From Bradyrhizobium diazoefficiens (lineage in GTDB: Bacteria; Pseudomonadota; Alphaproteobacteria; Rhizobiales; Xanthobacteraceae): DNA of 64,000 bases. Below are positions 1 to 64,000 of the stretch, piece after piece (within the stretch, counting starts at the first letter, position 1; every line of letters starts with the position of its first letter). The stretch lies in assembly GCF_016616885.1 (NCBI RefSeq), contig NZ_CP067102.1:3996501-4060500 (forward strand), written 5' to 3'. The notes below the pieces were generated by a model that made no database searches, was not told the origin of the DNA, and worked only from the letters and a program-made list of their open reading frames with translations. The translations under genes were made by a program, and so were the position numbers.

Positions 1-27
1 GCTTCGCTTCGCTCGCAATGACGAATG

Positions 28-852
28 TCACTCATCCCGCCATGTCGGCGTTCGCTTCTCGATGAAGGCGCCGATTCCTTCCTCGGCGTCGCGGGCCATC
101 ATGTTCTCGGTCATCACCTCTGCCGCATAGCGATAGGCGTCCGCAAGGCTCATCTCGGCCTGGCGGTAGAACGCCTCCTTGCCGAGCTTGACGGTATAGG
201 CGGACTTCAGCGCGACCTGTTGCGCCAGCGCGATCGCGGCGTCGCGCTCGGTGCCGGCGGCGACCACGCGATTGACAAGGCCGATCTCGCGGGCGCGCGC
301 AGCCGGGACCGGCTCGCCCGTGAGCAGCATCTCCATCGCCTGCTTGCGCGGCACGTTGCGCGACAACGCCACCATCGGCGTTGAGCAGAACAGGCCGATG
401 TCGACGCCGGGTGTGGCGAAGCTCGCCGCTTCCGACGCGATCGCAAGGTCGCAGCTCGCCACGAGCTGGCAGCCGGCCGCGGTGGCGATGCCCTGGACTG
501 CTGCGACCACCGGCTTCGGCAGATGCACGATCGCCTGCATCATCGCGCTACAGGCGTTCATGATCTGCGCGAAATAAGCGCGGCCGCGATCCTGGTCACC
601 GCGGCGCGCGGTGAGCTCCTTCATGTCATGGCCTGCGGAGAAGGCCGGCCCGTTGGCCGCGATGACGGCCGCGCGGATGCGCTTGTCCTCCGCGATTGCG
701 TTGAGGCTCGCGTGCAATTGTCCGATCATCGACTCGGAGAGGCTGTTGCGTGCGGCAGGCCGGTTCAGCGTAAGCACGGCAACACTGCCGACGATCTCGC
801 GCAGCAGGATCGGCGGTTGCGGGGAGGGGGCGGGGGCAGCCTGGACGGACAT
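28..852 (-). CDS. Enoyl-CoA hydratase/isomerase (crotonase) family protein, ECHDC3-like
   Basis: 274 aa, usual length for the crotonase fold. The oxyanion-hole segment FSAGHDMKEL (about residues 70-79) and the AVQGIATAAGCQL segment (about 117-130) mark the family, and VDIGLFCSTPMVAL resembles the ECHDC3 subgroup. Classical hydratases have a glutamate in GGGCEL and another in the following PEI motif; here these read GCQL and TPGV, so both catalytic glutamates appear to be absent. Acyl-CoA binding is likely, but classical hydration is doubtful. ATG start at 852. It is divergent from the thioesterase gene at 938, another acyl-CoA-type enzyme. The family call is firm; the reaction is unknown. Confidence 0.88.
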   Translation of the reverse strand: MSVQAAPAPSPQPPILLREIVGSVAVLTLNRPAARNSLSESMIGQLHASLNAIAEDKRIRAAVIAANGPAFSAGHDMKELTARRGDQDRGRAYFAQIMNACSAMMQAIVHLPKPVVAAVQGIATAAGCQLVASCDLAIASEAASFATPGVDIGLFCSTPMVALSRNVPRKQAMEMLLTGEPVPAARAREIGLVNRVVAAGTERDAAIALAQQVALKSAYTVKLGKEAFYRQAEMSLADAYRYAAEVMTENMMARDAEEGIGAFIEKRTPTWRDE

Positions 853-937
853 TCAAGGATTCCGTTTGGGATATTCCAGTTGGATGCTGGATATAACTTA
901 ATGTAACAGGCGAGGACAATCGAGGGTGAGGGGCGGC

Positions 938-1366
938 ATGGCGTTAGCGAAAATGAGCGTGGCGGAGGTCGAGGAGTTTCTCCGTGACGAGTTTCCCCAG
1001 GCCTTCGGCGGCGACGACATTACGATCGAGAGCGCGGACGGCCAGACCTGCCTTTTGCGCCAGCGCTTCAGTGAGCGGATGCTGCGGCCGGGCGGAACCG
1101 TGTCCGGCCCGACGCTGATGGCTCTGGCCGATTTCGCCATGTACGTGGTGCTGCTGTCGGCGATCGGGCCGATCGGGCTCGCGGTGACCACCAATCTCAA
1201 CATCAATTTCCTGCGCAAGGGCCAGCCCGGGCAGGATGTGCTGGCGGAGGCCCGGCTGCTCAAGCTCGGCAAGCGCCTTGCGGTCGGTGAGGTGAACCTG
1301 TTGTCAGGGACCTCGCCCGATCCAATTGCCCATGTCACATCGACCTATTCCATTCCAAATGCTTGA
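938..1366 (+). CDS. PaaI-type hotdog-fold thioesterase
   Basis: 142 aa from the ATG at 938, which follows a purine-rich AGGGG; a GTG at 926 in the same frame would add four residues. The segment GGTVSGPTLMALADFAMY is the helix and strand typical of PaaI/YbgC-like hotdog thioesterases (GG...P...ALAD), and NLNINFLRKG is the following central strand. Family members hydrolyse acyl-CoA thioesters, usually as tetramers, in the cytoplasm. The divergent crotonase-fold neighbour suggests acyl-CoA metabolism. The substrate cannot be told from the sequence. Confidence 0.85.
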   Translation: MALAKMSVAEVEEFLRDEFPQAFGGDDITIESADGQTCLLRQRFSERMLRPGGTVSGPTLMALADFAMYVVLLSAIGPIGLAVTTNLNINFLRKGQPGQDVLAEARLLKLGKRLAVGEVNLLSGTSPDPIAHVTSTYSIPNA

Positions 1367-1438
1367 GCTTTTTGCAGGTAATATAGCACCATATTTTTAA
1401 GATGTTGATTTTGCTGCTTTAATTTCTGTCTTTGGGCA

Positions 1439-1467
1439 TTGACCGTTGCGCGTCACTTCTCTAGAAA
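1439..1467 (+). promoter_or_regulatory. Candidate sigma-70 promoter for rplM-rpsI
   Basis: TTGACC (1439-1444) and TAGAAA (1462-1467) are separated by exactly 17 bp, 59 bp upstream of the rplM start codon. This fits a strong housekeeping promoter for a ribosomal operon. Predicted by eye only. Confidence 0.5.
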
Positions 1468-1525
1468 ACCGCGCAGTCCGGTGCGGTGTTCGCGCCGATG
1501 TCTCCCCGTCCACGGAAACTCCGAT

Positions 1526-1990
1526 ATGAAAACCTTTTCGGCAAAGCCGGCTGAGGTGACGAAGAAGTGGGTACTGATCGACGCCAAGGGTCTGGTCGTC
1601 GGCCGTCTCGCCACCATCGTTGCCATGCGCCTGCGCGGCAAGCACCTCCCGACCTACACCCCGCACGTTGATTGCGGCGACAACGTCATCATCATCAATG
1701 CCCAGCATGCGGTCCTCACCGGCCGCAAGCGCGAGCAGAAGACCTATTACAAGCACACCGGCTATGTCGGCCACGTCAAGGAGCGCACCGCGCGCCAGAT
1801 CCTTGAAGGCAAGCATCCCGAGCGCGTGCTCGAGAAGGCCGTCGAGCGCATGATCCCGCGTGGTCCGCTTGGTCGCGTCCAGATGGGCAACCTCCGCGTT
1901 TATGGCGGTGCCGATCATCCGCACGAGGCCCAGACGCCCGAGAAGATCGACATCGCCAAGTTGAACCGCAAGAACACGAGGGCCGCATAA
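1526..1990 (+). CDS. rplM: 50S ribosomal protein L13
   Basis: 154 aa from ATG at 1526, the usual alphaproteobacterial length; the open frame runs further upstream but the homologous N-terminus is [16 protein letters not shown]13 is an early-assembling large-subunit protein binding 23S rRNA. Recognisable motifs are [31 protein letters not shown] and [21 protein letters not shown]. It is followed 2 bp later by rpsI, the conserved rplM-rpsI operon of bacteria. Confidence 0.98.
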
Positions 1991-1992
1991 TC

Positions 1993-2472
1993 ATGGCCGA
2001 ATCCATTCAGTCGCTCGACCAGCTCTCGCAGCTCAAGACCGCGGCGGCGCCCGACGCGCCCAAGCACGAGAAGAAGGTCGACAAGTTCAATCGCGCCTAC
2101 GCCACCGGCAAGCGCAAGGACGCGGTCGCCCGCGTCTGGATCAAGCCGGGTGCCGGCAAGGTCACGGTCAACTCGCGCGAGGTCGAGGTCTATTTCGCTC
2201 GTCCGGTGCTGCGCATGATGATCGAGCAGCCGTTCTCCGTGGCTGCGCGTTCCGGCCAGTACGACGTCATCTGCACCGTCGCCGGCGGCGGTCTATCCGG
2301 TCAGGCCGGTGCTGTCCGTCACGGCATCTCCAAGGCGCTCACCTATTTCGAGCCCGAGCTGCGCACCGTCCTCAAGAAGGGCGGCTTCCTCACCCGCGAC
2401 TCCCGCGTGGTCGAGCGTAAGAAGTACGGCAAGGCCAAGGCCCGCCGGTCCTTCCAGTTCTCGAAGCGTTAA
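1993..2472 (+). CDS. rpsI: 30S ribosomal protein S9
   Basis: 159 aa; ATG at 1993, two bases after the rplM stop, so the genes are almost certainly co-translated. The N-terminal 35 residues are an alphaproteobacterial extension; the core begins at [18 protein letters not shown]. The C-terminus ends RRSFQFSKR, the basic tail of S9 that reaches the P-site tRNA. A strong intrinsic terminator follows at 2521. Confidence 0.98.
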
Positions 2473-2520
2473 TCGCTTCGGTCACATTCGCCGCGAAAGC
2501 GGCTTCAATGAGATGCAAAA

Positions 2521-2546
2521 GGGCGCTGATTTCAGCGCCCTTTTTG
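2521..2546 (+). terminator. Rho-independent terminator of rplM-rpsI
   Basis: A perfect 9-bp stem GGGCGCTGA/TCAGCGCCC (2521-2529 and 2532-2540) with a 2-nt apex is followed directly by TTTTTGTT, 49 bp after the rpsI stop. Confidence 0.9.
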
Positions 2547-2701
2547 TTGTTCGTTTGTACGCAAATTGATGACGTGTTTCCCGAAAACTTGGTGCCGCGT
2601 GAAAACCTCAATGGAACGCGCGGGACATAGCGTCGCATCTGGAAGGGCGCGCAAATCGGATGTGCCGATCGCGCAACTGCTATGTTCAAGAGGGGGCCGA
2701 C

Positions 2702-3934
2702 ATGATGTCGCTCGATAGCATCACGCTCTATTTGGTCGCCACCATGGTCGCCGCATTGCTCGGCGCCATGATGGTGTTTTTCGGCAGACAGGAGAACAGC
2801 CCCGCGCTGAAATGGTGGGGCACCGCCTATCTGCTCGGCGCGACCTCCGTCGCGCTGTGGACGGCGACCGGCGACAAGCTCGGTCCGCATCTCTATCTCG
2901 CGCTCAATGCGGTAGGCTTCGTCGCCTGCGGCATGGTGTGGAATGCGGCGCGCGTCTTCCACGGCCGCAAGCCGAACTGGCCCGGCCTCGTGATCGGTGC
3001 GCTCGCCTGGGTCGCGACGGTGATGCTGCTCGATCCCACCGCGTCGATGCTGCGCATGATCATCGGCGCCGGCATCGTCTCGGTCTATGCGGCGCTGACC
3101 GCGAGCGAGCTCTGGGTCGAGCGGCGCAAGAGCCTGCAACGGCGATGGCCCGCCTTGGTGGTGCCGGTGATGCACGGCTGCGTACTGATGCTGCCGATCC
3201 TGCTCGGCAGCTTCCTGCGCCCGAACGATGCCGGCTTCTCCGGTAGCGTCTGGGTCACCGTGTTCGCGGTCGAGCTCGTGCTCTACGCCGTCGGCACCGT
3301 GTTCGTGATCTTCATGCTGGTGTCCGAGCGCACGGTGACTGCGCACCGCACTGCCGCGTCGACCGATCCGCTGACCGGCATGCTGAACCGCCGTGGCTTC
3401 TCGGAAGCCTGTGCGCGCATGATCGATCGCGAGGCCAAGGGCGGCCGCCCCGTCACCGTGATGATCTTCGATATCGACCATTTCAAGTCGATCAACGATC
3501 GCTTCGGCCATCCCGCCGGCGACGAGATGCTGAAACTGTTCTCGACCGTCGTCGTCAACAATCTGCGCATCTCGGACCTGTCGGGCCGCATCGGCGGCGA
3601 GGAGTTCGCCGCGCTGCTGCCATGTGCGCTGGAGGAGGGCGTGCTGGTCGCCGAGCGCGTGCGCGAAGCGTTCGAGACCTCCGGTGTCGTGGTCGATGAA
3701 GGCCCGGTCGATACCACCGTCAGCATCGGTGTGGCCGGCGGCCCTGCCGGTACTGAGCTCGAGGTGCTGCTGGCTTCGGCTGATACCGCGCTCTATCAGG
3801 CCAAACGCGGCGGCCGAAACCGTATCGAGGCCGCGGAGGAGCTGCCGTTGTCGCTGGAGAACTGGCGCCGCCAGAGCGCCGCGCGGATCGGTGTGCCCAA
3901 GACGGACGGCAAGACACAGCCGGCGACGGCCTGA
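2702..3934 (+). CDS. Membrane-bound diguanylate cyclase (GGDEF domain)
   Basis: 410 aa from ATG at 2702 (AGAGGGGG just upstream; the open frame extends 14 codons further but without a good site). The N-terminal ~200 residues hold about six hydrophobic segments, starting YLVATMVAALLGAMMVFFG, so it sits in the inner membrane. A GGDEF domain follows from DPLTGMLNRRGF, with the metal-binding DIDHFKSINDRFGH and the active-site GGEEF at residues 298-302. It should make cyclic di-GMP from two GTP. No RxxD inhibitory site is seen at the expected place (SDLSGRIGGEEF). It is monocistronic; the signal sensed is unknown. Confidence 0.93.
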   Translation: MMSLDSITLYLVATMVAALLGAMMVFFGRQENSPALKWWGTAYLLGATSVALWTATGDKLGPHLYLALNAVGFVACGMVWNAARVFHGRKPNWPGLVIGALAWVATVMLLDPTASMLRMIIGAGIVSVYAALTASELWVERRKSLQRRWPALVVPVMHGCVLMLPILLGSFLRPNDAGFSGSVWVTVFAVELVLYAVGTVFVIFMLVSERTVTAHRTAASTDPLTGMLNRRGFSEACARMIDREAKGGRPVTVMIFDIDHFKSINDRFGHPAGDEMLKLFSTVVVNNLRISDLSGRIGGEEFAALLPCALEEGVLVAERVREAFETSGVVVDEGPVDTTVSIGVAGGPAGTELEVLLASADTALYQAKRGGRNRIEAAEELPLSLENWRRQSAARIGVPKTDGKTQPATA

Positions 3935-3991
3935 GACGAAAGGGCCTCGCGGTAATCCCCTGTTTACCATTCGGTTCCTACCATTGCGGTC

Positions 3992-4228
3992 ATGGAATCG
4001 ATCCGTCGACAGAACCCGCAGGCTGCCCTGATGTCGCTCGAAGCCGCTGCAGCCTCGGCACGCGGCGGTTTCGCCTGTCTGTTCTCGACCGCGGCCGAAT
4101 ACGAGACCGCGCTGATTGCCGAACGCCGCGCCCAGGGACGTTACACGCAGAGCCGCAGCTATTGGTCGATCGCGCTGTTTCTTGGATGTGCGCTCATTGT
4201 TGCAGGCACGGTGCTGTTGTTCGCCTGA
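3992..4228 (+). CDS. Small single-pass membrane protein, unknown function
   Basis: 78 aa from ATG at 3992; a second ATG at 4031 would give 65 aa. One C-terminal hydrophobic segment, YWSIALFLGCALIVAGTVLLF, ends the protein, with a charged region before it (ETALIAERRAQGRYTQSRS). The layout suggests a tail-anchored inner-membrane protein with a cytoplasmic N-terminus. I do not recognise a family. A clear terminator starts 26 bp after the stop, supporting a real transcript. Confidence 0.65.
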   Translation: MESIRRQNPQAALMSLEAAAASARGGFACLFSTAAEYETALIAERRAQGRYTQSRSYWSIALFLGCALIVAGTVLLFA

Positions 4229-4253
4229 GAGCGCCGCATTTTAGGCCGGGCAG

Positions 4254-4276
4254 GGCGCCGTTTCGGCGCCTTTTTC
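4254..4276 (+). terminator. Rho-independent terminator
   Basis: GGCGCC (4254-4259), loop GTTTC, GGCGCC (4265-4270), then TTTTTC. It closes the transcript of the small membrane protein gene. Confidence 0.85.
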
Positions 4277-4327
4277 TTTAGCCCCGGCTGCGGTAGATAC
4301 GCCCATCAAACAATGGGGTGGAAACCG

Positions 4328-4624
4328 ATGATCACCGAGATCGCGCAAATCGACGTCAAGCCGGGCAGCGAGAAGGATTTTGAGGCCGCCGTCGCCAAGG
4401 CCAAGGCCGCCTTCGGCCGCTCCAAGGGCTTTCACAGCTTCGAGCTGCACAAGTCGATCGAGAAGCCGCAGCGCTACCGGCTGATGGTGAAATGGGCGAC
4501 GCTGGAAAACCATACCGTCGACTTCCGCGGCTCCGAGAATTTCACCGAATGGCGCGGCCTCGTCGGCCAGTATTTTGCCTCGCCTCCAGACGTCGAGCAT
4601 ACCGAGACCGTGCTGACGACCTGA
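4328..4624 (+). CDS. Antibiotic biosynthesis monooxygenase (ABM) domain protein
   Basis: 98 aa from ATG at 4328 (GGGTGG upstream; an ATG at 4313 in frame is possible). The small dimeric alpha/beta-barrel fold shows as MITEIAQIDVKPGSEKDFEAA, then FHSFELHKSIEKPQRYRLMVKWATLENH and FRGSENFTEWRGLVGQYF. Members of this fold include quinol monooxygenases and haem-degrading enzymes. There is no clear haem ligand, so the reaction is open. Convergent with the permease gene, whose stop lies 6 bp away. Confidence 0.82.
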   Translation: MITEIAQIDVKPGSEKDFEAAVAKAKAAFGRSKGFHSFELHKSIEKPQRYRLMVKWATLENHTVDFRGSENFTEWRGLVGQYFASPPDVEHTETVLTT

Positions 4625-4630
4625 GGCGGC

Positions 4631-5770
4631 TTACGCCGCCTCCGCCAGAGGCGGCGCCTCATACGCCTTGAAATGGTCGATCATGACCTTGGCGATGGCG
4701 ACGAGTGGCAGCGCCAGCGCCAGGCCCCAGATTCCGAAGACGACGCCGAGAAGGATCTGGAACGCGAACAGCGTGGCCGGCGGGATGTCCAGCGCCTGGC
4801 GCTGGAGGATCGGCGTCAGCACGTAACTCTCCATCGCGTGCACGCCGAGGAACAGGATCAGCGCCGATAGCGCCGGGATCCAACCCGAGGCGAGGCTCGC
4901 CAGCACCACGACGACGCCGGCGATGATGGCGCCGACCGTGGGGATGAAGGCGAGCAGGCCGGCCTGGATCCCCAGGATGAACGAGCCGGGGATACCGATG
5001 ATGGCAAGCCCGATCCAGGTTACCGCCCCGACCGCAAGCATGACGATGATCTGCGCGATCAGCCAGCGCTCCAGCGTCTCGCTGATACCGTCGATGATGA
5101 CGGCGGCGCGGATGCGATGTTTCGCCGGCGCGAGGAACAGCAGCCCGTCGCGATAGACGCCGGGCTGCGCGGCGAAGGACAACCCCAGAAACAGCACGAT
5201 GAAGATGTTTCCCACACCGTGGATGGTGCCGAGCAGCAGCTTGAAGGTCTGGCTCACGATCGCTCCGCCGCTGGAGGCCAGCGCGCCGGCGCCGGGCAAC
5301 GGAGCGCGCGGGGGCGTTGCCGGCGAAGGCGTCGAGTCCGACGGCGCATTGGCCGCGGCGTCAGATGGACCGTTGCCGAAATCGAAGAAGCTGGTGTCGA
5401 TGCCGTGGTTCTCCAGGAACGACCTGACATGCGAGATCTGCGACTTGATGGTGCTGCTGAGCACCGCGGCCTGCTCGGCGATGGTCGCGCCGCCGAGATA
5501 GACGACGCCAGCGAGCAGCACCGCAAGCACGATGCAGACGATCGCAAGCCGCACCGCGTGCGGCAGGTGCACACGGCGTCCGAGCGCAGTGGTCAGCGCG
5601 TTCAGGCCGACGCCGAGCAGCATGCCGGTGAAGATCAGGAGCAGGGTGGCCGCAAAATACCAGGTGAAGACCAGTGCGGCGGTGAACAGCACCACCCCGA
5701 CGCCGCCGACGGTAATCGCCCAGGCCAGATCGGAGCGGGTTTTGGGCTGTTCATCTCTGGAGATGGTCAC
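4631..5770 (-). CDS. AI-2E family transporter (PerM/YdiK-type permease)
   Basis: 379 aa from GTG at 5770, preceded by AAAAGGA; the frame stays open far upstream but without family sequence. Hydrophobic segments occur at the N-terminus (ITVGGVGVVLFTAALVF, ATLLLIFTGMLLGVGLNAL, AIVCIVLAVLLAGVVYL) and again from FKLLLGTIHGVGNIFIVLFL to the end, as in the eight-helix AI-2E/UPF0118 family. The C-terminal IPTVGAIIAGV and AMESYVLTPILQRQ motifs are typical. A Pro/Ala/Ser-rich insert lies in the periplasmic loop (about 135-170). Members export small solutes or ions; the substrate is not predictable. Confidence 0.9.
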   Translation of the reverse strand: MTISRDEQPKTRSDLAWAITVGGVGVVLFTAALVFTWYFAATLLLIFTGMLLGVGLNALTTALGRRVHLPHAVRLAIVCIVLAVLLAGVVYLGGATIAEQAAVLSSTIKSQISHVRSFLENHGIDTSFFDFGNGPSDAAANAPSDSTPSPATPPRAPLPGAGALASSGGAIVSQTFKLLLGTIHGVGNIFIVLFLGLSFAAQPGVYRDGLLFLAPAKHRIRAAVIIDGISETLERWLIAQIIVMLAVGAVTWIGLAIIGIPGSFILGIQAGLLAFIPTVGAIIAGVVVVLASLASGWIPALSALILFLGVHAMESYVLTPILQRQALDIPPATLFAFQILLGVVFGIWGLALALPLVAIAKVMIDHFKAYEAPPLAEAA

Positions 5771-6013
5771 ATCATGTCCTTTTCGGAGCGGGCCGGGGCA
5801 CTCTTTCGTGAAATCTGACCGGAGATCAAGCCTGGCCCGTGCGCCGGATTGAAGCGCCCGGGCCCCAGGGGCCACCGCCGCGGGCGCGCAGGGTGCCTCG
5901 GCGAGCATTTGCGCGAAAATAGCATTGCCGTCCCGCGATCCCCTCTGTTGAATTTGTTCCATCCGAGGGGCATGTTTGGAGAATCTTCTTAACGTGGGAG
6001 GTCGGAACGGGAG

Positions 6014-6787
6014 ATGAGAAAGCCGGTCGTCGGCGTGATCGGGAACGCCAGTCGCATCGAAAATCGATTTCAGGTGCAGATGGTCGGCGAGCGCAATCTG
6101 CGCGCCGTGGCCGAGGTTTCCGGCGGCTTGCCGATGATGTTCGCGGGCTCGCCCGACATCACCGATATCGCCGCACTGCTCGATACGGTCGACGGCATCG
6201 TGCTTACCGGGGCCCGCGCCAACGTGCACCCGACCCGCTTCAACGTCGACCCCTGCGAGAAGCACGAGCCCTACGACATCCACCGCGATGAGGTCGCGCT
6301 GGCGCTCTCGGTCGCCTGCGTCGCCCGCGGCATTCCGCTGTTCGGCATCTGCCGGGGCTTGCAGGAGATGAATGTCGCCTTCGGCGGCTCGCTCCACCCC
6401 GAGATCCGCGAAATCCCGGGCCGCATGAACCACCGCATGCCCAGGCTCGAGAATGGCGAGATCCATCCCGACCCGACCGTCGTGTTCGCCGACCGTCACG
6501 ACGTCGACCTTACGCCGGGCGGCGCATTCGCAAAGCTCCTCGGCTGCGAGAAGATCCGGGTCAATTCACTGCACGGGCAGGGCATTCTGGATCCCGGCAG
6601 GCGCGTGCTGATCGAAGGCGTGGCCGAGGACGGCACCATCGAGGCGATCCGCATCGCGGAAGCGGCGAGCTTCGCACTCGGTGTGCAATGGCACGCCGAA
6701 TACGACCCGCAGCGCAATCCGATCAATCGGAAACTGTTCGAGGCGTTTGGCGAGGCGATGGTGGCGAAGCAGAGGGCAGTGGCGTAG
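6014..6787 (+). CDS. Gamma-glutamyl-gamma-aminobutyrate hydrolase family protein (peptidase C26, PuuD-like)
   Basis: 257 aa; ATG at 6014 after GGGAG. A class I glutamine-amidotransferase fold: nucleophile Cys in FGICRGLQEMNVAFGGSL and the His and Glu of the triad in VQWHAEYDPQ near the C-terminus. PuuD hydrolyses gamma-glutamyl-GABA in putrescine catabolism; other C26 proteins act on folyl-polyglutamates. No other putrescine genes are nearby, so the substrate is open. It appears monocistronic. Confidence 0.9.
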   Translation: MRKPVVGVIGNASRIENRFQVQMVGERNLRAVAEVSGGLPMMFAGSPDITDIAALLDTVDGIVLTGARANVHPTRFNVDPCEKHEPYDIHRDEVALALSVACVARGIPLFGICRGLQEMNVAFGGSLHPEIREIPGRMNHRMPRLENGEIHPDPTVVFADRHDVDLTPGGAFAKLLGCEKIRVNSLHGQGILDPGRRVLIEGVAEDGTIEAIRIAEAASFALGVQWHAEYDPQRNPINRKLFEAFGEAMVAKQRAVA

Positions 6788-7219
6788 GCGCAGATCTTTT
6801 GGCCACGTCGACATTGCGAGCGCAGTGGAGCCGGACGTGCGGCTGAGCGCCATTTCTCCTTTGAATTTTCGAGCTGGAATTGCATCCCGATGATTTGCAG
6901 ATTGACCGTTGCGGCTGGTGAAATGGTCGCCGGTGGTGACGGCAATATCTCGGACTGAATAAACCAATCAGCAACGATTGGGACGCGCCGATTTTCGCGA
7001 TTCCGATTCGTTCTTTGAGAACGAAGTGGAGTCAGATGCAGAACGAAAATCGACGGTGCCGGGGCCCGACATACATCTCTACGGTGCGACGGTGTAGCTG
7101 ACGGCGCGCGGCCGATGCATTTCGATCCCATCCATTGCATTGCACAATCGCAGCAACCCATGCTGCCGCATTGAGGTTCGCGAACCGACCACCATATGTC
7201 TGGCAAGGGAGCCCTTGCC
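6788..7219. other. Intergenic stretch without a convincing gene
   Basis: 432 bp between the C26 hydrolase and the nfeD-like gene. Open frames on both strands here lack good start sites and recognisable protein character. The promoter of the nfeD-slipin pair is presumably in it, but I see no clear consensus. Confidence 0.5.
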
Positions 7220-8602
7220 GTGTGGATCATGAAGGCGGCCCTCATAGCGGCGATCGGCGTCGTCGCTCTTGCTCTCTGCCTCCGTCCCGGAGCGGCGGAG
7301 GAGAACGGCCGTCTTGCAGTCACTGTCACGATCGACGGAGCCATCGGACCGGCGTCGGCGAGCTACGTGAAGGAGGCCTTGGCCACGGCAGCCGCGCGGC
7401 GCGCCGAGGTCGTGATTCTGAAAATGAACACGCCCGGCGGTCTCAACTCGAGCATGCGTGAGATCATCGCGGATGTGCTGGGTTCTTCCGTTCCCGTGGT
7501 GGGATACGTCGCGCCCTCGGGCGCTCATGCGGCGAGCGCGGGGACCTACATTCTTTATGCAACCCATATCGCGGCGATGGCGCCCGGTACCAACCTCGGT
7601 GCCGCGACGCCGGTGCAGATTGGCGGTCCGCTCCCGGGCCTGCCGAGCGGCACACCCGACAAGGACAGCAAGGACAAGACGGCTGAGCCGAAAGACGCGA
7701 TGACGGCAAAGGTGACGAACGATGCTGTCGCCCTCATCCGCAGCCTTGCCGAGTTGCGCAATCACAACGCCGATTGGGCCGAGAAGGCGGTCCGTGAAGC
7801 GGCCACGCTCTCGGCCAACGGCGCGTTGCAGGAAAAGGTCATCGATCTCGTCGCGCGCGATCCGGCCGAATTGCTCAGACAGATCGATGGTCGCGTGGTC
7901 GAGGTCGCAGGCGGCAAGACGCAGCGGCTCGCGACGAAGGACGCCGTGGTCGAAGTCGTCGACCCCGGATGGATCTCCCGATTTCTGGCGGTCATCACCG
8001 ATCCCAACGTTGCCTTCATTCTCCTGATGGTCGGCATCTACGGCCTGATCTTCGAGTTCGTGTCGCCCGGTGCGGTCGCCCCGGGGGTGGTCGGGACGAT
8101 CTGCCTGTTGGTCGGCCTCTATGCCCTCAACCTGCTGCCGATCAACTATGCGGGCCTCGGCTTGATGCTCGTCGGGATCGCGTTGCTGGCCATCGAGGCG
8201 TTCAGTCCAACCGTGGTGATTGGTCTTGGCGGCGTCGTCGCCTTCGTGCTGGGAGCGCTCATGCTGGTCCGGGTCGAAGCGCCAGGCTACCGGCTGTCAT
8301 GGTCGGTCATTGCCGTCGTCGCGGCGATGTTCACCGGCTTTGTTCTCGTCGTGCTCGGCGCGCTCAGGCGCGCCCGCAACGCCCCGACCCGGGTCGGCGC
8401 GCAAGCCATGCGCGGCCTGTCCGCCCAGGTCCTCGACTGGAACGAGACCGAAGGTCACGTCTTTACGCATGGCGAACGCTGGCAGGCGCGCGGCGCCGAC
8501 AGCTTCAGGCCGGGCGAGACGGTCGAGGTCGCCAATATCGTCGATTTAACGCTGGTGGTCCGGCGTCCGAGCCCGGCCGGTGGCGAGGGAGGTCAACTCT
8601 GA
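7220..8602 (+). CDS. NfeD family membrane serine protease (ClpP-class domain plus NfeD domain)
   Basis: About 460 aa. I prefer the GTG at 7220, with AAGGGAG eight bases upstream; ATG codons at 7196 and 7229 are alternatives. A signal peptide ([18 protein letters not shown]) is followed by a ClpP-fold protease domain: INTPGG-type loop [12 protein letters not shown], and the nucleophile region [14 protein letters not shown]. Then come 4-5 membrane helices ([19 protein letters not shown] onward) and a C-terminal NfeD OB-fold. It is translationally coupled to a slipin (TGATG overlap), the conserved nfeD-slipin pair proposed to cleave slipin in membrane quality control. Confidence 0.92.
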
Positions 8603-9360
8603 TGATTGAATATTCGATCTATGCGGTGCTTGCGCTGCTCGTCGTCATGTTTCTCACCCAGGCCGTTCGCATTCTCAGGGAATACGAGCGCGGCGTCATT
8701 TTCACGCTCGGCCGCTTCGCCGGGGTGAAGGGGCCGGGCCTCGTCATCCTCATTCCGGTCGTGCAGCAGCTCGTCAAGGTCGATCTCAGGGTGATGGTGC
8801 AGGTGGTGCCGCCCCAGGACGTGATCTCGCGCGACAACGTCTCGGTCAAGGTCAACGCCGTGCTGTACTTCCGTATCGTCGATCCCGAGCGCGCCATCAT
8901 CAAGGTTGGCGATTACATGGCCGCGACCAGCCAGCTCGCCCAGACCACGCTGCGCTCGGTGCTCGGCAAGCACGATCTCGACGAGATGCTGGCCGAACGC
9001 GACAAGCTGAACGCCGACATCCAGGAGATCCTCGACAAGCAGACCGACGTCTGGGGCATCAAGGTCACGGGTATCGAGATCAAGGACGTCGACATCAATG
9101 AAACGATGATACGCGCGATTGCGAAGCAGGCCGAGGCGGAGCGGTTGCGGCGCGCCAAGGTGATCAACGCCATGGGCGAGCAGCAGGCCGCCGAAAAGCT
9201 CGTCGAGGCCGGCCGCATTCTGGCACAGGAGCCGCAGGCGATGCAGCTGCGTTACTTCGCGGCTCTGCACGACATCGCGGGCGAGCGGTCGTCGACCGTC
9301 GTGTTTCCGCTGCCGACGGGCCTGCTCGATCATTTGATGCCGCGGCGTGAGCAACCGTAG
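8602..9360 (+). CDS. Slipin (SPFH/band 7 stomatin-like protein)
   Basis: 252 aa; ATG at 8602 overlaps the upstream TGA by one base, so coupled translation is expected. One N-terminal membrane helix ([16 protein letters not shown]) leads to an SPFH domain: [54 protein letters not shown]. An Ala/Glu-rich coiled region [24 protein letters not shown] follows. Slipins oligomerise at the inner membrane; the adjacent NfeD protein is the expected protease partner. The C-terminal hydrophobic tail cleaved in some archaeal slipins is here [11 protein letters not shown]. Confidence 0.93.
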
Positions 9361-9377
9361 CCGGGAGGTCCTGCAGC

Positions 9378-9480
9378 CTCAAGCGCGATGAGATTGGGAT
9401 GAATCGTCATCGCGCTCAAGGTTATTGCTGGAGCATGCTCCTTTCGGAGAACCGCTGCGCACTTTTCCGGATCATGCGCC
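9378..9480. repeat. Intergenic palindromic repeat (Rhizobiales-type)
   Basis: Two adjacent dyads: AGCGCGATGA (9382-9391) with TCATCGCGCT (9407-9416), then a second imperfect hairpin opening GAGCATGCTCC and closing GGATCATGC. From memory, sequences of this form recur between genes in Bradyrhizobium and relatives; copy number cannot be checked in one window. It lies between convergent slipin and glnA genes. Confidence 0.6.
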
Positions 9481-9486
9481 AAAACG

Positions 9487-9514
9487 AAAAGGCGCTCCTC
9501 TCGGAGCGCCTTTT
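9487..9514 (-). terminator. Bidirectional rho-independent terminator after glnA
   Basis: Stem GGCGCTCC (9491-9498) and GGAGCGCC (9503-9510) with loop TCTC, flanked by A-run upstream and T-run downstream, so it can work on both strands. It lies 26 bp beyond the glnA stop. Confidence 0.85.
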
Positions 9515-9539
9515 GCCTGCCGTTTCCTGTTCGAGCCGA

Positions 9540-10949
9540 TCAGCCGGAATAGTACATGTCGAACTCGACCGGATGCGGGGTCATCTCGAAGCGCTCGACT
9601 TCGGTCATCTTCAGCTCGATATAGGCGTCGATGAAGTCGTCGTCGAACACGCCGCCGGCCTTGAGGAAGCCGCGGTTCTTGTCGAGGTTTTCGAGCGCCT
9701 CGCGGAGCGAACCGCAGACGGTCGGGATCTGCTTCAGCTCTTCCTTCGGCAGGTCGTAGAGGTCCTTATCCATCGCCGGACCCGGATCCATCTTGTTCTT
9801 GATGCCGTCGAGGCCGGCCATCAACATCGCGGCGAAGCCGAGATAGGGATTGGCGAGCGGATCGGGGAAGCGAACCTCGACGCGCTTGGCCTTCGGCGAA
9901 GCGGTGTAGGGGATGCGGCAGGAGGCCGAGCGGTTGCGCGCGGAGTAGGCGAGCAGCACCGGCGCCTCATAGCCCGGGACCAGACGCTTGTAGGAGTTGG
10001 TCGACGGGTTGGTGAAGGCGTTGATGGCCTTGGCGTGCTTGATGATCCCGCCGATATAGTGGAGGCAGGTCTCCGACAGGTCGGCATACTTGTTGCCGGC
10101 GAACACCGGCTTGCCGTCCTTCCAGATCGACTGGTGCACGTGCATGCCCGAGCCGTTGTCGCCAAAGACCGGCTTCGGCATGAAGGTGGCGGTCTTGCCG
10201 TAGATGTGCGCGACCTGGTGGATGCAGTATTTGTAGATCTGGAGGTGGTCGGCCATCAGCGTGAGCGTGTCGAACTTCATGCCGAGTTCGTGCTGGGCGG
10301 AAGCGACCTCGTGGTGATGCTTCTCGACCTTGACGCCCATCTTGGCCATGGCGCCCAGCATCTCCGAGCGCATGTCCTGCACGGAATCCTGCGGCGGGAC
10401 CGGGAAGTAGCCGCTCTTGGTGCGGATGCGGTGACCGAGATTGCCGCCTTCATATTCGGTGTCGGTGTTGGTCGGCAGCTCCGAGGAGTCGAGCCTGAAG
10501 CCGGTGTTGTAGGGGCCGCTCGAAAAGCGAACATCGTCGAACACGAAGAACTCGGCTTCGGGGCCGACGAAGACGGTGTCGCCCACGCCCATCGACTTCA
10601 CCATGGCTTCGGCCTTCTTGGCGATGCCACGGGGGTCGCGGTTGTACGGCTCGCCGGTGGTCGGCTCGAGCACGTCGCAGGTGATGACCATGGTGGTCTC
10701 GGCGAAGAACGGATCGATCGTCGCGGTCACCGGATCGGGCATCAGGCACATGTCGGACTCGTTGATCGCCTTCCAGCCGGCGATCGAGGAGCCGTCGAAC
10801 ATCGTTCCTTCGGCGAAAATGTCCTCATCGATCATGCTGACGTCGAACGTCACGTGCTGCCACTTGCCGCGCGGATCAGTGAAGCGCAGGTCGACGTATT
10901 TGACGTCGTTGTCCTTGATCGATTTCAGGACGTCTTTGGCGGTCTTCAT
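9540..10949 (-). CDS. glnA: Glutamine synthetase type I
   Basis: 469 aa, standard GSI-beta length. It condenses glutamate, ammonia and ATP to glutamine as a cytoplasmic dodecamer. Diagnostic segments: [67 protein letters not shown] and [24 protein letters not shown]. Tyr398 in DLYDLPKEE is the adenylylation site, so activity should be reversibly switched off by GlnE. AAAAGGGG precedes the ATG. It is 150 bp downstream of glnB on the same strand; a hairpin in this gap may set the glnB:glnA ratio. Confidence 0.98.
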
Positions 10950-11099
10950 GCATACCCCTTTTGGCTCTGCGGGTCGGTTTCCAGATGAGCAGATTCGTTC
11001 TCGCTTTCGGCGAGTTGGCGCAACCGCACAAACGAAATCAGGCCGCCGAAGCAGCCTTTTTTCTTTCAGAGTGTCGCAAGATTCGGGATAGCACCCGGC

Positions 11100-11624
<525 letters not shown>

Positions 11625-11818
11625 GTTGCAAATGCCCTGATTAATGGAGCGTTATCAGCCTTTTAACGAGCATCTCTGATAGGTGGAGCCGATCGACCCA
11701 AAATACCGCAGACTACGAAATAGGCAAACGGTTCAATATCTGTGCAGTTCGTTGCTCCGCGGGGTGGATCGGCGCGGAACGTGCCTGTTGAAAAGGCGTT
11801 TAAGACCAGGGAAGTGGC

Positions 11819-13318
11819 ATGGAAGTTCTAACCACCGCGGAAATGCAGCGGGCTGATCAACTCAGCATCACGGCCGGCACGCCTGGCTTCAAGCTGATGC
11901 TGAGCGCAGGCCAGGCGGTCGCCGAAGCCGCCAACGCGCTGGTCGAGGAGGGGTCGATCCTGATCGTGGCCGGCCCCGGCAACAATGGCGGTGACGGTTT
12001 TGTCGCAGCCGCCGAACTCGCCGCGCAAGGCCGCGAGGTCTCGGTCATCCTGATGTGCGAGCGCGACCAGCTTCAGGGCGACGCAGCCTCCGCCGCCCGC
12101 GGCTGGAAGCAACCGGTGTTGCCGTTCAATCCGCAGGCGATCGGAAGACCTGCGCTGATCATCGACGCGCTGTTCGGCGCGGGCTTGAGCCGTCCCATCG
12201 ACGGCGAGGCGCGCGCGATGATCGAGGCGATCAATGCCAATGGCGCGCCGGTGCTGGCGGTCGATTTGCCGAGCGGCATCAACGGCACCAGCGCGGCCGT
12301 GCTGGGCGTCGCGGTGAACGCCACCGAGACCGTCACCTTCTTTCGCAAGAAGCCCGCGCATTTGCTGCTGCCCGGTCGCATGCATTGCGGCCGCGTGCGC
12401 GTCGCCGACATCGGGATCGACGCCCAGGTGCTCGACGAGATCGCGCCACAGACCTTCGAGAACGATCCGGATTTCTGGGGCGCTGCTTTCCCGGTGCCGC
12501 GCATCGACGGCCATAAATACGCGCGCGGCCATGTGCTGGCGGTCTCCGGCGATGCGGCCGCGACCGGCGCTGCGCGGCTTGCCGCTCGCGGCGCTCTGCG
12601 CGCCGGCGCGGGCCTGGTGACGCTTGCGACCCCGCGCGATGCGCTCGCGATCAATGCAGCCGCGCTAACCGCCGTGATGGTTCGACCCGTCGACACCGTG
12701 ATCGAGTTCGGCGAGCTGCTCGATGACAAGCGTTATAACACCTGCATGATCGGCCCCGGCGCCGGCGTCGGCGATCGTGCCTGCGATATCGTTCACACCG
12801 CGATCTCGGCGCGGCGCCATGTCGTGCTCGATGCGGATGCGCTGACGAGCTTTGCCGCAAGTCCCGAGCGGCTGTTTGAGTCGATCAAGTCCGCGGCTGA
12901 GGCCCAGGTGGTGCTGACGCCGCACGAGGGCGAGTTTCCACGGCTGTTCTCCGACCTCAGCAACAAGACTCCAGGCCGCTCGAAGCTGGAGCGCGTGCGC
13001 GCCGCCGCGGAACGCTCCGGCGCCGTCGTGCTCTTGAAGGGCCCCGACACCACCATCGCCGCGCCCGACGGCCGGGCCACCATCGCCGCCAACGCGCCAC
13101 CCTGGCTCGCGACCGCAGGTGCCGGCGACGTGCTCGCCGGCATCATCGCTGGCCTCTTGGCGCAAGGCGTGCCGGCGTTCGAGGCCGCCAGTATCGGCGT
13201 CTGGATGCACGGCGAGGCGGGAAGCGAAGCAGGGCCGGGCTTGATCGCCGAAGATCTCACTGAGACGCTGCCGGCCGTGCACCGGCGGATCTATAACGCG
13301 CTCGGGATCGAGTACTGA
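11819..13318 (+). CDS. nnr: Bifunctional NAD(P)H-hydrate epimerase / ADP-dependent (S)-NAD(P)H-hydrate dehydratase
   Basis: 499 aa, length of the fused bacterial enzyme (E. coli YjeF/Nnr). The N-terminal epimerase half has VAGPGNNGGDGFVAAAELA and DALFGAGLSRPI; the C-terminal ribokinase-like half has VLDADALTSF, TPHEGEFPRLF, LKGPDTTIAAPDG and ATAGAGDVLAGIIAGLLAQG, the last being the nucleotide and catalytic Asp loop. The enzyme repairs damaged, hydrated NADH and NADPH. ATG at 11819. Its stop overlaps the start of the downstream acetyltransferase gene (TGATG). Confidence 0.96.
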   Translation: MEVLTTAEMQRADQLSITAGTPGFKLMLSAGQAVAEAANALVEEGSILIVAGPGNNGGDGFVAAAELAAQGREVSVILMCERDQLQGDAASAARGWKQPVLPFNPQAIGRPALIIDALFGAGLSRPIDGEARAMIEAINANGAPVLAVDLPSGINGTSAAVLGVAVNATETVTFFRKKPAHLLLPGRMHCGRVRVADIGIDAQVLDEIAPQTFENDPDFWGAAFPVPRIDGHKYARGHVLAVSGDAAATGAARLAARGALRAGAGLVTLATPRDALAINAAALTAVMVRPVDTVIEFGELLDDKRYNTCMIGPGAGVGDRACDIVHTAISARRHVVLDADALTSFAASPERLFESIKSAAEAQVVLTPHEGEFPRLFSDLSNKTPGRSKLERVRAAAERSGAVVLLKGPDTTIAAPDGRATIAANAPPWLATAGAGDVLAGIIAGLLAQGVPAFEAASIGVWMHGEAGSEAGPGLIAEDLTETLPAVHRRIYNALGIEY

Positions 13319-13761
13319 TGCTCCGGCCGCTCGCGCTCACCGACATGGGCGCGGCGGCGCAGGTCCATCGGGCCGCGTTTGACCGGGCGATGCCGTGGCT
13401 CGTTGGGCTGCACACCCCGGACGAGGATCACTGGTTCTACCGCGAGCGTGTCTTTCCGACCTGCCGCGTCTGGGGACGCTTCGACGGCGATGAACTGCGC
13501 GGGATCATCGCGTTTCGTGACGGCTGGATCGAGCAGCTCTACGTTCGTCCCGCCGCGCAGGGCCGCGGCGTCGGCACGGAACTGCTCGACATTGCCAAAG
13601 GCGCATCCGAAAGGCTCGAGCTCTGGACCTTCCAGCGCAACGTGCCGGCGCGGCGCTTCTATGAGGCGCGCGGGTTCAGCCTGGCCGAGGAGACCGACGG
13701 GGCGCGTAACGAGGAGAAGGAGTCCGACGCTCGGTACGTCTGGACGCGAACGAGCCGATAG
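13318..13761 (+). CDS. GNAT family N-acetyltransferase
   Basis: 147 aa; ATG at 13318 overlaps the nnr stop, so it is coupled to it. The acetyl-CoA pyrophosphate loop is RPAAQGRGVGTELLDIAK (consensus Q/RxxGxG/A), after strand WIEQLYVRPA, and ends in LWTFQRNVPARRFYEARGF. The substrate is unknown; the link to nnr suggests only co-expression. Confidence 0.92.
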   Translation: MLRPLALTDMGAAAQVHRAAFDRAMPWLVGLHTPDEDHWFYRERVFPTCRVWGRFDGDELRGIIAFRDGWIEQLYVRPAAQGRGVGTELLDIAKGASERLELWTFQRNVPARRFYEARGFSLAEETDGARNEEKESDARYVWTRTSR

Positions 13762-13762
13762 C

Positions 13763-15109
13763 TCACTCCACACCGTACCACCGCACCAGCCGCGGCGCGG
13801 ACCAGTCGGTCACGACGGATTCGATCAGCCATCGTCCCGGCCAGGTCGCGGCGAAGGCGATGCGCTGGGTCTGGCCGGGTTCGATCGCGAGCGTGTCGAG
13901 CCAATACGGCTTCCAGCCATCGTCGAGCCGGTCGAGCAAACGGAAATGGTGGCCGTGCAGGTGGAAGACGATGGTGATGGGGGCGGGGTTCTGCACCGCC
14001 AGCACGATGGTCCGGCCCGCCCTGGCGCGGAAGGCGGGAGCCGAGGCGGTGGAGAAATTGGCGGTCCGTGTCCATCCGGCGTCGAGGGCGCCGAGCGCGA
14101 CATCGAACCGCAGGGCGCCTTTCAGATCGAGCTTTTCGGGGAGGTCATTCGAGGGCAGCGGCTGTGGCGGCGGCAGGGCCGCGCGTCGCTCCAGGTTGCC
14201 CGAGATGGTGAGGTGCCCGATCGGGCTCGCCTGCTTGCCGTCATGCAGCACGAACGCGGCCGATATGGCTGCATCGACGAAGGCGTCGGCGCGGGCGCCA
14301 GGGGCCAGCACCAGGGCGCCGTTGCGGGCCGGGAACGGCTCGGTCGGCTGTCCGTCCAGCGCCATCACGTGGACCTCGTGGTTTTCCAATTTGATCGCCA
14401 GAACAGAACGTTGCGAGCCGTTGATGAAGCGCAGCCGCAGCCGCTCGCCGACCGCGGCTGAGAGTTCAAATGAAGTTCGTCCGTTCAGCGTGTAGAGCGG
14501 GGTCGTGTCCTTGGGATCCTGGCCCGGCGGCAACGCGGTGCCATCCGGCCTCACGCGCCACTCTTCGATCAGCAGGACCTCGTCACGATCGACGGCGATG
14601 CGGCTGGTCTCCTCGGCGACGACAAGAAGCGGGCGTGCAGGCTGCTTCAGGCGGTCTTCAAAGAGGCGAAAGTCGGCTACCAGGGTTCCGGCGCTTGGTA
14701 TTGAAATAATTGATGTTTCGGTCGCGTCAGGCGCGGTGGGCGCGCGCCCGCGCAGGGGATCGGCCACCGCCGCGCCATTGAGGCCGTACCAGGTTGGCGC
14801 AAGCGGGACAGGCAGCGTATTGCGGAAGGTCACCTCGCAGAGGTCGCCGCGCCTAAGACGGACGTTGCCGAGATGGCTGACGGCGGCCAGCTCCCAGATC
14901 GGTGCAGGGGGCTGATCCGGCTTCAAAGCCAGGGTCGCGGGGCGGGCCTGGAGCGCAAGCTGGGTGGTCGCGACTGGTGCTGCGCCGCCGCCAAACAGGC
15001 CCGCGGCAGAAGCCCCAAGGCCGGCCAGGACTTCGCGTCTGCTCGGGTCGAAAATCCGCGGTTTCATAGGCGCGATCCGGACCACGCCGCGCTGGATAAG
15101 TCCAGCCAT
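13763..15109 (-). CDS. Multicopper oxidase family protein, Tat-exported
   Basis: 448 aa from ATG at 15109 (AGGTAGG upstream); an ATG at 15067 gives the shorter MKPRIFDPSRREVLAGLG. A twin-arginine signal (SRREVLAGLGASAAGLFGG) directs folded export to the periplasm. Cupredoxin domains follow; the C-terminal copper site HLHGHHFRLLDRL is clear. The usual second C-terminal motif HCHIxxH is not evident (PGRWLIESVVTDWSAPRLV), and the N-terminal HWHG is weak (TWYGLNGA), so the trinuclear copper centre may be incomplete. It may be an oxidase-like structural relative such as FtsP/SufI. Confidence 0.8.
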   Translation of the reverse strand: MAGLIQRGVVRIAPMKPRIFDPSRREVLAGLGASAAGLFGGGAAPVATTQLALQARPATLALKPDQPPAPIWELAAVSHLGNVRLRRGDLCEVTFRNTLPVPLAPTWYGLNGAAVADPLRGRAPTAPDATETSIISIPSAGTLVADFRLFEDRLKQPARPLLVVAEETSRIAVDRDEVLLIEEWRVRPDGTALPPGQDPKDTTPLYTLNGRTSFELSAAVGERLRLRFINGSQRSVLAIKLENHEVHVMALDGQPTEPFPARNGALVLAPGARADAFVDAAISAAFVLHDGKQASPIGHLTISGNLERRAALPPPQPLPSNDLPEKLDLKGALRFDVALGALDAGWTRTANFSTASAPAFRARAGRTIVLAVQNPAPITIVFHLHGHHFRLLDRLDDGWKPYWLDTLAIEPGQTQRIAFAATWPGRWLIESVVTDWSAPRLVRWYGVE

Positions 15110-15221
15110 CGTGCCTACCTGAAGGGTGCCTCCATCAGGCCATTTTTTTGCTGCGAACAGGCGGGCACATGCTATAAGCCCGCCGCTCGCGGCATCGCGG
15201 CCGGTCTTGATGCAAATTTAC

Positions 15222-15306
15222 GCGGGCGTGGCGGAACTGGTAGACGCGCTGGATTTAGGTTCCAGTGACGAAAGTTGTGGGGGTTCGAGTCCCTCCGCCC
15301 GCACCA
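15222..15306 (+). tRNA. tRNA-Leu(UAG)
   Basis: 85 nt including encoded CCA. Acceptor GCGGGCG (15222-15228) pairs with CGCCCGC (15296-15302). Anticodon stem-loop CTGGA-TTTAGGT-TCCAG puts TAG at positions 34-36. The long variable arm expected of a class II tRNA-Leu and the GGTTCGAGTCC T-arm are present. Confidence 0.97.
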
Positions 15307-15486
15307 AGCGCTTTCAGCGTTTGCACGGATTACCGAAGGGCCTGCTCCTTGCGGATGTTTTTCCGTATGGAGCCGGTTCTGATTGAACCCACCGGCGCAG
15401 GGGCACTGGCCTCGCGCGCCGGACCGATTGATGACAGCGTCCCGACGCGCGCGTGCCGGGACCGAACGAGAAGAAGATTGGACGCC

Positions 15487-16845
15487 ATGCAGGTCACAGA
15501 AACCCTCTCGGAAGGCTTGAAGCACGAGTTCAAGATCAGCGTTCCCGCGTCTGATCTCGACGCCAAGGCTGGCGCCAAGCTCGTCGACCTCAAGGACAAG
15601 GTGCGCCTTAACGGCTTCCGTCCCGGCAAGGTGCCGGTTACTCACCTCAAGAAGGTCTATGGCCGTTCGGTGATGGCCGAGACCATCGACCAGACCATTC
15701 GCGACGCCAACACCCAGCTGTTCTCCGAGCGCGGCTTCAAACTCGCAACCGAGCCGAAGATCACGATGCCGACCGAGCAGGCCGAAGTAGAGGAACTGCT
15801 GAATGGCAAGACCGACCTGACCTACACGGTCGCGATCGAAGTGGTGCCGTCCATCGCGCTTGCCGACTTCAAGACCTTCCAGGTCGAGAAGCCCGTCGCC
15901 GACGTCTCCGATTCGGACGTCGACGAAGCGATCAAGCGCATCGCCGACACCAACCGCGGCTATGCCGACAAGGGTGAGGGCGCCAAGGCTGCCTCCGGCG
16001 ACCGCGTCACCATCGGCTTCAAGGGCACCATCAACGGCGAAGCCTTCGAAGGCGGCACCGGCGAGGGCATCCAGGTCGCGATCGGTTCCAACACCTTCAT
16101 CCCCGGCTTCGAGGAACAGCTGATCGGCATCGGCGCCAACGAGACGCGCACGCTGAAGGTGTCGTTCCCCAAGAACTACATGAGCGAGAAGCTCGCCGGC
16201 CAGCCGGCCGAGTTCGAGACCACAGCGACGCTGATCGAGGCGCCGCAGGATCTCACCATCGACGACGAGTTCGCCAAGACGCTCGGCCTGGAATCGCTGG
16301 ACAAGCTCAAGGAAGCCGCGCGCGAGCGGCTGGTTGCCGAATACGCCGGTGCAACGCGCCAGCGCGTCAAGCGCGCGCTGCTCGACCGTCTCGACGAGGC
16401 GCATCGCTTCGAGGCGCCGCCCTCGCTGGTCGACGAGGAGTTCAATCTGATGTGGAACTCGGTCAAGGCCGAGATGGACTCCGCCGGCAAGACCTTTGCC
16501 GACGAGGACACCACCGAGGACAAGGCGAAGGAAGAGTACCGCAAGATCGCCGACCGCCGCGTGCGTCTCGGCCTCGTGCTCTCCGAGATCGGCGAGAAGA
16601 ACAAGATCACCGTGACCGACGACGAGGTCGGCCGCGCCGTGATCGAGCGCGCCCGCTCGATGCCCGGCCGCGAAAAGGAAGTCTGGGACTATTATCGCAG
16701 CAATGCCCAGGCGCTGGCCCAGCTTCGTGCACCGATCTACGAGGACAAGGTCGTCGACTTCATCCTCGAGCTTGCCAACGTGACCGAGAAGAAGGTCTCG
16801 CGCGAGGACCTGTACAAGGACGACGAGGAAAAGACTGCAGCCTGA
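15487..16845 (+). CDS. tig: Trigger factor, ribosome-associated peptidyl-prolyl isomerase chaperone
   Basis: 452 aa from ATG at 15487 ([20 protein letters not shown]). Three domains in order: ribosome-binding domain with [18 protein letters not shown] (the GFRxGKxP ribosome signature, about 40-57); FKBP-type PPIase domain from [20 protein letters not shown]; and the C-terminal chaperone domain ending [19 protein letters not shown]. It binds the ribosome exit site and nascent chains. It stands directly upstream of clpP-clpX-lon, the conserved bacterial order, with its own terminator. Confidence 0.97.
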
Positions 16846-16884
16846 AGGCTTTGAGACAGTCTTCTATTAAGGATGATCAGCGAA

Positions 16885-16921
16885 GGGGCCCAGCTAGCCA
16901 GATGGCCGGCTGGGCCTTTTT
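16885..16921 (+). terminator. Rho-independent terminator of tig
   Basis: GGCCCAGC (16887-16894) pairs with GCTGGGCC (16909-16916), with a smaller inner stem, followed by TTTTT. It separates tig from the clpP promoter. Confidence 0.85.
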
Positions 16922-16982
16922 GCGAGAATCAGCTTCAAGTGCCTCAAAGGGCTCAGTGGATTAAGCCTTAATTCGTTCCGCA

Positions 16983-17009
16983 CTTGTCTGGCGCGAATTG
17001 GGCTATATC
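16983..17009 (+). promoter_or_regulatory. Candidate heat-shock (RpoH) promoter of clpP
   Basis: CTTG (16983-16986), 16 bp, then CTATAT (17003-17008) matches the alphaproteobacterial sigma-32 form (CTTG, 16-18 bp, CYTATNT). It also resembles a sigma-70 site (TTGTCT/TATATC). It is about 130 bp upstream of clpP. Confidence 0.5.
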
Positions 17010-17138
17010 TGTCGGTACATACGCGTTCTACCTCTCCCAACTTCCTGCATCACGGGACGTCCATCCGCCTTCCGGCACATCCAGCCCAACTGGTAGCCAC
17101 GATTGGCGATGTCGGCCTCTAAAAACCCTAGGTGACTC

Positions 17139-17771
17139 ATGCGCGATCCCGTTGAAACCTACATGAACCTCGTGCCCATGGTGGTCGAGCAGACCAACCG
17201 TGGCGAGCGCGCCTACGACATTTTCTCCCGCCTGCTGAAAGAGCGCATCATATTCCTGACCGGACCCGTCGAGGACGGCATGTCGACGCTGGTTGTCGCG
17301 CAGCTCTTGTTCCTCGAGGCGGAAAATCCGAAGAAGGAAATCTCGATGTACATCAACTCGCCGGGCGGCGTGGTGACGTCGGGCCTTGCGATCTACGACA
17401 CCATGCAATTCATCCGTCCGCCGGTCTCGACCCTGTGCACGGGACAAGCCGCGTCGATGGGCTCGTTGCTGCTCGCGGCCGGCGAAAAGGACATGCGCTT
17501 CTCGCTGCCGAACGCGCGCATCATGGTGCATCAGCCTTCCGGCGGCTTCCAGGGCCAGGCCACCGACATCATGCTGCACGCCCAGGAAATCCTGAACCTG
17601 AAGAAGCGGCTCAACGAGATCTACGTGAAGCACACCGGCCAGACCTACAAGTCGATCGAGGATGCGCTGGAGCGCGACAAGTTCCTGACCGCCACCGACG
17701 CCAAGGAGTTCGGCCTGGTCGACAAGGTCATCGACAAGCGCGCCGAGGAGCCGGCAGCGAAGCCCCAGTAA
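17139..17771 (+). CDS. clpP: ATP-dependent Clp protease proteolytic subunit
   Basis: 210 aa; ATG at 17139 after AGGTGA. The serine protease triad is Ser106 in GQAASMGS, His131 in MVHQPSGG and Asp180 in ALERDKF. The substrate-binding loop [11 protein letters not shown] is intact. ClpP forms a double heptameric barrel fed by ClpX, encoded 473 bp downstream. A short N-terminal propeptide is likely removed, as in other ClpP. Confidence 0.98.
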
Positions 17772-17874
17772 CGCGACCGGGGCTGCAACATCGATCCCTG
17801 GAGTTCGTCTTGGAATTCCTCTTGGATTCCCTGGGATCGCCAGGGCAATGTTGACGTTAACGGCCGACTTCGCG

Positions 17875-17902
17875 AGGGCGCAAAAAGACAGCTTTGCGCC
17901 CT
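17875..17902. other. Strong stem-loop in the clpP-clpX intergenic region
   Basis: AGGGCGCAAA (17875-17884) and TTTGCGCCCT (17893-17902) form a perfect 10-bp stem with an 8-nt loop, about 100 bp after clpP. No T-run follows on the plus strand, so it is not a standard intrinsic terminator; mRNA 3'-end stabilisation or a small RNA is possible. The whole 17772-18244 region (473 bp) has no convincing gene; the clpX promoter must be here. Confidence 0.5.
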
Positions 17903-18244
17903 GCGGCAGGCAGAAAGTTCCGCTTTCGTGCTTGTTTTTCGTGGCAATCCAGCAACGCCGGGGTGATTTCGATCACTTCGCCCGTGCCAAGACGTGAAAT
18001 CACGGTATTGTCACGGGTAGCCAGCGCCCCCCCGATTAGCGAATTCTTGATAGTCGGGTGACAGCATGGTTGGCTACGACTGATCGGCTATGATCGCGGA
18101 GAATCGAGTGACCGTGATTCGCACGGGATGTAACGCGTAGGGTCTTTTTTGGTACGGAATTTGCTCTATTTAAGTCCTTTACCCGACAACGTATCGGGAT
18201 GGGACGATCGAGCGGACGGGATCGAACCGCGGACGGAGACATGA

Positions 18245-19516
18245 ATGAGTAAGGTCGGCACGAGCGACTCCAAGAACACGCTATATTGCTCGTTCTGCGG
18301 CAAGAGCCAGCACGAAGTTCGCAAACTGATCGCGGGTCCCACGGTCTTCATTTGCGACGAGTGCGTCGAGCTCTGCATGGACATCATCCGCGAGGAGAAC
18401 AAGTCCTCGTTGGTCAAGTCGCGCGACGGGATTCCGACGCCGAAGGAAATCTGCAAGGTTCTCGATGACTACGTCATCGGCCAGAGCCATGCCAAGAAGG
18501 TCCTGTCGGTCGCGGTGCACAACCACTACAAGCGCCTCAACCATCAGACCAAGCACAACGACGTCGAGCTTGCGAAGTCGAACATCCTGCTGATCGGTCC
18601 GACCGGTTCCGGCAAGACGCTGCTCGCGCAGACGCTTGCCCGCATCCTGGACGTGCCGTTCACGATGGCGGATGCGACCACGCTGACCGAAGCCGGTTAT
18701 GTCGGTGAGGACGTCGAGAACATCATCCTCAAGCTGCTCCAGGCCGCCGACTACAATGTCGAGCGCGCCCAGCGCGGCATCGTCTACATCGACGAAATCG
18801 ACAAGATCAGCCGCAAGTCCGACAATCCCTCGATCACGCGCGACGTGTCGGGTGAGGGCGTGCAGCAGGCGCTGCTGAAGATCATGGAAGGTACGGTGGC
18901 TTCGGTCCCGCCGCAGGGCGGCCGCAAGCATCCGCAGCAGGAATTCCTGCAGGTGGATACCACCAACATCCTGTTCATCTGCGGCGGTGCGTTCGCCGGC
19001 CTCGAGAAGATCATCTCGGCGCGCGGCCGGTCGACCTCGATCGGTTTCGCGGCCCAGGTGATGGCGCCGGAAGACCGCCGGACCGGCGAGATCTTCCGTC
19101 ACGTCGAGCCTGAGGATCTCCTGAAGTACGGCCTCATTCCCGAGTTCGTCGGTCGTCTGCCTGTTGTCGCGACGCTCGAGGATCTGGACGAGACTTCGCT
19201 GAAGAAGATCCTCACCGAACCGAAGAACGCGCTGGTGAAACAGTACCAGCGGCTGTTCGAGATGGAGAACATCGAGCTGACCTTCGCCGACGAGGCGCTT
19301 GGCGCGGTTGCCCGCAAGGCGATCGAGCGCAAGACCGGCGCGCGTGGTCTGCGTTCGATCCTCGAAGCGATCCTGCTCGAGACCATGTTCGACCTGCCGG
19401 GCCTGGAAGGTGTGGAAGAAGTCGTGATTTCGCGCGAAGTCGTGGAAGGAACGGCGCGTCCGCTCTACATCTACGCCGATCGGTCCGATCGCGCCGTCGA
19501 GAACGCCAGCGCCTGA
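18245..19516 (+). CDS. clpX: ATP-dependent Clp protease ATP-binding subunit ClpX
   Basis: 423 aa. The start is ATG at 18245; the ATG four bases earlier is out of frame and stops after three codons. The N-terminal zinc finger (CSFCGKSQ and CDECVELC) dimerises and binds substrates and adaptors. The AAA+ module has Walker A GPTGSGKT, Walker [11 protein letters not shown], sensor GRLPVVATL and the C-terminal [13 protein letters not shown]. The IGF-type ClpP-docking tripeptide occurs here as SIGFAAQV. It unfolds substrates into ClpP. Confidence 0.98.
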
Positions 19517-19638
19517 TTTTGCGGCGCTGGAATGCTCCAAACGTCTTTCATTGTAGCGGCTGCGGACATGTACTCCGCAGCCGGAATTGCGTCGCTTACC
19601 CAGTGCGTAAGCGCCTGATGGCGCGTGTTTTTCAATGA

Positions 19639-19670
19639 CTTGACACCCCCCGGGTCGATAGCCACCTAAT
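19639..19670 (+). promoter_or_regulatory. Candidate promoter of lon
   Basis: CTTGACA (19639-19645) followed by CCACCTAAT (19662-19670). The -35 is ideal for sigma-70 or sigma-32, the -10 is a looser fit to the heat-shock form. It lies in the 324-bp clpX-lon gap (19517-19840), which otherwise has no gene. Confidence 0.4.
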
Positions 19671-19840
19671 GTCGGCGGCGAGCGAGAATTCTGTTAAAGA
19701 TTCGCCTCAGTTCCGATCCGGCAAGCCCGGTCCAACCTTCGCGTGGTAGACCGGTTTTGTGGATCACCTCGGCACCTTGTGGCGGTTGCGCATGAGAGAA
19801 GCGGACTGCGTGCGAGGGGGCAAAGCAAAAGGAAAAGGCC

Positions 19841-22264
<2,424 letters not shown>

Positions 22265-22286
22265 GATCGCAATTCGAAAAAATGAT

Positions 22287-22315
22287 AAAACGGCGCCTTC
22301 GGGCGCCGTTTTTTT
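22287..22315 (+). terminator. Rho-independent terminator of lon
   Basis: CGGCGCC (22291-22297), TTCG tetraloop, GGCGCCG (22302-22308), then seven T. Confidence 0.93.
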
Positions 22316-22338
22316 GGAGGGAAGAAGGGACGATCGCG

Positions 22339-22743
22339 ATGCTGGTCGACGGGCAATGCCATTGCGGAAAGATCACCTTTGAAGCCGAGATCGACCCCGA
22401 GACGGTGTCGGTCTGTCATTGTCGCGACTGCCAGACCCTGACGGGCTCGCCATTCCGGGTGACCGCGATCTGCTCCAAGGCCGATGTGCACGTCACCGGC
22501 GGCGCGCCAAAAGTCTATGGCAAGCGCGGTGATAACGGCCGGATGCGCTTCCAGCACTTCTGTGGCGATTGCGGTTCCCCGCTGTTCACCAGCGGCGAGG
22601 GCGACCAGGCCGACGATTGGGGCATCCGCTGGGGCTCGATCCGCCAGCGCGACAAATTGCGCCCGGTCAGGCAGATCTGGTGCCAGTCGGCCGCGGTGTG
22701 GATCGACGCCGTGCCGCTGCTGCCGGGCCGGCCGGGGGATTGA
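22339..22743 (+). CDS. GFA family protein (glutathione-dependent formaldehyde-activating enzyme fold)
   Basis: 134 aa from ATG at 22339, after GGAGG and AGAAGGGA; the open frame begins inside the lon terminator at 22282 and that part is not coding. Zinc-binding cysteines fit the GFA/CENP-V fold: GQCHCGKITF, CHCRDCQTLTGSPFR and HFCGDCGSPLFT. Some members bind glutathione; most have no proven reaction. Monocistronic between the lon terminator and tRNA-Val. Confidence 0.9.
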   Translation: MLVDGQCHCGKITFEAEIDPETVSVCHCRDCQTLTGSPFRVTAICSKADVHVTGGAPKVYGKRGDNGRMRFQHFCGDCGSPLFTSGEGDQADDWGIRWGSIRQRDKLRPVRQIWCQSAAVWIDAVPLLPGRPGD

Positions 22744-22808
22744 GGGCCCTGAGGACCCTCGTTCCGTACTTGCCCGCACAGGGCAGGTGGGGATAAAGAA
22801 GCGCCGTG

Positions 22809-22885
22809 GGGCGGTTAGCTCAGCTGGTTAGAGCATCTCGTTTACACCGAGAGGGTCCGCGGTTCGAATCCGTGACCGCCCACCA
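22809..22885 (+). tRNA. tRNA-Val(UAC)
   Basis: 77 nt with encoded CCA. Acceptor GGGCGGT (22809-22815) pairs with ACCGCCC (22875-22881); anticodon stem-loop TCTCG-TTTACAC-CGAGA gives TAC; T-arm GGTTCGAATCC. The IS481 element begins about 20 bp downstream. Confidence 0.97.
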
Positions 22886-22905
22886 GCCTTTGTTTGTCCA
22901 GCCCG

Positions 22906-22980
22906 GAGACATAGGTAACAGGTCGTACCTAAGACATGGGTGACAACCTCGTGCCGAACGGGTTGTCGAAGGGTTGCAGG
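22906..22980 (-). pseudogene. Relic of a second IS481 copy: last codons of a transposase plus its end
   Basis: Read on the minus strand, 22980 to 22932 encodes LQPFDNPFGTRLSPMS and a stop, nearly the same as LQPLDNPFGPKPV near the end of the intact transposase at 23149-23220. The DNA 22922-22980 aligns along its length with about 23162-23221. It is thus the end of another copy, with everything upstream lost. Confidence 0.75.
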
Positions 22981-23001
22981 GTCACTCACTCCACGCATTC
23001 G

Positions 23002-23125
23002 TTGGCATGGCCATTATTGCTCGGCCCGCACTTTCGCCGTCAAGCCCGCGCGCCAAGGGCGCGCCCCCTACGGGGCTTCGGGGGTTGACGGCTCAGCGCG
23101 GCCAAGCCGGTGGCTGCCATGCCAA
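23002..23125. repeat. Nested inverted-repeat segment between the two IS left ends
   Basis: Outer arms TTGGCATGGC (23002-23011) and GCCATGCCAA (23116-23125) are perfect; inner arms CCGTCAA (23037-23043) and TTGACGG (23085-23091) nest inside, and GC-rich mini-hairpins fill the centre. The segment has no homology I can see to the IS interior. It could be a small non-autonomous element or a strong transcription stop. Confidence 0.6.
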
Positions 23126-23148
23126 GAATGAGCAAGAGTGCATCTCGG

Positions 23149-24354
23149 TCAGAGCGACAATGTCGTACCGGGAACATCGGTGACGGGCTTCGGGCCGAAT
23201 GGATTGTCGAGGGGTTGCAAGGTCTTTTGCTCGAGGTCGAAGTATCCCAGATCGTAGTGCATGAAGCTGACGAGCCAAATGCCATCGTCGACTTCCTTGA
23301 TGCCGAGCTTCTGGCCGGCCAGCACGCTCGAGATGTTGATCCTCTTGCGATGCAGGCAGAGCCGTCCGCAGGCCGTGACGAGGACGTCGCGGTCATGGAA
23401 TGGATAGGACAGTTCGGGCAAGCCGTCATAGTGGCGCGGTGAAGCCGCATACAATTCCGCCGGACACTTCATGTCGAGCGCCTCGTGCGGTCTTTCCGTG
23501 TTGAATTCGTGAACGAAGGCATCGAAGCGGTCTTGTTGTTGCAGAATATTCGAGCCTGGCGGCCGGGTCGCCTCCTTCTTCAGCGTCAGGTGCATGCGCT
23601 CGTGACGGCCATTCTGCTGCGGATGGCCAGGCTTGATGCGTTCGATGGCGATGCCGAGACGAAGCCACCAGACCGAGAGCCTTGACAGGTTGAACAGCGC
23701 ATTGGGGCTGGCGAACGGTACGCCATTGTCGGAGCGGATCGACAGCGGCAGCCCGCGTTCGGCAAACAGCCGCTCGAACGCCGTAACTGCCAGTTCCTCT
23801 CGCGTCGACTCCAGAGCTTCGCACATGAGCAAGAACCGCGAAGCCTGATCGGTCACGGTGAGTGGGTAGCAATAGCGCCCATTGCCGAGCTTGAACTCGC
23901 CCTTGAAGTCGGCGCACCAGAGGTCATTGGGCGCAACCGCGGCCGACAACCGCGTGCCCTGCGCCGGGGTCTTCCGTTCACGGGCGCGCTTGACCAGGCC
24001 CTGGCGGTCGAGCACGGCATGGATGGTGCTCTTGGCCGGCACCCTGACGTCACCATCCAGCCGCCGGACCAGGAGCTCGCGGATTTTGCGGGCTCCCCAA
24101 TGTGGCTTCTCGGTTTTCAGGCGTACGATCAGGCTTTCGAGCTGCTGCGGCAGCTGGTTGGCGTAGCGGACCGGCCGCCGCGACCGGTCCGTCAGGGCCT
24201 CAAGCCCGTGCTCCTTGTACCGACCAAAGATCTTGTAGCCGGTCTTCCGCGATATGCCGAAATCCCGGCATACGTCCGTCATTGCCTCGCCATCCAACAG
24301 CCGGGCAACAAACCGCAGGCGCTCCTCCATCACCGAACTCGCTTTCCACGGCAT
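23149..24354 (-). CDS. IS481-family transposase (DDE integrase core)
   Basis: 401 aa from ATG at 24354, preceded by GGAGG; MPWKASSVMEERLRFVARLL is the usual N-terminus. A helix-turn-helix (DVCRDFGISRKTGYKIFGRYKEHG) leads to the rve domain with the catalytic triad D in NDLWCADFKGEF, D in SIRSDNGVPFAS and E in NGRHERMHLTLK. It appears full length and without frameshift, so the element may be active. The last ~10 residues (PVTDVPGTTLSL) differ from the common TRLSPMS ending preserved in the relic next to it. Confidence 0.93.
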   Translation of the reverse strand: MPWKASSVMEERLRFVARLLDGEAMTDVCRDFGISRKTGYKIFGRYKEHGLEALTDRSRRPVRYANQLPQQLESLIVRLKTEKPHWGARKIRELLVRRLDGDVRVPAKSTIHAVLDRQGLVKRARERKTPAQGTRLSAAVAPNDLWCADFKGEFKLGNGRYCYPLTVTDQASRFLLMCEALESTREELAVTAFERLFAERGLPLSIRSDNGVPFASPNALFNLSRLSVWWLRLGIAIERIKPGHPQQNGRHERMHLTLKKEATRPPGSNILQQQDRFDAFVHEFNTERPHEALDMKCPAELYAASPRHYDGLPELSYPFHDRDVLVTACGRLCLHRKRINISSVLAGQKLGIKEVDDGIWLVSFMHYDLGYFDLEQKTLQPLDNPFGPKPVTDVPGTTLSL

Positions 24355-24384
24355 CCACACCTCCCGCAGAACAAAAGCGGAAAG

Positions 24385-24424
24385 TGTAACCCATGTGTCC
24401 GGTACGTTTTGTCACCTATGTCTC
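24385..24424. repeat. Right terminal inverted repeat of the IS481 element
   Basis: Inverted copy of 22906-22945 with roughly 32 of 40 positions matching by eye. It lies 31 bp upstream of the transposase ATG and presumably holds its promoter. Confidence 0.75.
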
Positions 24425-24497
24425 GGGCCGCTCAGTTCGCGTCGCGGGCGATGGCTTCGCAGGCCAGCCCAAGCAGGCCGCCGAACGGGAGGCCCTG

Positions 24498-25361
24498 ATG
24501 CAGCAGCCTAGCGGACACGAGCAGAACGCCGACCAGATCGCCTATTGGAACGGCCCAAGCGGGCAGCGCTGGGCCGATCGTCATGGGGCGCAGGAAACCT
24601 TGCTCGGACCTATTGCCGACGTGCTGATCGAGCACGCCAAGCCGAAGCCTGGCGAGCGTGTTCTCGACGTCGGCTGCGGCTCGGGTGCGACCACGGTCGC
24701 ATTCGCGAAAGCCGTCGCGCCTGATGGTTTTGCGCTCGGCCTCGACGTCTCCGACCCGATGCTGTCGCAGGCGCATGCGTTTGCACCAAAGGGACTGCCG
24801 CTCGATTTCGTGCTGGCGGATGCGACGGTGCATCCGTTTGAGCCGGCGAGCTTTGATCTGCTCGCTTCACGCTTCGGCGTGATGTTCTTCGCCGATCCGA
24901 TTGCGTCCTTCATCAACCTTCGCCGTGCGCTGAAGCCGACGGGGCGGCTCGCGTTCGCCTGCTGGCGCGAGCCGAAGGAAAACCCCTGGATGATGGCGCC
25001 GCTGATGGCGGTCTACAAGCACGTGCCGAAGATGCCGCCGGTCGGGCCGGAAGAGCCGGGCCCGTTCGCGTTCGCCTCCGAAGACCGCGTGATGCGCATC
25101 CTGAAAGGCGCCGGCTTCGTCGACGTGGCGATGGAGCCGCATGATCTTCCCATGGACATCGCCATTGGCGGCGGGCTCGATGCCGCCGTCGACGGTTCAC
25201 TCCAGATCGGCCCCGCCAGCCGTGCGCTTCAGGGTCATCCGCCGGAGACGTACGCTGCGGCCAAGGCGTCGATCCGCGAGGCGCTTGCGCCGTTCCTGAG
25301 GGGGCAGAGCGTGGCGCTGCAGGGCGCGATCTGGATCGTGACGGCGCGGATGGGTCGGTGA
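24498..25361 (+). CDS. Class I SAM-dependent methyltransferase
   Basis: 287 aa from ATG at 24498 with GGGAGG upstream; the open frame begins inside the IS end, which is not coding. The SAM-binding motif I is VLDVGCGSGATTVAFA, followed by motif II GLDVSDPMLSQA and post-motif FDLLASRFGVMFFADP, as in UbiE/methyltransf_25 proteins. N-terminal AYWNGPSGQRWADRH is typical of a subgroup common in Rhizobiales. The substrate is unknown. The IS insertion ended ~70 bp before this gene and may have replaced its native promoter. Confidence 0.9.
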   Translation: MQQPSGHEQNADQIAYWNGPSGQRWADRHGAQETLLGPIADVLIEHAKPKPGERVLDVGCGSGATTVAFAKAVAPDGFALGLDVSDPMLSQAHAFAPKGLPLDFVLADATVHPFEPASFDLLASRFGVMFFADPIASFINLRRALKPTGRLAFACWREPKENPWMMAPLMAVYKHVPKMPPVGPEEPGPFAFASEDRVMRILKGAGFVDVAMEPHDLPMDIAIGGGLDAAVDGSLQIGPASRALQGHPPETYAAAKASIREALAPFLRGQSVALQGAIWIVTARMGR

Positions 25362-25364
25362 GTC

Positions 25365-26339
25365 CTAAACCACATCATCCGGCGCCAGCGCGCAGCCATT
25401 GTCGGGATGCGTCTCGACCTGAAGCGTGGTGTGGCCGATGCGGAACGATATCTTCAGCAGCTGCGCCGTCTCCATCAGGAATGCATCAACAGTGCCGGCG
25501 GGCATCACGAGATGACAGGTCAGCGCGGTCTCGGTTGTGCTGATCGGCCAGACATGGAGGTCGTGGATCCCTGAGACGCCCGGCCGCGCCAGCAGGAACG
25601 CCTTGATCGCGGCGAGGTCGGTGCCCTTGGGCGCTGCCGCCATCGACATGTCGATGGAGCCGCGGAGCAGGCTGGTGGTGCCCCAGAGGATGCTGGCGCA
25701 GATGACGAGGCTGGTGACGGGATCGAGCCAAAGCCAGCCGGTCCAGATGATCAGCGCCGCCGAGACCACGACGCCGAGCGAGACCGCGGCATCGGCCGCC
25801 ATGTGCAGATAAGCGCCCTCGATGTTGATGTCGTCCTTGCGGCCGCTCGCAAATAGCATGGCCGTAAAGCCGTTGATGAGGATGCCGATGCCGGCGACCA
25901 CCATCACGGTGACGCCCGCGACCGGCTCCGGCTCGCGCAGCCGCAAAATCGCCTCCCAGCCGATCGCGCCGGTTGCGACCAGCAGGAACACCGCATTCGC
26001 GAGCGCCGCCAGAATGGTGGACGCGCGAAAGCCATAGGTGAAGCGGCCGCTCGGCACGCGCCGCGCCGCGATCGAGGCGCCCCAGGCCACGACCAAGCCG
26101 AGCACGTCGCTCAGATTGTGGCCGGCATCGGCGAGCAGCGCGGTGGAATTGCCGAGATAGCCGTAGACCGCCTCGGCCACGACCAGCGCGGTGTTGAGGG
26201 TGATTCCGATCGCAAACGCCTTGCCGAAATTGGCGGGCGCATGGACATGCGCGCGTCCATGACCATGGGAATGGCCGTGGTCGTGGCCATGATCGCCGTG
26301 ATCATGGTGGTGATGACCGTGATGGTCGTGGCTGGCCAA
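25365..26339 (-). CDS. Cation diffusion facilitator metal exporter (CzcD/DmeF type)
   Basis: 324 aa. The start is TTG at 26339, with GGGGAG upstream; no ATG or GTG is available before an in-frame stop. The N-terminus is very His-rich (over a dozen His in the first 33 residues), a metal-loading tail. Six membrane helices follow, with the zinc-type sites LLADAGHNLSDV (HxxxD) and LHMAADAAVSLGVV (HxxxD). It exports Zn, Co, Ni or Cd against protons. It sits at the end of a decayed czc operon, its ribosome site overlapping the czcA remnant stop. Confidence 0.93.
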   Translation of the reverse strand: MASHDHHGHHHHDHGDHGHDHGHSHGHGRAHVHAPANFGKAFAIGITLNTALVVAEAVYGYLGNSTALLADAGHNLSDVLGLVVAWGASIAARRVPSGRFTYGFRASTILAALANAVFLLVATGAIGWEAILRLREPEPVAGVTVMVVAGIGILINGFTAMLFASGRKDDINIEGAYLHMAADAAVSLGVVVSAALIIWTGWLWLDPVTSLVICASILWGTTSLLRGSIDMSMAAAPKGTDLAAIKAFLLARPGVSGIHDLHVWPISTTETALTCHLVMPAGTVDAFLMETAQLLKISFRIGHTTLQVETHPDNGCALAPDDVV

Positions 26340-26341
26340 AC

Positions 26342-27984
<1,643 letters not shown>

Positions 27985-28040
27985 GAAGGTGACCTGTGAA
28001 CAAAAGCATCGTGGGCGCACGCGGCGCCCGGCTGATCAGT

Positions 28041-28406
28041 TCAGGTCAGAAGTTTGGGGGGCGGGGAGTCCGTATCGGGCGCAATGCCAATCAGGGCAGG
28101 TGCGCGCTGCGCGACAGGCGCGGCAACGATGTGGGCCGCGGCTTCGGACTGCAGCAGCTGCGTGACTGCCACGGAGAAGCAGCCGTGGCAGTGATGGCCA
28201 CCGATGGCCTTATGGTCATTATGACCGGCCGCACCGTCGTTGAGCACCGACGCGATCTCTGGGCCACCGGATGGGCTGGTCACATCGATATCGTGTGCGC
28301 CATGCAGCGCGCCCGACAGCAGGTACATCACCGCAACCAGCACAGCCACGAGCCCGCGCCAATTGCGCAGGGAGCAAAAGCTGTGGGGGCGGCGGATCGC
28401 GGTCAC
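28041..28406 (-). CDS. Small His/Cys-rich protein at the head of the czc locus
   Basis: 121 aa. One hydrophobic segment (LVAVLVAVMYLLSGALHG) is followed by a probable periplasmic part with a metal-binding-like cluster HNDHKAIGGHHCHGCFSV. Similar short proteins (DUF2946/CzcI-like) often precede czcC. It lies 57 bp upstream of the broken czcC on the same strand. With the pump lost, it may be an orphan. Gene call fair, function inferred from context. Confidence 0.7.
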   Translation of the reverse strand: MTAIRRPHSFCSLRNWRGLVAVLVAVMYLLSGALHGAHDIDVTSPSGGPEIASVLNDGAAGHNDHKAIGGHHCHGCFSVAVTQLLQSEAAAHIVAAPVAQRAPALIGIAPDTDSPPPKLLT

Positions 28407-28695
28407 TGTTGCACTCAGGGTCCTGATCCGCCTGCCGTAGCATGGCGGTCGGAACAGTGTCGACCCGCAATAATGTTACCTGTGGGGAACTCGATGACGC
28501 ACGCGCAAAACAGAATACGAAAAGACCCCAGCCCCGGGGCTGACCGGCTGAGGCCTTTCGTGCTCACAATCTTCATCCTTGGGACTTGAGCCTACAAGTC
28601 GCCTTCCGCGGGTTCGTTCCCGCTCGTCGCGAAAATTAGGAACGTTCGCCGGTCCCCCTCATTAGCGCCGCGGAGCATTTGAGGAGGATGGGACT

Positions 28696-28770
28696 ATGGA
28701 CGGACTGATCTATCTGATCGGCCTGATCGTGGTGATCATGGCGATCTTGTCGTTCTTCGGCCTGCGCTGA
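28696..28770 (+). CDS. 24-aa hydrophobic membrane peptide
   Basis: ATG at 28696 after GGAGG (8-base spacing) encodes MDGLIYLIGLIVVIMAILSF and four more residues ending GLR. It is one membrane helix with an acidic N-terminus and basic C-terminus. The next gene starts 10 bp after the stop, so the two are probably co-transcribed. The 289 bp upstream (28407-28695) hold no other gene; a GC-rich palindrome around 28530 is the only structure. Function unknown. Confidence 0.72.
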   Translation: MDGLIYLIGLIVVIMAILSFFGLR

Positions 28771-28780
28771 GAGAAAAGCT

Positions 28781-29674
28781 ATGGCGATCGAAACTCTCGT
28801 GCGGGAAGACGTGATGGAAGGCGGCCTCATGGCCGCCGAGGAACGACGGAGCATCCAGTGGAGCTCCGTCATCGCCGGCGCTTTCGCGGCCGGCGCAATG
28901 TCGTTCATCCTGGTCAGCTTTGGCGTGGCCGTCGGCCTTGGCGTGAGCTCGGCCTCGCCGACCTGGCGTGATGCGTCGGCCGCGCTGGCACTGCTGTCGG
29001 GGCTGTATCTGATGATTCAGGCGATCGTCAGCTTCGGCTTCGGCGGTTACATCGCCGGCCGGACAGCACGACCGGCGCCTGCGCTGGCAACGATCGAGGA
29101 TGACGGCGAGCGGCGCGACGGGCTTCATGGGCTGACGTCCTGGGCGCTCGCCGTGCTGATCGGCGCGACCCTGCTGGCGATCATCGGTGCGGCGGCGATC
29201 GACCGCTCGCCGATGCGAAGCTCGGCCGGGAATGCGACGTCGGCCGAGCCGCTGTTGAGCTACGAGCTGGACAAGCTGTTCCGTGCGCCGCGGCAGCCTC
29301 CCAACACAGATATGCGGGAAGCCCGTGCCGAAGCCGGGCGCATCCTGATGACGTCATCAAGCCATAGCGGCGTCGGCACCGATGATCGCGCCTATCTCGT
29401 GCAGCAGGTCGCCGCCTTGACGGGACTGTCTGCGCCGGATGCCGAGCGGCGGGTCGATGGGTCGATCGTCGCCTCCCAGACGGCGATCAACCGCGCTCGG
29501 CGCAATTCGGTGATCGTCGCCTTCTCGGTTGCGGCGGCGACCCTGATCGGTGCCGCCGTGGCGTGGGCCGCCGCCGTGGCCGGCGGCCGGCACCGCGATG
29601 GTGAGCCGCTGCCGAACTGGATGGCGAGCTCCAACCGCTTCCATCGTGGCCGGCGCGCCACGCCGGTGCCGTAA
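28781..29674 (+). CDS. Membrane protein of unknown function (PhnA-like annotated family in Rhizobiales)
   Basis: 297 aa. Segments IQWSSVIAGAFAAGAMSFILVSFGVAVGLG, ALALLSGLYLMIQAIVSFGFGGYIAG, WALAVLIGATLLAIIGAAAI and VIVAFSVAAATLIGAAVAWAAAVAGG give four membrane helices; between helices 3 and 4 is a ~100-residue, probably periplasmic, domain. Similar proteins are usually annotated hypothetical or PhnA-like, without evidence for phosphonate work. It follows the 24-aa peptide gene by 10 bp. Confidence 0.8.
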   Translation: MAIETLVREDVMEGGLMAAEERRSIQWSSVIAGAFAAGAMSFILVSFGVAVGLGVSSASPTWRDASAALALLSGLYLMIQAIVSFGFGGYIAGRTARPAPALATIEDDGERRDGLHGLTSWALAVLIGATLLAIIGAAAIDRSPMRSSAGNATSAEPLLSYELDKLFRAPRQPPNTDMREARAEAGRILMTSSSHSGVGTDDRAYLVQQVAALTGLSAPDAERRVDGSIVASQTAINRARRNSVIVAFSVAAATLIGAAVAWAAAVAGGRHRDGEPLPNWMASSNRFHRGRRATPVP

Positions 29675-29684
29675 CGGACGAGGC

Positions 29685-30932
29685 TTACGCCTTCTCCTCC
29701 CAGATCATCGCCAGATGCACGATGGTCTGGACCGCCTTTTCCATGTCCTGCCGGCTCACCCATTCCAGCCGCGAATGAAACGCGTGCTCGCCGGCAAAGA
29801 TGTTGGGGCAGGGCAGGCCCATGAAGGAGAGGCGTGAGCCGTCGGTGCCACCGCGGATCGCGGTGCGCATCGGACGCAAGCCGGTGCGGCGGATCGCCTC
29901 GATGGCGTATTCGAGGATGTGCGGGTGGCGGTCGATCACCTGCTTCATGTTGCGGTACTGCTCGCGGATCTCGAACTTGTAGGTCGAGCGCGGAAAATCC
30001 TTCATCACATCCTTGACGATGGTCTCGAGCAGGACCTCCTTCTCCTTCAATCCTTCCTCGGTGAAGTCGCGCACGATGAAGGAAAGGGTCGCCTGTTCCA
30101 GCGCGCCTTCGATGCCGACCGGATGCAGGAAGCCTTGCTTGCCCGACGTCGTCTCGGGCGAGCAGCCTTCCTTGGGCAACCGCTCGACGATGGCCGCAGC
30201 GATCTTGATCGCGTGCTCCATCTTGCCCTTGGCATAGCCGGGATGGGCGCTGACGCCGGTGATGGTGATGGTGGCGCCGTCGGCCGAGAACGTTTCGTCC
30301 TCGACACTGCCGGCGCTCTCGCCATCCATGGTGTAGCCGAAATCGGCGCCGAGCTTCTTGATGTCGACATTGTCGACGCCGCGGCCGATCTCTTCGTCCG
30401 GCGTGAACAGGATCTTGATGGTGCCGTGCTTCACGTCGGGATTGTTGATGAAGAAATGCGCGGCATCCATGATCTCGGCGACGCCGGCCTTGTTGTCGGC
30501 TCCGAGCAGCGTGGTGCCGTCGGTGGTGATGATGTCATTGCCGATCTGGTTCTTCAGCGCGGGGTGCTCGGCGAAGCGGATCACCTGGGTCGTATCGCCC
30601 GGCAAGGTGATGTCGCCGCCGCGATAGTTCTTCACCATTTGCGGCTTCACGTCCTTGCCGGTGACGTCGGGCGAGGTATCCATGTGCGAGCAGAAGCAGA
30701 TCACCGGCACCTTTTTTTCGGTGTTGGCCGGGATCGTTGCGTAGACATAGCCGTAATCGTCGAGATGGGCGTCCGCGACGCCCATGGCCTTCAGCTCGGT
30801 GACGAGAACGCGGCCAAGATCCTTCTGCTTCTCGGTCGAAGGCGAGGCCGGGGAATTCGGATCGGACTGGGTGTCGATGGTGACGTAGCGCAGGAAGCGC
30901 TCGGTCACGGTATGCGCGAAGGTCAGGGACAT
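29685..30932 (-). CDS. pepT: Peptidase T (tripeptide aminopeptidase, M20 family)
   Basis: 415 aa. Removes the N-terminal residue of tripeptides in the cytoplasm with two zinc ions. Metal ligands and catalytic residues are in CFCSHMDTSPD (His and Asp), LLGADNKAGVAEIMDAA, FTPDEEIGRGVDNVD (catalytic Glu and ligand Glu) and near the end FAGEHAFHSRLEWVS. Length and domain order match the family. It is convergent with the membrane protein gene. Confidence 0.96.
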   Translation of the reverse strand: MSLTFAHTVTERFLRYVTIDTQSDPNSPASPSTEKQKDLGRVLVTELKAMGVADAHLDDYGYVYATIPANTEKKVPVICFCSHMDTSPDVTGKDVKPQMVKNYRGGDITLPGDTTQVIRFAEHPALKNQIGNDIITTDGTTLLGADNKAGVAEIMDAAHFFINNPDVKHGTIKILFTPDEEIGRGVDNVDIKKLGADFGYTMDGESAGSVEDETFSADGATITITGVSAHPGYAKGKMEHAIKIAAAIVERLPKEGCSPETTSGKQGFLHPVGIEGALEQATLSFIVRDFTEEGLKEKEVLLETIVKDVMKDFPRSTYKFEIREQYRNMKQVIDRHPHILEYAIEAIRRTGLRPMRTAIRGGTDGSRLSFMGLPCPNIFAGEHAFHSRLEWVSRQDMEKAVQTIVHLAMIWEEKA

Positions 30933-30959
30933 GTCTGATTAAACCGCCGGGGCTTTCAG

Positions 30960-31004
30960 GAGCAGGTCTTTTGAGAGCAGCTCTTTTGGGAGCAGTTCTT
31001 GGGA
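30960..31004. repeat. Three tandem 15-bp repeats upstream of pepT
   Basis: GAGCAGGTCTTTTGA (30960-30974), GAGCAGCTCTTTTGG (30975-30989) and GAGCAGTTCTTGGGA (30990-31004), head to tail with no gap. They lie in the 146-bp space between pepT and the HU gene, in the probable pepT leader. Confidence 0.8.
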
Positions 31005-31078
31005 AGCAACCGGTATACCAGAAAAGCGGGCCGCGTTGCGGCCGGACGAAGGCGGATCAGACTTCACGAAAAGTAGCG

Positions 31079-31378
31079 TCAGATCGCCTCTTTCAGTTCC
31101 TTAACCGGGCGGAACGCGACCTTCTTGCTGGCCTTGATGTGGATCGCCTCGCCGGTGGCGGGATTGCGGCCGGTGCGGGCGGCGCGCTTGCGAACCTGGA
31201 GGATGCCGAGCCCGACGATGCGGACGCGGTCGCCCTTCTTGAGGTGCTTGGTGATCAGATCGACCATGTCGGTCAAGACGGCCTCGGCGTGCTTCTTGTA
31301 GAGGCCCTGACTCTCCGCGATGTCGGCCGCGAGTTGCTTGAGAGTGATCGTGGCGGGAGCAGCTGCCTTCTTCGCCAT
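31079..31378 (-). CDS. hup: HU family DNA-binding protein
   Basis: 99 aa from ATG at 31378, with GGAGG upstream; the open frame extends further without family sequence. The N-terminal helix-turn-helix dimer region (TLKQLAADIAESQGLYKKHAEAVLTDMVDLI) and the beta-arm signature GRNPATGEAIHI define HU/IHF. It bends DNA without strong sequence specificity and compacts the nucleoid. Downstream of lon, as in many proteobacteria. The prophage boundary lies ~240 bp upstream. Confidence 0.95.
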   Translation of the reverse strand: MAKKAAAPATITLKQLAADIAESQGLYKKHAEAVLTDMVDLITKHLKKGDRVRIVGLGILQVRKRAARTGRNPATGEAIHIKASKKVAFRPVKELKEAI

Positions 31379-31620
31379 ATCTGGCCTCCTCGGGTATCGC
31401 GCGGAAGCTTGCAGGGCTCCCAAACTGCCAAGTTCCCGAAGGCCTAGACGATTCGAGATGGGATTGACTACGCCGGCCAGCGGAGTGGGTTTCGCGTGAT
31501 TTGTCAGGGAATCCACGCGTTCCCGCCAGCCCCGGACGAACGCAACGCGCGAGATTCGACGCAGGCGTCGTCAATCAGGCTGAGGACGTACTGCTAAGTT
31601 TTTGAAGATGCTACCAAAAA

Positions 31621-31671
31621 TGGCGCGAGAGACGGGGCTCGAACCCGCGACCTCCGGCGTGACAGGCCGGC
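31621..31671 (-). tRNA. tRNA-Asp(GUC) 3' fragment, left prophage attachment site
   Basis: On the minus strand the anticodon stem-loop CCGGC-CTGTCAC-GCCGG (GTC), variable loop, T-arm GGGTTCGAGCCCC and acceptor 3' strand ending GCGCCA are complete. The matching 5' acceptor (GCGAGAG) and a pairing D-arm are absent; sequence to the right is unrelated. This is the mark of integration in the 3' half of a tRNA gene; the intact gene should lie at the right end of the prophage, beyond this window. Confidence 0.85.
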
Positions 31672-31743
31672 GCTTTTCAACCGCTCACCACGCTTGATCA
31701 AGCTGCGATTCGACTCCGGGCCCCCAAACGCCCAAAGCAAGAC

Positions 31744-31766
31744 CCCCGATTCGACTCGGGGTTTTT
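31744..31766 (+). terminator. Intrinsic terminator at the prophage left edge
   Basis: CCCCGA (31744-31749), loop TTCGAC's neighbourhood, TCGGGG (31756-31761), then TTTTT. In plus orientation it would stop host transcripts entering the prophage; the opposite strand has a weaker T-tract and could end the integrase message. Confidence 0.55.
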
Positions 31767-31802
31767 GAAGGGTGGGCGCCAGGAGTCGAAACGATCTGAC
31801 AG

Positions 31803-33125
31803 TCATTTCCGGGCTCCATCCTTGGCAACGCGCAGCACCGAGCGACCGCGCGTGCGGGCTTCGTCGGCGAGCCTGACGACGGCGGTCTGGGCCGGCAGAT
31901 AGGTCGCCTGCAGCTCGCGGCTCTCGTCGATCGTGTTGGCCATCTTTGCGGCCAGTGCGGCCGGATCGACCTTGCCGGCGACAGCCTCGAGCGCACCGGA
32001 GCGGCGGAAATCCGAGACCTTCCTGGTCTCGCCGGGAAACTCGGCGACGCGCACCACCCGGAAATCCTTCGACAGGGTATCCTTGGTGTACATCGCCGGC
32101 GGCCGCGGCCGGCCACCCTTCGGGCCGGTCCCGCTGCCGCGGGTATGGAAGATCGGCTTGCTGGGATGCAGCTCGAAAGGCAGCTGCTTGATGTACCATC
32201 TCAGCAGGATCCGCGTCCGTGACGATAGCGTGCCGATCGCGCCCTTACCGCTCTTGGTGCGGTCGACGTCGAAAACCGGTCCCTGGGCATCCGGATAGAG
32301 CTTCGCGGTCGTCAGCGATCGCACGTCGACGGGCGAGAACTGCGTATCCCAGCAGACTGCCAGCGCGGCGGCGAGTCCGTAGTACTCCATGCGGATCGCA
32401 CGCTTCACCAGGCGCACGGCATCGTCGTAGAGCCAGACCGCATCGCGGGCCTTTGGCGTTTGCCGGCGGATGCCGAGCGATGGATCCTTGCCCTCGACAT
32501 AGCGCTCGCCATCCTCGCGCTTGAGCACGGACAGCACGCCATAGAGCGCGCGCCAGATCTTCATCGCGCGATGTGCCTCACGCACGCCGACGCCGCCTTC
32601 CTCACGCGGCGCGAGCAGTCCGGGAATTTTCGGATCGTCCGGATCGCCCCCATACCAGAGATCGAGATCCTCGAAAGAGATCGTGCGCGCGTCGACGTCG
32701 CCGAAAACGGGCTCGATGTACTTCCAGCCGCGCAGCCAGTCCTCGCGCGTGCGCGGCTTCTTTTTTTCCCAGGTCGCAGTGCCGCGAAATCGCGCAAAGC
32801 CTTCACCGACACTGTTGGGCGGGTAGATGCGCTCCTGCGAGGCCATGACGATGATCGGTTTGCCCTTCTCATCAATCTCGCCGCGCTTGTACCTCGCGAA
32901 GGTTTCGTCCCAGCGTGCATTCCAGCCCTCGGCAATCGCCCAGGCGGAAGGTCCGTCCTGGCCGCAGTCGACCAGCGCGAAGCCGAGCTTCGCCATCAAT
33001 GTCGGTTCGATCTCGCCAGATTTCTTACTGCGACGCGCGAGGCAGGGCGCCCAGTAGCCCCATTTCTTGGTGCCAGGTGCGTCTCCTCCGCGTGTCACGT
33101 AGTAGCGGATATTCACCTTACCCAT
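31803..33125 (-). CDS. int: Phage tyrosine integrase, divergent
   Basis: 440 aa from ATG at 33125, overlapping the stop of the excisionase-like gene (ATGGGTAA); an earlier ATG at 33161 lies inside that gene. The catalytic domain shows Arg I in FSPVDVRSL, the beta-hairpin Lys in DRTKSGKG, Arg II in KVSDFRRSGAL, and the nucleophile Tyr probably in LQATYLPAQ. The His of HxxR reads Ser, and the later His/Trp position falls in AAKMANTID, so two of the usual residues differ. Position next to the tRNA fragment makes it the integration enzyme. Confidence 0.9.
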   Translation of the reverse strand: MGKVNIRYYVTRGGDAPGTKKWGYWAPCLARRSKKSGEIEPTLMAKLGFALVDCGQDGPSAWAIAEGWNARWDETFARYKRGEIDEKGKPIIVMASQERIYPPNSVGEGFARFRGTATWEKKKPRTREDWLRGWKYIEPVFGDVDARTISFEDLDLWYGGDPDDPKIPGLLAPREEGGVGVREAHRAMKIWRALYGVLSVLKREDGERYVEGKDPSLGIRRQTPKARDAVWLYDDAVRLVKRAIRMEYYGLAAALAVCWDTQFSPVDVRSLTTAKLYPDAQGPVFDVDRTKSGKGAIGTLSSRTRILLRWYIKQLPFELHPSKPIFHTRGSGTGPKGGRPRPPAMYTKDTLSKDFRVVRVAEFPGETRKVSDFRRSGALEAVAGKVDPAALAAKMANTIDESRELQATYLPAQTAVVRLADEARTRGRSVLRVAKDGARK

Positions 33126-33408
33126 CCCGAGCCCCAGCCAGCCTTGCGCGAACGACGTCACGAGCGTCGCGCGCGGTGCTGACCGGAGTCAAATTGGGGC
33201 GGAAGATCTGTGGATGACGCGCCCGACGCCACGTGTCGATCGCGTCGAGGTCGTAGTTGCCCGTGGTCGGGTCGGGAGGCGGAAACCCGCGCTGGAGCAG
33301 CTCGGGCAGCTTCTCGTTAAACTGCGCCAGGGACAGCCAGATTCGGCGCGCAGCGACTTCGGGCGGACAGTCTCCGCCTGGCGGAAGATGAAAGCGCATG
33401 CTGCTCAT
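33118..33408 (-). CDS. Excisionase/AlpA-like small DNA-binding protein
   Basis: 96 aa from ATG at 33408 (AGGG upstream), sharing ATGA with the gene before. RRIWLSLAQFNEKLPELLQRGFPPPDPTTGNYDLDAIDTWRRAR is the winged-helix layout of AlpA/Xis-type proteins (LGLS..F....L.RGFP.P....G..D..AID.W). Directly upstream of, and overlapping, int, as excisionases usually are. It probably sets recombination direction. Confidence 0.75.
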   Translation of the reverse strand: MSSMRFHLPPGGDCPPEVAARRIWLSLAQFNEKLPELLQRGFPPPDPTTGNYDLDAIDTWRRARHPQIFRPNLTPVSTARDARDVVRARLAGARDG

Positions 33409-33587
33409 CGCGTGCGCCCTTCCAGCTTGTCGGCCACCTCGAGCAGGCGCCGGCGGACACGCGCGAGAGCTTCCGCGTTTGCCGGCGGGCAGCGGCAAAG
33501 CTGCATTTCGATTCGCGCGGCGACGATGCGGCACCATTGGATCCTGCGGACCAGGCGACCGACCTCTGTGACCTCGAGCCCGATCAT
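33405..33587 (-). CDS. Small phage protein, unknown
   Basis: 60 aa, Arg-rich (GRLVRRIQWCRIVAARIEMQLCR, then ALARVRRRLLEVADKLEG), mainly helical by composition. ATGA overlaps with both neighbours make it part of the leftward int operon. No family recognised; gene call rests on the overlaps and position. Confidence 0.6.
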   Translation of the reverse strand: MIGLEVTEVGRLVRRIQWCRIVAARIEMQLCRCPPANAEALARVRRRLLEVADKLEGRTR

Positions 33588-33802
33588 GATGCCCGATCCT
33601 CGCGGGTCCAGCGCAGGCGCTCCTGTTGCAGCTTCAGCTCGTTGAGCAGCGTTTCAGCGTGGCGGATGGCCTGCTCGAGAGAGTGCGCGCGATAGCCTTC
33701 CGGCTTCGACGAATGAGCCGCAGTGATCACATGCCTGGTGATCATAGGCGTAAGCCGCATAGTGGCGGCCACCGCCGCGGCGAGGGCTTCGGGCCGGCTC
33801 AT
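33584..33802 (-). CDS. Small phage protein, unknown
   Basis: 72 aa from ATG at 33802, which overlaps the upstream stop as ATGA. The C-terminal half SLEQAIRHAETLLNELKLQQERLRWTRED looks like one long amphipathic helix. No family recognised. Part of the leftward operon. Confidence 0.6.
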   Translation of the reverse strand: MSRPEALAAAVAATMRLTPMITRHVITAAHSSKPEGYRAHSLEQAIRHAETLLNELKLQQERLRWTREDRAS

Positions 33803-34062
33803 AGCTCGAAGCCTGCAAGGCAACGAACGCAATAGCCGGAGTTCTCCTCAAGGAAGAGGAGCTGATGAAGTGCCGGCGTCTCCGAAACGGGGCATTGCTC
33901 CTGGCTGAAAAGGCGTGCCTCGCACGCGGAGCAAACCGGAGGATCGTGCGAGATCCAGAAGCAACCGCCGGGACAAGCCCGGTCGTCGGTGCAGCCGCAG
34001 AACTTACAGGCGAGGCCGGCGGTGCGCGGGCGCGTGTTCAGCTCGACAGGATCATAGCGCAT
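33799..34062 (-). CDS. Phage zinc-ribbon protein (CxxCGCT...CPGGC...CSxC)
   Basis: 87 aa from ATG at 34062 with GGGAGG six bases upstream. The central CKFCGCTDDRACPGGCFWI with VCSACEARL makes a dense zinc-binding knuckle seen in many proteobacterial phage proteins; a further CVRC sits near the C-terminus. Function not established. It overlaps the gene before by 11 bp and the next by 4 bp. Confidence 0.72.
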   Translation of the reverse strand: MRYDPVELNTRPRTAGLACKFCGCTDDRACPGGCFWISHDPPVCSACEARLFSQEQCPVSETPALHQLLFLEENSGYCVRCLAGFEL

Positions 34063-34435
34063 CTGATCCTCCCGGAATAACGCGAAGGGTGGAGCGGGCA
34101 GGACGATTTGATACGCCATCTCCGGAAGCGGGAAGCAGCCGGCGCTCTTCTTGAGCTATACCCGCGTAAAGCCCGGGCCTCGGTTGCCCGAGAATGACCA
34201 GGTCGTGATAGATCGCCTCGAACTCGGCCTGAGGACGGACGAGCTCGGCGTGGACCTGCATTGCCTGGCGCTCGAGCCAGGACGGCAGAAGCCCGCCGCG
34301 ATGGTGGAGCAGCTGATAGAGCGCGAGCACTGTCGCCGCCGCGCGCTCCATCACCATTTCGTGCTGGACCACTTCGTCCATGGCGCGGCGGTGGCCGCCG
34401 GCGGCTTCGCCGCATTCGCTGCACACGATGCTCAT
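34052..34435 (-). CDS. Phage protein, unknown, CxxC at N-terminus
   Basis: 127 aa from ATG at 34435, overlapping the upstream stop (ATGA). Begins MSIVCSECGEAAGGHRRAMDE and continues with a helical middle (ERAAATVLALYQLLHHRGGLL). A single CxxC could pair with the His residues near it for metal. No family recognised. Confidence 0.65.
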   Translation of the reverse strand: MSIVCSECGEAAGGHRRAMDEVVQHEMVMERAAATVLALYQLLHHRGGLLPSWLERQAMQVHAELVRPQAEFEAIYHDLVILGQPRPGLYAGIAQEERRLLPASGDGVSNRPARSTLRVIPGGSDAL

Positions 34436-34737
34436 GGGGGCAATACCCTGATGCCCTTGGGCGCGTTGGCGGCGATCCAGCGGATCCAGTCGGCAAGCTT
34501 CTTCTCAGCGACCAGCTGGTTCGGCGCTTCGGGGACACCGGGCACAAGCAGGTGCTCTGTCCCAGGGATCTTGGTGCGCCGGCCGCCGACCACATGCGAC
34601 TTGTAGCCGTGCCGCGCCTTGGCACTGATGAAGTCCCGAAGCTCCTTTTCAGGCCCGCGGGCGATGATGATGGTGCCTGGCGGGATGCGTGAGCCGAACG
34701 AGATCCAGCCTGACGCGTAGCAATAGGCGCGGATCAT
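34432..34737 (-). CDS. Phage protein, unknown
   Basis: 101 aa from ATG at 34737; the longer upstream frame is the shadow of its neighbour. MIRAYCYASGWISFGSRIPPGTIIIARG opens a beta-rich protein ending DWIRWIAANAPKGIRVLPP. ATGA overlaps on both sides. No family recognised. Confidence 0.65.
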   Translation of the reverse strand: MIRAYCYASGWISFGSRIPPGTIIIARGPEKELRDFISAKARHGYKSHVVGGRRTKIPGTEHLLVPGVPEAPNQLVAEKKLADWIRWIAANAPKGIRVLPP

Positions 34738-34988
34738 GCGCGCCTCCGCGTGTCCGCCCAGTCGCGCCCTGCCGGCGTGATAGTGCCCTTGGCTAAGTCG
34801 ACGACGGCACCGCTGGCGAGACGAATGCCGCAAACTACGTCGACCAGGCGGTAATTATTGTTGTTGCCGCGCAGCTGATAGTAGTTGTCTTCTACGAGGC
34901 GCACCTCGAACCATTGGTTCGGCGGCGTCTGGCCCCAATATTTGCTGGACCGCTTGATGCGGGCGACGAGTTGCTGCTCTCCGCTCAC
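34734..34988 (-). CDS. Phage protein, unknown
   Basis: 84 aa from GTG at 34988, which overlaps the HNH gene stop as GTGA. It contains a short asparagine run (LRGNNNNYRLVDVV) in an otherwise beta-like sequence. No family recognised. Its stop overlaps the next ATG. Confidence 0.6.
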   Translation of the reverse strand: MSGEQQLVARIKRSSKYWGQTPPNQWFEVRLVEDNYYQLRGNNNNYRLVDVVCGIRLASGAVVDLAKGTITPAGRDWADTRRRA

Positions 34989-35452
34989 GGCTGCACCTCG
35001 AGCGGCTCGGAAAAATCCTCGACCTCGACAAAGTAGCGATCGCGCTGCAGCTGCTTGTGCGCTTGCGCGAGGGTGGTGCGCGGCACGATGCCGCCGCCGA
35101 TCCGCGCCTTCCATGGCGAGCGGCGGCCGCAGCGCATCGGGTTGCGGCCGAGGCCGGGACCCGAAATGTTGAGGTGCCGATCGCGCTTGCGCTTGACGCG
35201 CGCGACCATCGGCGTGTCGACCTTGTTGTTGTGCTCCTGGTTGCACTTGCGGTGGCCGACGCCAACGCGATTGCCGCCGAGCGCCTTCGGTACGGCGATA
35301 TGGCACTCGTCCCACGCCTGGTCCGGCGTGACGGGCAGATCGCAGTGCGGGCAGATCGGGTGCTCGCCGCGGCCATCGATGTGAGCTGTGAACTGCTCGC
35401 GGGAAAACAGACGCTCCCGCGCTTTTTTTCCGAATTGATATTTGTACGCCAT
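34985..35452 (-). CDS. HNH endonuclease-like protein
   Basis: 155 aa. CPHCDLPVTPDQAWDECHIAV followed by GVGHRKCNQEHNNKVD matches the HNH zinc-finger nuclease layout (CxxC, DxxH, HxxCNxxHxN). It is the first gene of the leftward operon that ends with int. Phage HNH proteins nick or cut DNA in packaging, recombination or homing; the distance from terminase argues against the packaging role here. Confidence 0.8.
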   Translation of the reverse strand: MAYKYQFGKKARERLFSREQFTAHIDGRGEHPICPHCDLPVTPDQAWDECHIAVPKALGGNRVGVGHRKCNQEHNNKVDTPMVARVKRKRDRHLNISGPGLGRNPMRCGRRSPWKARIGGGIVPRTTLAQAHKQLQRDRYFVEVEDFSEPLEVQP

Positions 35453-35662
35453 GGCTTCCCCTCATGAGCGTTGTTGAAAATGCGCGGGCCGAACTCCGGA
35501 TGAACCCTGAGGCTGGATAGGGCCAGTTCGGCCCGCGCGATCGCCGGACGCCTACGAATGGCCGGCGAAGTCTCGGAAGGGACCGGCAGCGAAGCATCAC
35601 GCTGCAACCAAACCGCAGAACCTACCTGCCGCCGGCCACCCGACTCGCGTCGGACGCCTAGG

Positions 35663-35716
35663 AACATGATCTCGAAAATCGGGATCGTCAATCGCAAATA
35701 TCTCGAAAATCGGGAT
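35663..35716 (-). promoter_or_regulatory. Predicted leftward promoter with two 17-bp operators
   Basis: On the minus strand -35 TTGACG (35691-35686) and -10 CATGTT (35668-35663) enclose a 17-bp spacer that is exactly operator O1, ATCTCGAAAATCGGGAT on the plus strand (35669-35685). An identical O2 is at 35700-35716, 31 bp (three helix turns) away. The half sites ATCnCGA/TCGnGAT form a dyad. It would drive the int operon 200 bp away and be shut by the repressor. The rest of 35453-35827 holds no gene I can support. Confidence 0.65.
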
Positions 35717-35827
35717 AAGCGAGCCAAACGAGAAAGTCGCAATTTCTCCCTGTGCAACTCATGGATTTTGGGCCATCATCGCCAATCATTAAAAACAGCA
35801 ACAACTTTAATGACTTGGGGTGCGCCA

Positions 35828-36076
35828 ATGACTGGGGTGCCGACGCCATCGCATTGGCGTCAGGCGATGGCGATCGCGGCGCAAATGCCACCTGATGAAG
35901 CGGATGCCTTGCTAGTGCTGGACTGTGTCGAGGAGATTTTGCGGCTGAGCTTCGGGTCGCCGCCTACGGCACCGGTGGATCCGGACGACGGTCAGCTGCT
36001 TCGTTTTCCCGGGGGGTCAAGCAGTCCTAGGCGCCGCGCCACGTCGAGCGGCAGGCCGTCTGGCTTTCCAAAATAG
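35828..36076 (+). CDS. Small phage protein, unknown
   Basis: 82 aa from ATG at 35828 (another in-frame ATG at 35810). The N-terminal part TPSHWRQAMAIAAQMPPDEADALLVLDCVEEILRLSFG looks like real helical protein; the C-terminal tail is Arg/Ser-rich and overlaps the repressor gene's 3' end by 85 bp on the other strand. It may be the immunity-region gene on the far side of the operators. Confidence 0.45.
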   Translation: MTGVPTPSHWRQAMAIAAQMPPDEADALLVLDCVEEILRLSFGSPPTAPVDPDDGQLLRFPGGSSSPRRRATSSGRPSGFPK

Positions 36077-36363
36077 AGGTAGTCCAACGTCATACCCGGG
36101 ATGCGGCGCACGATCTGCAGCGCGACCGGAAGGCTGAGGCGCGCGCCATTCTCGAATGGGTTGTACGTCTGGACCGGAATGTCGAGAAAGCGCGCAAAGG
36201 CCGCGGCTTCGGTGTAGCCGTAAGCTGCGCGAAGCGCCTTCAGGCGCCCGGTCTGTCCTGGAATTGCCTCAACACGCTGCGGACGCGCGGTCGGTCGACC
36301 GGTCTTCACCATGGGGCCGGAAAATGCCGCACGGACAGATTCGGGGCTATCGAGCGTTTCCAT
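35992..36363 (-). CDS. CI-like HTH transcriptional repressor
   Basis: 123 aa from ATG at 36363; longer frames run back through the operator and are unlikely. LKALRAAYGYTEAAAFARFLDIPVQTYNPFENGARLSLPVALQIVRRI is an XRE-type helix-turn-helix, and MTLDYLYFGKPDGLP is the usual ending of such small phage repressors. It lacks a LexA-like self-cleaving domain, so induction must work differently. It is divergent from the Cro-like gene across the operator at 36374. Confidence 0.8.
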   Translation of the reverse strand: METLDSPESVRAAFSGPMVKTGRPTARPQRVEAIPGQTGRLKALRAAYGYTEAAAFARFLDIPVQTYNPFENGARLSLPVALQIVRRIPGMTLDYLYFGKPDGLPLDVARRLGLLDPPGKRSS

Positions 36364-36367
36364 TGCG

Positions 36368-36396
36368 TTGATCTTCTCAAAAATCGGGATTATCGA
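36368..36396 (+). promoter_or_regulatory. Predicted rightward early promoter with operator in its spacer
   Basis: TTGATC (36368-36373), 17 bp, TATCGA (36391-36396). The spacer 36374-36390 (TTCTCAAAAATCGGGAT) matches O1/O2 at 15 of 17 positions. Transcription would begin near 36403, practically at the ATG of the Cro-like gene (36404). Confidence 0.6.
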
Positions 36397-36403
36397 TTGG
36401 GGC

Positions 36404-36676
36404 ATGCCAAAGCCCGAATCGAGACAGTTGAAGACTGCCACCGAGGTGATCGACGCGTTGGGCCAAGCCCGCGTGAGCGAGCTGACCGGCAAAACCTACA
36501 AGCAGGTGTGGGCGTGGCGCGCCGATGGCGCCTTTCCCGCGCGCTATTTCCTGGCGATGTGGTCCGAGCTCGTCGCGCAGGGCTACTCCGCTCCGCCGGG
36601 CCTGTGGGGGCAGACGATCTCGCGCAACAAGGAAGTGGTGCTGACGCTGCTCGCCCGGAAGTTGAGGGCTGCGTAA
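36404..36676 (+). CDS. Cro-like small DNA-binding protein
   Basis: 90 aa from ATG at 36404. ATEVIDALGQARVSELTGKTYKQVWAWRADGAFPARYFLAMWSELVAQG is a YdaS/Cro-type helix-turn-helix in which the protein picks between lysogeny and lysis. Divergent from the repressor and first in the rightward operon. With the predicted promoter its mRNA would be nearly leaderless, and no ribosome site is seen. Confidence 0.75.
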   Translation: MPKPESRQLKTATEVIDALGQARVSELTGKTYKQVWAWRADGAFPARYFLAMWSELVAQGYSAPPGLWGQTISRNKEVVLTLLARKLRAA

Positions 36677-36831
36677 TGGAATCGCGGTGGTTCATACGCG
36701 GGAGTCATCACGGCTGACGGCACAGAGTCGAATCGGGCGCAAGGCCCGCGCGTCCCTGTGGAAAACTTTTTCCGCGTTTTGTGTGTTGCGTTGCGTTTTC
36801 TCCTCTATCCCTCCAAGTGGCTGAGTCCGCA

Positions 36832-37035
36832 ATGAAACTGCTGCGCGATCGTTGGCGGCGCACCGCCTTCCATCGATATTTCGCTGATCTTCCCGTCGTC
36901 GACCGGGTGACGTTCTACGTGGTGGTTGCGCTCATCCTCGCCGCGGCCACGGCCTTTACAGCGCTCGCTCGCACGCCGGCCGCGACAGATCTCTTCACGG
37001 CGCCGCCGTTCGCATTGCGGTTCGCATCGCGGTGA
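36832..37035 (+). CDS. Small membrane protein of the prophage early region
   Basis: 67 aa from ATG at 36832. Basic N-terminus (KLLRDRWRRTAFHR) and one helix VTFYVVVALILAAATAFTALA. Its TGA overlaps the GTG of the replication gene. No family recognised; superinfection exclusion is a usual role for such proteins but nothing here proves it. The 155 bp before it contain the inverted repeat GGAAAACTTTTTCC near 36760. Confidence 0.6.
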   Translation: MKLLRDRWRRTAFHRYFADLPVVDRVTFYVVVALILAAATAFTALARTPAATDLFTAPPFALRFASR

Positions 37036-38108
37036 CAGACCGACCTGTCCCAGATGCCAAAGCCTTCACCGCCGCCAAGCTCGCACTGGCGGATATCGTT
37101 CGCCATGACGGAGCGCTGTCGGCCTCGTCCAGGTTGATCGGCGCCGAGATCTGCTCGCTCGCCAACGAGCGCACCGGCTACTCATGGGCGTCGGAGCGAT
37201 ACCTCGCCGAGAAACTCTCGGTCGCCGACCGCACCATTAAGCGCGCGATCGTTGCGCTGAAGGCCGCCGGCTACATCGAGGTGACGAAGGCCGGCCGCAA
37301 CAACCGCTACCGTCCGCTGTTTGGCGCGCTCGAAAAGGGGACAAAATGTCCCCTATCTGAGGCCGATAGGGGACACCAGAGTCCCCTTTCCGACGAAAAC
37401 AGGGGACAAAAAGAGCCGCAACAGGGGACATTTTCGCCCGAAAATAGGGGACAAAAAGGCCCTCCTATCTCTTTAGAGATCTCTTTAGGGATCTCTTCGC
37501 GCCCGCCCGCGAGCGCCGGCGGCGCCGGGCCGACGGCATCCTCGCCCGATTTCGATCTCGGTCTGCCGGGCGTGGCCTTGCGGCAGCGTCTCGGCGACGA
37601 CGTCTTCCGCTCCTGGCTCGGCAGGGTGGGCTTTGCGGGGGTGGTCGGGGACGAGCTCGTGCTCACGGCGCCAACCCGATTTGTGGCCCAGCACCTCTCA
37701 AACAACTTCGAGACGGCCATCGTCGCGGCATTCCGGGTCGCCTATGCGTCCGTTGCCCGGTTGAGGGTGGAAGTGGCCCCCCAGGCCGTCACCGCGCTCA
37801 GGGGCGCTCGCAAGGGCCCTGAGGACCCTGATGCCCGATGGCTCGTCGACATCGGCATCGCGACGGTCGCCGAGCGCATGCGGCTGCCGCGCGACCGGGC
37901 GGATCGACTGCTGGTCGGCTGGCTGAAGCGCTCCGGTCGAGACGCCGCGGGCCTACGGCGGATCATCGAGGAGGCGTCCGCGCAGGATCTCGTCGAGGCC
38001 CAGTTCGCCAACGTGCTCAAGCAGCGAACCAAGGCGCTGCTTTTTTCCGATCAGGTCGCCATGGAATTCCTTCGGCGGCCGCAAGCCGTCAAGCGGAGGG
38101 TTTCGTGA
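37032..38108 (+). CDS. Phage replication initiator-like protein (winged HTH plus DnaA-N-like domain)
   Basis: 358 aa from GTG at 37032. Residues ~10-100 form a helix-turn-helix (GYSWASERYLAEKLSVADRTIKRAIVALKAAGYIEV). A low-complexity linker (~100-175, repeats of ENRGQK and ISLE/ISLG) follows, then GDDVFRSWLGRVGFAGVVGDELVLTAPTRFVAQHLSNNF, like the DnaA N-terminal domain that recruits helicase. No AAA+ or Walker motifs are seen. By analogy with lambda O, it should bind the iterons lying inside its own gene and load host helicase. Confidence 0.78.
   Translation: MTDRPVPDAKAFTAAKLALADIVRHDGALSASSRLIGAEICSLANERTGYSWASERYLAEKLSVADRTIKRAIVALKAAGYIEVTKAGRNNRYRPLFGALEKGTKCPLSEADRGHQSPLSDENRGQKEPQQGTFSPENRGQKGPPISLEISLGISSRPPASAGGAGPTASSPDFDLGLPGVALRQRLGDDVFRSWLGRVGFAGVVGDELVLTAPTRFVAQHLSNNFETAIVAAFRVAYASVARLRVEVAPQAVTALRGARKGPEDPDARWLVDIGIATVAERMRLPRDRADRLLVGWLKRSGRDAAGLRRIIEEASAQDLVEAQFANVLKQRTKALLFSDQVAMEFLRRPQAVKRRVS
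37336..37499 (+). repeat. Iteron array and AT-richer repeats inside the replication gene, candidate phage origin
   Basis: AGGGGACA occurs at 37336, 37368, 37401, 37423 and 37446: spacings 32, 33, 22, 23 bp, i.e. three or two helix turns. Inverted copies lie at 37347 (TGTCCCCT) and, with one mismatch, 37380; the first pair forms GGGGACAAAATGTCCCC. Directly after come ATCTCTTTAG at 37467 and 37479 and ATCTCTTCG at 37491, period 12, resembling an unwinding element. The layout is that of lambdoid origins inside gene O. Confidence 0.72.
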
Positions 38109-38347
38109 AGGCCACCATCACCAGCACCGATCGCATCGTCGAGATCTCGGACCCGCAGGGGCGCCCGGCGCTTGCGCGCGTCTGGGAGGGTGAGACCGAG
38201 GCCGGCATCGTCTTCACGGCCTATATCACGCAGGTGCAGGTGCGGGCCGGCCAGCGGCGCGAGGCCGAATTCAACCGCGACCTGGTGAAGAGCGGAGCGC
38301 CGTCGGCGGAGACGATCAAGGCGATCGAGCTGCGCTACGTCGTTTAA
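38105..38347 (+). CDS. Small phage protein, unknown
   Basis: 80 aa from GTG at 38105, overlapping the replication gene stop (GTGA). MKATITSTDRIVEISDPQGRPALARVWEGETEAG is beta-rich. No family recognised; operon position suggests early expression. Confidence 0.65.
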   Translation: MKATITSTDRIVEISDPQGRPALARVWEGETEAGIVFTAYITQVQVRAGQRREAEFNRDLVKSGAPSAETIKAIELRYVV

Positions 38348-38358
38348 GGGAGGCTTCC

Positions 38359-38556
38359 GTGTGTGAAACTGTAGGACACTACCAGACCAGAGCGAAGGAT
38401 GCCGCGGTAGACGCGTCCGGGACGGCCGAACAGGCGCTCGCAGATATGATCCACCAGGATCTCGGCGTCGTAGTCGATCCCGAGCGGCTTCGCCGGTTCA
38501 TCCGGTCACGCTGGAGCCGGGTGCAGCGCCTGGCGCACCGGGTTCACGAGACCTAA
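38359..38556 (+). CDS. Small phage protein, unknown
   Basis: 65 aa from GTG at 38359 with GGGAGG upstream. Middle part ALADMIHQDLGVVVDPERLRRFIRSRWSRVQRLAHRVH is helical and basic, possibly nucleic-acid binding. No family recognised. Confidence 0.58.
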   Translation: MCETVGHYQTRAKDAAVDASGTAEQALADMIHQDLGVVVDPERLRRFIRSRWSRVQRLAHRVHET

Positions 38557-38636
38557 GGCGCCGCTCGAACCCCGTACACCAACCGATTGCAATTCCGGCG
38601 ATTTTCCCCACTTATGCGATGGGCGGGGAGGGGCTG

Positions 38637-38846
38637 ATGCCATCGCGGAAGATGAGGGCCGGCGAGATCGGCTACGTCCGCATGCGGGTGCTCGTGGCCG
38701 CCTCGGATGCCTTCCAGGTGCTGATCGACAACGGCGCCACCATGGCGCTCACTGTATGGGTCCCTTCCGCGGAGTGCGCCCGGCACGAGGACATTGACGA
38801 GCTGAGACCGCCGCGGCACGCAAACCCTCGCCACATCGAACGTTAA
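38637..38846 (+). CDS. Small phage protein, unknown
   Basis: 69 aa from ATG at 38637, after GGGAGGGG. GEIGYVRMRVLVAASDAFQVLIDNGATMALTVWVPSAEC reads as several beta strands, as in small OB- or SH3-like domains. No family recognised. Confidence 0.6.
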   Translation: MPSRKMRAGEIGYVRMRVLVAASDAFQVLIDNGATMALTVWVPSAECARHEDIDELRPPRHANPRHIER

Positions 38847-38891
38847 CGGATTGCAGACGCCTTCCGGCTAACCCTTCGGAAACAAGGGGTT

Positions 38892-39227
38892 ATGTGCATG
38901 CGTTCCCACCCCGGTTCATTCGACCTTTCATTTTTGCCGCCCCGGGGGATTCGCCTGGGCAACGGCATGCTCCAGCTTCCGCGCGGCTGCATCGTCGAGC
39001 TCGAGGGCGGCCTTGTGCGGCTGCTCGGCCCATCCAGGGAAGCCGTTTTTGATGACGCGGCGACGCTGGTCGCCGGGTTTCACGTGAATCGCCCGCTCGC
39101 GATCGGCGCCATCCTGCACACGCCCTCGCGGCCGTCCGGCTTCGATCGCTGGCACATCATCGCCGGCGCCGAGGTCGCTTTCGCGCCTGGCGGCATCGAC
39201 CCGTATTTTCCCCACCAGGTGTTTTGA
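38892..39227 (+). CDS. Phage protein, unknown
   Basis: 111 aa from ATG at 38892 with AAGGGG upstream. Beta-rich throughout (GNGMLQLPRGCIVELEGGLVRLLGPSREAVF, then WHIIAGAEVAFAPGGIDPYF). Its TGA overlaps the start of the RHH gene. No family recognised. Confidence 0.62.
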   Translation: MCMRSHPGSFDLSFLPPRGIRLGNGMLQLPRGCIVELEGGLVRLLGPSREAVFDDAATLVAGFHVNRPLAIGAILHTPSRPSGFDRWHIIAGAEVAFAPGGIDPYFPHQVF

Positions 39228-39442
39228 TGCAGGAACGCAGCCGCCGCGAGCCCGCCCAAGGCTTTAATCACCGCACGCCAGCCGTGAAGCGGCTCACCAC
39301 CAGCTTTGACGACACCACGTTCGCAGAGATCCGCGAGCTCGCGGTGGCACAGCAGACCAGCGCGGCCGACCAGGTCCGCCAGCTCGTGGAATTCGGTCTC
39401 GAGACGCTGAAGCGCGCGAAGGAAGCGACGCCTGGTGTTTGA
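39227..39442 (+). CDS. Ribbon-helix-helix DNA-binding protein
   Basis: 71 aa from ATG at 39227. VKRLTTSFDDTTFAEIRELAVAQQTSAADQVRQLVEFGLETLK matches the CopG/Arc pattern: a short strand pairing in the dimer, then two helices. Likely a small phage transcription regulator. The next gene starts inside its last codons. Confidence 0.72.
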   Translation: MQERSRREPAQGFNHRTPAVKRLTTSFDDTTFAEIRELAVAQQTSAADQVRQLVEFGLETLKRAKEATPGV

Positions 39443-40049
39443 TCCACGGACCTGCAAGATCGGCGATCCAGCCGGCTTCGTGAAGATCTCGCGGCCGATG
39501 CCGTTGCACTTGGCTGGGCCGTTGTTCTGGCACATCGTGCGGGCGCTTCCGCGCCGAACGCACCTGGCGGTGAGGAAGATGGAAGCGATCGGGCTCAAGC
39601 CCTATTTGCCGGTCCAGCACCGCTCGATCCCGGCCGGGCGCCGGCGCAAACGAGAGGTCGAAGAGCCGCTTCTCGGCGATCGCGTGTTTGTCCAGCTTCC
39701 GCTGACCGTTGAAGCGTTCTGGCGCGTGCGCGAGCTTCACGAGGTCGACGACTTCCTGATGATGATGGACGGTCTCAAGCCTGCGCTGGTGCCGGACCAT
39801 GTCATCGAGATCATCCGCGAGGTCGAGGCGATCAAGGATCGCAAATACCGCAAGAAGCTCGCGAAGAAAGAGGAGAGCCCGTACCACCGCGGGCGCCAAG
39901 TGTGGGCCGACATCATGACGCGCCGCCTACTCGGCACGATCGAAGGGCTCGATGCGCGCGGGCGGATCGAGGTGAGCCTTGAGAGCGAAGTTTTCGGCCG
40001 GCGTAGCTGGCCGATCGAGCCGCACCTCGTTCGCTTCATCGACGTTTAA
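39435..40049 (+). CDS. NusG-like (NGN domain) phage transcription factor
   Basis: 204 aa from GTG at 39435. PLFWHIVRALPRRTHLAVRKMEAIGLKPYLPV, then a basic stretch (RRRKREVEEPLLGDRVFVQLPL), is the NusG N-terminal pattern (W..V...P..E..A...L...G...YLP, G.lFV...). The C-terminal part (ARGRIEVSLESEVFGRRSWPIEPHLVRFIDV) could be a KOW-like module. It sits at the end of the early operon, upstream of late genes, where an antiterminator would be placed. Confidence 0.68.
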   Translation: MFDPRTCKIGDPAGFVKISRPMPLHLAGPLFWHIVRALPRRTHLAVRKMEAIGLKPYLPVQHRSIPAGRRRKREVEEPLLGDRVFVQLPLTVEAFWRVRELHEVDDFLMMMDGLKPALVPDHVIEIIREVEAIKDRKYRKKLAKKEESPYHRGRQVWADIMTRRLLGTIEGLDARGRIEVSLESEVFGRRSWPIEPHLVRFIDV

Positions 40050-40262
40050 CCATGCCCGACGGATTCGCCCGAGTTGTGAATCACCCTCGATTTCAGCGGC
40101 CGTATTCTCTTCGGGCAGTGTGAACGCGGCGCCAGCGCCGCGGGCGAACGCATCGAACTTGTTGCAAGGGACGTGTGGTCGCGCGGCAGTAGCCGTCACG
40201 AAGACCGATCTCGCGAGAGATTGGCTACGCGCGAAGCGTGCTTGAGCAGGGGGTGCGATGTA

Positions 40263-40511
40263 ATGTCGTTCAGCGTTGAGTTTTACGCACGATCGCGCCT
40301 TCACGCGAAGCGCCAGCTCGAGGTTCACAAGTCCTCGCTGCCGGCGCCCGTTTTTGCTTTTCTGTCCTCGGCAATCGACAACATCCAGCCTGCGAAGGAC
40401 GCGCAGCGCGCGATCTTCGTGAAGGCCACCGGCCATCTCTGCGAAGGAGGTACCTGGTCGCCGCACTCCAGCGCGACGATCGAAGTCAAGCCGATCGACA
40501 TTCCGGACTGA
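40263..40511 (+). CDS. Small phage protein, unknown
   Basis: 82 aa from ATG at 40263. Begins MSFSVEFYARSRLHAKRQLE and contains LPAPVFAFLSSAIDNIQPAKDAQRAIFVKATGH. The last 50 residues resemble small phage proteins of unknown role. The stop overlaps the next ATG (TGATG). The 213 bp before it show no gene. Confidence 0.6.
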   Translation: MSFSVEFYARSRLHAKRQLEVHKSSLPAPVFAFLSSAIDNIQPAKDAQRAIFVKATGHLCEGGTWSPHSSATIEVKPIDIPD

Positions 40512-40702
40512 TGGATATCGAGGACGCGATCGAGGCCGCGGCCGGCGATCGCAACGCCCAGATTTCTGCAGATCCATGCCGTTCCCGATCGGCCAGGCTC
40601 GCCACGGCTCGTGCTCGATCGACAATTGCCGCCTTCCTGGACGTGGTGCCCGACGACATGACCGTGTTCGAGCTCAAGGAGCTGCTCGAGCGCGGCAACT
40701 GA
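40511..40702 (+). CDS. Small phage protein, unknown
   Basis: 63 aa, coupled to the gene before by TGATG. C-terminal IAAFLDVVPDDMTVFELKELLERGN is an acidic amphipathic helix pair. No family recognised. Confidence 0.5.
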   Translation: MDIEDAIEAAAGDRNAQISADPCRSRSARLATARARSTIAAFLDVVPDDMTVFELKELLERGN

Positions 40703-40841
40703 ACTTGCGGCGGCCTGGCGCGACCAGGACGCGTCACCGGCTCGAGACCGGGCGCGGCCAGCGGTGGACAGCTCGATTCTGAAAGCCGGATACCGGTCGG
40801 CTCTGCCGCTGCAGCGGAAAACCCGACCCGCGAGGTGCTTC

Positions 40842-41042
40842 ATGGCGGACCATATCTGGCACCCGCACCGCTGCACCTGCATGGCGTGCGGCCTCACGGT
40901 CGAGGGCCTGCTCAACAAGCCGGACGCAAAGTGCAGCGGCAGGCTGCAGTTTCGCGAGATCCTCGATTGCCGGCCCTCGGGCCCGCGCTGGATCTGCGAG
41001 CCGATCGACGTTACCCGTCCTGTGTCAAGCTGGGGTAGATGA
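40842..41042 (+). CDS. Small zinc-finger-like phage protein
   Basis: 66 aa from ATG at 40842, GAGG upstream. HPHRCTCMACGLTVEGLLNKPDAKCSG offers His/Cys ligands for one zinc. The stop overlaps the start of the second recombinase gene (ATGA). Confidence 0.55.
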   Translation: MADHIWHPHRCTCMACGLTVEGLLNKPDAKCSGRLQFREILDCRPSGPRWICEPIDVTRPVSSWGR

Positions 41043-41971
41043 CCTCCCGCGAGATCGTCGACCCGATGGCCTCGGTGCGGGCCTATCTCGCCGCCTCGAG
41101 TTCGAGTAGCACCAGGCGAGCCTATGCCTCGGACTGGGCCGACTTCACCACCTGGTGCAGCCAGATCCTCGAGCAGCCTCTGCCGGCCCTCCCGGAAACC
41201 ATTGCCCGCTACCTGGCGCAGCTCGCCGACGGCGGCAGCAAGACATCCACCATCCAGCGGCGCATCGCCGCGCTCGCTGCGGCCCACCGGGCTGCAGGCT
41301 TCGATCCGCCGCCCACCAGCGCAGAAGGCGTTAGGGCCACGATGCGCGGCATCCGCCGCACGCTCGGCGCCAGGCAGACCAGGAAAGCTCCGACCACGGC
41401 CGAGCTGCTCGGCCGTGTGCTTCACAACTTGCCAAAGACCCTGCAGGGCTTGCGCGATCGGGCGATTCTGCTTGTCAGTTTTGCCGCCGCGCTGCGCAGA
41501 TCCGAGCTAGTCGCTTTACATGTGCATCACATCGAGCGCCGCCCCCGCGGCATTGTGATTCACATCGCCGGATCCAAGACCGACCAGGAAGGGAAGGGTG
41601 AGCAGCTCCCGGTACCGAACGGCCGCCAGCTGCGCCCGGTCGATGCCCTCGATGCCTGGCTCGAGGCTGCCGGCATCACCGAGGGGCCGATCTTCCGGGA
41701 AATCGATCGGCACGGAAAGGTGGGGTTAACCCCACTTTCAGGGCGCTCGATCGCGCGGATCGTAAAGCGGGCCGTCAAGGCCTGCGGACTGGATGAGAGC
41801 ATTTTCTCCGGCCATTCGATGCGCGCCGGCTTCGTCACCACGGCGCTCGCCGACAAGCAGGATCCGCTGAAGGTCGCGAAGATCTCGCGGCACAAGAAGA
41901 TCGACACGCTTCGCATCTACGACCGCAAGGAAGCGGATTTCGACGATCACGCCGGCGGGGGGTTTCTGTAG
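41039..41971 (+). CDS. Second tyrosine recombinase (XerC/D-like)
   Basis: 310 aa. N-terminal SAM-like core-binding domain (STRRAYASDWADFTTWC). Catalytic residues are all present: Arg in AALRRSELVAL, Lys in GSKTDQEGKG, His/Arg in FSGHSMRAGF, His in ISRHKKIDTL and Tyr in LRIYDRKEADF. Unlike the integrase at the left edge it has the canonical set. It lies between early and packaging genes, so it may resolve genome multimers or act at a separate site. Confidence 0.9.
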   Translation: MTSREIVDPMASVRAYLAASSSSSTRRAYASDWADFTTWCSQILEQPLPALPETIARYLAQLADGGSKTSTIQRRIAALAAAHRAAGFDPPPTSAEGVRATMRGIRRTLGARQTRKAPTTAELLGRVLHNLPKTLQGLRDRAILLVSFAAALRRSELVALHVHHIERRPRGIVIHIAGSKTDQEGKGEQLPVPNGRQLRPVDALDAWLEAAGITEGPIFREIDRHGKVGLTPLSGRSIARIVKRAVKACGLDESIFSGHSMRAGFVTTALADKQDPLKVAKISRHKKIDTLRIYDRKEADFDDHAGGGFL

Positions 41972-42643
41972 ATGGATGCCATCGGCGACATTACGCAGGC
42001 CTTGATGGAGAGAGGCGCGACCGCGCCAGCGGCGCCTGCGCCACCGCCCGCTGCGTCCCCCGTCCAGCCGCCGGAGGACTTCCAGGAGACGATCGCCGGA
42101 ATTCGGCAGAACTACCCGACGCTGGCGCCCTATCTCGAGAAGCTCGCCATCCAGAGGGGCACTCCGAACGGGCCGAACGATGACAGGCAGCTGGAATTTT
42201 ACCAGCCGTGGGAATCGGACAACCCGAATCCGGGAAAGCTGACCACGGAGCTTTACAACAAGTCTCTCGGCGGCCAGGACCTGCAGGAGACGATCGCCGG
42301 CGATATGCTCCACCACCTTGGCAGCGTGGATCCTGCGACAGGACAGCCGGTTGATCCCAAATGGATGGCGATGAAGCAGCAGTTGATCGCCTCGCGCGGC
42401 ACGCCTCAGACGCTCATGGACGCCGGCGCCTACCAGCAAGAGAAGGCTAATCCGGCCTACGAGACCGCGCCGTACGACCAGTGGATGCAGAACAACAGAG
42501 CCGACGCCTATATCCGCGGGGCACTTTTCCCGCGTCAAAACCCGGAATGGCAAGAGCCGGGGATTTATAGCCCCGCGATGCAGGCGATCGCATCGCAGAT
42601 GCGCGACTACTTGGCGAACAAATCGCCGGCTGGTGTCCGATAA
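41972..42643 (+). CDS. Phage protein, unknown
   Basis: 223 aa, ATG directly after the recombinase stop. Ala/Pro-rich N-terminus, then repeated QETIAG (QETIAGIRQNYP and QETIAGDMLHHL) and a polar middle. Similar soluble proteins accompany terminases in podovirus genomes, but I do not recognise the family. Confidence 0.6.
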   Translation: MDAIGDITQALMERGATAPAAPAPPPAASPVQPPEDFQETIAGIRQNYPTLAPYLEKLAIQRGTPNGPNDDRQLEFYQPWESDNPNPGKLTTELYNKSLGGQDLQETIAGDMLHHLGSVDPATGQPVDPKWMAMKQQLIASRGTPQTLMDAGAYQQEKANPAYETAPYDQWMQNNRADAYIRGALFPRQNPEWQEPGIYSPAMQAIASQMRDYLANKSPAGVR

Positions 42644-42736
42644 CAGCTCTTAACGGACACCAGAACTTGCACCGCCGAATCGGCCGTGATTCCTTCCTCG
42701 AGCGGGTGATTTGCCCGCGGCAACAGAGGAGGCCTC

Positions 42737-42844
42737 ATGGCCACGACAGCGACGAAGCGGAAAACCGCGAAGGCGGCGAAGCCGAAGCGGCCCGCCAAGA
42801 CGGCAGCTCGCCGGCAGACGCCGGCGCAATCGCGCAAACGTTAG
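42737..42844 (+). CDS. 35-aa very basic Ala/Lys/Arg-rich peptide
   Basis: ATG at 42737 after AGAGGAGG encodes a peptide with about 13 Lys/Arg and almost no acidic residues (MATTATKRKTAKAAKPKRPA and on). It is like histone H1-type tails, so nucleic-acid binding is plausible. A perfect 18-bp palindrome follows at 42871-42888. Strong ribosome site and isolation support it being real. Confidence 0.62.
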   Translation: MATTATKRKTAKAAKPKRPAKTAARRQTPAQSRKR

Positions 42845-42870
42845 ATCCCATCGCCTGGTTGGGTTGAAGG

Positions 42871-42888
42871 GGCCGCCGATCGGCGGCC
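42871..42888. terminator. GC-rich perfect palindrome, weak terminator candidate
   Basis: GGCCGCCGATCGGCGGCC is self-complementary over 18 bases and followed by TCTCTCATT, a poor T-run. It separates the basic peptide gene from the next gene. Confidence 0.4.
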
Positions 42889-42909
42889 TCTCTCATTGTG
42901 AGGAGCTAC

Positions 42910-43230
42910 ATGCAGCAACCCTCTAAGATCGAAATCCCGCTTTCCGCGGTGGTGGCGATCGCCGGCACCGGGAACGACTTCGCAGCGGTGCTCGAGCAGC
43001 ACCGCGCTGCGCTCGAGGCGCACCGCCACGGCAAGCCAGGCGCGCCAGCGCCGGTGCATCATGACCTGGTCGACACGCTGATCCAGCGAGTCCCAGACAC
43101 CAATCCGGACGTTGCGGCGCGCAAACCCGATCAGTTCGTCATTGCGCCTTACGCGATCGTTGATGATACGCCGGTCGACCCGGCTCTGCAGCACACGCTC
43201 GACACGCTGCGAAAGACCATTTCCGGCTGA
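42910..43230 (+). CDS. Phage protein, unknown
   Basis: 106 aa from ATG at 42910 with GAGGAG upstream. Opens with IPLSAVVAIAGTGNDFAAVLEQHRAALEAHRHG. Immediately upstream of terminase, so perhaps packaging-related; no family recognised. Confidence 0.62.
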   Translation: MQQPSKIEIPLSAVVAIAGTGNDFAAVLEQHRAALEAHRHGKPGAPAPVHHDLVDTLIQRVPDTNPDVAARKPDQFVIAPYAIVDDTPVDPALQHTLDTLRKTISG

Positions 43231-43289
43231 TATTCCGAAATACCGCCGCCGGCGGACAGGGAGCGCGTGCTCAGACCACGCGGGACCGC

Positions 43290-43904
43290 ATGATTTCTGC
43301 TAAGAATGCTGAAAAGCCGCTCAAAAACGCCAAACACGAGGCAGTTTTGCAGGCTTACGTCGCAGATCCGCAGCGTGTTGGCTTCAAGGCCTATCTCGTT
43401 GTTTATCCAAAGTCTTCGGACGCCGCGGCGAAGACCGGCTTCAGCAGATTGCTCAAGAATGCTGACTTTGCGAGACGGCTGCGCACACTTGCCGACCGCG
43501 TGACGGAGAAAGTCGTCGAGCGCGCCGTCATTACCACCGAGCAGGTGCTCGAGGAGCTGGCCAAGATCGGCTTCGCCAATATGGCGGACTACTCGGCCGT
43601 GACTCGGCTGGATCTCTCGGATATCACCCGCGAGCAGGCAGCCGCGATCTCTTCGGTCGCGATCGAGATCCCTCTCGACGGTGATGTTGAGGAGCAACTC
43701 GAGCCGCAGGCGCAAGGCGGCGAGCTGCGGCGGCGGCGGGGTCGCGATGCCTACAAGGTGACGTTCAAGCTCCACGACAAGCGCGCGGCTCTGGTCGATA
43801 TCGGCACGCACCTCGGCATGTTCGAGAAGAAGCTCAAGGTGGACGCCAAGCTCGAGCTGGTGCCTGTCGTGAACCTGAATGCCAGCGGCCGAAGTAAGCG
43901 CTGA
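43290..43904 (+). CDS. Terminase small subunit
   Basis: 204 aa. AVLQAYVADPQRVGFKAYLVVYPKSSDAAAKTGFSRLLKNADFARRL matches the terminase_2 helix-turn-helix pattern (A..aY...p....A...AGY....a...gs.ll.np.v). VITTEQVLEELAKIGFANMADY is the typical central part. It recognises the phage packaging site and brings in the large subunit, whose gene overlaps its end by 26 bp. Confidence 0.9.
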   Translation: MISAKNAEKPLKNAKHEAVLQAYVADPQRVGFKAYLVVYPKSSDAAAKTGFSRLLKNADFARRLRTLADRVTEKVVERAVITTEQVLEELAKIGFANMADYSAVTRLDLSDITREQAAAISSVAIEIPLDGDVEEQLEPQAQGGELRRRRGRDAYKVTFKLHDKRAALVDIGTHLGMFEKKLKVDAKLELVPVVNLNASGRSKR

Positions 43905-45402
43905 AGACGCCGAGCTGGATCTCGAGCTCCATCCCAAGCAGGAGCTCGCCTTCAATTCCGAAGCGACCGAGATCCTGTACGGAGGCGCCGCCGGCGGAGG
44001 AAAGTCGCACCTGATGCGCGTCGCCGCGGTCATCTGGTGCACGCTGATCGCGGGCCTGCAGGTCTACTTCTTCCGGCGCCTGCGCGACGATCTGATCAAG
44101 AACCATATGGAAGGCCCGAACGGCTTTCGCGCGATGCTCTCCGGCTGGGAGCGCTGCGGCTTCGTCCGGATCATCGAGGACGAGATCAGGTTCTGGAACG
44201 GCTCGAAGATCTATCTCTGCCACTGCAAGGACGAGAAACACCGCTTCAAATATCAGGGCGCCGAAATCCACGTTCTGATCATTGACGAGCTGACGCACTT
44301 TACCGAGGTCATTTACCGCTTCCTGCGCAACCGCGTGCGCATGGTCGGCCTGGCCGACAAGCTGCCGGCGGCGCTGAAGGGGAAGTTTCCGCGGATCCTG
44401 TGCGGTGCGAATCCCGGTGGCCTCGGCCATCAGTTCGTCAAGGCGACCTTCATCGACGGCGCTATTCCTTTAGAGGCATATCGAGCGGTCAAAAGCGAAG
44501 GCGGCATGATCCGCCAGTACATCCCGGCCAGGCTCGAGGACAATCCGTCCATGACCGAGCAGGATCCCGGCTACGAGGACCGGCTCAACGGTCTCGGATC
44601 CGAGGCGCTCGTCAAGGCGATGCGTGACGGCGACTGGGACATCATCGAGGGCGCGTTCTTCGACTGCTTTGAGAAGCGCCGGCACGTCGTCAGGCCGTTC
44701 GTGATCCCGGCGACCTGGTTGCGCTTCAGGGCGGGCGACTGGGGCTCCGCAAAGCCTTTCGCATTCGGCTGGTACGCGGTCGTCGGTGACGACTTCCTGA
44801 CGCCGGACAAGCGGCTCCTGCCGCGCGGCTGCCTGGTCAAGTACCGCGAGTACTATGGTGTGAAGACGGACAGCGAGGGGAAGTTCAAGCCGGACGTCGG
44901 CCTCAAGATGTCGGCCCGCGAGGTCGGCATCGAGGTCCGCAAGCTCGAGGACGGTGACAACATCGCCTACGGCAAGCTCGACCCGGCCGCGTTCGCCCAC
45001 AATGGCGGCCCGTCGATCGCCGAGATGATGCAGGCCGACGGCAGGGGCGTCACGTTCGACGAAGCCGATAACAAGCGCGTTGCCGCGCGCGGCGCCATGG
45101 GTGGCTGGGACCAGGTCCGCGATCGGCTCAAGGGCAACGAAGACGGGCTTCCGATGCTCGTGTTCTTCGAGACCTGCGTTCACACCATCCGGACGCTGCC
45201 GGCGCTGCAGCACGATGAGGCCAAGCCCGAGGACCTGGACACCACCCAGGAAGATCACGCGGCCGACGAGACGCGATACGCCTGCATGTCGCGGCCGTGG
45301 ATCCGCAAGCCGCCCGAAGATGCCAAACCCAAGCCTGGCCCCGGCCAGGTGCCGCTCCCGCTGCCTCCGGTGGCCTCGAGCGGAGTGAGGATCCGCGTTT
45401 GA
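43879..45402 (+). CDS. Terminase large subunit
   Basis: 507 aa. ATPase part: Walker A LYGGAAGGGKSH, Walker B VLIIDELTHF, and the coupling region RILCGANPGG. The nuclease part includes FRAGDWGSAKPFAFGWYAVV with the expected Asp. It cuts the concatemer and pumps DNA into proheads through the portal, encoded next (TGATG overlap). Terminase family with P22-like podoviruses fits the context. Confidence 0.95.
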   Translation: MPAAEVSAEDAELDLELHPKQELAFNSEATEILYGGAAGGGKSHLMRVAAVIWCTLIAGLQVYFFRRLRDDLIKNHMEGPNGFRAMLSGWERCGFVRIIEDEIRFWNGSKIYLCHCKDEKHRFKYQGAEIHVLIIDELTHFTEVIYRFLRNRVRMVGLADKLPAALKGKFPRILCGANPGGLGHQFVKATFIDGAIPLEAYRAVKSEGGMIRQYIPARLEDNPSMTEQDPGYEDRLNGLGSEALVKAMRDGDWDIIEGAFFDCFEKRRHVVRPFVIPATWLRFRAGDWGSAKPFAFGWYAVVGDDFLTPDKRLLPRGCLVKYREYYGVKTDSEGKFKPDVGLKMSAREVGIEVRKLEDGDNIAYGKLDPAAFAHNGGPSIAEMMQADGRGVTFDEADNKRVAARGAMGGWDQVRDRLKGNEDGLPMLVFFETCVHTIRTLPALQHDEAKPEDLDTTQEDHAADETRYACMSRPWIRKPPEDAKPKPGPGQVPLPLPPVASSGVRIRV

Positions 45403-47708
45403 TGGCTGATTACGACGATGACCAGGACGAACAGGCGCAGGATCCCGTCTCCAAGGCGGTGATCGAGCGTGATGGCAAGTCGTCGCGCAACTGGTTGAAG
45501 CTGATCGACGAAGCTCAGTCGACCTATCAGACTTGGCAGGACAAGTCGGATTCGATCGACAAGCTGTTCGCCAACCTCGAGCAGCTCGCGAATGTCGGCC
45601 GCGATCGGCAATTCCAGCTGTTCTGGGCCAATGTCAGCGTGCTGGCGCCGGCGATGTATTCGCGGCCGCCCGTGCCGGTGGTGATCCCGCGCTTCAAGGA
45701 CCGGCGCGCGCTGCCCAGGCAGGCCTCCGAGCTGCTCGAGCGCGCCTCGATCGTCAACTCCGAGCTCGAGGACCTGCACGACGTCCTCAAGCAAATCCGT
45801 GATGACCTGGCGCTGAACGGTCGCGGCGTGCCCTGGCTGCGCTACGAGGCGACCGGGAGGGGCAAGGACTTCAAGGAGCGGGTCTGCATCGAGCACAAGG
45901 ACCGCAAGGACTGGCTTTGCGAGCCCGCGCGGAAGTGGAAGGAAGTCGACTGGGTCGCGAGCCGCGGCTGGATGACGCGCAGCGAGATGCGCAAGCGGTT
46001 CAAGAAGACGTCCGGAGACGCGTATAAGGACGCCGTCTTCGCTCGCCGGCGCGAGGACAAGGAAGTCGACGACGGCCGCAAGAAGGCCGGCGTCTGGGAG
46101 CTCTGGAGCAAGTCGCAGAACAAGGTTGTCTGGGTCGCCGATGGCGTCGAGGTTGTGCTGGATGAAGGCGCGCCGCACCTGACGCTCGATGGCTTCTTCC
46201 CGTGCCCGCGACCGGCCTATGGCACGCTGCAGCGGCGCACGCTGATCCCGGTGCCGGATTTCCTCTACTACAAAGACCAGCTCGAGGAGATCAACGAGAC
46301 CACCGCGCGCATCGCCGCGCTGCAGCCATCGCTGAAGGTCAAGGGCTTCTATCCTGGCGGCGCCGGCGACCTGTCCGATGCGATCGAGGCGGCCGTCAAC
46401 GCAGTGTCGGACAACCAGGTCCTCGTGCCGGTGGCCAACTGGGCGCTGCTCGGTAATGGCTCCGCGAAAGACACCATCGTCTGGCTGCCGCTCGAGCAGG
46501 TCGTTACCGCGATCAAGGAGCTGGTGGCGCTGCGCAAGCAGATGATCGACGACGTCTACCAGATCACTGGCCTGTCGGACATCATGCGCGGTGAGACCGA
46601 GGCCTCCGAGACGCTCGGCGCGCAACAGCTCAAGAGCCAATACGGCTCAATCCGGATCAGCGATCGCCGGGACGAGATGGTGCGCATTGCGCGCGACGTG
46701 ATCCGGATCGCGGCCGAGATCATGTCGGAGAACTTCTCGCAGAAGACGTTCCTCGAGATGACGCAGCTCGAGGTGCCAACCGAAGCGCAGATGGCCGAGC
46801 AGGCCAAGCCGCTGCAGGCCCAGCTCGTCCAGGTCCAGCGCGAGCTCGCCCAGGCGCAGTCGGACCCTGAAACCCGCGCCTATGCGCAACAGAACCCCCA
46901 GGCCGCGCAGCAGATCCTCGGCCAGGCGCAACAGCACATCGCCCAGATCCAGGGGCAGCTGCAGAAGCTCTCCCAGGTGCCGACGATCGAGAAGATCATG
47001 GCCCTGCTTCGCGAGCAGAAGCTACGCCCGTATGTGCTCGACATCGAGACCAACTCGACGATCGAGCCGGACGAGAACGCGCAGAAGCAGCGCGCCACCG
47101 AGTTCACGACCGCGATCGGCGGTTTTCTCAAGGAAGCTCTCCCGCTGGTGCAGACGATGCCTCAGGCGGCGCCGCTCGCGGCCGAGACGCTCAAGTATGT
47201 TGCCAGCCAGTTCCGGGCAGGGCGCAGCCTCGAGGCGGTGATCGACGAGTTCGCCGATCAGATGGCGCAGATGGCCAGCCAGCCGAAGCCGCCGGATCCG
47301 AAGCAGGCGCAGGAAGCCGCTGCCGCGCAAGTCGCTGCCCAGAAGGCGCAGGCCGATGCGCAGGCCACCCAGGCCGATGCGGCCGAGCGCTCGGCGAAAG
47401 CCCAGGCCATGGTCGCCGAGGCGCAGGCCAAGACACTCCAGGCGCAGTCCGATGGCGCCGATGCCGAGCAGGAGCGGAAGACCCGCCTTCAGGAGGCCGC
47501 TGACGCGGCGGAAGCGCGCCGCATTGAGCGTGCTGGCAAGATCGCCACCACGAACAAGCAGATCGAGCTCATGACCGCGCAGGGCGCGCGCGACCAGGCC
47601 AAGGACGAGCTGACGCTCAAGAAGAGCGCGCTCGAGATAGATCTGATGAACGCCAAGATCGACCAGGCCAAGATGCCGCCGCCGGCGCCGCCCGCGGCCG
47701 CGGCCTGA
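45402..47708 (+). CDS. Portal protein, P22-like
   Basis: 768 aa from ATG at 45402, overlapping the terminase stop. It forms the dodecameric DNA gateway at one capsid vertex. Features: RDRQFQLFWANVSVLAPAMYSRPPVPVV near the N-terminus, DDVYQITGLSDIMRGETEASETLGAQQLKSQ (typical portal crown/wing helix), and a long Ala/Gln-rich C-terminal coiled coil (~residues 610-750), comparable to the P22 barrel. Size is right for podovirus portals. Confidence 0.85.
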   Translation: MADYDDDQDEQAQDPVSKAVIERDGKSSRNWLKLIDEAQSTYQTWQDKSDSIDKLFANLEQLANVGRDRQFQLFWANVSVLAPAMYSRPPVPVVIPRFKDRRALPRQASELLERASIVNSELEDLHDVLKQIRDDLALNGRGVPWLRYEATGRGKDFKERVCIEHKDRKDWLCEPARKWKEVDWVASRGWMTRSEMRKRFKKTSGDAYKDAVFARRREDKEVDDGRKKAGVWELWSKSQNKVVWVADGVEVVLDEGAPHLTLDGFFPCPRPAYGTLQRRTLIPVPDFLYYKDQLEEINETTARIAALQPSLKVKGFYPGGAGDLSDAIEAAVNAVSDNQVLVPVANWALLGNGSAKDTIVWLPLEQVVTAIKELVALRKQMIDDVYQITGLSDIMRGETEASETLGAQQLKSQYGSIRISDRRDEMVRIARDVIRIAAEIMSENFSQKTFLEMTQLEVPTEAQMAEQAKPLQAQLVQVQRELAQAQSDPETRAYAQQNPQAAQQILGQAQQHIAQIQGQLQKLSQVPTIEKIMALLREQKLRPYVLDIETNSTIEPDENAQKQRATEFTTAIGGFLKEALPLVQTMPQAAPLAAETLKYVASQFRAGRSLEAVIDEFADQMAQMASQPKPPDPKQAQEAAAAQVAAQKAQADAQATQADAAERSAKAQAMVAEAQAKTLQAQSDGADAEQERKTRLQEAADAAEARRIERAGKIATTNKQIELMTAQGARDQAKDELTLKKSALEIDLMNAKIDQAKMPPPAPPAAAA

Positions 47709-47741
47709 TCCAAACACAGCCAAACAGAAGGACGCATCACG

Positions 47742-47996
47742 ATGGCAGTTGCTCGCGCTGATACCCTTTGCCGTGCCGGCATTCCGGCCGCGCTCGCGAT
47801 CGAGATCGATCGGCAGCTCACCGCCGGCGGACCGAATGCGATTCGCGGTCCGCTTCACCACCTCGGCGTGCCGCCGAACCAGGCGGCCGAGCTCGTCAGC
47901 CAGATCAACGCCGGCGCCGTGAGCGCGCACAAGCTTTGTCTGGCGGGATGGAATCCCGAGGTCGCACGCATCATCAAGACGGCGAGCGGGATCTGA
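47742..47996 (+). CDS. Small phage protein, unknown
   Basis: 84 aa. MAVARADTLCRAGIPAALAIEIDRQL and VPPNQAAELVSQINAGAVSAHKLCLAGWNPEVARIIK suggest two helical hairpins. Lies in the head module with plain ribosome site; no family recognised. Confidence 0.65.
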   Translation: MAVARADTLCRAGIPAALAIEIDRQLTAGGPNAIRGPLHHLGVPPNQAAELVSQINAGAVSAHKLCLAGWNPEVARIIKTASGI

Positions 47997-47999
47997 TCG

Positions 48000-48239
48000 A
48001 TGGCTTGGCCGATCGTTCCAGTTCCCGCCAAGGGCGTTCCTGTCACTGACGCTACAGCGACTGGCCTGGGAACGCCGGTTGAAGAAGCCGCCAACGGTTT
48101 CGGTGTGGCTGTCACCTTCGTGGAGAGCGCCGGTATTCCGGTTGTCGGCGGCGCGGGATCGTTCGGCGATTTTCTGCTCGGCTTCGACGGCCAGATCGTT
48201 CTCGGCTTCGAGCAGGCCAACCTCTACGGGAGGAAGTGA
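48000..48239 (+). CDS. Small phage protein, unknown
   Basis: 79 aa, starting 3 bp after the previous stop. Gly/Val-rich, beta-type (GFGVAVTFVESAGIPVVGGAGSFGDFLLG), as in small structural proteins. The stop overlaps the SGNH hydrolase start. Confidence 0.6.
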   Translation: MAWPIVPVPAKGVPVTDATATGLGTPVEEAANGFGVAVTFVESAGIPVVGGAGSFGDFLLGFDGQIVLGFEQANLYGRK

Positions 48240-49354
48240 TGTCGCGGATCATCAACCCGCTGCGGGACGTGTGGCAGCAGGACAACCTCATCAACCTGCG
48301 CAAGTTCACGAACCAGCTCCTCTCCGGCACGGCGACGCGCAATGGTGTGCTCGAGATCTGGGGCTCGAGTGTCGATCGCGGCGTCGACGAGACCGCGTTG
48401 CCCTACAACTCGCAATACAACAACTCGATCGCGCAGTGGCTTGCGCGGCTGATGGATGCCCGCGGAATCCCCGCAGCTTCGAATAGTCTGTTCGGCTCCG
48501 GTACCACGACCTTCGCCGATCTGGCGGCGCGCGACGCTCGGTTCTCGAACGCTCCGGGCAGCCTCATCTTGGGCAGCAGTTCATTGCCTGGCGGTAACGG
48601 CTTTCAGATGTCGGCCGCCTCCGGCTTCGGGCTCAACTTTCCCGGGAATACGAATGCTGCCGATGTCTGGTGGATAGACAATGCGGCGGGCCGAAGCTTC
48701 AACGTCAACTTCGACGCCGGCGCGAACACGAACATCCCCACCACCGGGGTAGCTAGATATGCAAAAACGACGGTCACCGCTGGGGCCGTCGCGGTCCACG
48801 CGATCAATCTGGCTTGGGTTGCTGGCGGGGTCGTGGTTGCCGGCGTCGACGCCTATGACAACACCCGCAAGCAATTTCTCATCCGCAACGTCGCGTGCGC
48901 CGGGTTCACTACCGCCGCCTGTGTCAGTGAAAACGGCTCGCCCGGCGGCGGCCGTTTAACCTGGTTGGACACGGCGAAGCCTGACGCCGCCGGCGGCACG
49001 CTGGGGCTGACCAACAATTGGCGCAATAGCCTAGGTCCCGCAGCTAGCTATGCAGACATGACCACATGGGTTCAGCGGGCGCTCGCGAACGGGACAACCT
49101 GTCCGTTCTTGGTCACGCCGCCCTACGACGGCGGCACTGGCACTGGCGACACCGCCAATCAGGACCTCTACGTCGCGCAGATGTGGCGCGTCGGTTACGA
49201 GAACAAGGTCCCTGTCATTCCTTGGCGCGAGTCCACCCGCAGCTTTGCGATTGCCACTGCCGGCGGCTTCCTCGGCGATAACACCCATCTCACCGCCTAC
49301 AACGGCGCCGTCGACGCCGCGCGGATGATCAAAGCCTGTCTTTTTCCGGACTGA
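48239..49354 (+). CDS. SGNH/GDSL-like hydrolase in the head module
   Basis: 371 aa from ATG at 48239, overlapping the preceding stop. The N-terminal VLEIWGSSVDRG carries block I of SGNH hydrolases with Ser44 as likely nucleophile (GSSV in place of GDSL), and GFLGDNTHLTAYNG holds the D347-x-x-H350 pair of block V. The middle is Gly/Asn-rich and beta-like. SGNH enzymes deacetylate or de-esterify sugars; in a virion this would modify surface polysaccharide. Unusual placement between portal and scaffold genes. Confidence 0.72.
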   Translation: MSRIINPLRDVWQQDNLINLRKFTNQLLSGTATRNGVLEIWGSSVDRGVDETALPYNSQYNNSIAQWLARLMDARGIPAASNSLFGSGTTTFADLAARDARFSNAPGSLILGSSSLPGGNGFQMSAASGFGLNFPGNTNAADVWWIDNAAGRSFNVNFDAGANTNIPTTGVARYAKTTVTAGAVAVHAINLAWVAGGVVVAGVDAYDNTRKQFLIRNVACAGFTTAACVSENGSPGGGRLTWLDTAKPDAAGGTLGLTNNWRNSLGPAASYADMTTWVQRALANGTTCPFLVTPPYDGGTGTGDTANQDLYVAQMWRVGYENKVPVIPWRESTRSFAIATAGGFLGDNTHLTAYNGAVDAARMIKACLFPD

Positions 49355-49367
49355 ACGAGGCCGCGCG

Positions 49368-50084
49368 CTACTTCGGAGCACCGATGGGTGTATTGAAATA
49401 CGGGTCCTGTTTTCCGGCGATTATGAGCCTGATCGATCCAGCGGGCACGTTGGCAGGTTCGTCCGGCGCGTTCGGAGGAGAAAAGCTGCCGCCGTGGTCG
49501 GGCACCGACCGGCCGATCGCATTTGCTAGACCGTCGTACCCCTCTCTGAACTCCCTGGAAACTTTTGGGCCGCCGTTGGCGAAGAACGAGAGCCCCCAGG
49601 GCTGGGCTCCCCAGGCAAGTGCTTTCGGCAGTATGGCGCCGGTCTCGTCGGTGCGATGTTTGTCCGGGATGGGTTGAGGCCCATCAACTGTCCAACCAGT
49701 CTCGCGGAGAATGTTCGCGATTTGAAATGCGAGCACCATCGTGTCGCTCGCCTCGGGCGCGTACCAGACTTGGACCGGGCCGACCGGTTTTACCTTCGCG
49801 AGGGCTTCCCTCAACTTCGTTTCGTTCGCAATGCGTGGTGCTAGGCGATCGGCAAGTTGCTGAAATCTAAGCTGATACTGAGCGGCGCGTGCATTAGCCT
49901 CGGCGGCTTCCTTCTCGAGCGCGGCGGTTCGTTCATGGGCTTGAGCAGCTGTTGCGTCGGCATGCGCCGCTCGCTCCTTCGCGGCTTCGATACCTTCTTC
50001 TGCGCTTTTGTCGAAAAAATAAGCAGCTCCGAGCGTCGCGACCGCAGCCACCGCGGCGCATAGCCAAGCGAAAATTGCCGTCAT
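49368..50084 (-). CDS. Membrane-anchored coiled-coil protein, reverse-strand moron
   Basis: 238 aa from ATG at 50084 with GGAGG upstream. One N-terminal helix (AIFAWLCAAVAAVATLGAAYF) then a long Ala/Glu/Lys coiled coil (~25-85) and a soluble C-terminal domain (VQVWYAPEASDTMVLAFQIANILRETGW). It is the only sizeable minus-strand gene inside the late operon. Such genes are often lysogenic cargo expressed from the prophage. No family recognised. Confidence 0.78.
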   Translation of the reverse strand: MTAIFAWLCAAVAAVATLGAAYFFDKSAEEGIEAAKERAAHADATAAQAHERTAALEKEAAEANARAAQYQLRFQQLADRLAPRIANETKLREALAKVKPVGPVQVWYAPEASDTMVLAFQIANILRETGWTVDGPQPIPDKHRTDETGAILPKALAWGAQPWGLSFFANGGPKVSREFREGYDGLANAIGRSVPDHGGSFSPPNAPDEPANVPAGSIRLIIAGKQDPYFNTPIGAPK

Positions 50085-50123
50085 AGAGCGCCTCCAGTGT
50101 GTGCAGGGGAGCCACCGTAAGCC

Positions 50124-50468
50124 ATGTCTTACCGCGACAACTACAAGCTGATCGACTTTTCCAAGGAAATCGTGCTTCCGCCGAAGCGCGAGAAGCTTCC
50201 GCCGGCGCGATCGAGCCTGCCGGCGCCGCGCATTGCGAGCGATGTCATGGAGCCGGTGCAGAGCATGCTGGACGGCAAGCTCTACGATTCGAAGTCGGCT
50301 TTGCGGTCGACCTATCGCCAGGCGGGCGTGACCGAGATCGGCAACGACCCGGGTCGAAATAAGCCGTTCGTGCGCCAGTCGACGCCGCGGCGAGAGATCA
50401 AGGACGTCGTCGATCGCGCGCGCGCCCGTGTCGAGCGCGGCGAGCGCAACCTGTTCAAGGGCAAGTAG
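50124..50468 (+). CDS. Phage protein, unknown (head module)
   Basis: 114 aa. MSYRDNYKLIDFSKEIVLPPKREKLPPARSSLP then a polar C-terminal region rich in Arg (REIKDVVDRARARVERGERNLFKGK). Placed between portal and scaffold genes; no family recognised. Confidence 0.65.
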   Translation: MSYRDNYKLIDFSKEIVLPPKREKLPPARSSLPAPRIASDVMEPVQSMLDGKLYDSKSALRSTYRQAGVTEIGNDPGRNKPFVRQSTPRREIKDVVDRARARVERGERNLFKGK

Positions 50469-50552
50469 CCCGACGAACGCCAGCGGGGGCTGATACCCGA
50501 CGCGCGGCTGGAAGGCCGTCACCAACCGCACCCTCTCAGACAGGACATTGCC

Positions 50553-51782
50553 ATGACGACGGAAGTTTCCGCCGCGCCCGCTGCTGCGCCTATCGAAACC
50601 CCCATCCAGCAGGAGGTTGCGCCTCCGACGCCGATTGCGGAGGGCACGCCGCCCGCCGGCGAGGCGAAGCTCGAGCCGCCCAAGGAAGTGCCGTCGACGC
50701 GGGACGCGCTGCGCGCGGCTGCGGCGAAGATTGAAGCCCGAGAGGCCGGCAAGGTCGATCCCGCCGCGGATCCGGCAAAGGACGCCGGCAAGGGCGCGGA
50801 TCTGACACGCGATCCGGCTGGCAAGTTTACGCCGAAGGATCCGAAGGCTGCCGATCCGGCCGCTGCCAAGCCCGCACCTGGTGCCGAGAAACCCCCGGCT
50901 GCGAAGCCGGACGGGCAGGGTGATCCTGCCGCGGCAAAGCCCGCTGCGCCGGCGCCGGCGTCAAACCGCACGGTTACCGCCCCCGAGCGCTTCTCGAACG
51001 ACGCCAAGGCCGTTTGGGACACGGCTCCGGAGCCGGTCAAGGCCGAGGTCGATCGCATGCACCGCGAGATGACGCAGGGCATCGAGAAGTACCGGCCGGC
51101 GGCGGAGAGCTTTGAGAAAGTCCGCCGCTTCGACGACATGGCCAAGGCCTCCGGCAAGCAGCTCGATCATGTGATTGGCGAATACGTCAACATGGAGAAC
51201 CTGCTCCGGACCAACCCGATGAAGGGCCTCGAGACTGTTTGCGAGCGCATTGGCGTCTCGCTGCGCCAAGTCGCCGAGATTGTGATGGGCCAGACGCCCG
51301 ACCAGGCGCGCGCCGACAGCGACGCGACCATTCGCGAGCTGCGCCAGACCGTGCAGCGGCTCGAGCAGCAGGTCGGTGGCGTAACGCAGACCTTCGAGCA
51401 GCAGCGCACGACCGGGCTGCAGAAGCAGATTGAGGACTGGGCCGCGAGCCGGCCAACGTTTGACATTTACGCGCCCCACATCGCCGCGGAGATCCGCGAG
51501 GGCGCAACCGATCTCGACGAGGCAGAGCGGCGGGTATTTGAAAAGTACCCGCAGCTCGCCGAGCTCGCGAAGTCGGCAGCGGCAAAGCCCGCTTCCGAGA
51601 ACCCTCAGGCCAAGCCGGCAGCCTCATCCGCGCCGGCGGCCCCCGACCTTTCCGCTCAGACCGAGAAAGGCAGCAAGTCCATCACGGGCGCACCGTCCGG
51701 CGGCTCAGAACCGATCGCGCGCAAGCCCTCCAACTCAATCAAGGAAGCCCTCAAACGCGCCGCCGCGCGCGCTTCGGGTTGA
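50553..51782 (+). CDS. Scaffolding-like protein
   Basis: 409 aa. Disordered Ala/Pro/Lys-rich N-terminal ~145 residues, then helical APERFSNDAKAVWDTAPEPVKAEVDRMHREM, a coiled coil (ATIRELRQTVQRLEQQVGGVTQTFEQQ), and a basic C-terminal tail (SNSIKEALKRAAARASG), the usual coat-binding end of scaffolds. Directly precedes the coat gene. It should guide coat assembly and leave before packaging. Confidence 0.75.
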   Translation: MTTEVSAAPAAAPIETPIQQEVAPPTPIAEGTPPAGEAKLEPPKEVPSTRDALRAAAAKIEAREAGKVDPAADPAKDAGKGADLTRDPAGKFTPKDPKAADPAAAKPAPGAEKPPAAKPDGQGDPAAAKPAAPAPASNRTVTAPERFSNDAKAVWDTAPEPVKAEVDRMHREMTQGIEKYRPAAESFEKVRRFDDMAKASGKQLDHVIGEYVNMENLLRTNPMKGLETVCERIGVSLRQVAEIVMGQTPDQARADSDATIRELRQTVQRLEQQVGGVTQTFEQQRTTGLQKQIEDWAASRPTFDIYAPHIAAEIREGATDLDEAERRVFEKYPQLAELAKSAAAKPASENPQAKPAASSAPAAPDLSAQTEKGSKSITGAPSGGSEPIARKPSNSIKEALKRAAARASG

Positions 51783-51808
51783 TCCGTTTTCCTTAAAGGA
51801 GGGGTCCA

Positions 51809-52828
51809 GTGACCTCACAGTTGACTGCCGTCGAAAAGAACCAGGAAATCTTGTCGCTCGCGCTCGAGGACCGCTCGGCCGGCTACCAGGACCTGGTCTC
51901 CAACTCCAACGCGCTGCTCGCGGTGCTGAAGGAGAAGAACCGTTGGAAGGAGTACTCGGGCCCGATCATCCGGGAGCGGCTGCTCTACAACAAGACCGGC
52001 TCGGCCGTCTGGTACAACGGCTATGACTTCCTCAACTCGGCGCCGACCGAGCTGTTCAACGACGCCGAGTTCCGCCCGAAGATGTGCGCGGTCGCGGTGG
52101 TGTTGACCAACGAGGAGATCCTCAACAACCAGGGCACCAACCAGCTCTACGACGTGATGGAAGCGCACATCGCGGCGGCCGAGAACGAGCTCAAGGACGA
52201 GATGGATATCTCGCTGCAGGGCAACGGCACCCGCTTCGGCGGCAAGGAGCTCGGCGGCCTGCAGCTCGCGATCCCGACCGTCACGAACTCCGGCTCGTAC
52301 GGCGGCATCGCGCGCTCGAACGCGATCTGGCAGACCTCGAGCTTCGACGCCAACTCCTACGATCTCACGATCGGCACGCAGGTCACCCCGACCACGATCC
52401 GGCCGTTCCTCAACAAGATCATCACCAAGCGGTCTCGCGCCAAGCAGTCCGCGGATCTGTTGCTGGCGTCGCAGGAGCACTACTCGGCGTATGACGCGGC
52501 GACCGTCGCGATCCAGCGCATCAACGATCAGTCGAAGCTCGGCAAGCTCGGCTTCCAGACGCTGAAGTATTACGGCGCCGGTCGCTCGCTCGATATCGTC
52601 CAGGACGGTGGCATCGGCACCAACATGCCGAGCAACACCACCTACGGTCTCGACACCGATAACCTCTGGATGCGGTATCACCCGGAGCGGAACTTCGACA
52701 AGATCGGCCGCGCGATGATGCCGATCAACCAGGACGCGGTGGTCCAGTACATCGGGTTCATGGGCGAGCTCACCATGACCAATCCGCTGTTCCAGTGGAA
52801 GTTCTACGACAGCAACCCCGCCGCTTAA
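51809..52828 (+). CDS. Major capsid (coat) protein
   Basis: 339 aa from GTG at 51809, with a strong AAAGGAGGGG site fitting a highly made protein. Contains LKEKNRWKEYSGPIIRERLLYNKTGSAVWYNGYDFLN and, near the end, DNLWMRYHPERNFDKIGRAMMPINQDAVVQYIGFMGELTMTNP, as in coat proteins of a siphovirus/podovirus family usually labelled phage major capsid protein. Position after scaffold and size support this. Confidence 0.85.
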   Translation: MTSQLTAVEKNQEILSLALEDRSAGYQDLVSNSNALLAVLKEKNRWKEYSGPIIRERLLYNKTGSAVWYNGYDFLNSAPTELFNDAEFRPKMCAVAVVLTNEEILNNQGTNQLYDVMEAHIAAAENELKDEMDISLQGNGTRFGGKELGGLQLAIPTVTNSGSYGGIARSNAIWQTSSFDANSYDLTIGTQVTPTTIRPFLNKIITKRSRAKQSADLLLASQEHYSAYDAATVAIQRINDQSKLGKLGFQTLKYYGAGRSLDIVQDGGIGTNMPSNTTYGLDTDNLWMRYHPERNFDKIGRAMMPINQDAVVQYIGFMGELTMTNPLFQWKFYDSNPAA

Positions 52829-52917
52829 TCGCCTGACAGACAGCTCCCGCCGCGCGCGATCGCGGCGGGACTCGTCGGCATTCCTTCAAACCTTCGGATC
52901 TCAAGGAGAGACCACAC

Positions 52918-53448
52918 ATGGCTTTCGTTATCGAGGACACGCGGCTGGGTTGCCCGCCGATCGCGTCCACTCTTACGGCTTCGACCGCGGCCGGGCGTTC
53001 CACTCCCTGGAAGCTCGGCGACATCGTCCAGGCGACCGATCCGGTCTATGGCGCGGGCGAGTTCATCTACCTGCTCGGTGTTGCCAACACCGTGGTCGGG
53101 TCCGTCGTCACGTATGACGGCGCCAACGCCGGCACGCCGACCTGGCAGACGGCGCTCGCGCCTTCGACTGCCAATCTTGGCCAGCCGCTCGCGGTCGCCA
53201 TGAGCGCGAACGTCGCCAACCAGTATGGCTGGTACCAGATCTCCGGCTCCGCCGTGATGGCGACGAACGGCACGCTGGCGGCCGGCCCGGGTCCCGTCTT
53301 CCTCGCCGGCTCCGGCCAGGTCACGTCGACCCAGGCGAACGGCAAGATGGTCAACAACGCCCGCAACGAGACCGCGACCGGTACGCCGGCCGCGAACCAG
53401 GCCGTCGTCAAGATCAATCGGCCCTTCGCACAGGGCCAGATCGTCTAA
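52918..53448 (+). CDS. Putative head decoration or structural protein
   Basis: 176 aa, preceded by AAGGAG. Beta-rich, Gly/Ala/Thr-rich, low in charge (VITYDGA-like segments, NQYGWYQISGSAVMATNGTL). Gene follows coat directly, as decoration proteins do. Function from context only. Confidence 0.7.
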   Translation: MAFVIEDTRLGCPPIASTLTASTAAGRSTPWKLGDIVQATDPVYGAGEFIYLLGVANTVVGSVVTYDGANAGTPTWQTALAPSTANLGQPLAVAMSANVANQYGWYQISGSAVMATNGTLAAGPGPVFLAGSGQVTSTQANGKMVNNARNETATGTPAANQAVVKINRPFAQGQIV

Positions 53449-53552
53449 CGACGACGGCTTGAGGCCGCCGCGGCGATGCCCCCCGCGCCGCGGCGGCTCT
53501 TTCTTCCTCGCTTTCAACGTCTCTTGCACCCTCTCAGAAAGGAACCACCACC

Positions 53553-54296
53553 GTGTCCAACCAGAACGACAACAAGTTCAAGCCGCCCGTCGTCACCTTC
53601 ACCAACAATCCGGTGCTCAACGAGCCCGCCTCGCAGAAGGCCGGCCGCCCGATCTTCGATGACATGGAGGTTTGCGAGATCCGCTTTCCTGGCGACACCA
53701 AGTGCTGGGCCGTATTTCCGGCGCACGAGGCCGAGCCGAACGCGACTCGCGAGGGTGGCTATGTGATCACCTATGCCGAGCACTACAACGCCCAATATCT
53801 GCAGTTCAAAAACCAGAGCCAGCAAACCGTTGCCGGCACGCCATTGTCCGAGGCGCCGTTCCTCACCGAGGCCAAGCGCCGCGAGCTCCGCGCGCTCAAC
53901 ATCCATACCGTAGAGGCGCTGGCCGCGCTCGACGGTGCGCACCTCAAGACGCTCGGCATGGGCGGCCGCGAATGGAAGAATCAGGCGCAGGCCTATCTCG
54001 ATCGAGCCGGCTCCAGTGCCGACGTCACCGGAATGGCGGCCAAGATCGCACTGCTCGAGGAGCGCCTGGCGATCGCCGAGGCTACGGCCGCGGGCGTCAA
54101 GCGCGCCACGCCTGCGCCGGCGGCCGCCGGAGACGAGGGCGGCACCGAGAAGTCGCTCGAGGAGTGCAGCGATGACGAGTTGCGCTCGTTCATCACCGCG
54201 CAGGGCGGCAAGGCCGCGCACAACGCCGGCCGGGCGAAGCTGATCGAGATCGCCACCAAGCTCGCCACCGCCGATGAGGAAAGCGAAGCCGCATGA
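53553..54296 (+). CDS. Phage structural-module protein with HeH/LEM-like C-terminus
   Basis: 247 aa from GTG at 53553. Three parts: beta-type N-terminal half; a hairpin-helix-like stretch ELRALNIHTVEALAALDGAHLKTLGMGG; a coiled coil (IALLEERLAIAEATAAGV); and CSDDELRSFITAQGGKAAHNAGRAKLIEIATKLA resembling the HeH/SAP-type DNA-binding fold. The gene overlaps the adaptor gene by 4 bp. May contact DNA at the head-tail junction; function inferred. Confidence 0.65.
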   Translation: MSNQNDNKFKPPVVTFTNNPVLNEPASQKAGRPIFDDMEVCEIRFPGDTKCWAVFPAHEAEPNATREGGYVITYAEHYNAQYLQFKNQSQQTVAGTPLSEAPFLTEAKRRELRALNIHTVEALAALDGAHLKTLGMGGREWKNQAQAYLDRAGSSADVTGMAAKIALLEERLAIAEATAAGVKRATPAPAAAGDEGGTEKSLEECSDDELRSFITAQGGKAAHNAGRAKLIEIATKLATADEESEAA

Positions 54297-54991
54297 CCGT
54301 CCTCGCCGCCGCGCAACTTGCTGGTATCGCGCTGCTTGGCCGCAAGCCGGGCAGCCTGTTCTCGACCGACCAGTTCGGCCTCGAGCTCGGCCAGCTCGCG
54401 ACCGAGGCGGCGAGCGCGATCGCGCAGTACTACGACTGGCAGAAGCTGAAGAAGCTCAAGACCTATGCCGGCGACGGATCGACCATCGCATTCGATCTGC
54501 CGCCCGATTACGACCGCATGCTCAAGAAGGGATACATCCACTCGCAGATGTGGCGGACGCGGAATTTCCGCAAAGCCGTCGACGAAGACGAGTGGCTGCT
54601 GCTGCAGGATATCAATCTGGCCGGCACTCCCGGCGTCTGGATCATCCTGGGCGGCCAGATGCAGTTCTTTCCCGCGCTGCCGGCGACGGAAACGGCGCGG
54701 CACTATTACATTTCGAACCTGATCGTCGGGACCGGTGATGGGCAGCCCGGCAGCAAAGCCACGTTCACGGCCGACGGCGACAACTTCGTGCTGTCCGAGC
54801 GCCTGCTCAAGCTCGCGCTGATCTGGCGATGGCGCGCGCAGAAGCGGCTCGAGTATTCCGAGGACATGACCAACTACGAGATCGCGCTGGCCGAGGAGGT
54901 CGCCAAGGATCGTGGCTCCAAGGTGCTGATCGTCGGGCCCGAGCGCTATCCGAGCGACACATCGGCGCCGTACCCGGGGACACTCGGCTGA
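54293..54991 (+). CDS. Head-tail adaptor, P22 gp4-like
   Basis: 232 aa. AIAQYYDWQKLKKLKTYAGDGSTIAFDLPPDYDRMLKKGYIHSQMW and LLKLALIWRWRAQKRLEYSEDMTNYEIALAEEVAKDRG match the tail-accessory/adaptor family of short-tailed phages. It would dock under the portal ring and close the filled capsid. It is coupled to genes on both sides. Confidence 0.75.
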   Translation: MTVLAAAQLAGIALLGRKPGSLFSTDQFGLELGQLATEAASAIAQYYDWQKLKKLKTYAGDGSTIAFDLPPDYDRMLKKGYIHSQMWRTRNFRKAVDEDEWLLLQDINLAGTPGVWIILGGQMQFFPALPATETARHYYISNLIVGTGDGQPGSKATFTADGDNFVLSERLLKLALIWRWRAQKRLEYSEDMTNYEIALAEEVAKDRGSKVLIVGPERYPSDTSAPYPGTLG

Positions 54992-56592
54992 TGCGTAGGC
55001 CCGCCGCAGCCACCATGCCGAAGCCGAGGACCGCGAAGCCATCGAGCTTCCCGGCGCCGGTCGGCGGCTGGATCAAGAACACGAACCTTGCAACGCCTGG
55101 CGCGAAGCTGCCCGACGGCAGCAGTGTGAACGGCGCCTACCAGCTCGACAATTGGTGGCCGACGGCGACTGGCGTGCGGATGCGCGGCGGCAGCCAGCTG
55201 TTCGCGACTGTCACCGGTGGCGGATCCGGCACGGTCTCGGCGCTGTTCTCGTACGCCAACGGCAACAACCGGAAGCTCTTCGCCGCGACGGCCGGGGCGA
55301 TCTGGGACATTACCGCCGGCGGCACTATCGGCGTGACCGCCGCTGGCGCCACCAGCGCCGCCTGGTCGGTGCAGCAATTTGCGACCTCCGGAGGCGTATT
55401 CCTGCGCGCGGTGAACGGCGCCGATACGCCGCTGGTTTTCGACGGCACCAGCTTTTCGACGACGCCGGCGATCACCGGGACCGGGCTCACGCCTTCGAAC
55501 CTCTCGCATGTCTGGGAATTCTCGCGCCGGCTGTTCTTCATCGACAAGAACACGCTCAACGCCTGGTACTTGCCGGCCGACAGCATCGGCGGCGCGGCGG
55601 TGCAGCTGCCGCTCGGCGGCGTCTTCAAGCTCGGTGGCGCGCTGCTGTTCGGCGCGACCTGGTCGATCGAGACCGGCAACGGCCTGCAGCAACAGTGCGT
55701 GTTCGTCACGACGGAGGGCGAGTGCGCGGTCTATCAGGGCACGGATCCATCGACGGCGTCGACGTGGAACAAGGTCGGCGTTTATCGCATCGGCAAGCCG
55801 CTTGGTCCCAAGGCCCTTATCGCCGCCGGCGGTGACCTGGTCATCGCAACGAATGTGGGGTTCGTGCCGCTGTCACAGGCGGTGATGCGCGATTACGCGG
55901 CGCTCTCGCCGATCGCGATCTCCTACAAGATCGAAACCGCCTGGAACGACACCGTCAGCACCCGCGGCAACAGCGGCTGGGCCGCCGAGCTCTGGCCAAC
56001 CAAGCAACTGGTGCTGGTGGTGCCGCCGGCGTCGACCAGCGGCGAGCAGCAATTCGTGCTCGGGGCGAATGCCCGGACCGGGGGCTGGGGCAGGGCGCTT
56101 GGTTGGGATGCTCGGTGCCTGGCGCTGTTTAACGATCGCATGTTCTTCGGCTCGACCAATGGCGCCATCGTCGAGTGTGAGGTGACCGGCGCCGACCAGG
56201 GCACGCCCTATACGGCAACGTGCGTCTCATTGTTTGATCCGCTGAAGTCGCCGGCTTCGCTCAAGACCTGCCTGATGATGCGCGCGGTGATCAAGGCGCC
56301 CGCGGAAATCACCCCGCAGCTCTCGCTGCAGGCGGACTATGTGGTCAGCCTGCCGACGGCGCCGGCGGACGCTGGCTTGCCCACCGGCTCTGTCTGGGGC
56401 TCCGCGGTTTGGGGCTCGAGCAGCTGGGGCGCGCCGGCGAACCTGGCCGTGTTCAAGACTTGGCAATCCGTCGGTGGGTCCGGCTATTCGGTTGCGCCAG
56501 GCGTGCAGATCACGTCGGGGTCGATCGTCTCGCCGCAGGTCGAGCTCGTGCAGGTCGATATGACCTATGACCAGGGCGATATCGTCACGTGA
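54991..56592 (+). CDS. Phage tail/stabilisation protein, P22 gp10-like position
   Basis: 533 aa from ATG at 54991 (TGATG overlap with the adaptor gene). [18 protein letters not shown]...[22 protein letters not shown] opens a beta-propeller-like protein with repeated Gly/Trp motifs ([14 protein letters not shown] near the end). In podoviruses the gene after the adaptor makes the tail hub or plug. Named by context and composition. Confidence 0.7.
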
Positions 56593-56972
56593 GCGCAATC
56601 GTGGTCGGCGACGACGTCGCCAAGTTCGTCGGCGATGGCTGCAGCACGATCATCTGCCCGCCATTCACGGCGATGGGGATCGAGCGTGACGGCGAGATCG
56701 TCGCCGGCGTCGTCTTCAACTGCTTCACAGGCCACGACGTTCACGTGACCGTCGCCGGCGAGGGATTTCACCGCGGCTTCCTGCGAGCCGTCGGCAGATA
56801 CGTTTTCGATCAGCTCGGCGTCTTGCGGATCTCCATCACGACGGAGCAGGAGCGGGTGGTCGATATCGCAAAGCGGCTTGGCGCTCAGACCGAAGGCCGG
56901 AAACGCAACCACTTCGGGAGGGGCCGGCACGCGATCGTGCTCGGCATCCTCAAAGAGGACTGGAAGTTCTGA
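56589..56972 (+). CDS. GNAT-fold phage protein
   Basis: 127 aa from GTG at 56589 (GTGA overlap). [52 protein letters not shown] and the C-terminal [32 protein letters not shown] follow the acetyltransferase strand-helix order, though the acetyl-CoA loop is not canonical. Similar small proteins occur in tail modules of podoviruses; role unknown. Confidence 0.65.
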
Positions 56973-58024
56973 TGGACAGCCCCACGCCTCCGGCCGCACC
57001 GGACCCGACTGCCACTGCGACTGCGCAGGGCAACATGAACACGAACACGGCGATCACTCAGCAGTTGCTGAACCAGACCAACCAGGTCACGCCGTACGGC
57101 AACCTCACCTATAGCCAGAACGGCAATTCGACGTTCACCGGCGCCGACGGCAAGTCGTACACGGTGCCGCAGTTCACGGCGACGCAGACGCTGACGCCCG
57201 CGCAGCAGCAGCTGCTCGATCTCACCAACACGACGAAGAAGAACCTCGGGCAGATCGGCGTCGACCAATCGGCCAAGATCGGCTCGCTGCTCGGCACCAA
57301 CCTCAACCTCAATACCGCGACCGAGGACAAGATCGACCAGCTGGGCGCGGCCCGCCTCGATCCGCAGTTCGCGCGCTCGGAAGACGCGCTCAGGACGCAG
57401 CTTTCGAACCGAGGCATTCAGCCGGGATCGCAGGCCTGGAATGCGGAGATGACGCAATTCCAGCAGGGCAAGAACGACGCCTATAACCAGCTGTACCTGT
57501 CGGGCCGCGGTCAGGGTGCGCAGGAGGCGCTTACCGAGCGCAACCAGCCGATCAACGAGATCTCGGCGCTGCTTTCGGGCTCCCAGGTCTCGCAGCCGAA
57601 CTATACCTCGACGCCGACCACCAACGTCGCCGGCGTCGATTACACCGGCTTGGTCAACAACAACTTCAATCAGCAGATGTCGCTCTACAACAATCAGCTG
57701 CAGTCCAATAACGCCACCATGGGCGGGCTGTTCGGCCTGGGGGGCACGCTCGGCGCGGCCGGCATCAACGCCATGAAGAGCCCAGCGACGTCGTTTCTGA
57801 TGTTCTCCGATCGCCGCCTGAAATCGGACATCGTGCCGGTCGGCCGGCTGCCCAATGGGCTCGCCGTCTACGACTACACGATCTTCGGCCGCGGCGAGCG
57901 CGGCGTCATGGCCGATGAAGTCGAGCAGCTCCTGCCCGAGGCGGTCTCGGTCCATCCGAGCGGCTTCAAGATGGTCGATTACTCCCGGCTCGGCGGAGCC
58001 GAGGCCGCGATGGGAGCAATCTGA
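56972..58024 (+). CDS. Tail fibre protein with S74 intramolecular chaperone domain
   Basis: 350 aa. N-terminal Gln/Asn/Thr-rich region, then FSDRRLKSDIVPVGRLPNGLAVYDYTIFGRGERGVMADEVEQLLPEAVSVHPSGFKMVDYSRL, a peptidase S74 domain that folds the trimer and cuts itself off; the Ser of SDRRLK and its Lys form the dyad. Only short fibre sequence precedes it, so it may sit on an ejection or needle protein. Confidence 0.82.
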   Translation: MDSPTPPAAPDPTATATAQGNMNTNTAITQQLLNQTNQVTPYGNLTYSQNGNSTFTGADGKSYTVPQFTATQTLTPAQQQLLDLTNTTKKNLGQIGVDQSAKIGSLLGTNLNLNTATEDKIDQLGAARLDPQFARSEDALRTQLSNRGIQPGSQAWNAEMTQFQQGKNDAYNQLYLSGRGQGAQEALTERNQPINEISALLSGSQVSQPNYTSTPTTNVAGVDYTGLVNNNFNQQMSLYNNQLQSNNATMGGLFGLGGTLGAAGINAMKSPATSFLMFSDRRLKSDIVPVGRLPNGLAVYDYTIFGRGERGVMADEVEQLLPEAVSVHPSGFKMVDYSRLGGAEAAMGAI

Positions 58025-60048
58025 TGGCGGACACCGATACCCCCTTCGTCTGGGGCGCCGGCGGCGAGCAGCTCACGCCTGGTCAGCTCTCGAGCCGGCG
58101 CAAGATCGCCGAGGCCATGATGGCCCAGGGCATGGATTCGTCCCCGATCCGCTCGCCCTGGCAGGGCGTCGACCGCATGGCCAAGGCGATGTTCGGCGCC
58201 TACCAGACCCGCCAGGCTGACGACCAGGAGGCGGCCGCCCGGCAGGGAGCGATTGCCCAGCTCATGTCCGCACTCGGTGGCCCGAGCGCAGCCGGCTCAC
58301 CGGTGGCCGCCGCAAGCCCGTCTGGAGGCCTTCCTGCGACCCCGGCCGGTGCACCAGCCGCGTCCGCAGCGGCTCCGGCCCCTCCTGGCGACGCTGCCGC
58401 AGCGATCGCAAGCATCGAGAGCGGCGGCAAGTACGATCTGCTCGGGCCCGTCACCAAGACCGGGGATCGGGCCTACGGCAAGTACCAGGTCATGGGCGCC
58501 AACGTCCCGCAGTGGACCAAGACCCATCTTGGCCAGGCCATGACGCCGGAACAGTTCCTCGCCAGTCCTGAGGCGCAAGACGCGGTCTTCAAAGGCCAGT
58601 TCGGGCAATACGCGCAGAAATACGGACCCGAGGGCGCCGCCAAGGCGTGGTTTGCCGGCGAGCACGGGATGACGAACCCGAACGCCAGGGATCAGCTTGG
58701 CACGACGGTGCAGGCCTACGCGGATCGGTTCAGCAAGGCCTATGGCGCTCCAGCGCCGGCCGCCGTGACGGATCCCGCGGCGTTGCCGGTCAACGCTCAG
58801 TCGGCAGAGGGCGCCGCCATCCCCGGCCAGCCATCGGCGGGCGTGCAGACCGTCATGAGCGCGATGCCCCAGGGCGGCAGCGCCGCAGCGCCTGTCCCGC
58901 CGGCGTCGGTAACGCGGGCGCGGCCTGGCGTGGCAGCCCTCGTGAGCGCCATGTCCAATCCGTTCCTGCCGCCATCGATGGCGGCGATCGCGGCCGCGCA
59001 GCTGAAGCCGCGCGAGATGCACAACCAGGTGACGGACGCCGACGGCAACATCTGGGACGTCAACCAGACCACGGGCCAGCGCACGGTGGCGCTGCAGCGT
59101 CAGTCTGCCTACGGCAAGCCCTACCGCGACGACGACGGCAATCTTGTCCAGCGTGACAACGCCGGCAAGATCTCGGTGATCTCGGCAGCCGACAAGACGC
59201 CCAACAGCGTCAGCGAGTACAAATATTATACCGACAACTTCAAGCCGTCGGCTGACCAGCAGGCGCCGATGGACTATGCGACCTGGTCGACGGCCAAGGC
59301 GCGCGCCGCCGCGACGAACATCACCAACAACGTCGACATGAATTCCGGCACCACCTACGACAAGCAGCTCGCCGAAGGCCTCGGCAAGGTGCACGCGGGC
59401 CTCGCGACCGGCGTCGAAGATGCACAGACGCGTGCGCGAGATATCTCGGCGATGCAGGGCGCCGTCGACGCCATCCAGAAAAACGGCGGTACCACCGGCG
59501 GCCTCGCACCCGAGCAGACGCTGCGGATCCAGAAGGCGCTCAATTCCGGCGCAGCGGCGATGGGTCTCGACAAGGTGTTTGACGAGAAGGAGCTCTCCGA
59601 CAAGGAGTTCCTCACGAAGTTCAACCGCTCGATGGCGGGCGCCGCGGCCAAGAGCGCCGTCGGCAGCCGCGTCACCAACTTCGAAATGTCGAACTACCTC
59701 AAGGCCAATCCTGGCCTCGACATGTCGGTCACCGGCAACCAGCGCCTGCTCGGCATTCAGGCCCAGATCGAGCAGCGCAACATCGCGGTCGGCAACGCAA
59801 TCCGCGAGGCAACAGCGCAGGCGATCAGCCAGGGCAAGAAGATCGATCCCGTCACGGTGCAGAAGATCATCACCGACTACGACAACAAGAACCACGTTTC
59901 GGATCCCGTCACCGGCCAGGATCTGACGCAGAGCTACGTGCTGCCGGAATTTCAGCAGGGCGGCACGAACCCAAGCCTCGCCGCGGGTCATGACGCCAAC
60001 CTCGGCAAGATCCGCAAATACAATCCGCAGACCGGAGCGCTCGAGTAA
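58024..60048 (+). CDS. Virion lytic transglycosylase-containing protein
   Basis: 674 aa. Residues ~125-235 are an SLT-like domain: AIASIESGGKYDLLG with the catalytic Glu, then AYGKYQVMGANVPQW and AWFAGEHGMTNP. Flanking Ala/Pro-rich linkers and a helical C-terminal part follow. Such proteins enter with the DNA and open the peptidoglycan during injection. Coupled to both neighbours. Confidence 0.85.
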   Translation: MADTDTPFVWGAGGEQLTPGQLSSRRKIAEAMMAQGMDSSPIRSPWQGVDRMAKAMFGAYQTRQADDQEAAARQGAIAQLMSALGGPSAAGSPVAAASPSGGLPATPAGAPAASAAAPAPPGDAAAAIASIESGGKYDLLGPVTKTGDRAYGKYQVMGANVPQWTKTHLGQAMTPEQFLASPEAQDAVFKGQFGQYAQKYGPEGAAKAWFAGEHGMTNPNARDQLGTTVQAYADRFSKAYGAPAPAAVTDPAALPVNAQSAEGAAIPGQPSAGVQTVMSAMPQGGSAAAPVPPASVTRARPGVAALVSAMSNPFLPPSMAAIAAAQLKPREMHNQVTDADGNIWDVNQTTGQRTVALQRQSAYGKPYRDDDGNLVQRDNAGKISVISAADKTPNSVSEYKYYTDNFKPSADQQAPMDYATWSTAKARAAATNITNNVDMNSGTTYDKQLAEGLGKVHAGLATGVEDAQTRARDISAMQGAVDAIQKNGGTTGGLAPEQTLRIQKALNSGAAAMGLDKVFDEKELSDKEFLTKFNRSMAGAAAKSAVGSRVTNFEMSNYLKANPGLDMSVTGNQRLLGIQAQIEQRNIAVGNAIREATAQAISQGKKIDPVTVQKIITDYDNKNHVSDPVTGQDLTQSYVLPEFQQGGTNPSLAAGHDANLGKIRKYNPQTGALE

Positions 60049-62198
60049 TGGCCGACCCGATCCGCATCGGAGCTCCGGACGGCACCGTCATCGAGTTTCC
60101 TTCGGGGACCGGCGACGACGTGATCAAGCGCGTCATGGCGCAGAATTTCCCGGCACAGGCGCCATCGCCTCAGGCGCCCGCGACCGCGGCGCCGGCGCAC
60201 CATGACAAGGGCTGGCTGGAAAGTGCCGACGACCTGGTCCGCGCTGTCGCCAATGGGATGACCTTCGGCCTGGCCGATCGCTTCGCCGCCGCGGCGTCGT
60301 CCGCGACCGGCATTGGCGGCCAGCCAATGGGCCTCAAGGATCTCGTCACCGGCGCCGGCAATGACTACGCCTCGAACCTCGAGCGCGAACGCCGGCGGAC
60401 CGACGCGTTCCGGGAAGAGCACCCGTATATCGCCCCCGGCTTGAACATGGTCGGCAGCATGGCGGTCCCGATGGGCGCGATCGGCGCGGCCGCGAAGGGC
60501 GGTTCGCTCGGCATCAAGACTTTGCGGGCCTATGCCGCCGGCGGCGGCATCGGCACGATCGCGGGCGCGCTCGAATCCCGCGACTGGACCGATCCGGGCC
60601 AGGTTGCCAGGGATGCCGTAGTCGGCGGCCTGGGGGGCGCCACGATCGGCGCGGTGATCCCCGGCGCCTCGCGCGTGATCGGCAAGGGCGTCGAGGCCGT
60701 CACAAACGCTGTTCGCGGCCGCGCCGACGGCATGTCCCGCAGCGCGACCAATCACCTCGTCGATGCGATGAGGGCCGACACGCCGGCTGCCGCGCAGGCC
60801 GAACTCAGGCGTCTCGGGCCCGACGCCATGATGGCGGACGCCGGTCCGGCCTTCCTTGGCAAGACACAGGGCGCTTCGCTCAACTCCGACGAAGGGCGCA
60901 ACGTGATCTTCAACGCGCTCGAGGCGCGGGACAAAGGCACCAACCAGCGCATCATGTCGGACGTCGAGCACGCGCTCGGGCCGGCTGAAGATCCGCAGAC
61001 GGTGACCAACAACATCATCAACACCCGCAGTAGGCTCGACGAAGCCAACTACGGCCATGCGTTCCAGAACAATCCCCAGGTGCGCACCGCGCCCTTGATG
61101 ATCAATATCGAGGACGCGATCCTGTCGTCGCCCGAGCGCAGCGCCGAGCGCCGCGCGCTGGAGAACCTGCAGCAGATGCTGACGCGCGACCAGCGTGTTC
61201 CGCGGCTCGGCGCCGACGGCCGGCAGATGCATGACACCAACAACCAGCCGCTGTTCGATACGATCAGGGTCAACCAGGGCAGCGCCGAAGTTCTCCACAA
61301 GGTCAAGCAGGAGCTCGACAACGTCATCGAGCACGAGCTGCCCGGCCTCGGCGTCCAGGCCGGCGCCCTGCGCAACAAGGAAGGCGCACTCAAGCGCTTC
61401 CGCTTCGAGCTCAACCAGGCGATCGAGGACCAGGTGCCTGGCTACGCGCACGCCAACGAGGTCTCGGCGCGCCTGGCGCAGCGGGCCGAGGCCGTGAAGG
61501 CCGGGACCCAGTATCTCGGCGAGGGCAAGACGACGCCGTCGCCGGCGCGCTTCCAGGACGAATTCGAGCAGCGCGAGCTCGGCGAACGCATCGCGCTGGG
61601 AAAGGGCAGCCGCGGCGATATCGAGCGCCAGCTCGGCACCAAGGCCAACGACCTGGTCGCGCTCAAGCAGGCGCTGCAGGGCGAGGGCGGCTGGAATACC
61701 GCCAAGATCGGCATCGTGCACGGCGATGATGCTGCCAACGAGCTCATGGCCAGCGTCGACCGCAACCTGAAATTCCGCGACACCCACAACAAGGTGTCGC
61801 AGAATTCGCAAACCGAGATCCGGCGCGCGGCGCGCGAGCAGATGAAGCCCGGCGCTGAATCGAAGGACCTGCCGATCGTCAACCCGAGCTCGACCATCAC
61901 CGGTGCGCTGGCGACATTGGCCAAGCGCTACATTGCGGAGCCGGCCTGGTCGGCGCTCACCCACGTGGATCCCACCAGGTCATACGGTGAGATCGGGCGC
62001 ATCGTGACGGCGCAAGGCGCGGAGCGCGATCGGCACTTCCAGGCAATCTTGGATGCAATGAACCGTCGGGACGGAAATGCCGCGGTGGCATCCAAGCTCG
62101 GCGATCGCGGGACGCTCGCGGCCGCGATCGTGGCGAATGCTCTGCTCGATGATCAGAAGAAAAAGCGGATTTACGTCTCGCCCTACCGCGGCGACTGA
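60048..62198 (+). CDS. Ejection (internal virion) protein
   Basis: 716 aa; ATG overlaps the previous stop (TAATG). GMTFGLADRFAAAASSATG and PYIAPGLNMVGSMAVPMGAIGAAAKGGSL through GGLGGATIGAVIPGASRV are Gly/Ala-rich, membrane-active segments typical of podovirus pilot proteins; the rest is long helical (e.g. AREQMKPGAES). With the transglycosylase it probably builds the channel through the cell envelope. Confidence 0.78.
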   Translation: MADPIRIGAPDGTVIEFPSGTGDDVIKRVMAQNFPAQAPSPQAPATAAPAHHDKGWLESADDLVRAVANGMTFGLADRFAAAASSATGIGGQPMGLKDLVTGAGNDYASNLERERRRTDAFREEHPYIAPGLNMVGSMAVPMGAIGAAAKGGSLGIKTLRAYAAGGGIGTIAGALESRDWTDPGQVARDAVVGGLGGATIGAVIPGASRVIGKGVEAVTNAVRGRADGMSRSATNHLVDAMRADTPAAAQAELRRLGPDAMMADAGPAFLGKTQGASLNSDEGRNVIFNALEARDKGTNQRIMSDVEHALGPAEDPQTVTNNIINTRSRLDEANYGHAFQNNPQVRTAPLMINIEDAILSSPERSAERRALENLQQMLTRDQRVPRLGADGRQMHDTNNQPLFDTIRVNQGSAEVLHKVKQELDNVIEHELPGLGVQAGALRNKEGALKRFRFELNQAIEDQVPGYAHANEVSARLAQRAEAVKAGTQYLGEGKTTPSPARFQDEFEQRELGERIALGKGSRGDIERQLGTKANDLVALKQALQGEGGWNTAKIGIVHGDDAANELMASVDRNLKFRDTHNKVSQNSQTEIRRAAREQMKPGAESKDLPIVNPSSTITGALATLAKRYIAEPAWSALTHVDPTRSYGEIGRIVTAQGAERDRHFQAILDAMNRRDGNAAVASKLGDRGTLAAAIVANALLDDQKKKRIYVSPYRGD

Positions 62199-62392
62199 CG
62201 CTGCGGCCGCTTGGCGCGCGCCTCGTACCGGTCGAAGGTAAAGGAGCCGGCGATCGCCGAGCCGGTGATCACGATGCAGATTGCCGCATATGGCCAGAAG
62301 CCCCAGCCGATCAGAGCTGCGTTCAACAGCCACTTCAGGCCGGCGATGATGCCGGTGAGCAGCAGGATGGCGGCGACAACCTGAATTCGCAT
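62183..62392 (-). CDS. Small two-helix membrane protein, reverse strand
   Basis: 69 aa from ATG at 62392. MRIQVVAAILLLTGIIAGLKWLL and GWGFWPYAAICIVITGSAIAGSF are two membrane helices, then a basic tail (EARAKRPQRQSPR). It overlaps the ejection gene's 3' end by 16 bp. The ribosome site is poor. Could be a holin-like or exclusion protein, but a holin would be expected on the plus strand. Confidence 0.5.
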   Translation of the reverse strand: MRIQVVAAILLLTGIIAGLKWLLNAALIGWGFWPYAAICIVITGSAIAGSFTFDRYEARAKRPQRQSPR

Positions 62393-62497
62393 CGGACGGG
62401 GCGCCCTTTCGGCCAAGGGCGCGACTCCTAGCCCGATTCTCCCGTTCTTAAAAGGTTCTCGCTCCGAGAGCCCCCGCCACCAGGGGAAAACCCACCC

Positions 62498-63373
62498 ATG
62501 CCCGATGACGCAAACGGCGTATATTCGCTCCCGAACGGCTATCTGGCTGTAACCGGCACCACGATCCAGCCGAGCCAGCACAATCCGCCGCTCGAGGACG
62601 TCGCTACCGCGCTCTCGGCGCGACTCTCGCGAAACGGCTCGGCGCCGATGACTGGCCCGCTAAAGGCGGCCGACGGCGCCGTTGGCGCACCGAGCTATAC
62701 GTTCAACACCGCCCAAACGACCGGCTTTTACAAGACCGCCAGCGGCAATATCGGCGTGTCGATCGCAGGCGCCGAGGTTGCTGAATTCAGCGCCGGCGGG
62801 ATGGTGAAGGGCGGCAAGTTCGTCGGCGAGATCTTCGATTGGACGGGTTCGACCGCGCCCGCCTTGTGCGTTCTGGCGTACGGCCAGACTCTAAGCCGCA
62901 CGACGTACGCCGCTCTATGGGCCTTTGCTCAGACTGAGATTGCTGCCGGCAACACGCTCTATAACAACGGCGACGGGTCCACGACGTTCGGCATTGCGGA
63001 CCTGCGTGGTCGCGTGCGCGCCGGCAAGGACAACATGGGCGGCTCGGCCGCCTCGCGCCTGACGTCCAGCTATTTCGGGGCGAATGCAAGTACGCTAGGC
63101 GCGCCCGGCGGCCTCGAGAGCAACACGCTAACCACCGCGCAAATGCCGATCCACAACCACGGCGTAAATGATCCGGGCCATAGTCATACGGTCAATGTCG
63201 GTACTGGTGGTGGCGGCTCCATTGCAGCGCAGGGCACGGGCAGCTTCGGCGCGGTCCCGGCGGTTAATTCGAGCTCTACCGGCATCAGCATTCAAAATGC
63301 CGGCAGCGGCAGTGCTCACAATAACGTGCAGCCGACCATCATCACCAACGCCTGCCTTTTCGCTGGCGCCTAG
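62498..63373 (+). CDS. Tail fibre with phage collar domain
   Basis: 291 aa. The collar domain lies at ~120-195: APALCVLAYGQTLSRTTYAALWAFA, then GDGSTTFGIADLRGRVRAGKDNMGG. The C-terminal part is Gly/Ser-rich with metal-binding-like His pairs (MPIHNHGVNDPGHSHTV), as in short tail-fibre tips. It probably binds the host surface. Confidence 0.85.
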   Translation: MPDDANGVYSLPNGYLAVTGTTIQPSQHNPPLEDVATALSARLSRNGSAPMTGPLKAADGAVGAPSYTFNTAQTTGFYKTASGNIGVSIAGAEVAEFSAGGMVKGGKFVGEIFDWTGSTAPALCVLAYGQTLSRTTYAALWAFAQTEIAAGNTLYNNGDGSTTFGIADLRGRVRAGKDNMGGSAASRLTSSYFGANASTLGAPGGLESNTLTTAQMPIHNHGVNDPGHSHTVNVGTGGGGSIAAQGTGSFGAVPAVNSSSTGISIQNAGSGSAHNNVQPTIITNACLFAGA

Positions 63374-63507
63374 CGCCGGCAGTCACCGAACAACTGGTCG
63401 ACAGGACCGCTGCAGCTGCGTTTTTCGTGATGGGGCATGACCAGCATGATCACGATGCTGGCGGCGATGGCCCAGAGCGCTGTGATGAGATCGCGGCGGT
63501 GAAACAT
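63370..63507 (-). CDS. 45-aa membrane protein, reverse strand
   Basis: ATG at 63507: MFHRRDLITALWAIAASIVIMLVMPHHEKR..., one helix then a cysteine-containing tail (SCSGPVDQLFGDC). Its stop and the collar gene stop overlap as CTAG (63370-63373), a tidy convergent junction. No clear ribosome site. Placed next to the endolysin gene; a spanin-like or regulatory role cannot be shown. Confidence 0.5.
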   Translation of the reverse strand: MFHRRDLITALWAIAASIVIMLVMPHHEKRSCSGPVDQLFGDCRR

Positions 63508-63585
63508 CCGGATACGATTGCCAGCTAACGGCCGGGTTGTGAAGCCGGGCTGGCGCAATTTTCCCAAATAAAACGTGAGGCCACC

Positions 63586-64000
63586 ATGACCGATGCGACT
63601 TTCGGCGACGCTTTGACGCGTCTCTGGCCGCGGGCTGCCCGCGCCAAGGTCGCGGCGATCGCCGCGGTGGCCGAGCACGTGTTCACCGAGCAGGGGCTCA
63701 ATACGCCGCTGCTGCGGGCGCATTGCATGGCCCAGATCAGCCACGAATGCGGCGCCGGCACGATCGGCCGCGAGGATCTGAGCTATTCGACGCACGGGCG
63801 GATCCTCGAGGTGTTTGGTGTGGGCCACCACAGCGCCGCGGTGACGCCGGCGGAGGCCCAGCAGTTGATCCACAACCCGCGCGACCTGGCCGAACGGGTC
63901 TACGGGCTCGGCAATCCGAAGAAGGCTCGCGAGCTCGGCAATACCGCCCATGGCGACGGCTTCCGGTACCGCGGCAACGGCGACCTGCAGATGACCGGCC
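63586..64000 (+). CDS. GH19-type endolysin, 3' end cut by the window
   Basis: ATG at 63586; the reading frame runs open to the edge (138 codons seen). HCMAQISHECGAGTIGREDLSYS has the glycoside hydrolase 19 catalytic Glu in the usual AQxxHE(S/C)G context, and GDGFRYRGNGDLQMTG is the following RGxGxxQLTG motif. Phage enzymes of this fold cut peptidoglycan at lysis. No holin is seen upstream on the plus strand; it should lie further right. Confidence 0.88.
   Translation, partial: MTDATFGDALTRLWPRAARAKVAAIAAVAEHVFTEQGLNTPLLRAHCMAQISHECGAGTIGREDLSYSTHGRILEVFGVGHHSAAVTPAEAQQLIHNPRDLAERVYGLGNPKKARELGNTAHGDGFRYRGNGDLQMTG

Follow-up and report, generated by a model that had tools for sequence, protein, structure and literature searches.

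Results

An iteron array inside a predicted prophage initiator gene

The window, by which we mean the whole 64,000-nucleotide stretch of Bradyrhizobium diazoefficiens DNA that was analysed, contains the left end of a prophage and, within it, an initiator gene that holds an array of short repeats (iterons) followed by an AT-rich block. The features are as follows.

31619..31674, no strand: prophage left end, a 56-bp tRNA-Asp repeat (partner at 73505-73560, extended window coordinates)
37032..38108, plus strand: initiator gene, GTG start, 358 aa
37056..37343, plus strand: winged-helix DNA-binding domain, residues 9-104 (Pfam HTH_36; model pLDDT about 80-90)
37336..37343, plus strand: iteron 1, AGGGGACA, with a perfect inverted partner at 37347-37354
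37344..37553, plus strand: disordered linker, residues 105-174 (pLDDT <50), whose DNA carries almost the whole array as well as the AT-rich block
37347..37354, minus strand: inverted copy of AGGGGACA, 8/8 match
37368..37375, plus strand: iteron 2, AGGGGACA
37380..37387, minus strand: inverted copy of AGGGGACA, 7/8 match
37401..37408, plus strand: iteron 3, AGGGGACA
37423..37430, plus strand: iteron 4, AGGGGACA, 22 bp after iteron 3
37446..37453, plus strand: iteron 5, AGGGGACA, 23 bp after iteron 4
37466..37498, no strand: AT-rich block, candidate unwinding element, with ATCTCTT at 37467, 37479 and 37491
37560..37775, plus strand: DnaA domain I-like module, residues 177-248, the proposed helicase-recruiting part
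37827..38066, plus strand: C-terminal helical region, residues 266-345

The tRNA-Asp repeats bound 41,886 bp, a 41.9-kb prophage. Beside the attachment site, where the integrase would be expected, ORF 31803-33161 (minus strand) had no Pfam or PHROG match; a tyrosine recombinase (41039-41971) lies mid-prophage beside terminase genes, and 39435-40049 encodes a NusG-like protein, a transcription antiterminator in PHROG. Before the initiator gene lie a minus-strand repressor candidate (35992-36492; weak HTH_3 match, below the Pfam cut-off) and a small plus-strand ORF with no Pfam or PHROG match (36311-36676), an order reminiscent of cI-cro-O. The GTG start of the initiator overlaps the stop codon of the ORF directly before it (36781-37035).

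Pfam matched HTH_36 to residues 29-82 of the initiator (E 8.4e-10) and DnaA_N to residues 182-234 (E 7.1e-8). No ATPase family, AAA+ domain or DnaA-box-binding domain was among the matches to its 358 residues, in agreement with an earlier, sequence-only reading of this DNA, which had described a gene with a helix-turn-helix (HTH) and a DnaA-N-like domain but no ATPase motif. Plasmid Rep families were likewise absent from the Pfam matches, as was the RepC family up to E 1. In the structure model (six sequences, mean pLDDT 66.6) the protein is folded to residue 104, and folded modules appear again after residue 174. The recognition helix of the winged-helix domain begins DRTIKRAI. By computation, the DnaA domain I-like module is homologous to domain I of the host DnaA; the C-terminal helical region is missing in several relatives that end after DnaA_N (e.g. 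L022, L025). O-like PHROG families matched the N-terminal part of the protein only (phrog_678, 1.8e-6; phrog_391, 5e-6; both matches end by residue 140). BLASTP detected no similarity between the initiator and lambda O, and lambda O had no sequence match among solved structures. A tblastn search of named phage and plasmid records with the initiator gave no match, and searches of genome contigs with the protein and with the 30-bp AT block found none.

The array comprises seven copies of AGGGGAC within 118 bp of the initiator gene, five direct and two inverted, the direct copies being spaced by 32, 33, 22 and 23 bp. The five phased direct repeats of the sequence-only reading were all present (starting at 37336, 37368, 37401, 37423 and 37446), as were its three ATCTCTT repeats of 12-bp period and both of its inverted copies, although only the copy at 37347 is exact, the one at 37380 matching at 7/8. 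A good inverted partner (7 or 8 of 8) thus accompanies two of the five iterons, while the other three score 3, 5 and 4 of 8. The same reading had put the repeats in the linker-coding part of the gene. This holds for nearly all of them, but iteron 1 codes for residues 102-104, where the folded domain ends, rather than for linker residues.

Exact AGGGGACA occurs six times in the 64-kb window, always in the array, whereas 100 dinucleotide shuffles of the window averaged 0.85 copies and never exceeded 4. Of the 49 copies in the 8.09-Mb genome, 6 belong to the array. We found no DnaA box at the array, and across the window TTWTNCACA with at most one mismatch was at the expected number (23 versus 23.2), as was GATCTCTTTAG with at most two mismatches (8 versus 8.0). 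The only perfect DnaA-box-like site of the window, TTTTCCACA, lies at 36757-36765 on the minus strand, 0.3 kb upstream of the initiator start. The cumulative GC skew of the prophage reaches its maximum (63) at 36793, close to the array, and a far larger minimum (-233) at 63394.

Such repeats could also be autoregulatory operators that control expression of the gene or phage transcription, with replication starting elsewhere. The fold of the N-terminal domain is close to that of many transcription regulators, and bound protein could act as a roadblock at an array that sits downstream of the start codon. Operators are nevertheless an improbable explanation in our view: exact AGGGGACA is found at no other place in the window, and an array of fixed layout beside an AT-rich block, together with the replication-initiation names of the matching families, fits an origin better.

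The array is constrained at the DNA level

We compared the array with synonymous shuffles, in which codons are swapped among identical residues so that protein and codon usage are preserved. Seven AGGGGAC copies within 200 bp were reached in 0/1000 such shuffles (largest 5) and in 0/1000 resamplings of the window's codon usage (largest 6). Lambda O, used as a positive control, passed the same 7-mer test (0/1000), whereas none of 40 other window genes (at most the first 900 bases of each) was positive in the same repeat tests. The copies occupy two reading frames and both strands, so a peptide repeat does not explain them. Since the array and the AT-rich block fall almost wholly in the stretch with pLDDT <50, the protein should tolerate much variation there.

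We considered whether the array could be a by-product of a repetitive disordered peptide, functionless as DNA. In favour of this, the linker peptide has repeats of its own, and the AT-rich block has a period, 12 bp, that is divisible by three. However, the spacings of 32, 22 and 23 bp break the frame, and the synonymous shuffles, the codon-level conservation and the lag peaks at non-multiples of three described below all speak against a peptide origin, which we rejected; we give it hardly any credence. The array is constrained at the DNA level, as the sequence-only reading had supposed; codon identity between the window gene and its homologue L021 is highest over iterons 3-5 and the 12-bp block.

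The AT-rich block was averaged over 23 relatives hand-picked for a usable iteron triple, so the result applies to genes with a triple. In these, GC content was 0.36 at 20-39 bp past the last iteron, 0.50 in the next bin, and then 0.69 and 0.71, against a gene mean of 0.61. A 5-mer recurred at lag 12 in 11/21 picked genes, three of which are close relatives; 500 draws of a synonymous null from the same segments averaged 5.8 such genes and never exceeded 10. Most of the 12-bp periodicity is thus common to DNA and peptide, and AT-richness is the firmer signal.

Close homologues keep the word and the spacing

Matches to the initiator were found in 7/391 genomes of the family, the window's own included. 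The homologue L021 (genome G345) is 68% identical to the initiator. Among identical residues, codons were identical at 20/23 positions over iterons 3-5 and 12/13 over the 12-bp block, compared with 39/69 in the N-terminus and winged helix, 25/46 in DnaA_N and 29/62 in the C-terminus. The expectation that repeat DNA is kept beyond codon need was therefore borne out for iterons 3-5 and the 12-bp block, but not for iterons 1-2, where identity (4/7) was no better than in the rest of the gene.

L021 and two viral contigs, L084 and L139, each carry five direct GGGGACA copies at lags of 33, 32, 22 and 23 (32, 33, 22 and 23 in the window), one of the L084 copies without the leading A. L139 has two inverted partners, L084 one and L021 none; L084 carries an exact copy of the 30-bp AT block, L139 a different version. 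In a cousin, L059, the word is AGGGGCA and the strand pattern + - + - + + +.

Distant relatives carry other words in a similar layout

More distant relatives use different words: AAGGCGA (L022, L029), CAGACCG (L031), AGGTGCC (L037), GTACGAA (L067), ATGCGCA (L069), GGTGCAA (L073), AAGGCGG (L074) and GGCGAAC (L081). These often keep the 22/23 spacing ahead of an AT-rich block. The first set comprised 34 genes. Of 11 viral loci, L003 and L011 were the ones tested, and L026, whose frame contains stops, was only inspected; the near copies of L029 (L062-L066) and a DnaA_N fragment (L033) were dropped from the lag and triple counts, and matches to DnaA_N only were set aside as chromosomal DnaA, judged by length and position. 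Direct 7-mer pairs at lag 22 numbered 157 in 21/34 genes (100 shuffles: mean 6.0, largest 16) and at lag 23 numbered 59 in 15/34 genes (mean 3.7, largest 12). Lags 32-36, 44, 45, 65 and 110 also lay well above the shuffles, as did 9, 12, 14, 54, 69, 76, 78, 79, 91 and 114; many of the enriched lags are not multiples of three.

With thresholds of at most 2 of 200 shuffles for the 7-mer test and at most 3 of 300 for the 22/23 triple test, 21/34 genes passed the former, 18/34 the latter and 24/34 either. Ten of the 34 failed both (L003, L028, L030, L040, L041, L061, L076, L078, L079, L080); among these, L041, L076, L079 and L040 have imperfect repeats, and L028 shows by eye one dyad and a half-site. 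The sequence-only reading had named homologues with intact domains and no repeats as evidence against it: most relatives do carry repeats, but a minority that includes L028 and L061 has both domains and fails the tests.

A fresh draw was made with a profile (A4) of 18 N-domains, which matched in 47/397 genomes of the order and 14/385 of the class. Among the loci returned, 32 were new; L130, an 81-residue frame, was left out. With at most the first 900 bases of each frame and a pass at no more than 3 of 300 shuffles, 26/32 passed either test (7-mer 19, triple 17), or 24/29 without L092, L095 and L096, which resemble loci already seen. The contigs of some matches are short or secondary (G504 C2; G750 C15 and C16) and may be plasmids. 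Very long arrays within the gene also turned up in this draw: CCCCGTC in 12 copies (L104), CTGCTCA in nine copies at 22-24 bp (L126), and repeated EQNLHVA peptides (L124).

We also searched viral contigs from the DNA alone, for three copies of a word 20-24 bp apart, counting one array per stretch. For AAGGCGAA (75 stretches), both of the two arrays with 22/22 spacing lay in an HTH gene of this type (the contig of L022; the new L213), compared with 0/73 of those with multiple-of-three spacing. For AGGGGACA (24 stretches), 3/8 arrays with 22/23 spacing were in HTH genes (L139, L145, L149) and 0/16 otherwise. The control word ACAGGGGA gave 12 stretches, four of them shared with AGGGGACA; HTH genes held 0/4 of its arrays at 22/23 spacing and 1/8 of those at other spacings. 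Most of nine AGGGGACA stretches that we inspected seem to be other kinds of repeat, and L146 has an HTH gene beside the array.

Two viral contigs of 175 and 101 kb (L145:105-1376 and L149:4289-5560) encode a distant HTH protein of the same sequence with the recognition helix RTIKRT; the gene contains internal AGGGGACA at 23/23 spacing, that is, the window's word with a similar helix. Palindromes of AGGGGACATGTCCCCT occur many times across viral contigs L137 and L148 and bear more resemblance to a mobile or repeat element in dispersed copies than to an origin.

The repeat word and the recognition helix

In a set of 24 genes, those with more similar 12-residue recognition helices also had more similar iterons (r 0.32, P 0.0004), and the correlation persisted after controlling for the rest of the domain (partial r 0.27, P 0.0006). 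The rest of the domain alone gave r 0.18 (P 0.019), falling to 0.02 (P 0.43) with the helix held constant. After removal of close relatives (n=20) the helix partial r was 0.18 (P 0.03). When the new loci were added (n=41) it was 0.22 (P 0.0002); controlling for the helix then still left a link for the rest of the domain (0.14, P 0.006), which indicates that shared ancestry contributes. In the non-redundant set (n=33) the values were 0.14 (P 0.011) for the helix and 0.06 (P 0.18) for the rest of the domain, and the 13 new non-redundant loci alone showed no link between helix and iteron (r 0.05, P 0.40). The repeat word apparently changes together with the part of the protein that would read it. 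That the encoded helix reads the iteron word is a proposal we make with moderate confidence, based on the closer set and on a gene permutation that leaves shared ancestry in. In one pair, L067 and L069, the AT-rich block and the LSLSLVES peptide after the array are nearly the same while the iterons (GTACGAA versus ATGCGCA) and the recognition helices are entirely different, a natural cassette-change pair.

Discussion

Comparison with known origins

Origins inside initiator genes have precedents. Sections of PMC7466680 describe the origins of lambda and Stx phages as lying mid-O, with four or six iterons and an AT-rich region. The likeness to lambda that the sequence-only reading had drawn proved sound: in the lambda O sequence the iterons are 20, 24 and 23 bp apart inside the gene, and in both cases they lie mid-gene between the parts for the DNA-binding and C-terminal domains, followed by an AT-rich region. 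However, each lambda iteron is an inverted repeat according to portions of PMC7466680 and PMC5043065, whereas three of the five here have no good inverted partner, and the window protein has DnaA_N on its C-terminal side in place of the O-type C-terminal domain. Because that domain is absent and homology of the N-terminal part to lambda O itself is not established, we do not file the protein as an O protein; by analogy, it may nevertheless work like one.

With DnaA and oriC the locus shares the domain I homology and word sites beside three AT-rich repeats (the E. coli 13-mers in the relevant part of PMC5043065), but the protein has a winged helix instead of AAA+ and DnaA DNA-binding domains, and the array has no DnaA box. 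The oriV of repABC replicons also lies inside an initiator gene, repC, near an A+T-rich region, and is sensitive to silent mutations; the abstract of PMC3155836 reports no iterons there, unlike here. In iteron plasmids, as part of PMC5043065 describes them, helically phased direct repeats adjoin an AT-rich region, but the window's iterons lie inside the initiator gene, which matches no plasmid Rep family in Pfam. Given lambda and Stx O and repABC repC, the origin-in-initiator design is already known. What is new here is the variant with DnaA domain I and a fixed layout with exchangeable words; the open-licence literature yielded no description of an HTH and DnaA_N phage initiator with internal iterons, though one may exist outside it.

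A proposed mechanism

The array, the layout shared by relatives and the change of word between them are results of computation, and the sequence gives good support to a candidate origin. We consider it likely that 37336-37498 is the replication origin of the prophage, placed within its own initiator gene, that the winged helix of this initiator reads it and that the DnaA domain I-like module recruits DnaB. From these data we infer binding, opening, helicase recruitment and origin use. The encoded winged helix would bind the AGGGGACA iterons through its recognition helix, the first two sites as inverted pairs and the last three as direct copies two helical turns apart. Binding would open the AT-rich block next to the array, and host DnaB would be recruited by the DnaA domain I-like module, which a tether links to the winged helix; lambda O does this job through P. 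The module, which stands in place of the C-terminus of lambda O, is probably what recruits the helicase. No helicase or loader was found by Pfam in seven ORFs scanned between 38105 and 41968, so the phage seems to need the host helicase.

The locus might instead be an origin whose DnaA domain I module binds not DnaB but host DnaA or a different domain I partner. Of the two residues named as DnaB contacts in E. coli, E21 corresponds to a valine both in the window protein and in host DnaA, in what we take to be the E. coli register. The counterpart of F46, in contrast, is F217, which is invariant in five aligned initiators and present in host DnaA. DnaA domain I has several partners, including SirA (4tps) and HobA (2wp0) in solved complexes, and their variety is mentioned in a part of PMC5448010. 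On the other side, the scanned ORFs offer no phage helicase or loader, and relatives bear primosome-like C-termini in the same place. A partner other than DnaB is a serious alternative that we think rather unlikely, and recruitment of DnaB is the reading that we prefer.

What the finding may mean

We tentatively extend this, at somewhat less than even confidence, to temperate phages of Alphaproteobacteria and related elements. These may share one linker origin blueprint, with copies at about 0, 33, 65, 87 and 110 bp followed by an AT-rich block. Winged helix and word would change in it as one cassette, independently of exchanges among the C-termini that recruit the helicase, of which DnaA domain I is one of several. 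If so, each phage would have its own replication specificity, and the relatives would form a natural data set for a readable code between winged helix and DNA; possible examples are TIKRA or TIQRA helices beside GGACA words, and AVQI or GVQL beside AAGGCGAA. Word and helix changing on a fixed scaffold would illustrate how pairs of initiator and origin switch specificity while function is kept, for which lambdoid examples are too few. Given its DnaA domain I module, the protein may recruit the helicase without a loader encoded by the phage. An HTH protein of a prophage thereby becomes a predicted initiator plus origin with exact coordinates, and both the replicon and its specificity may be readable from one gene.
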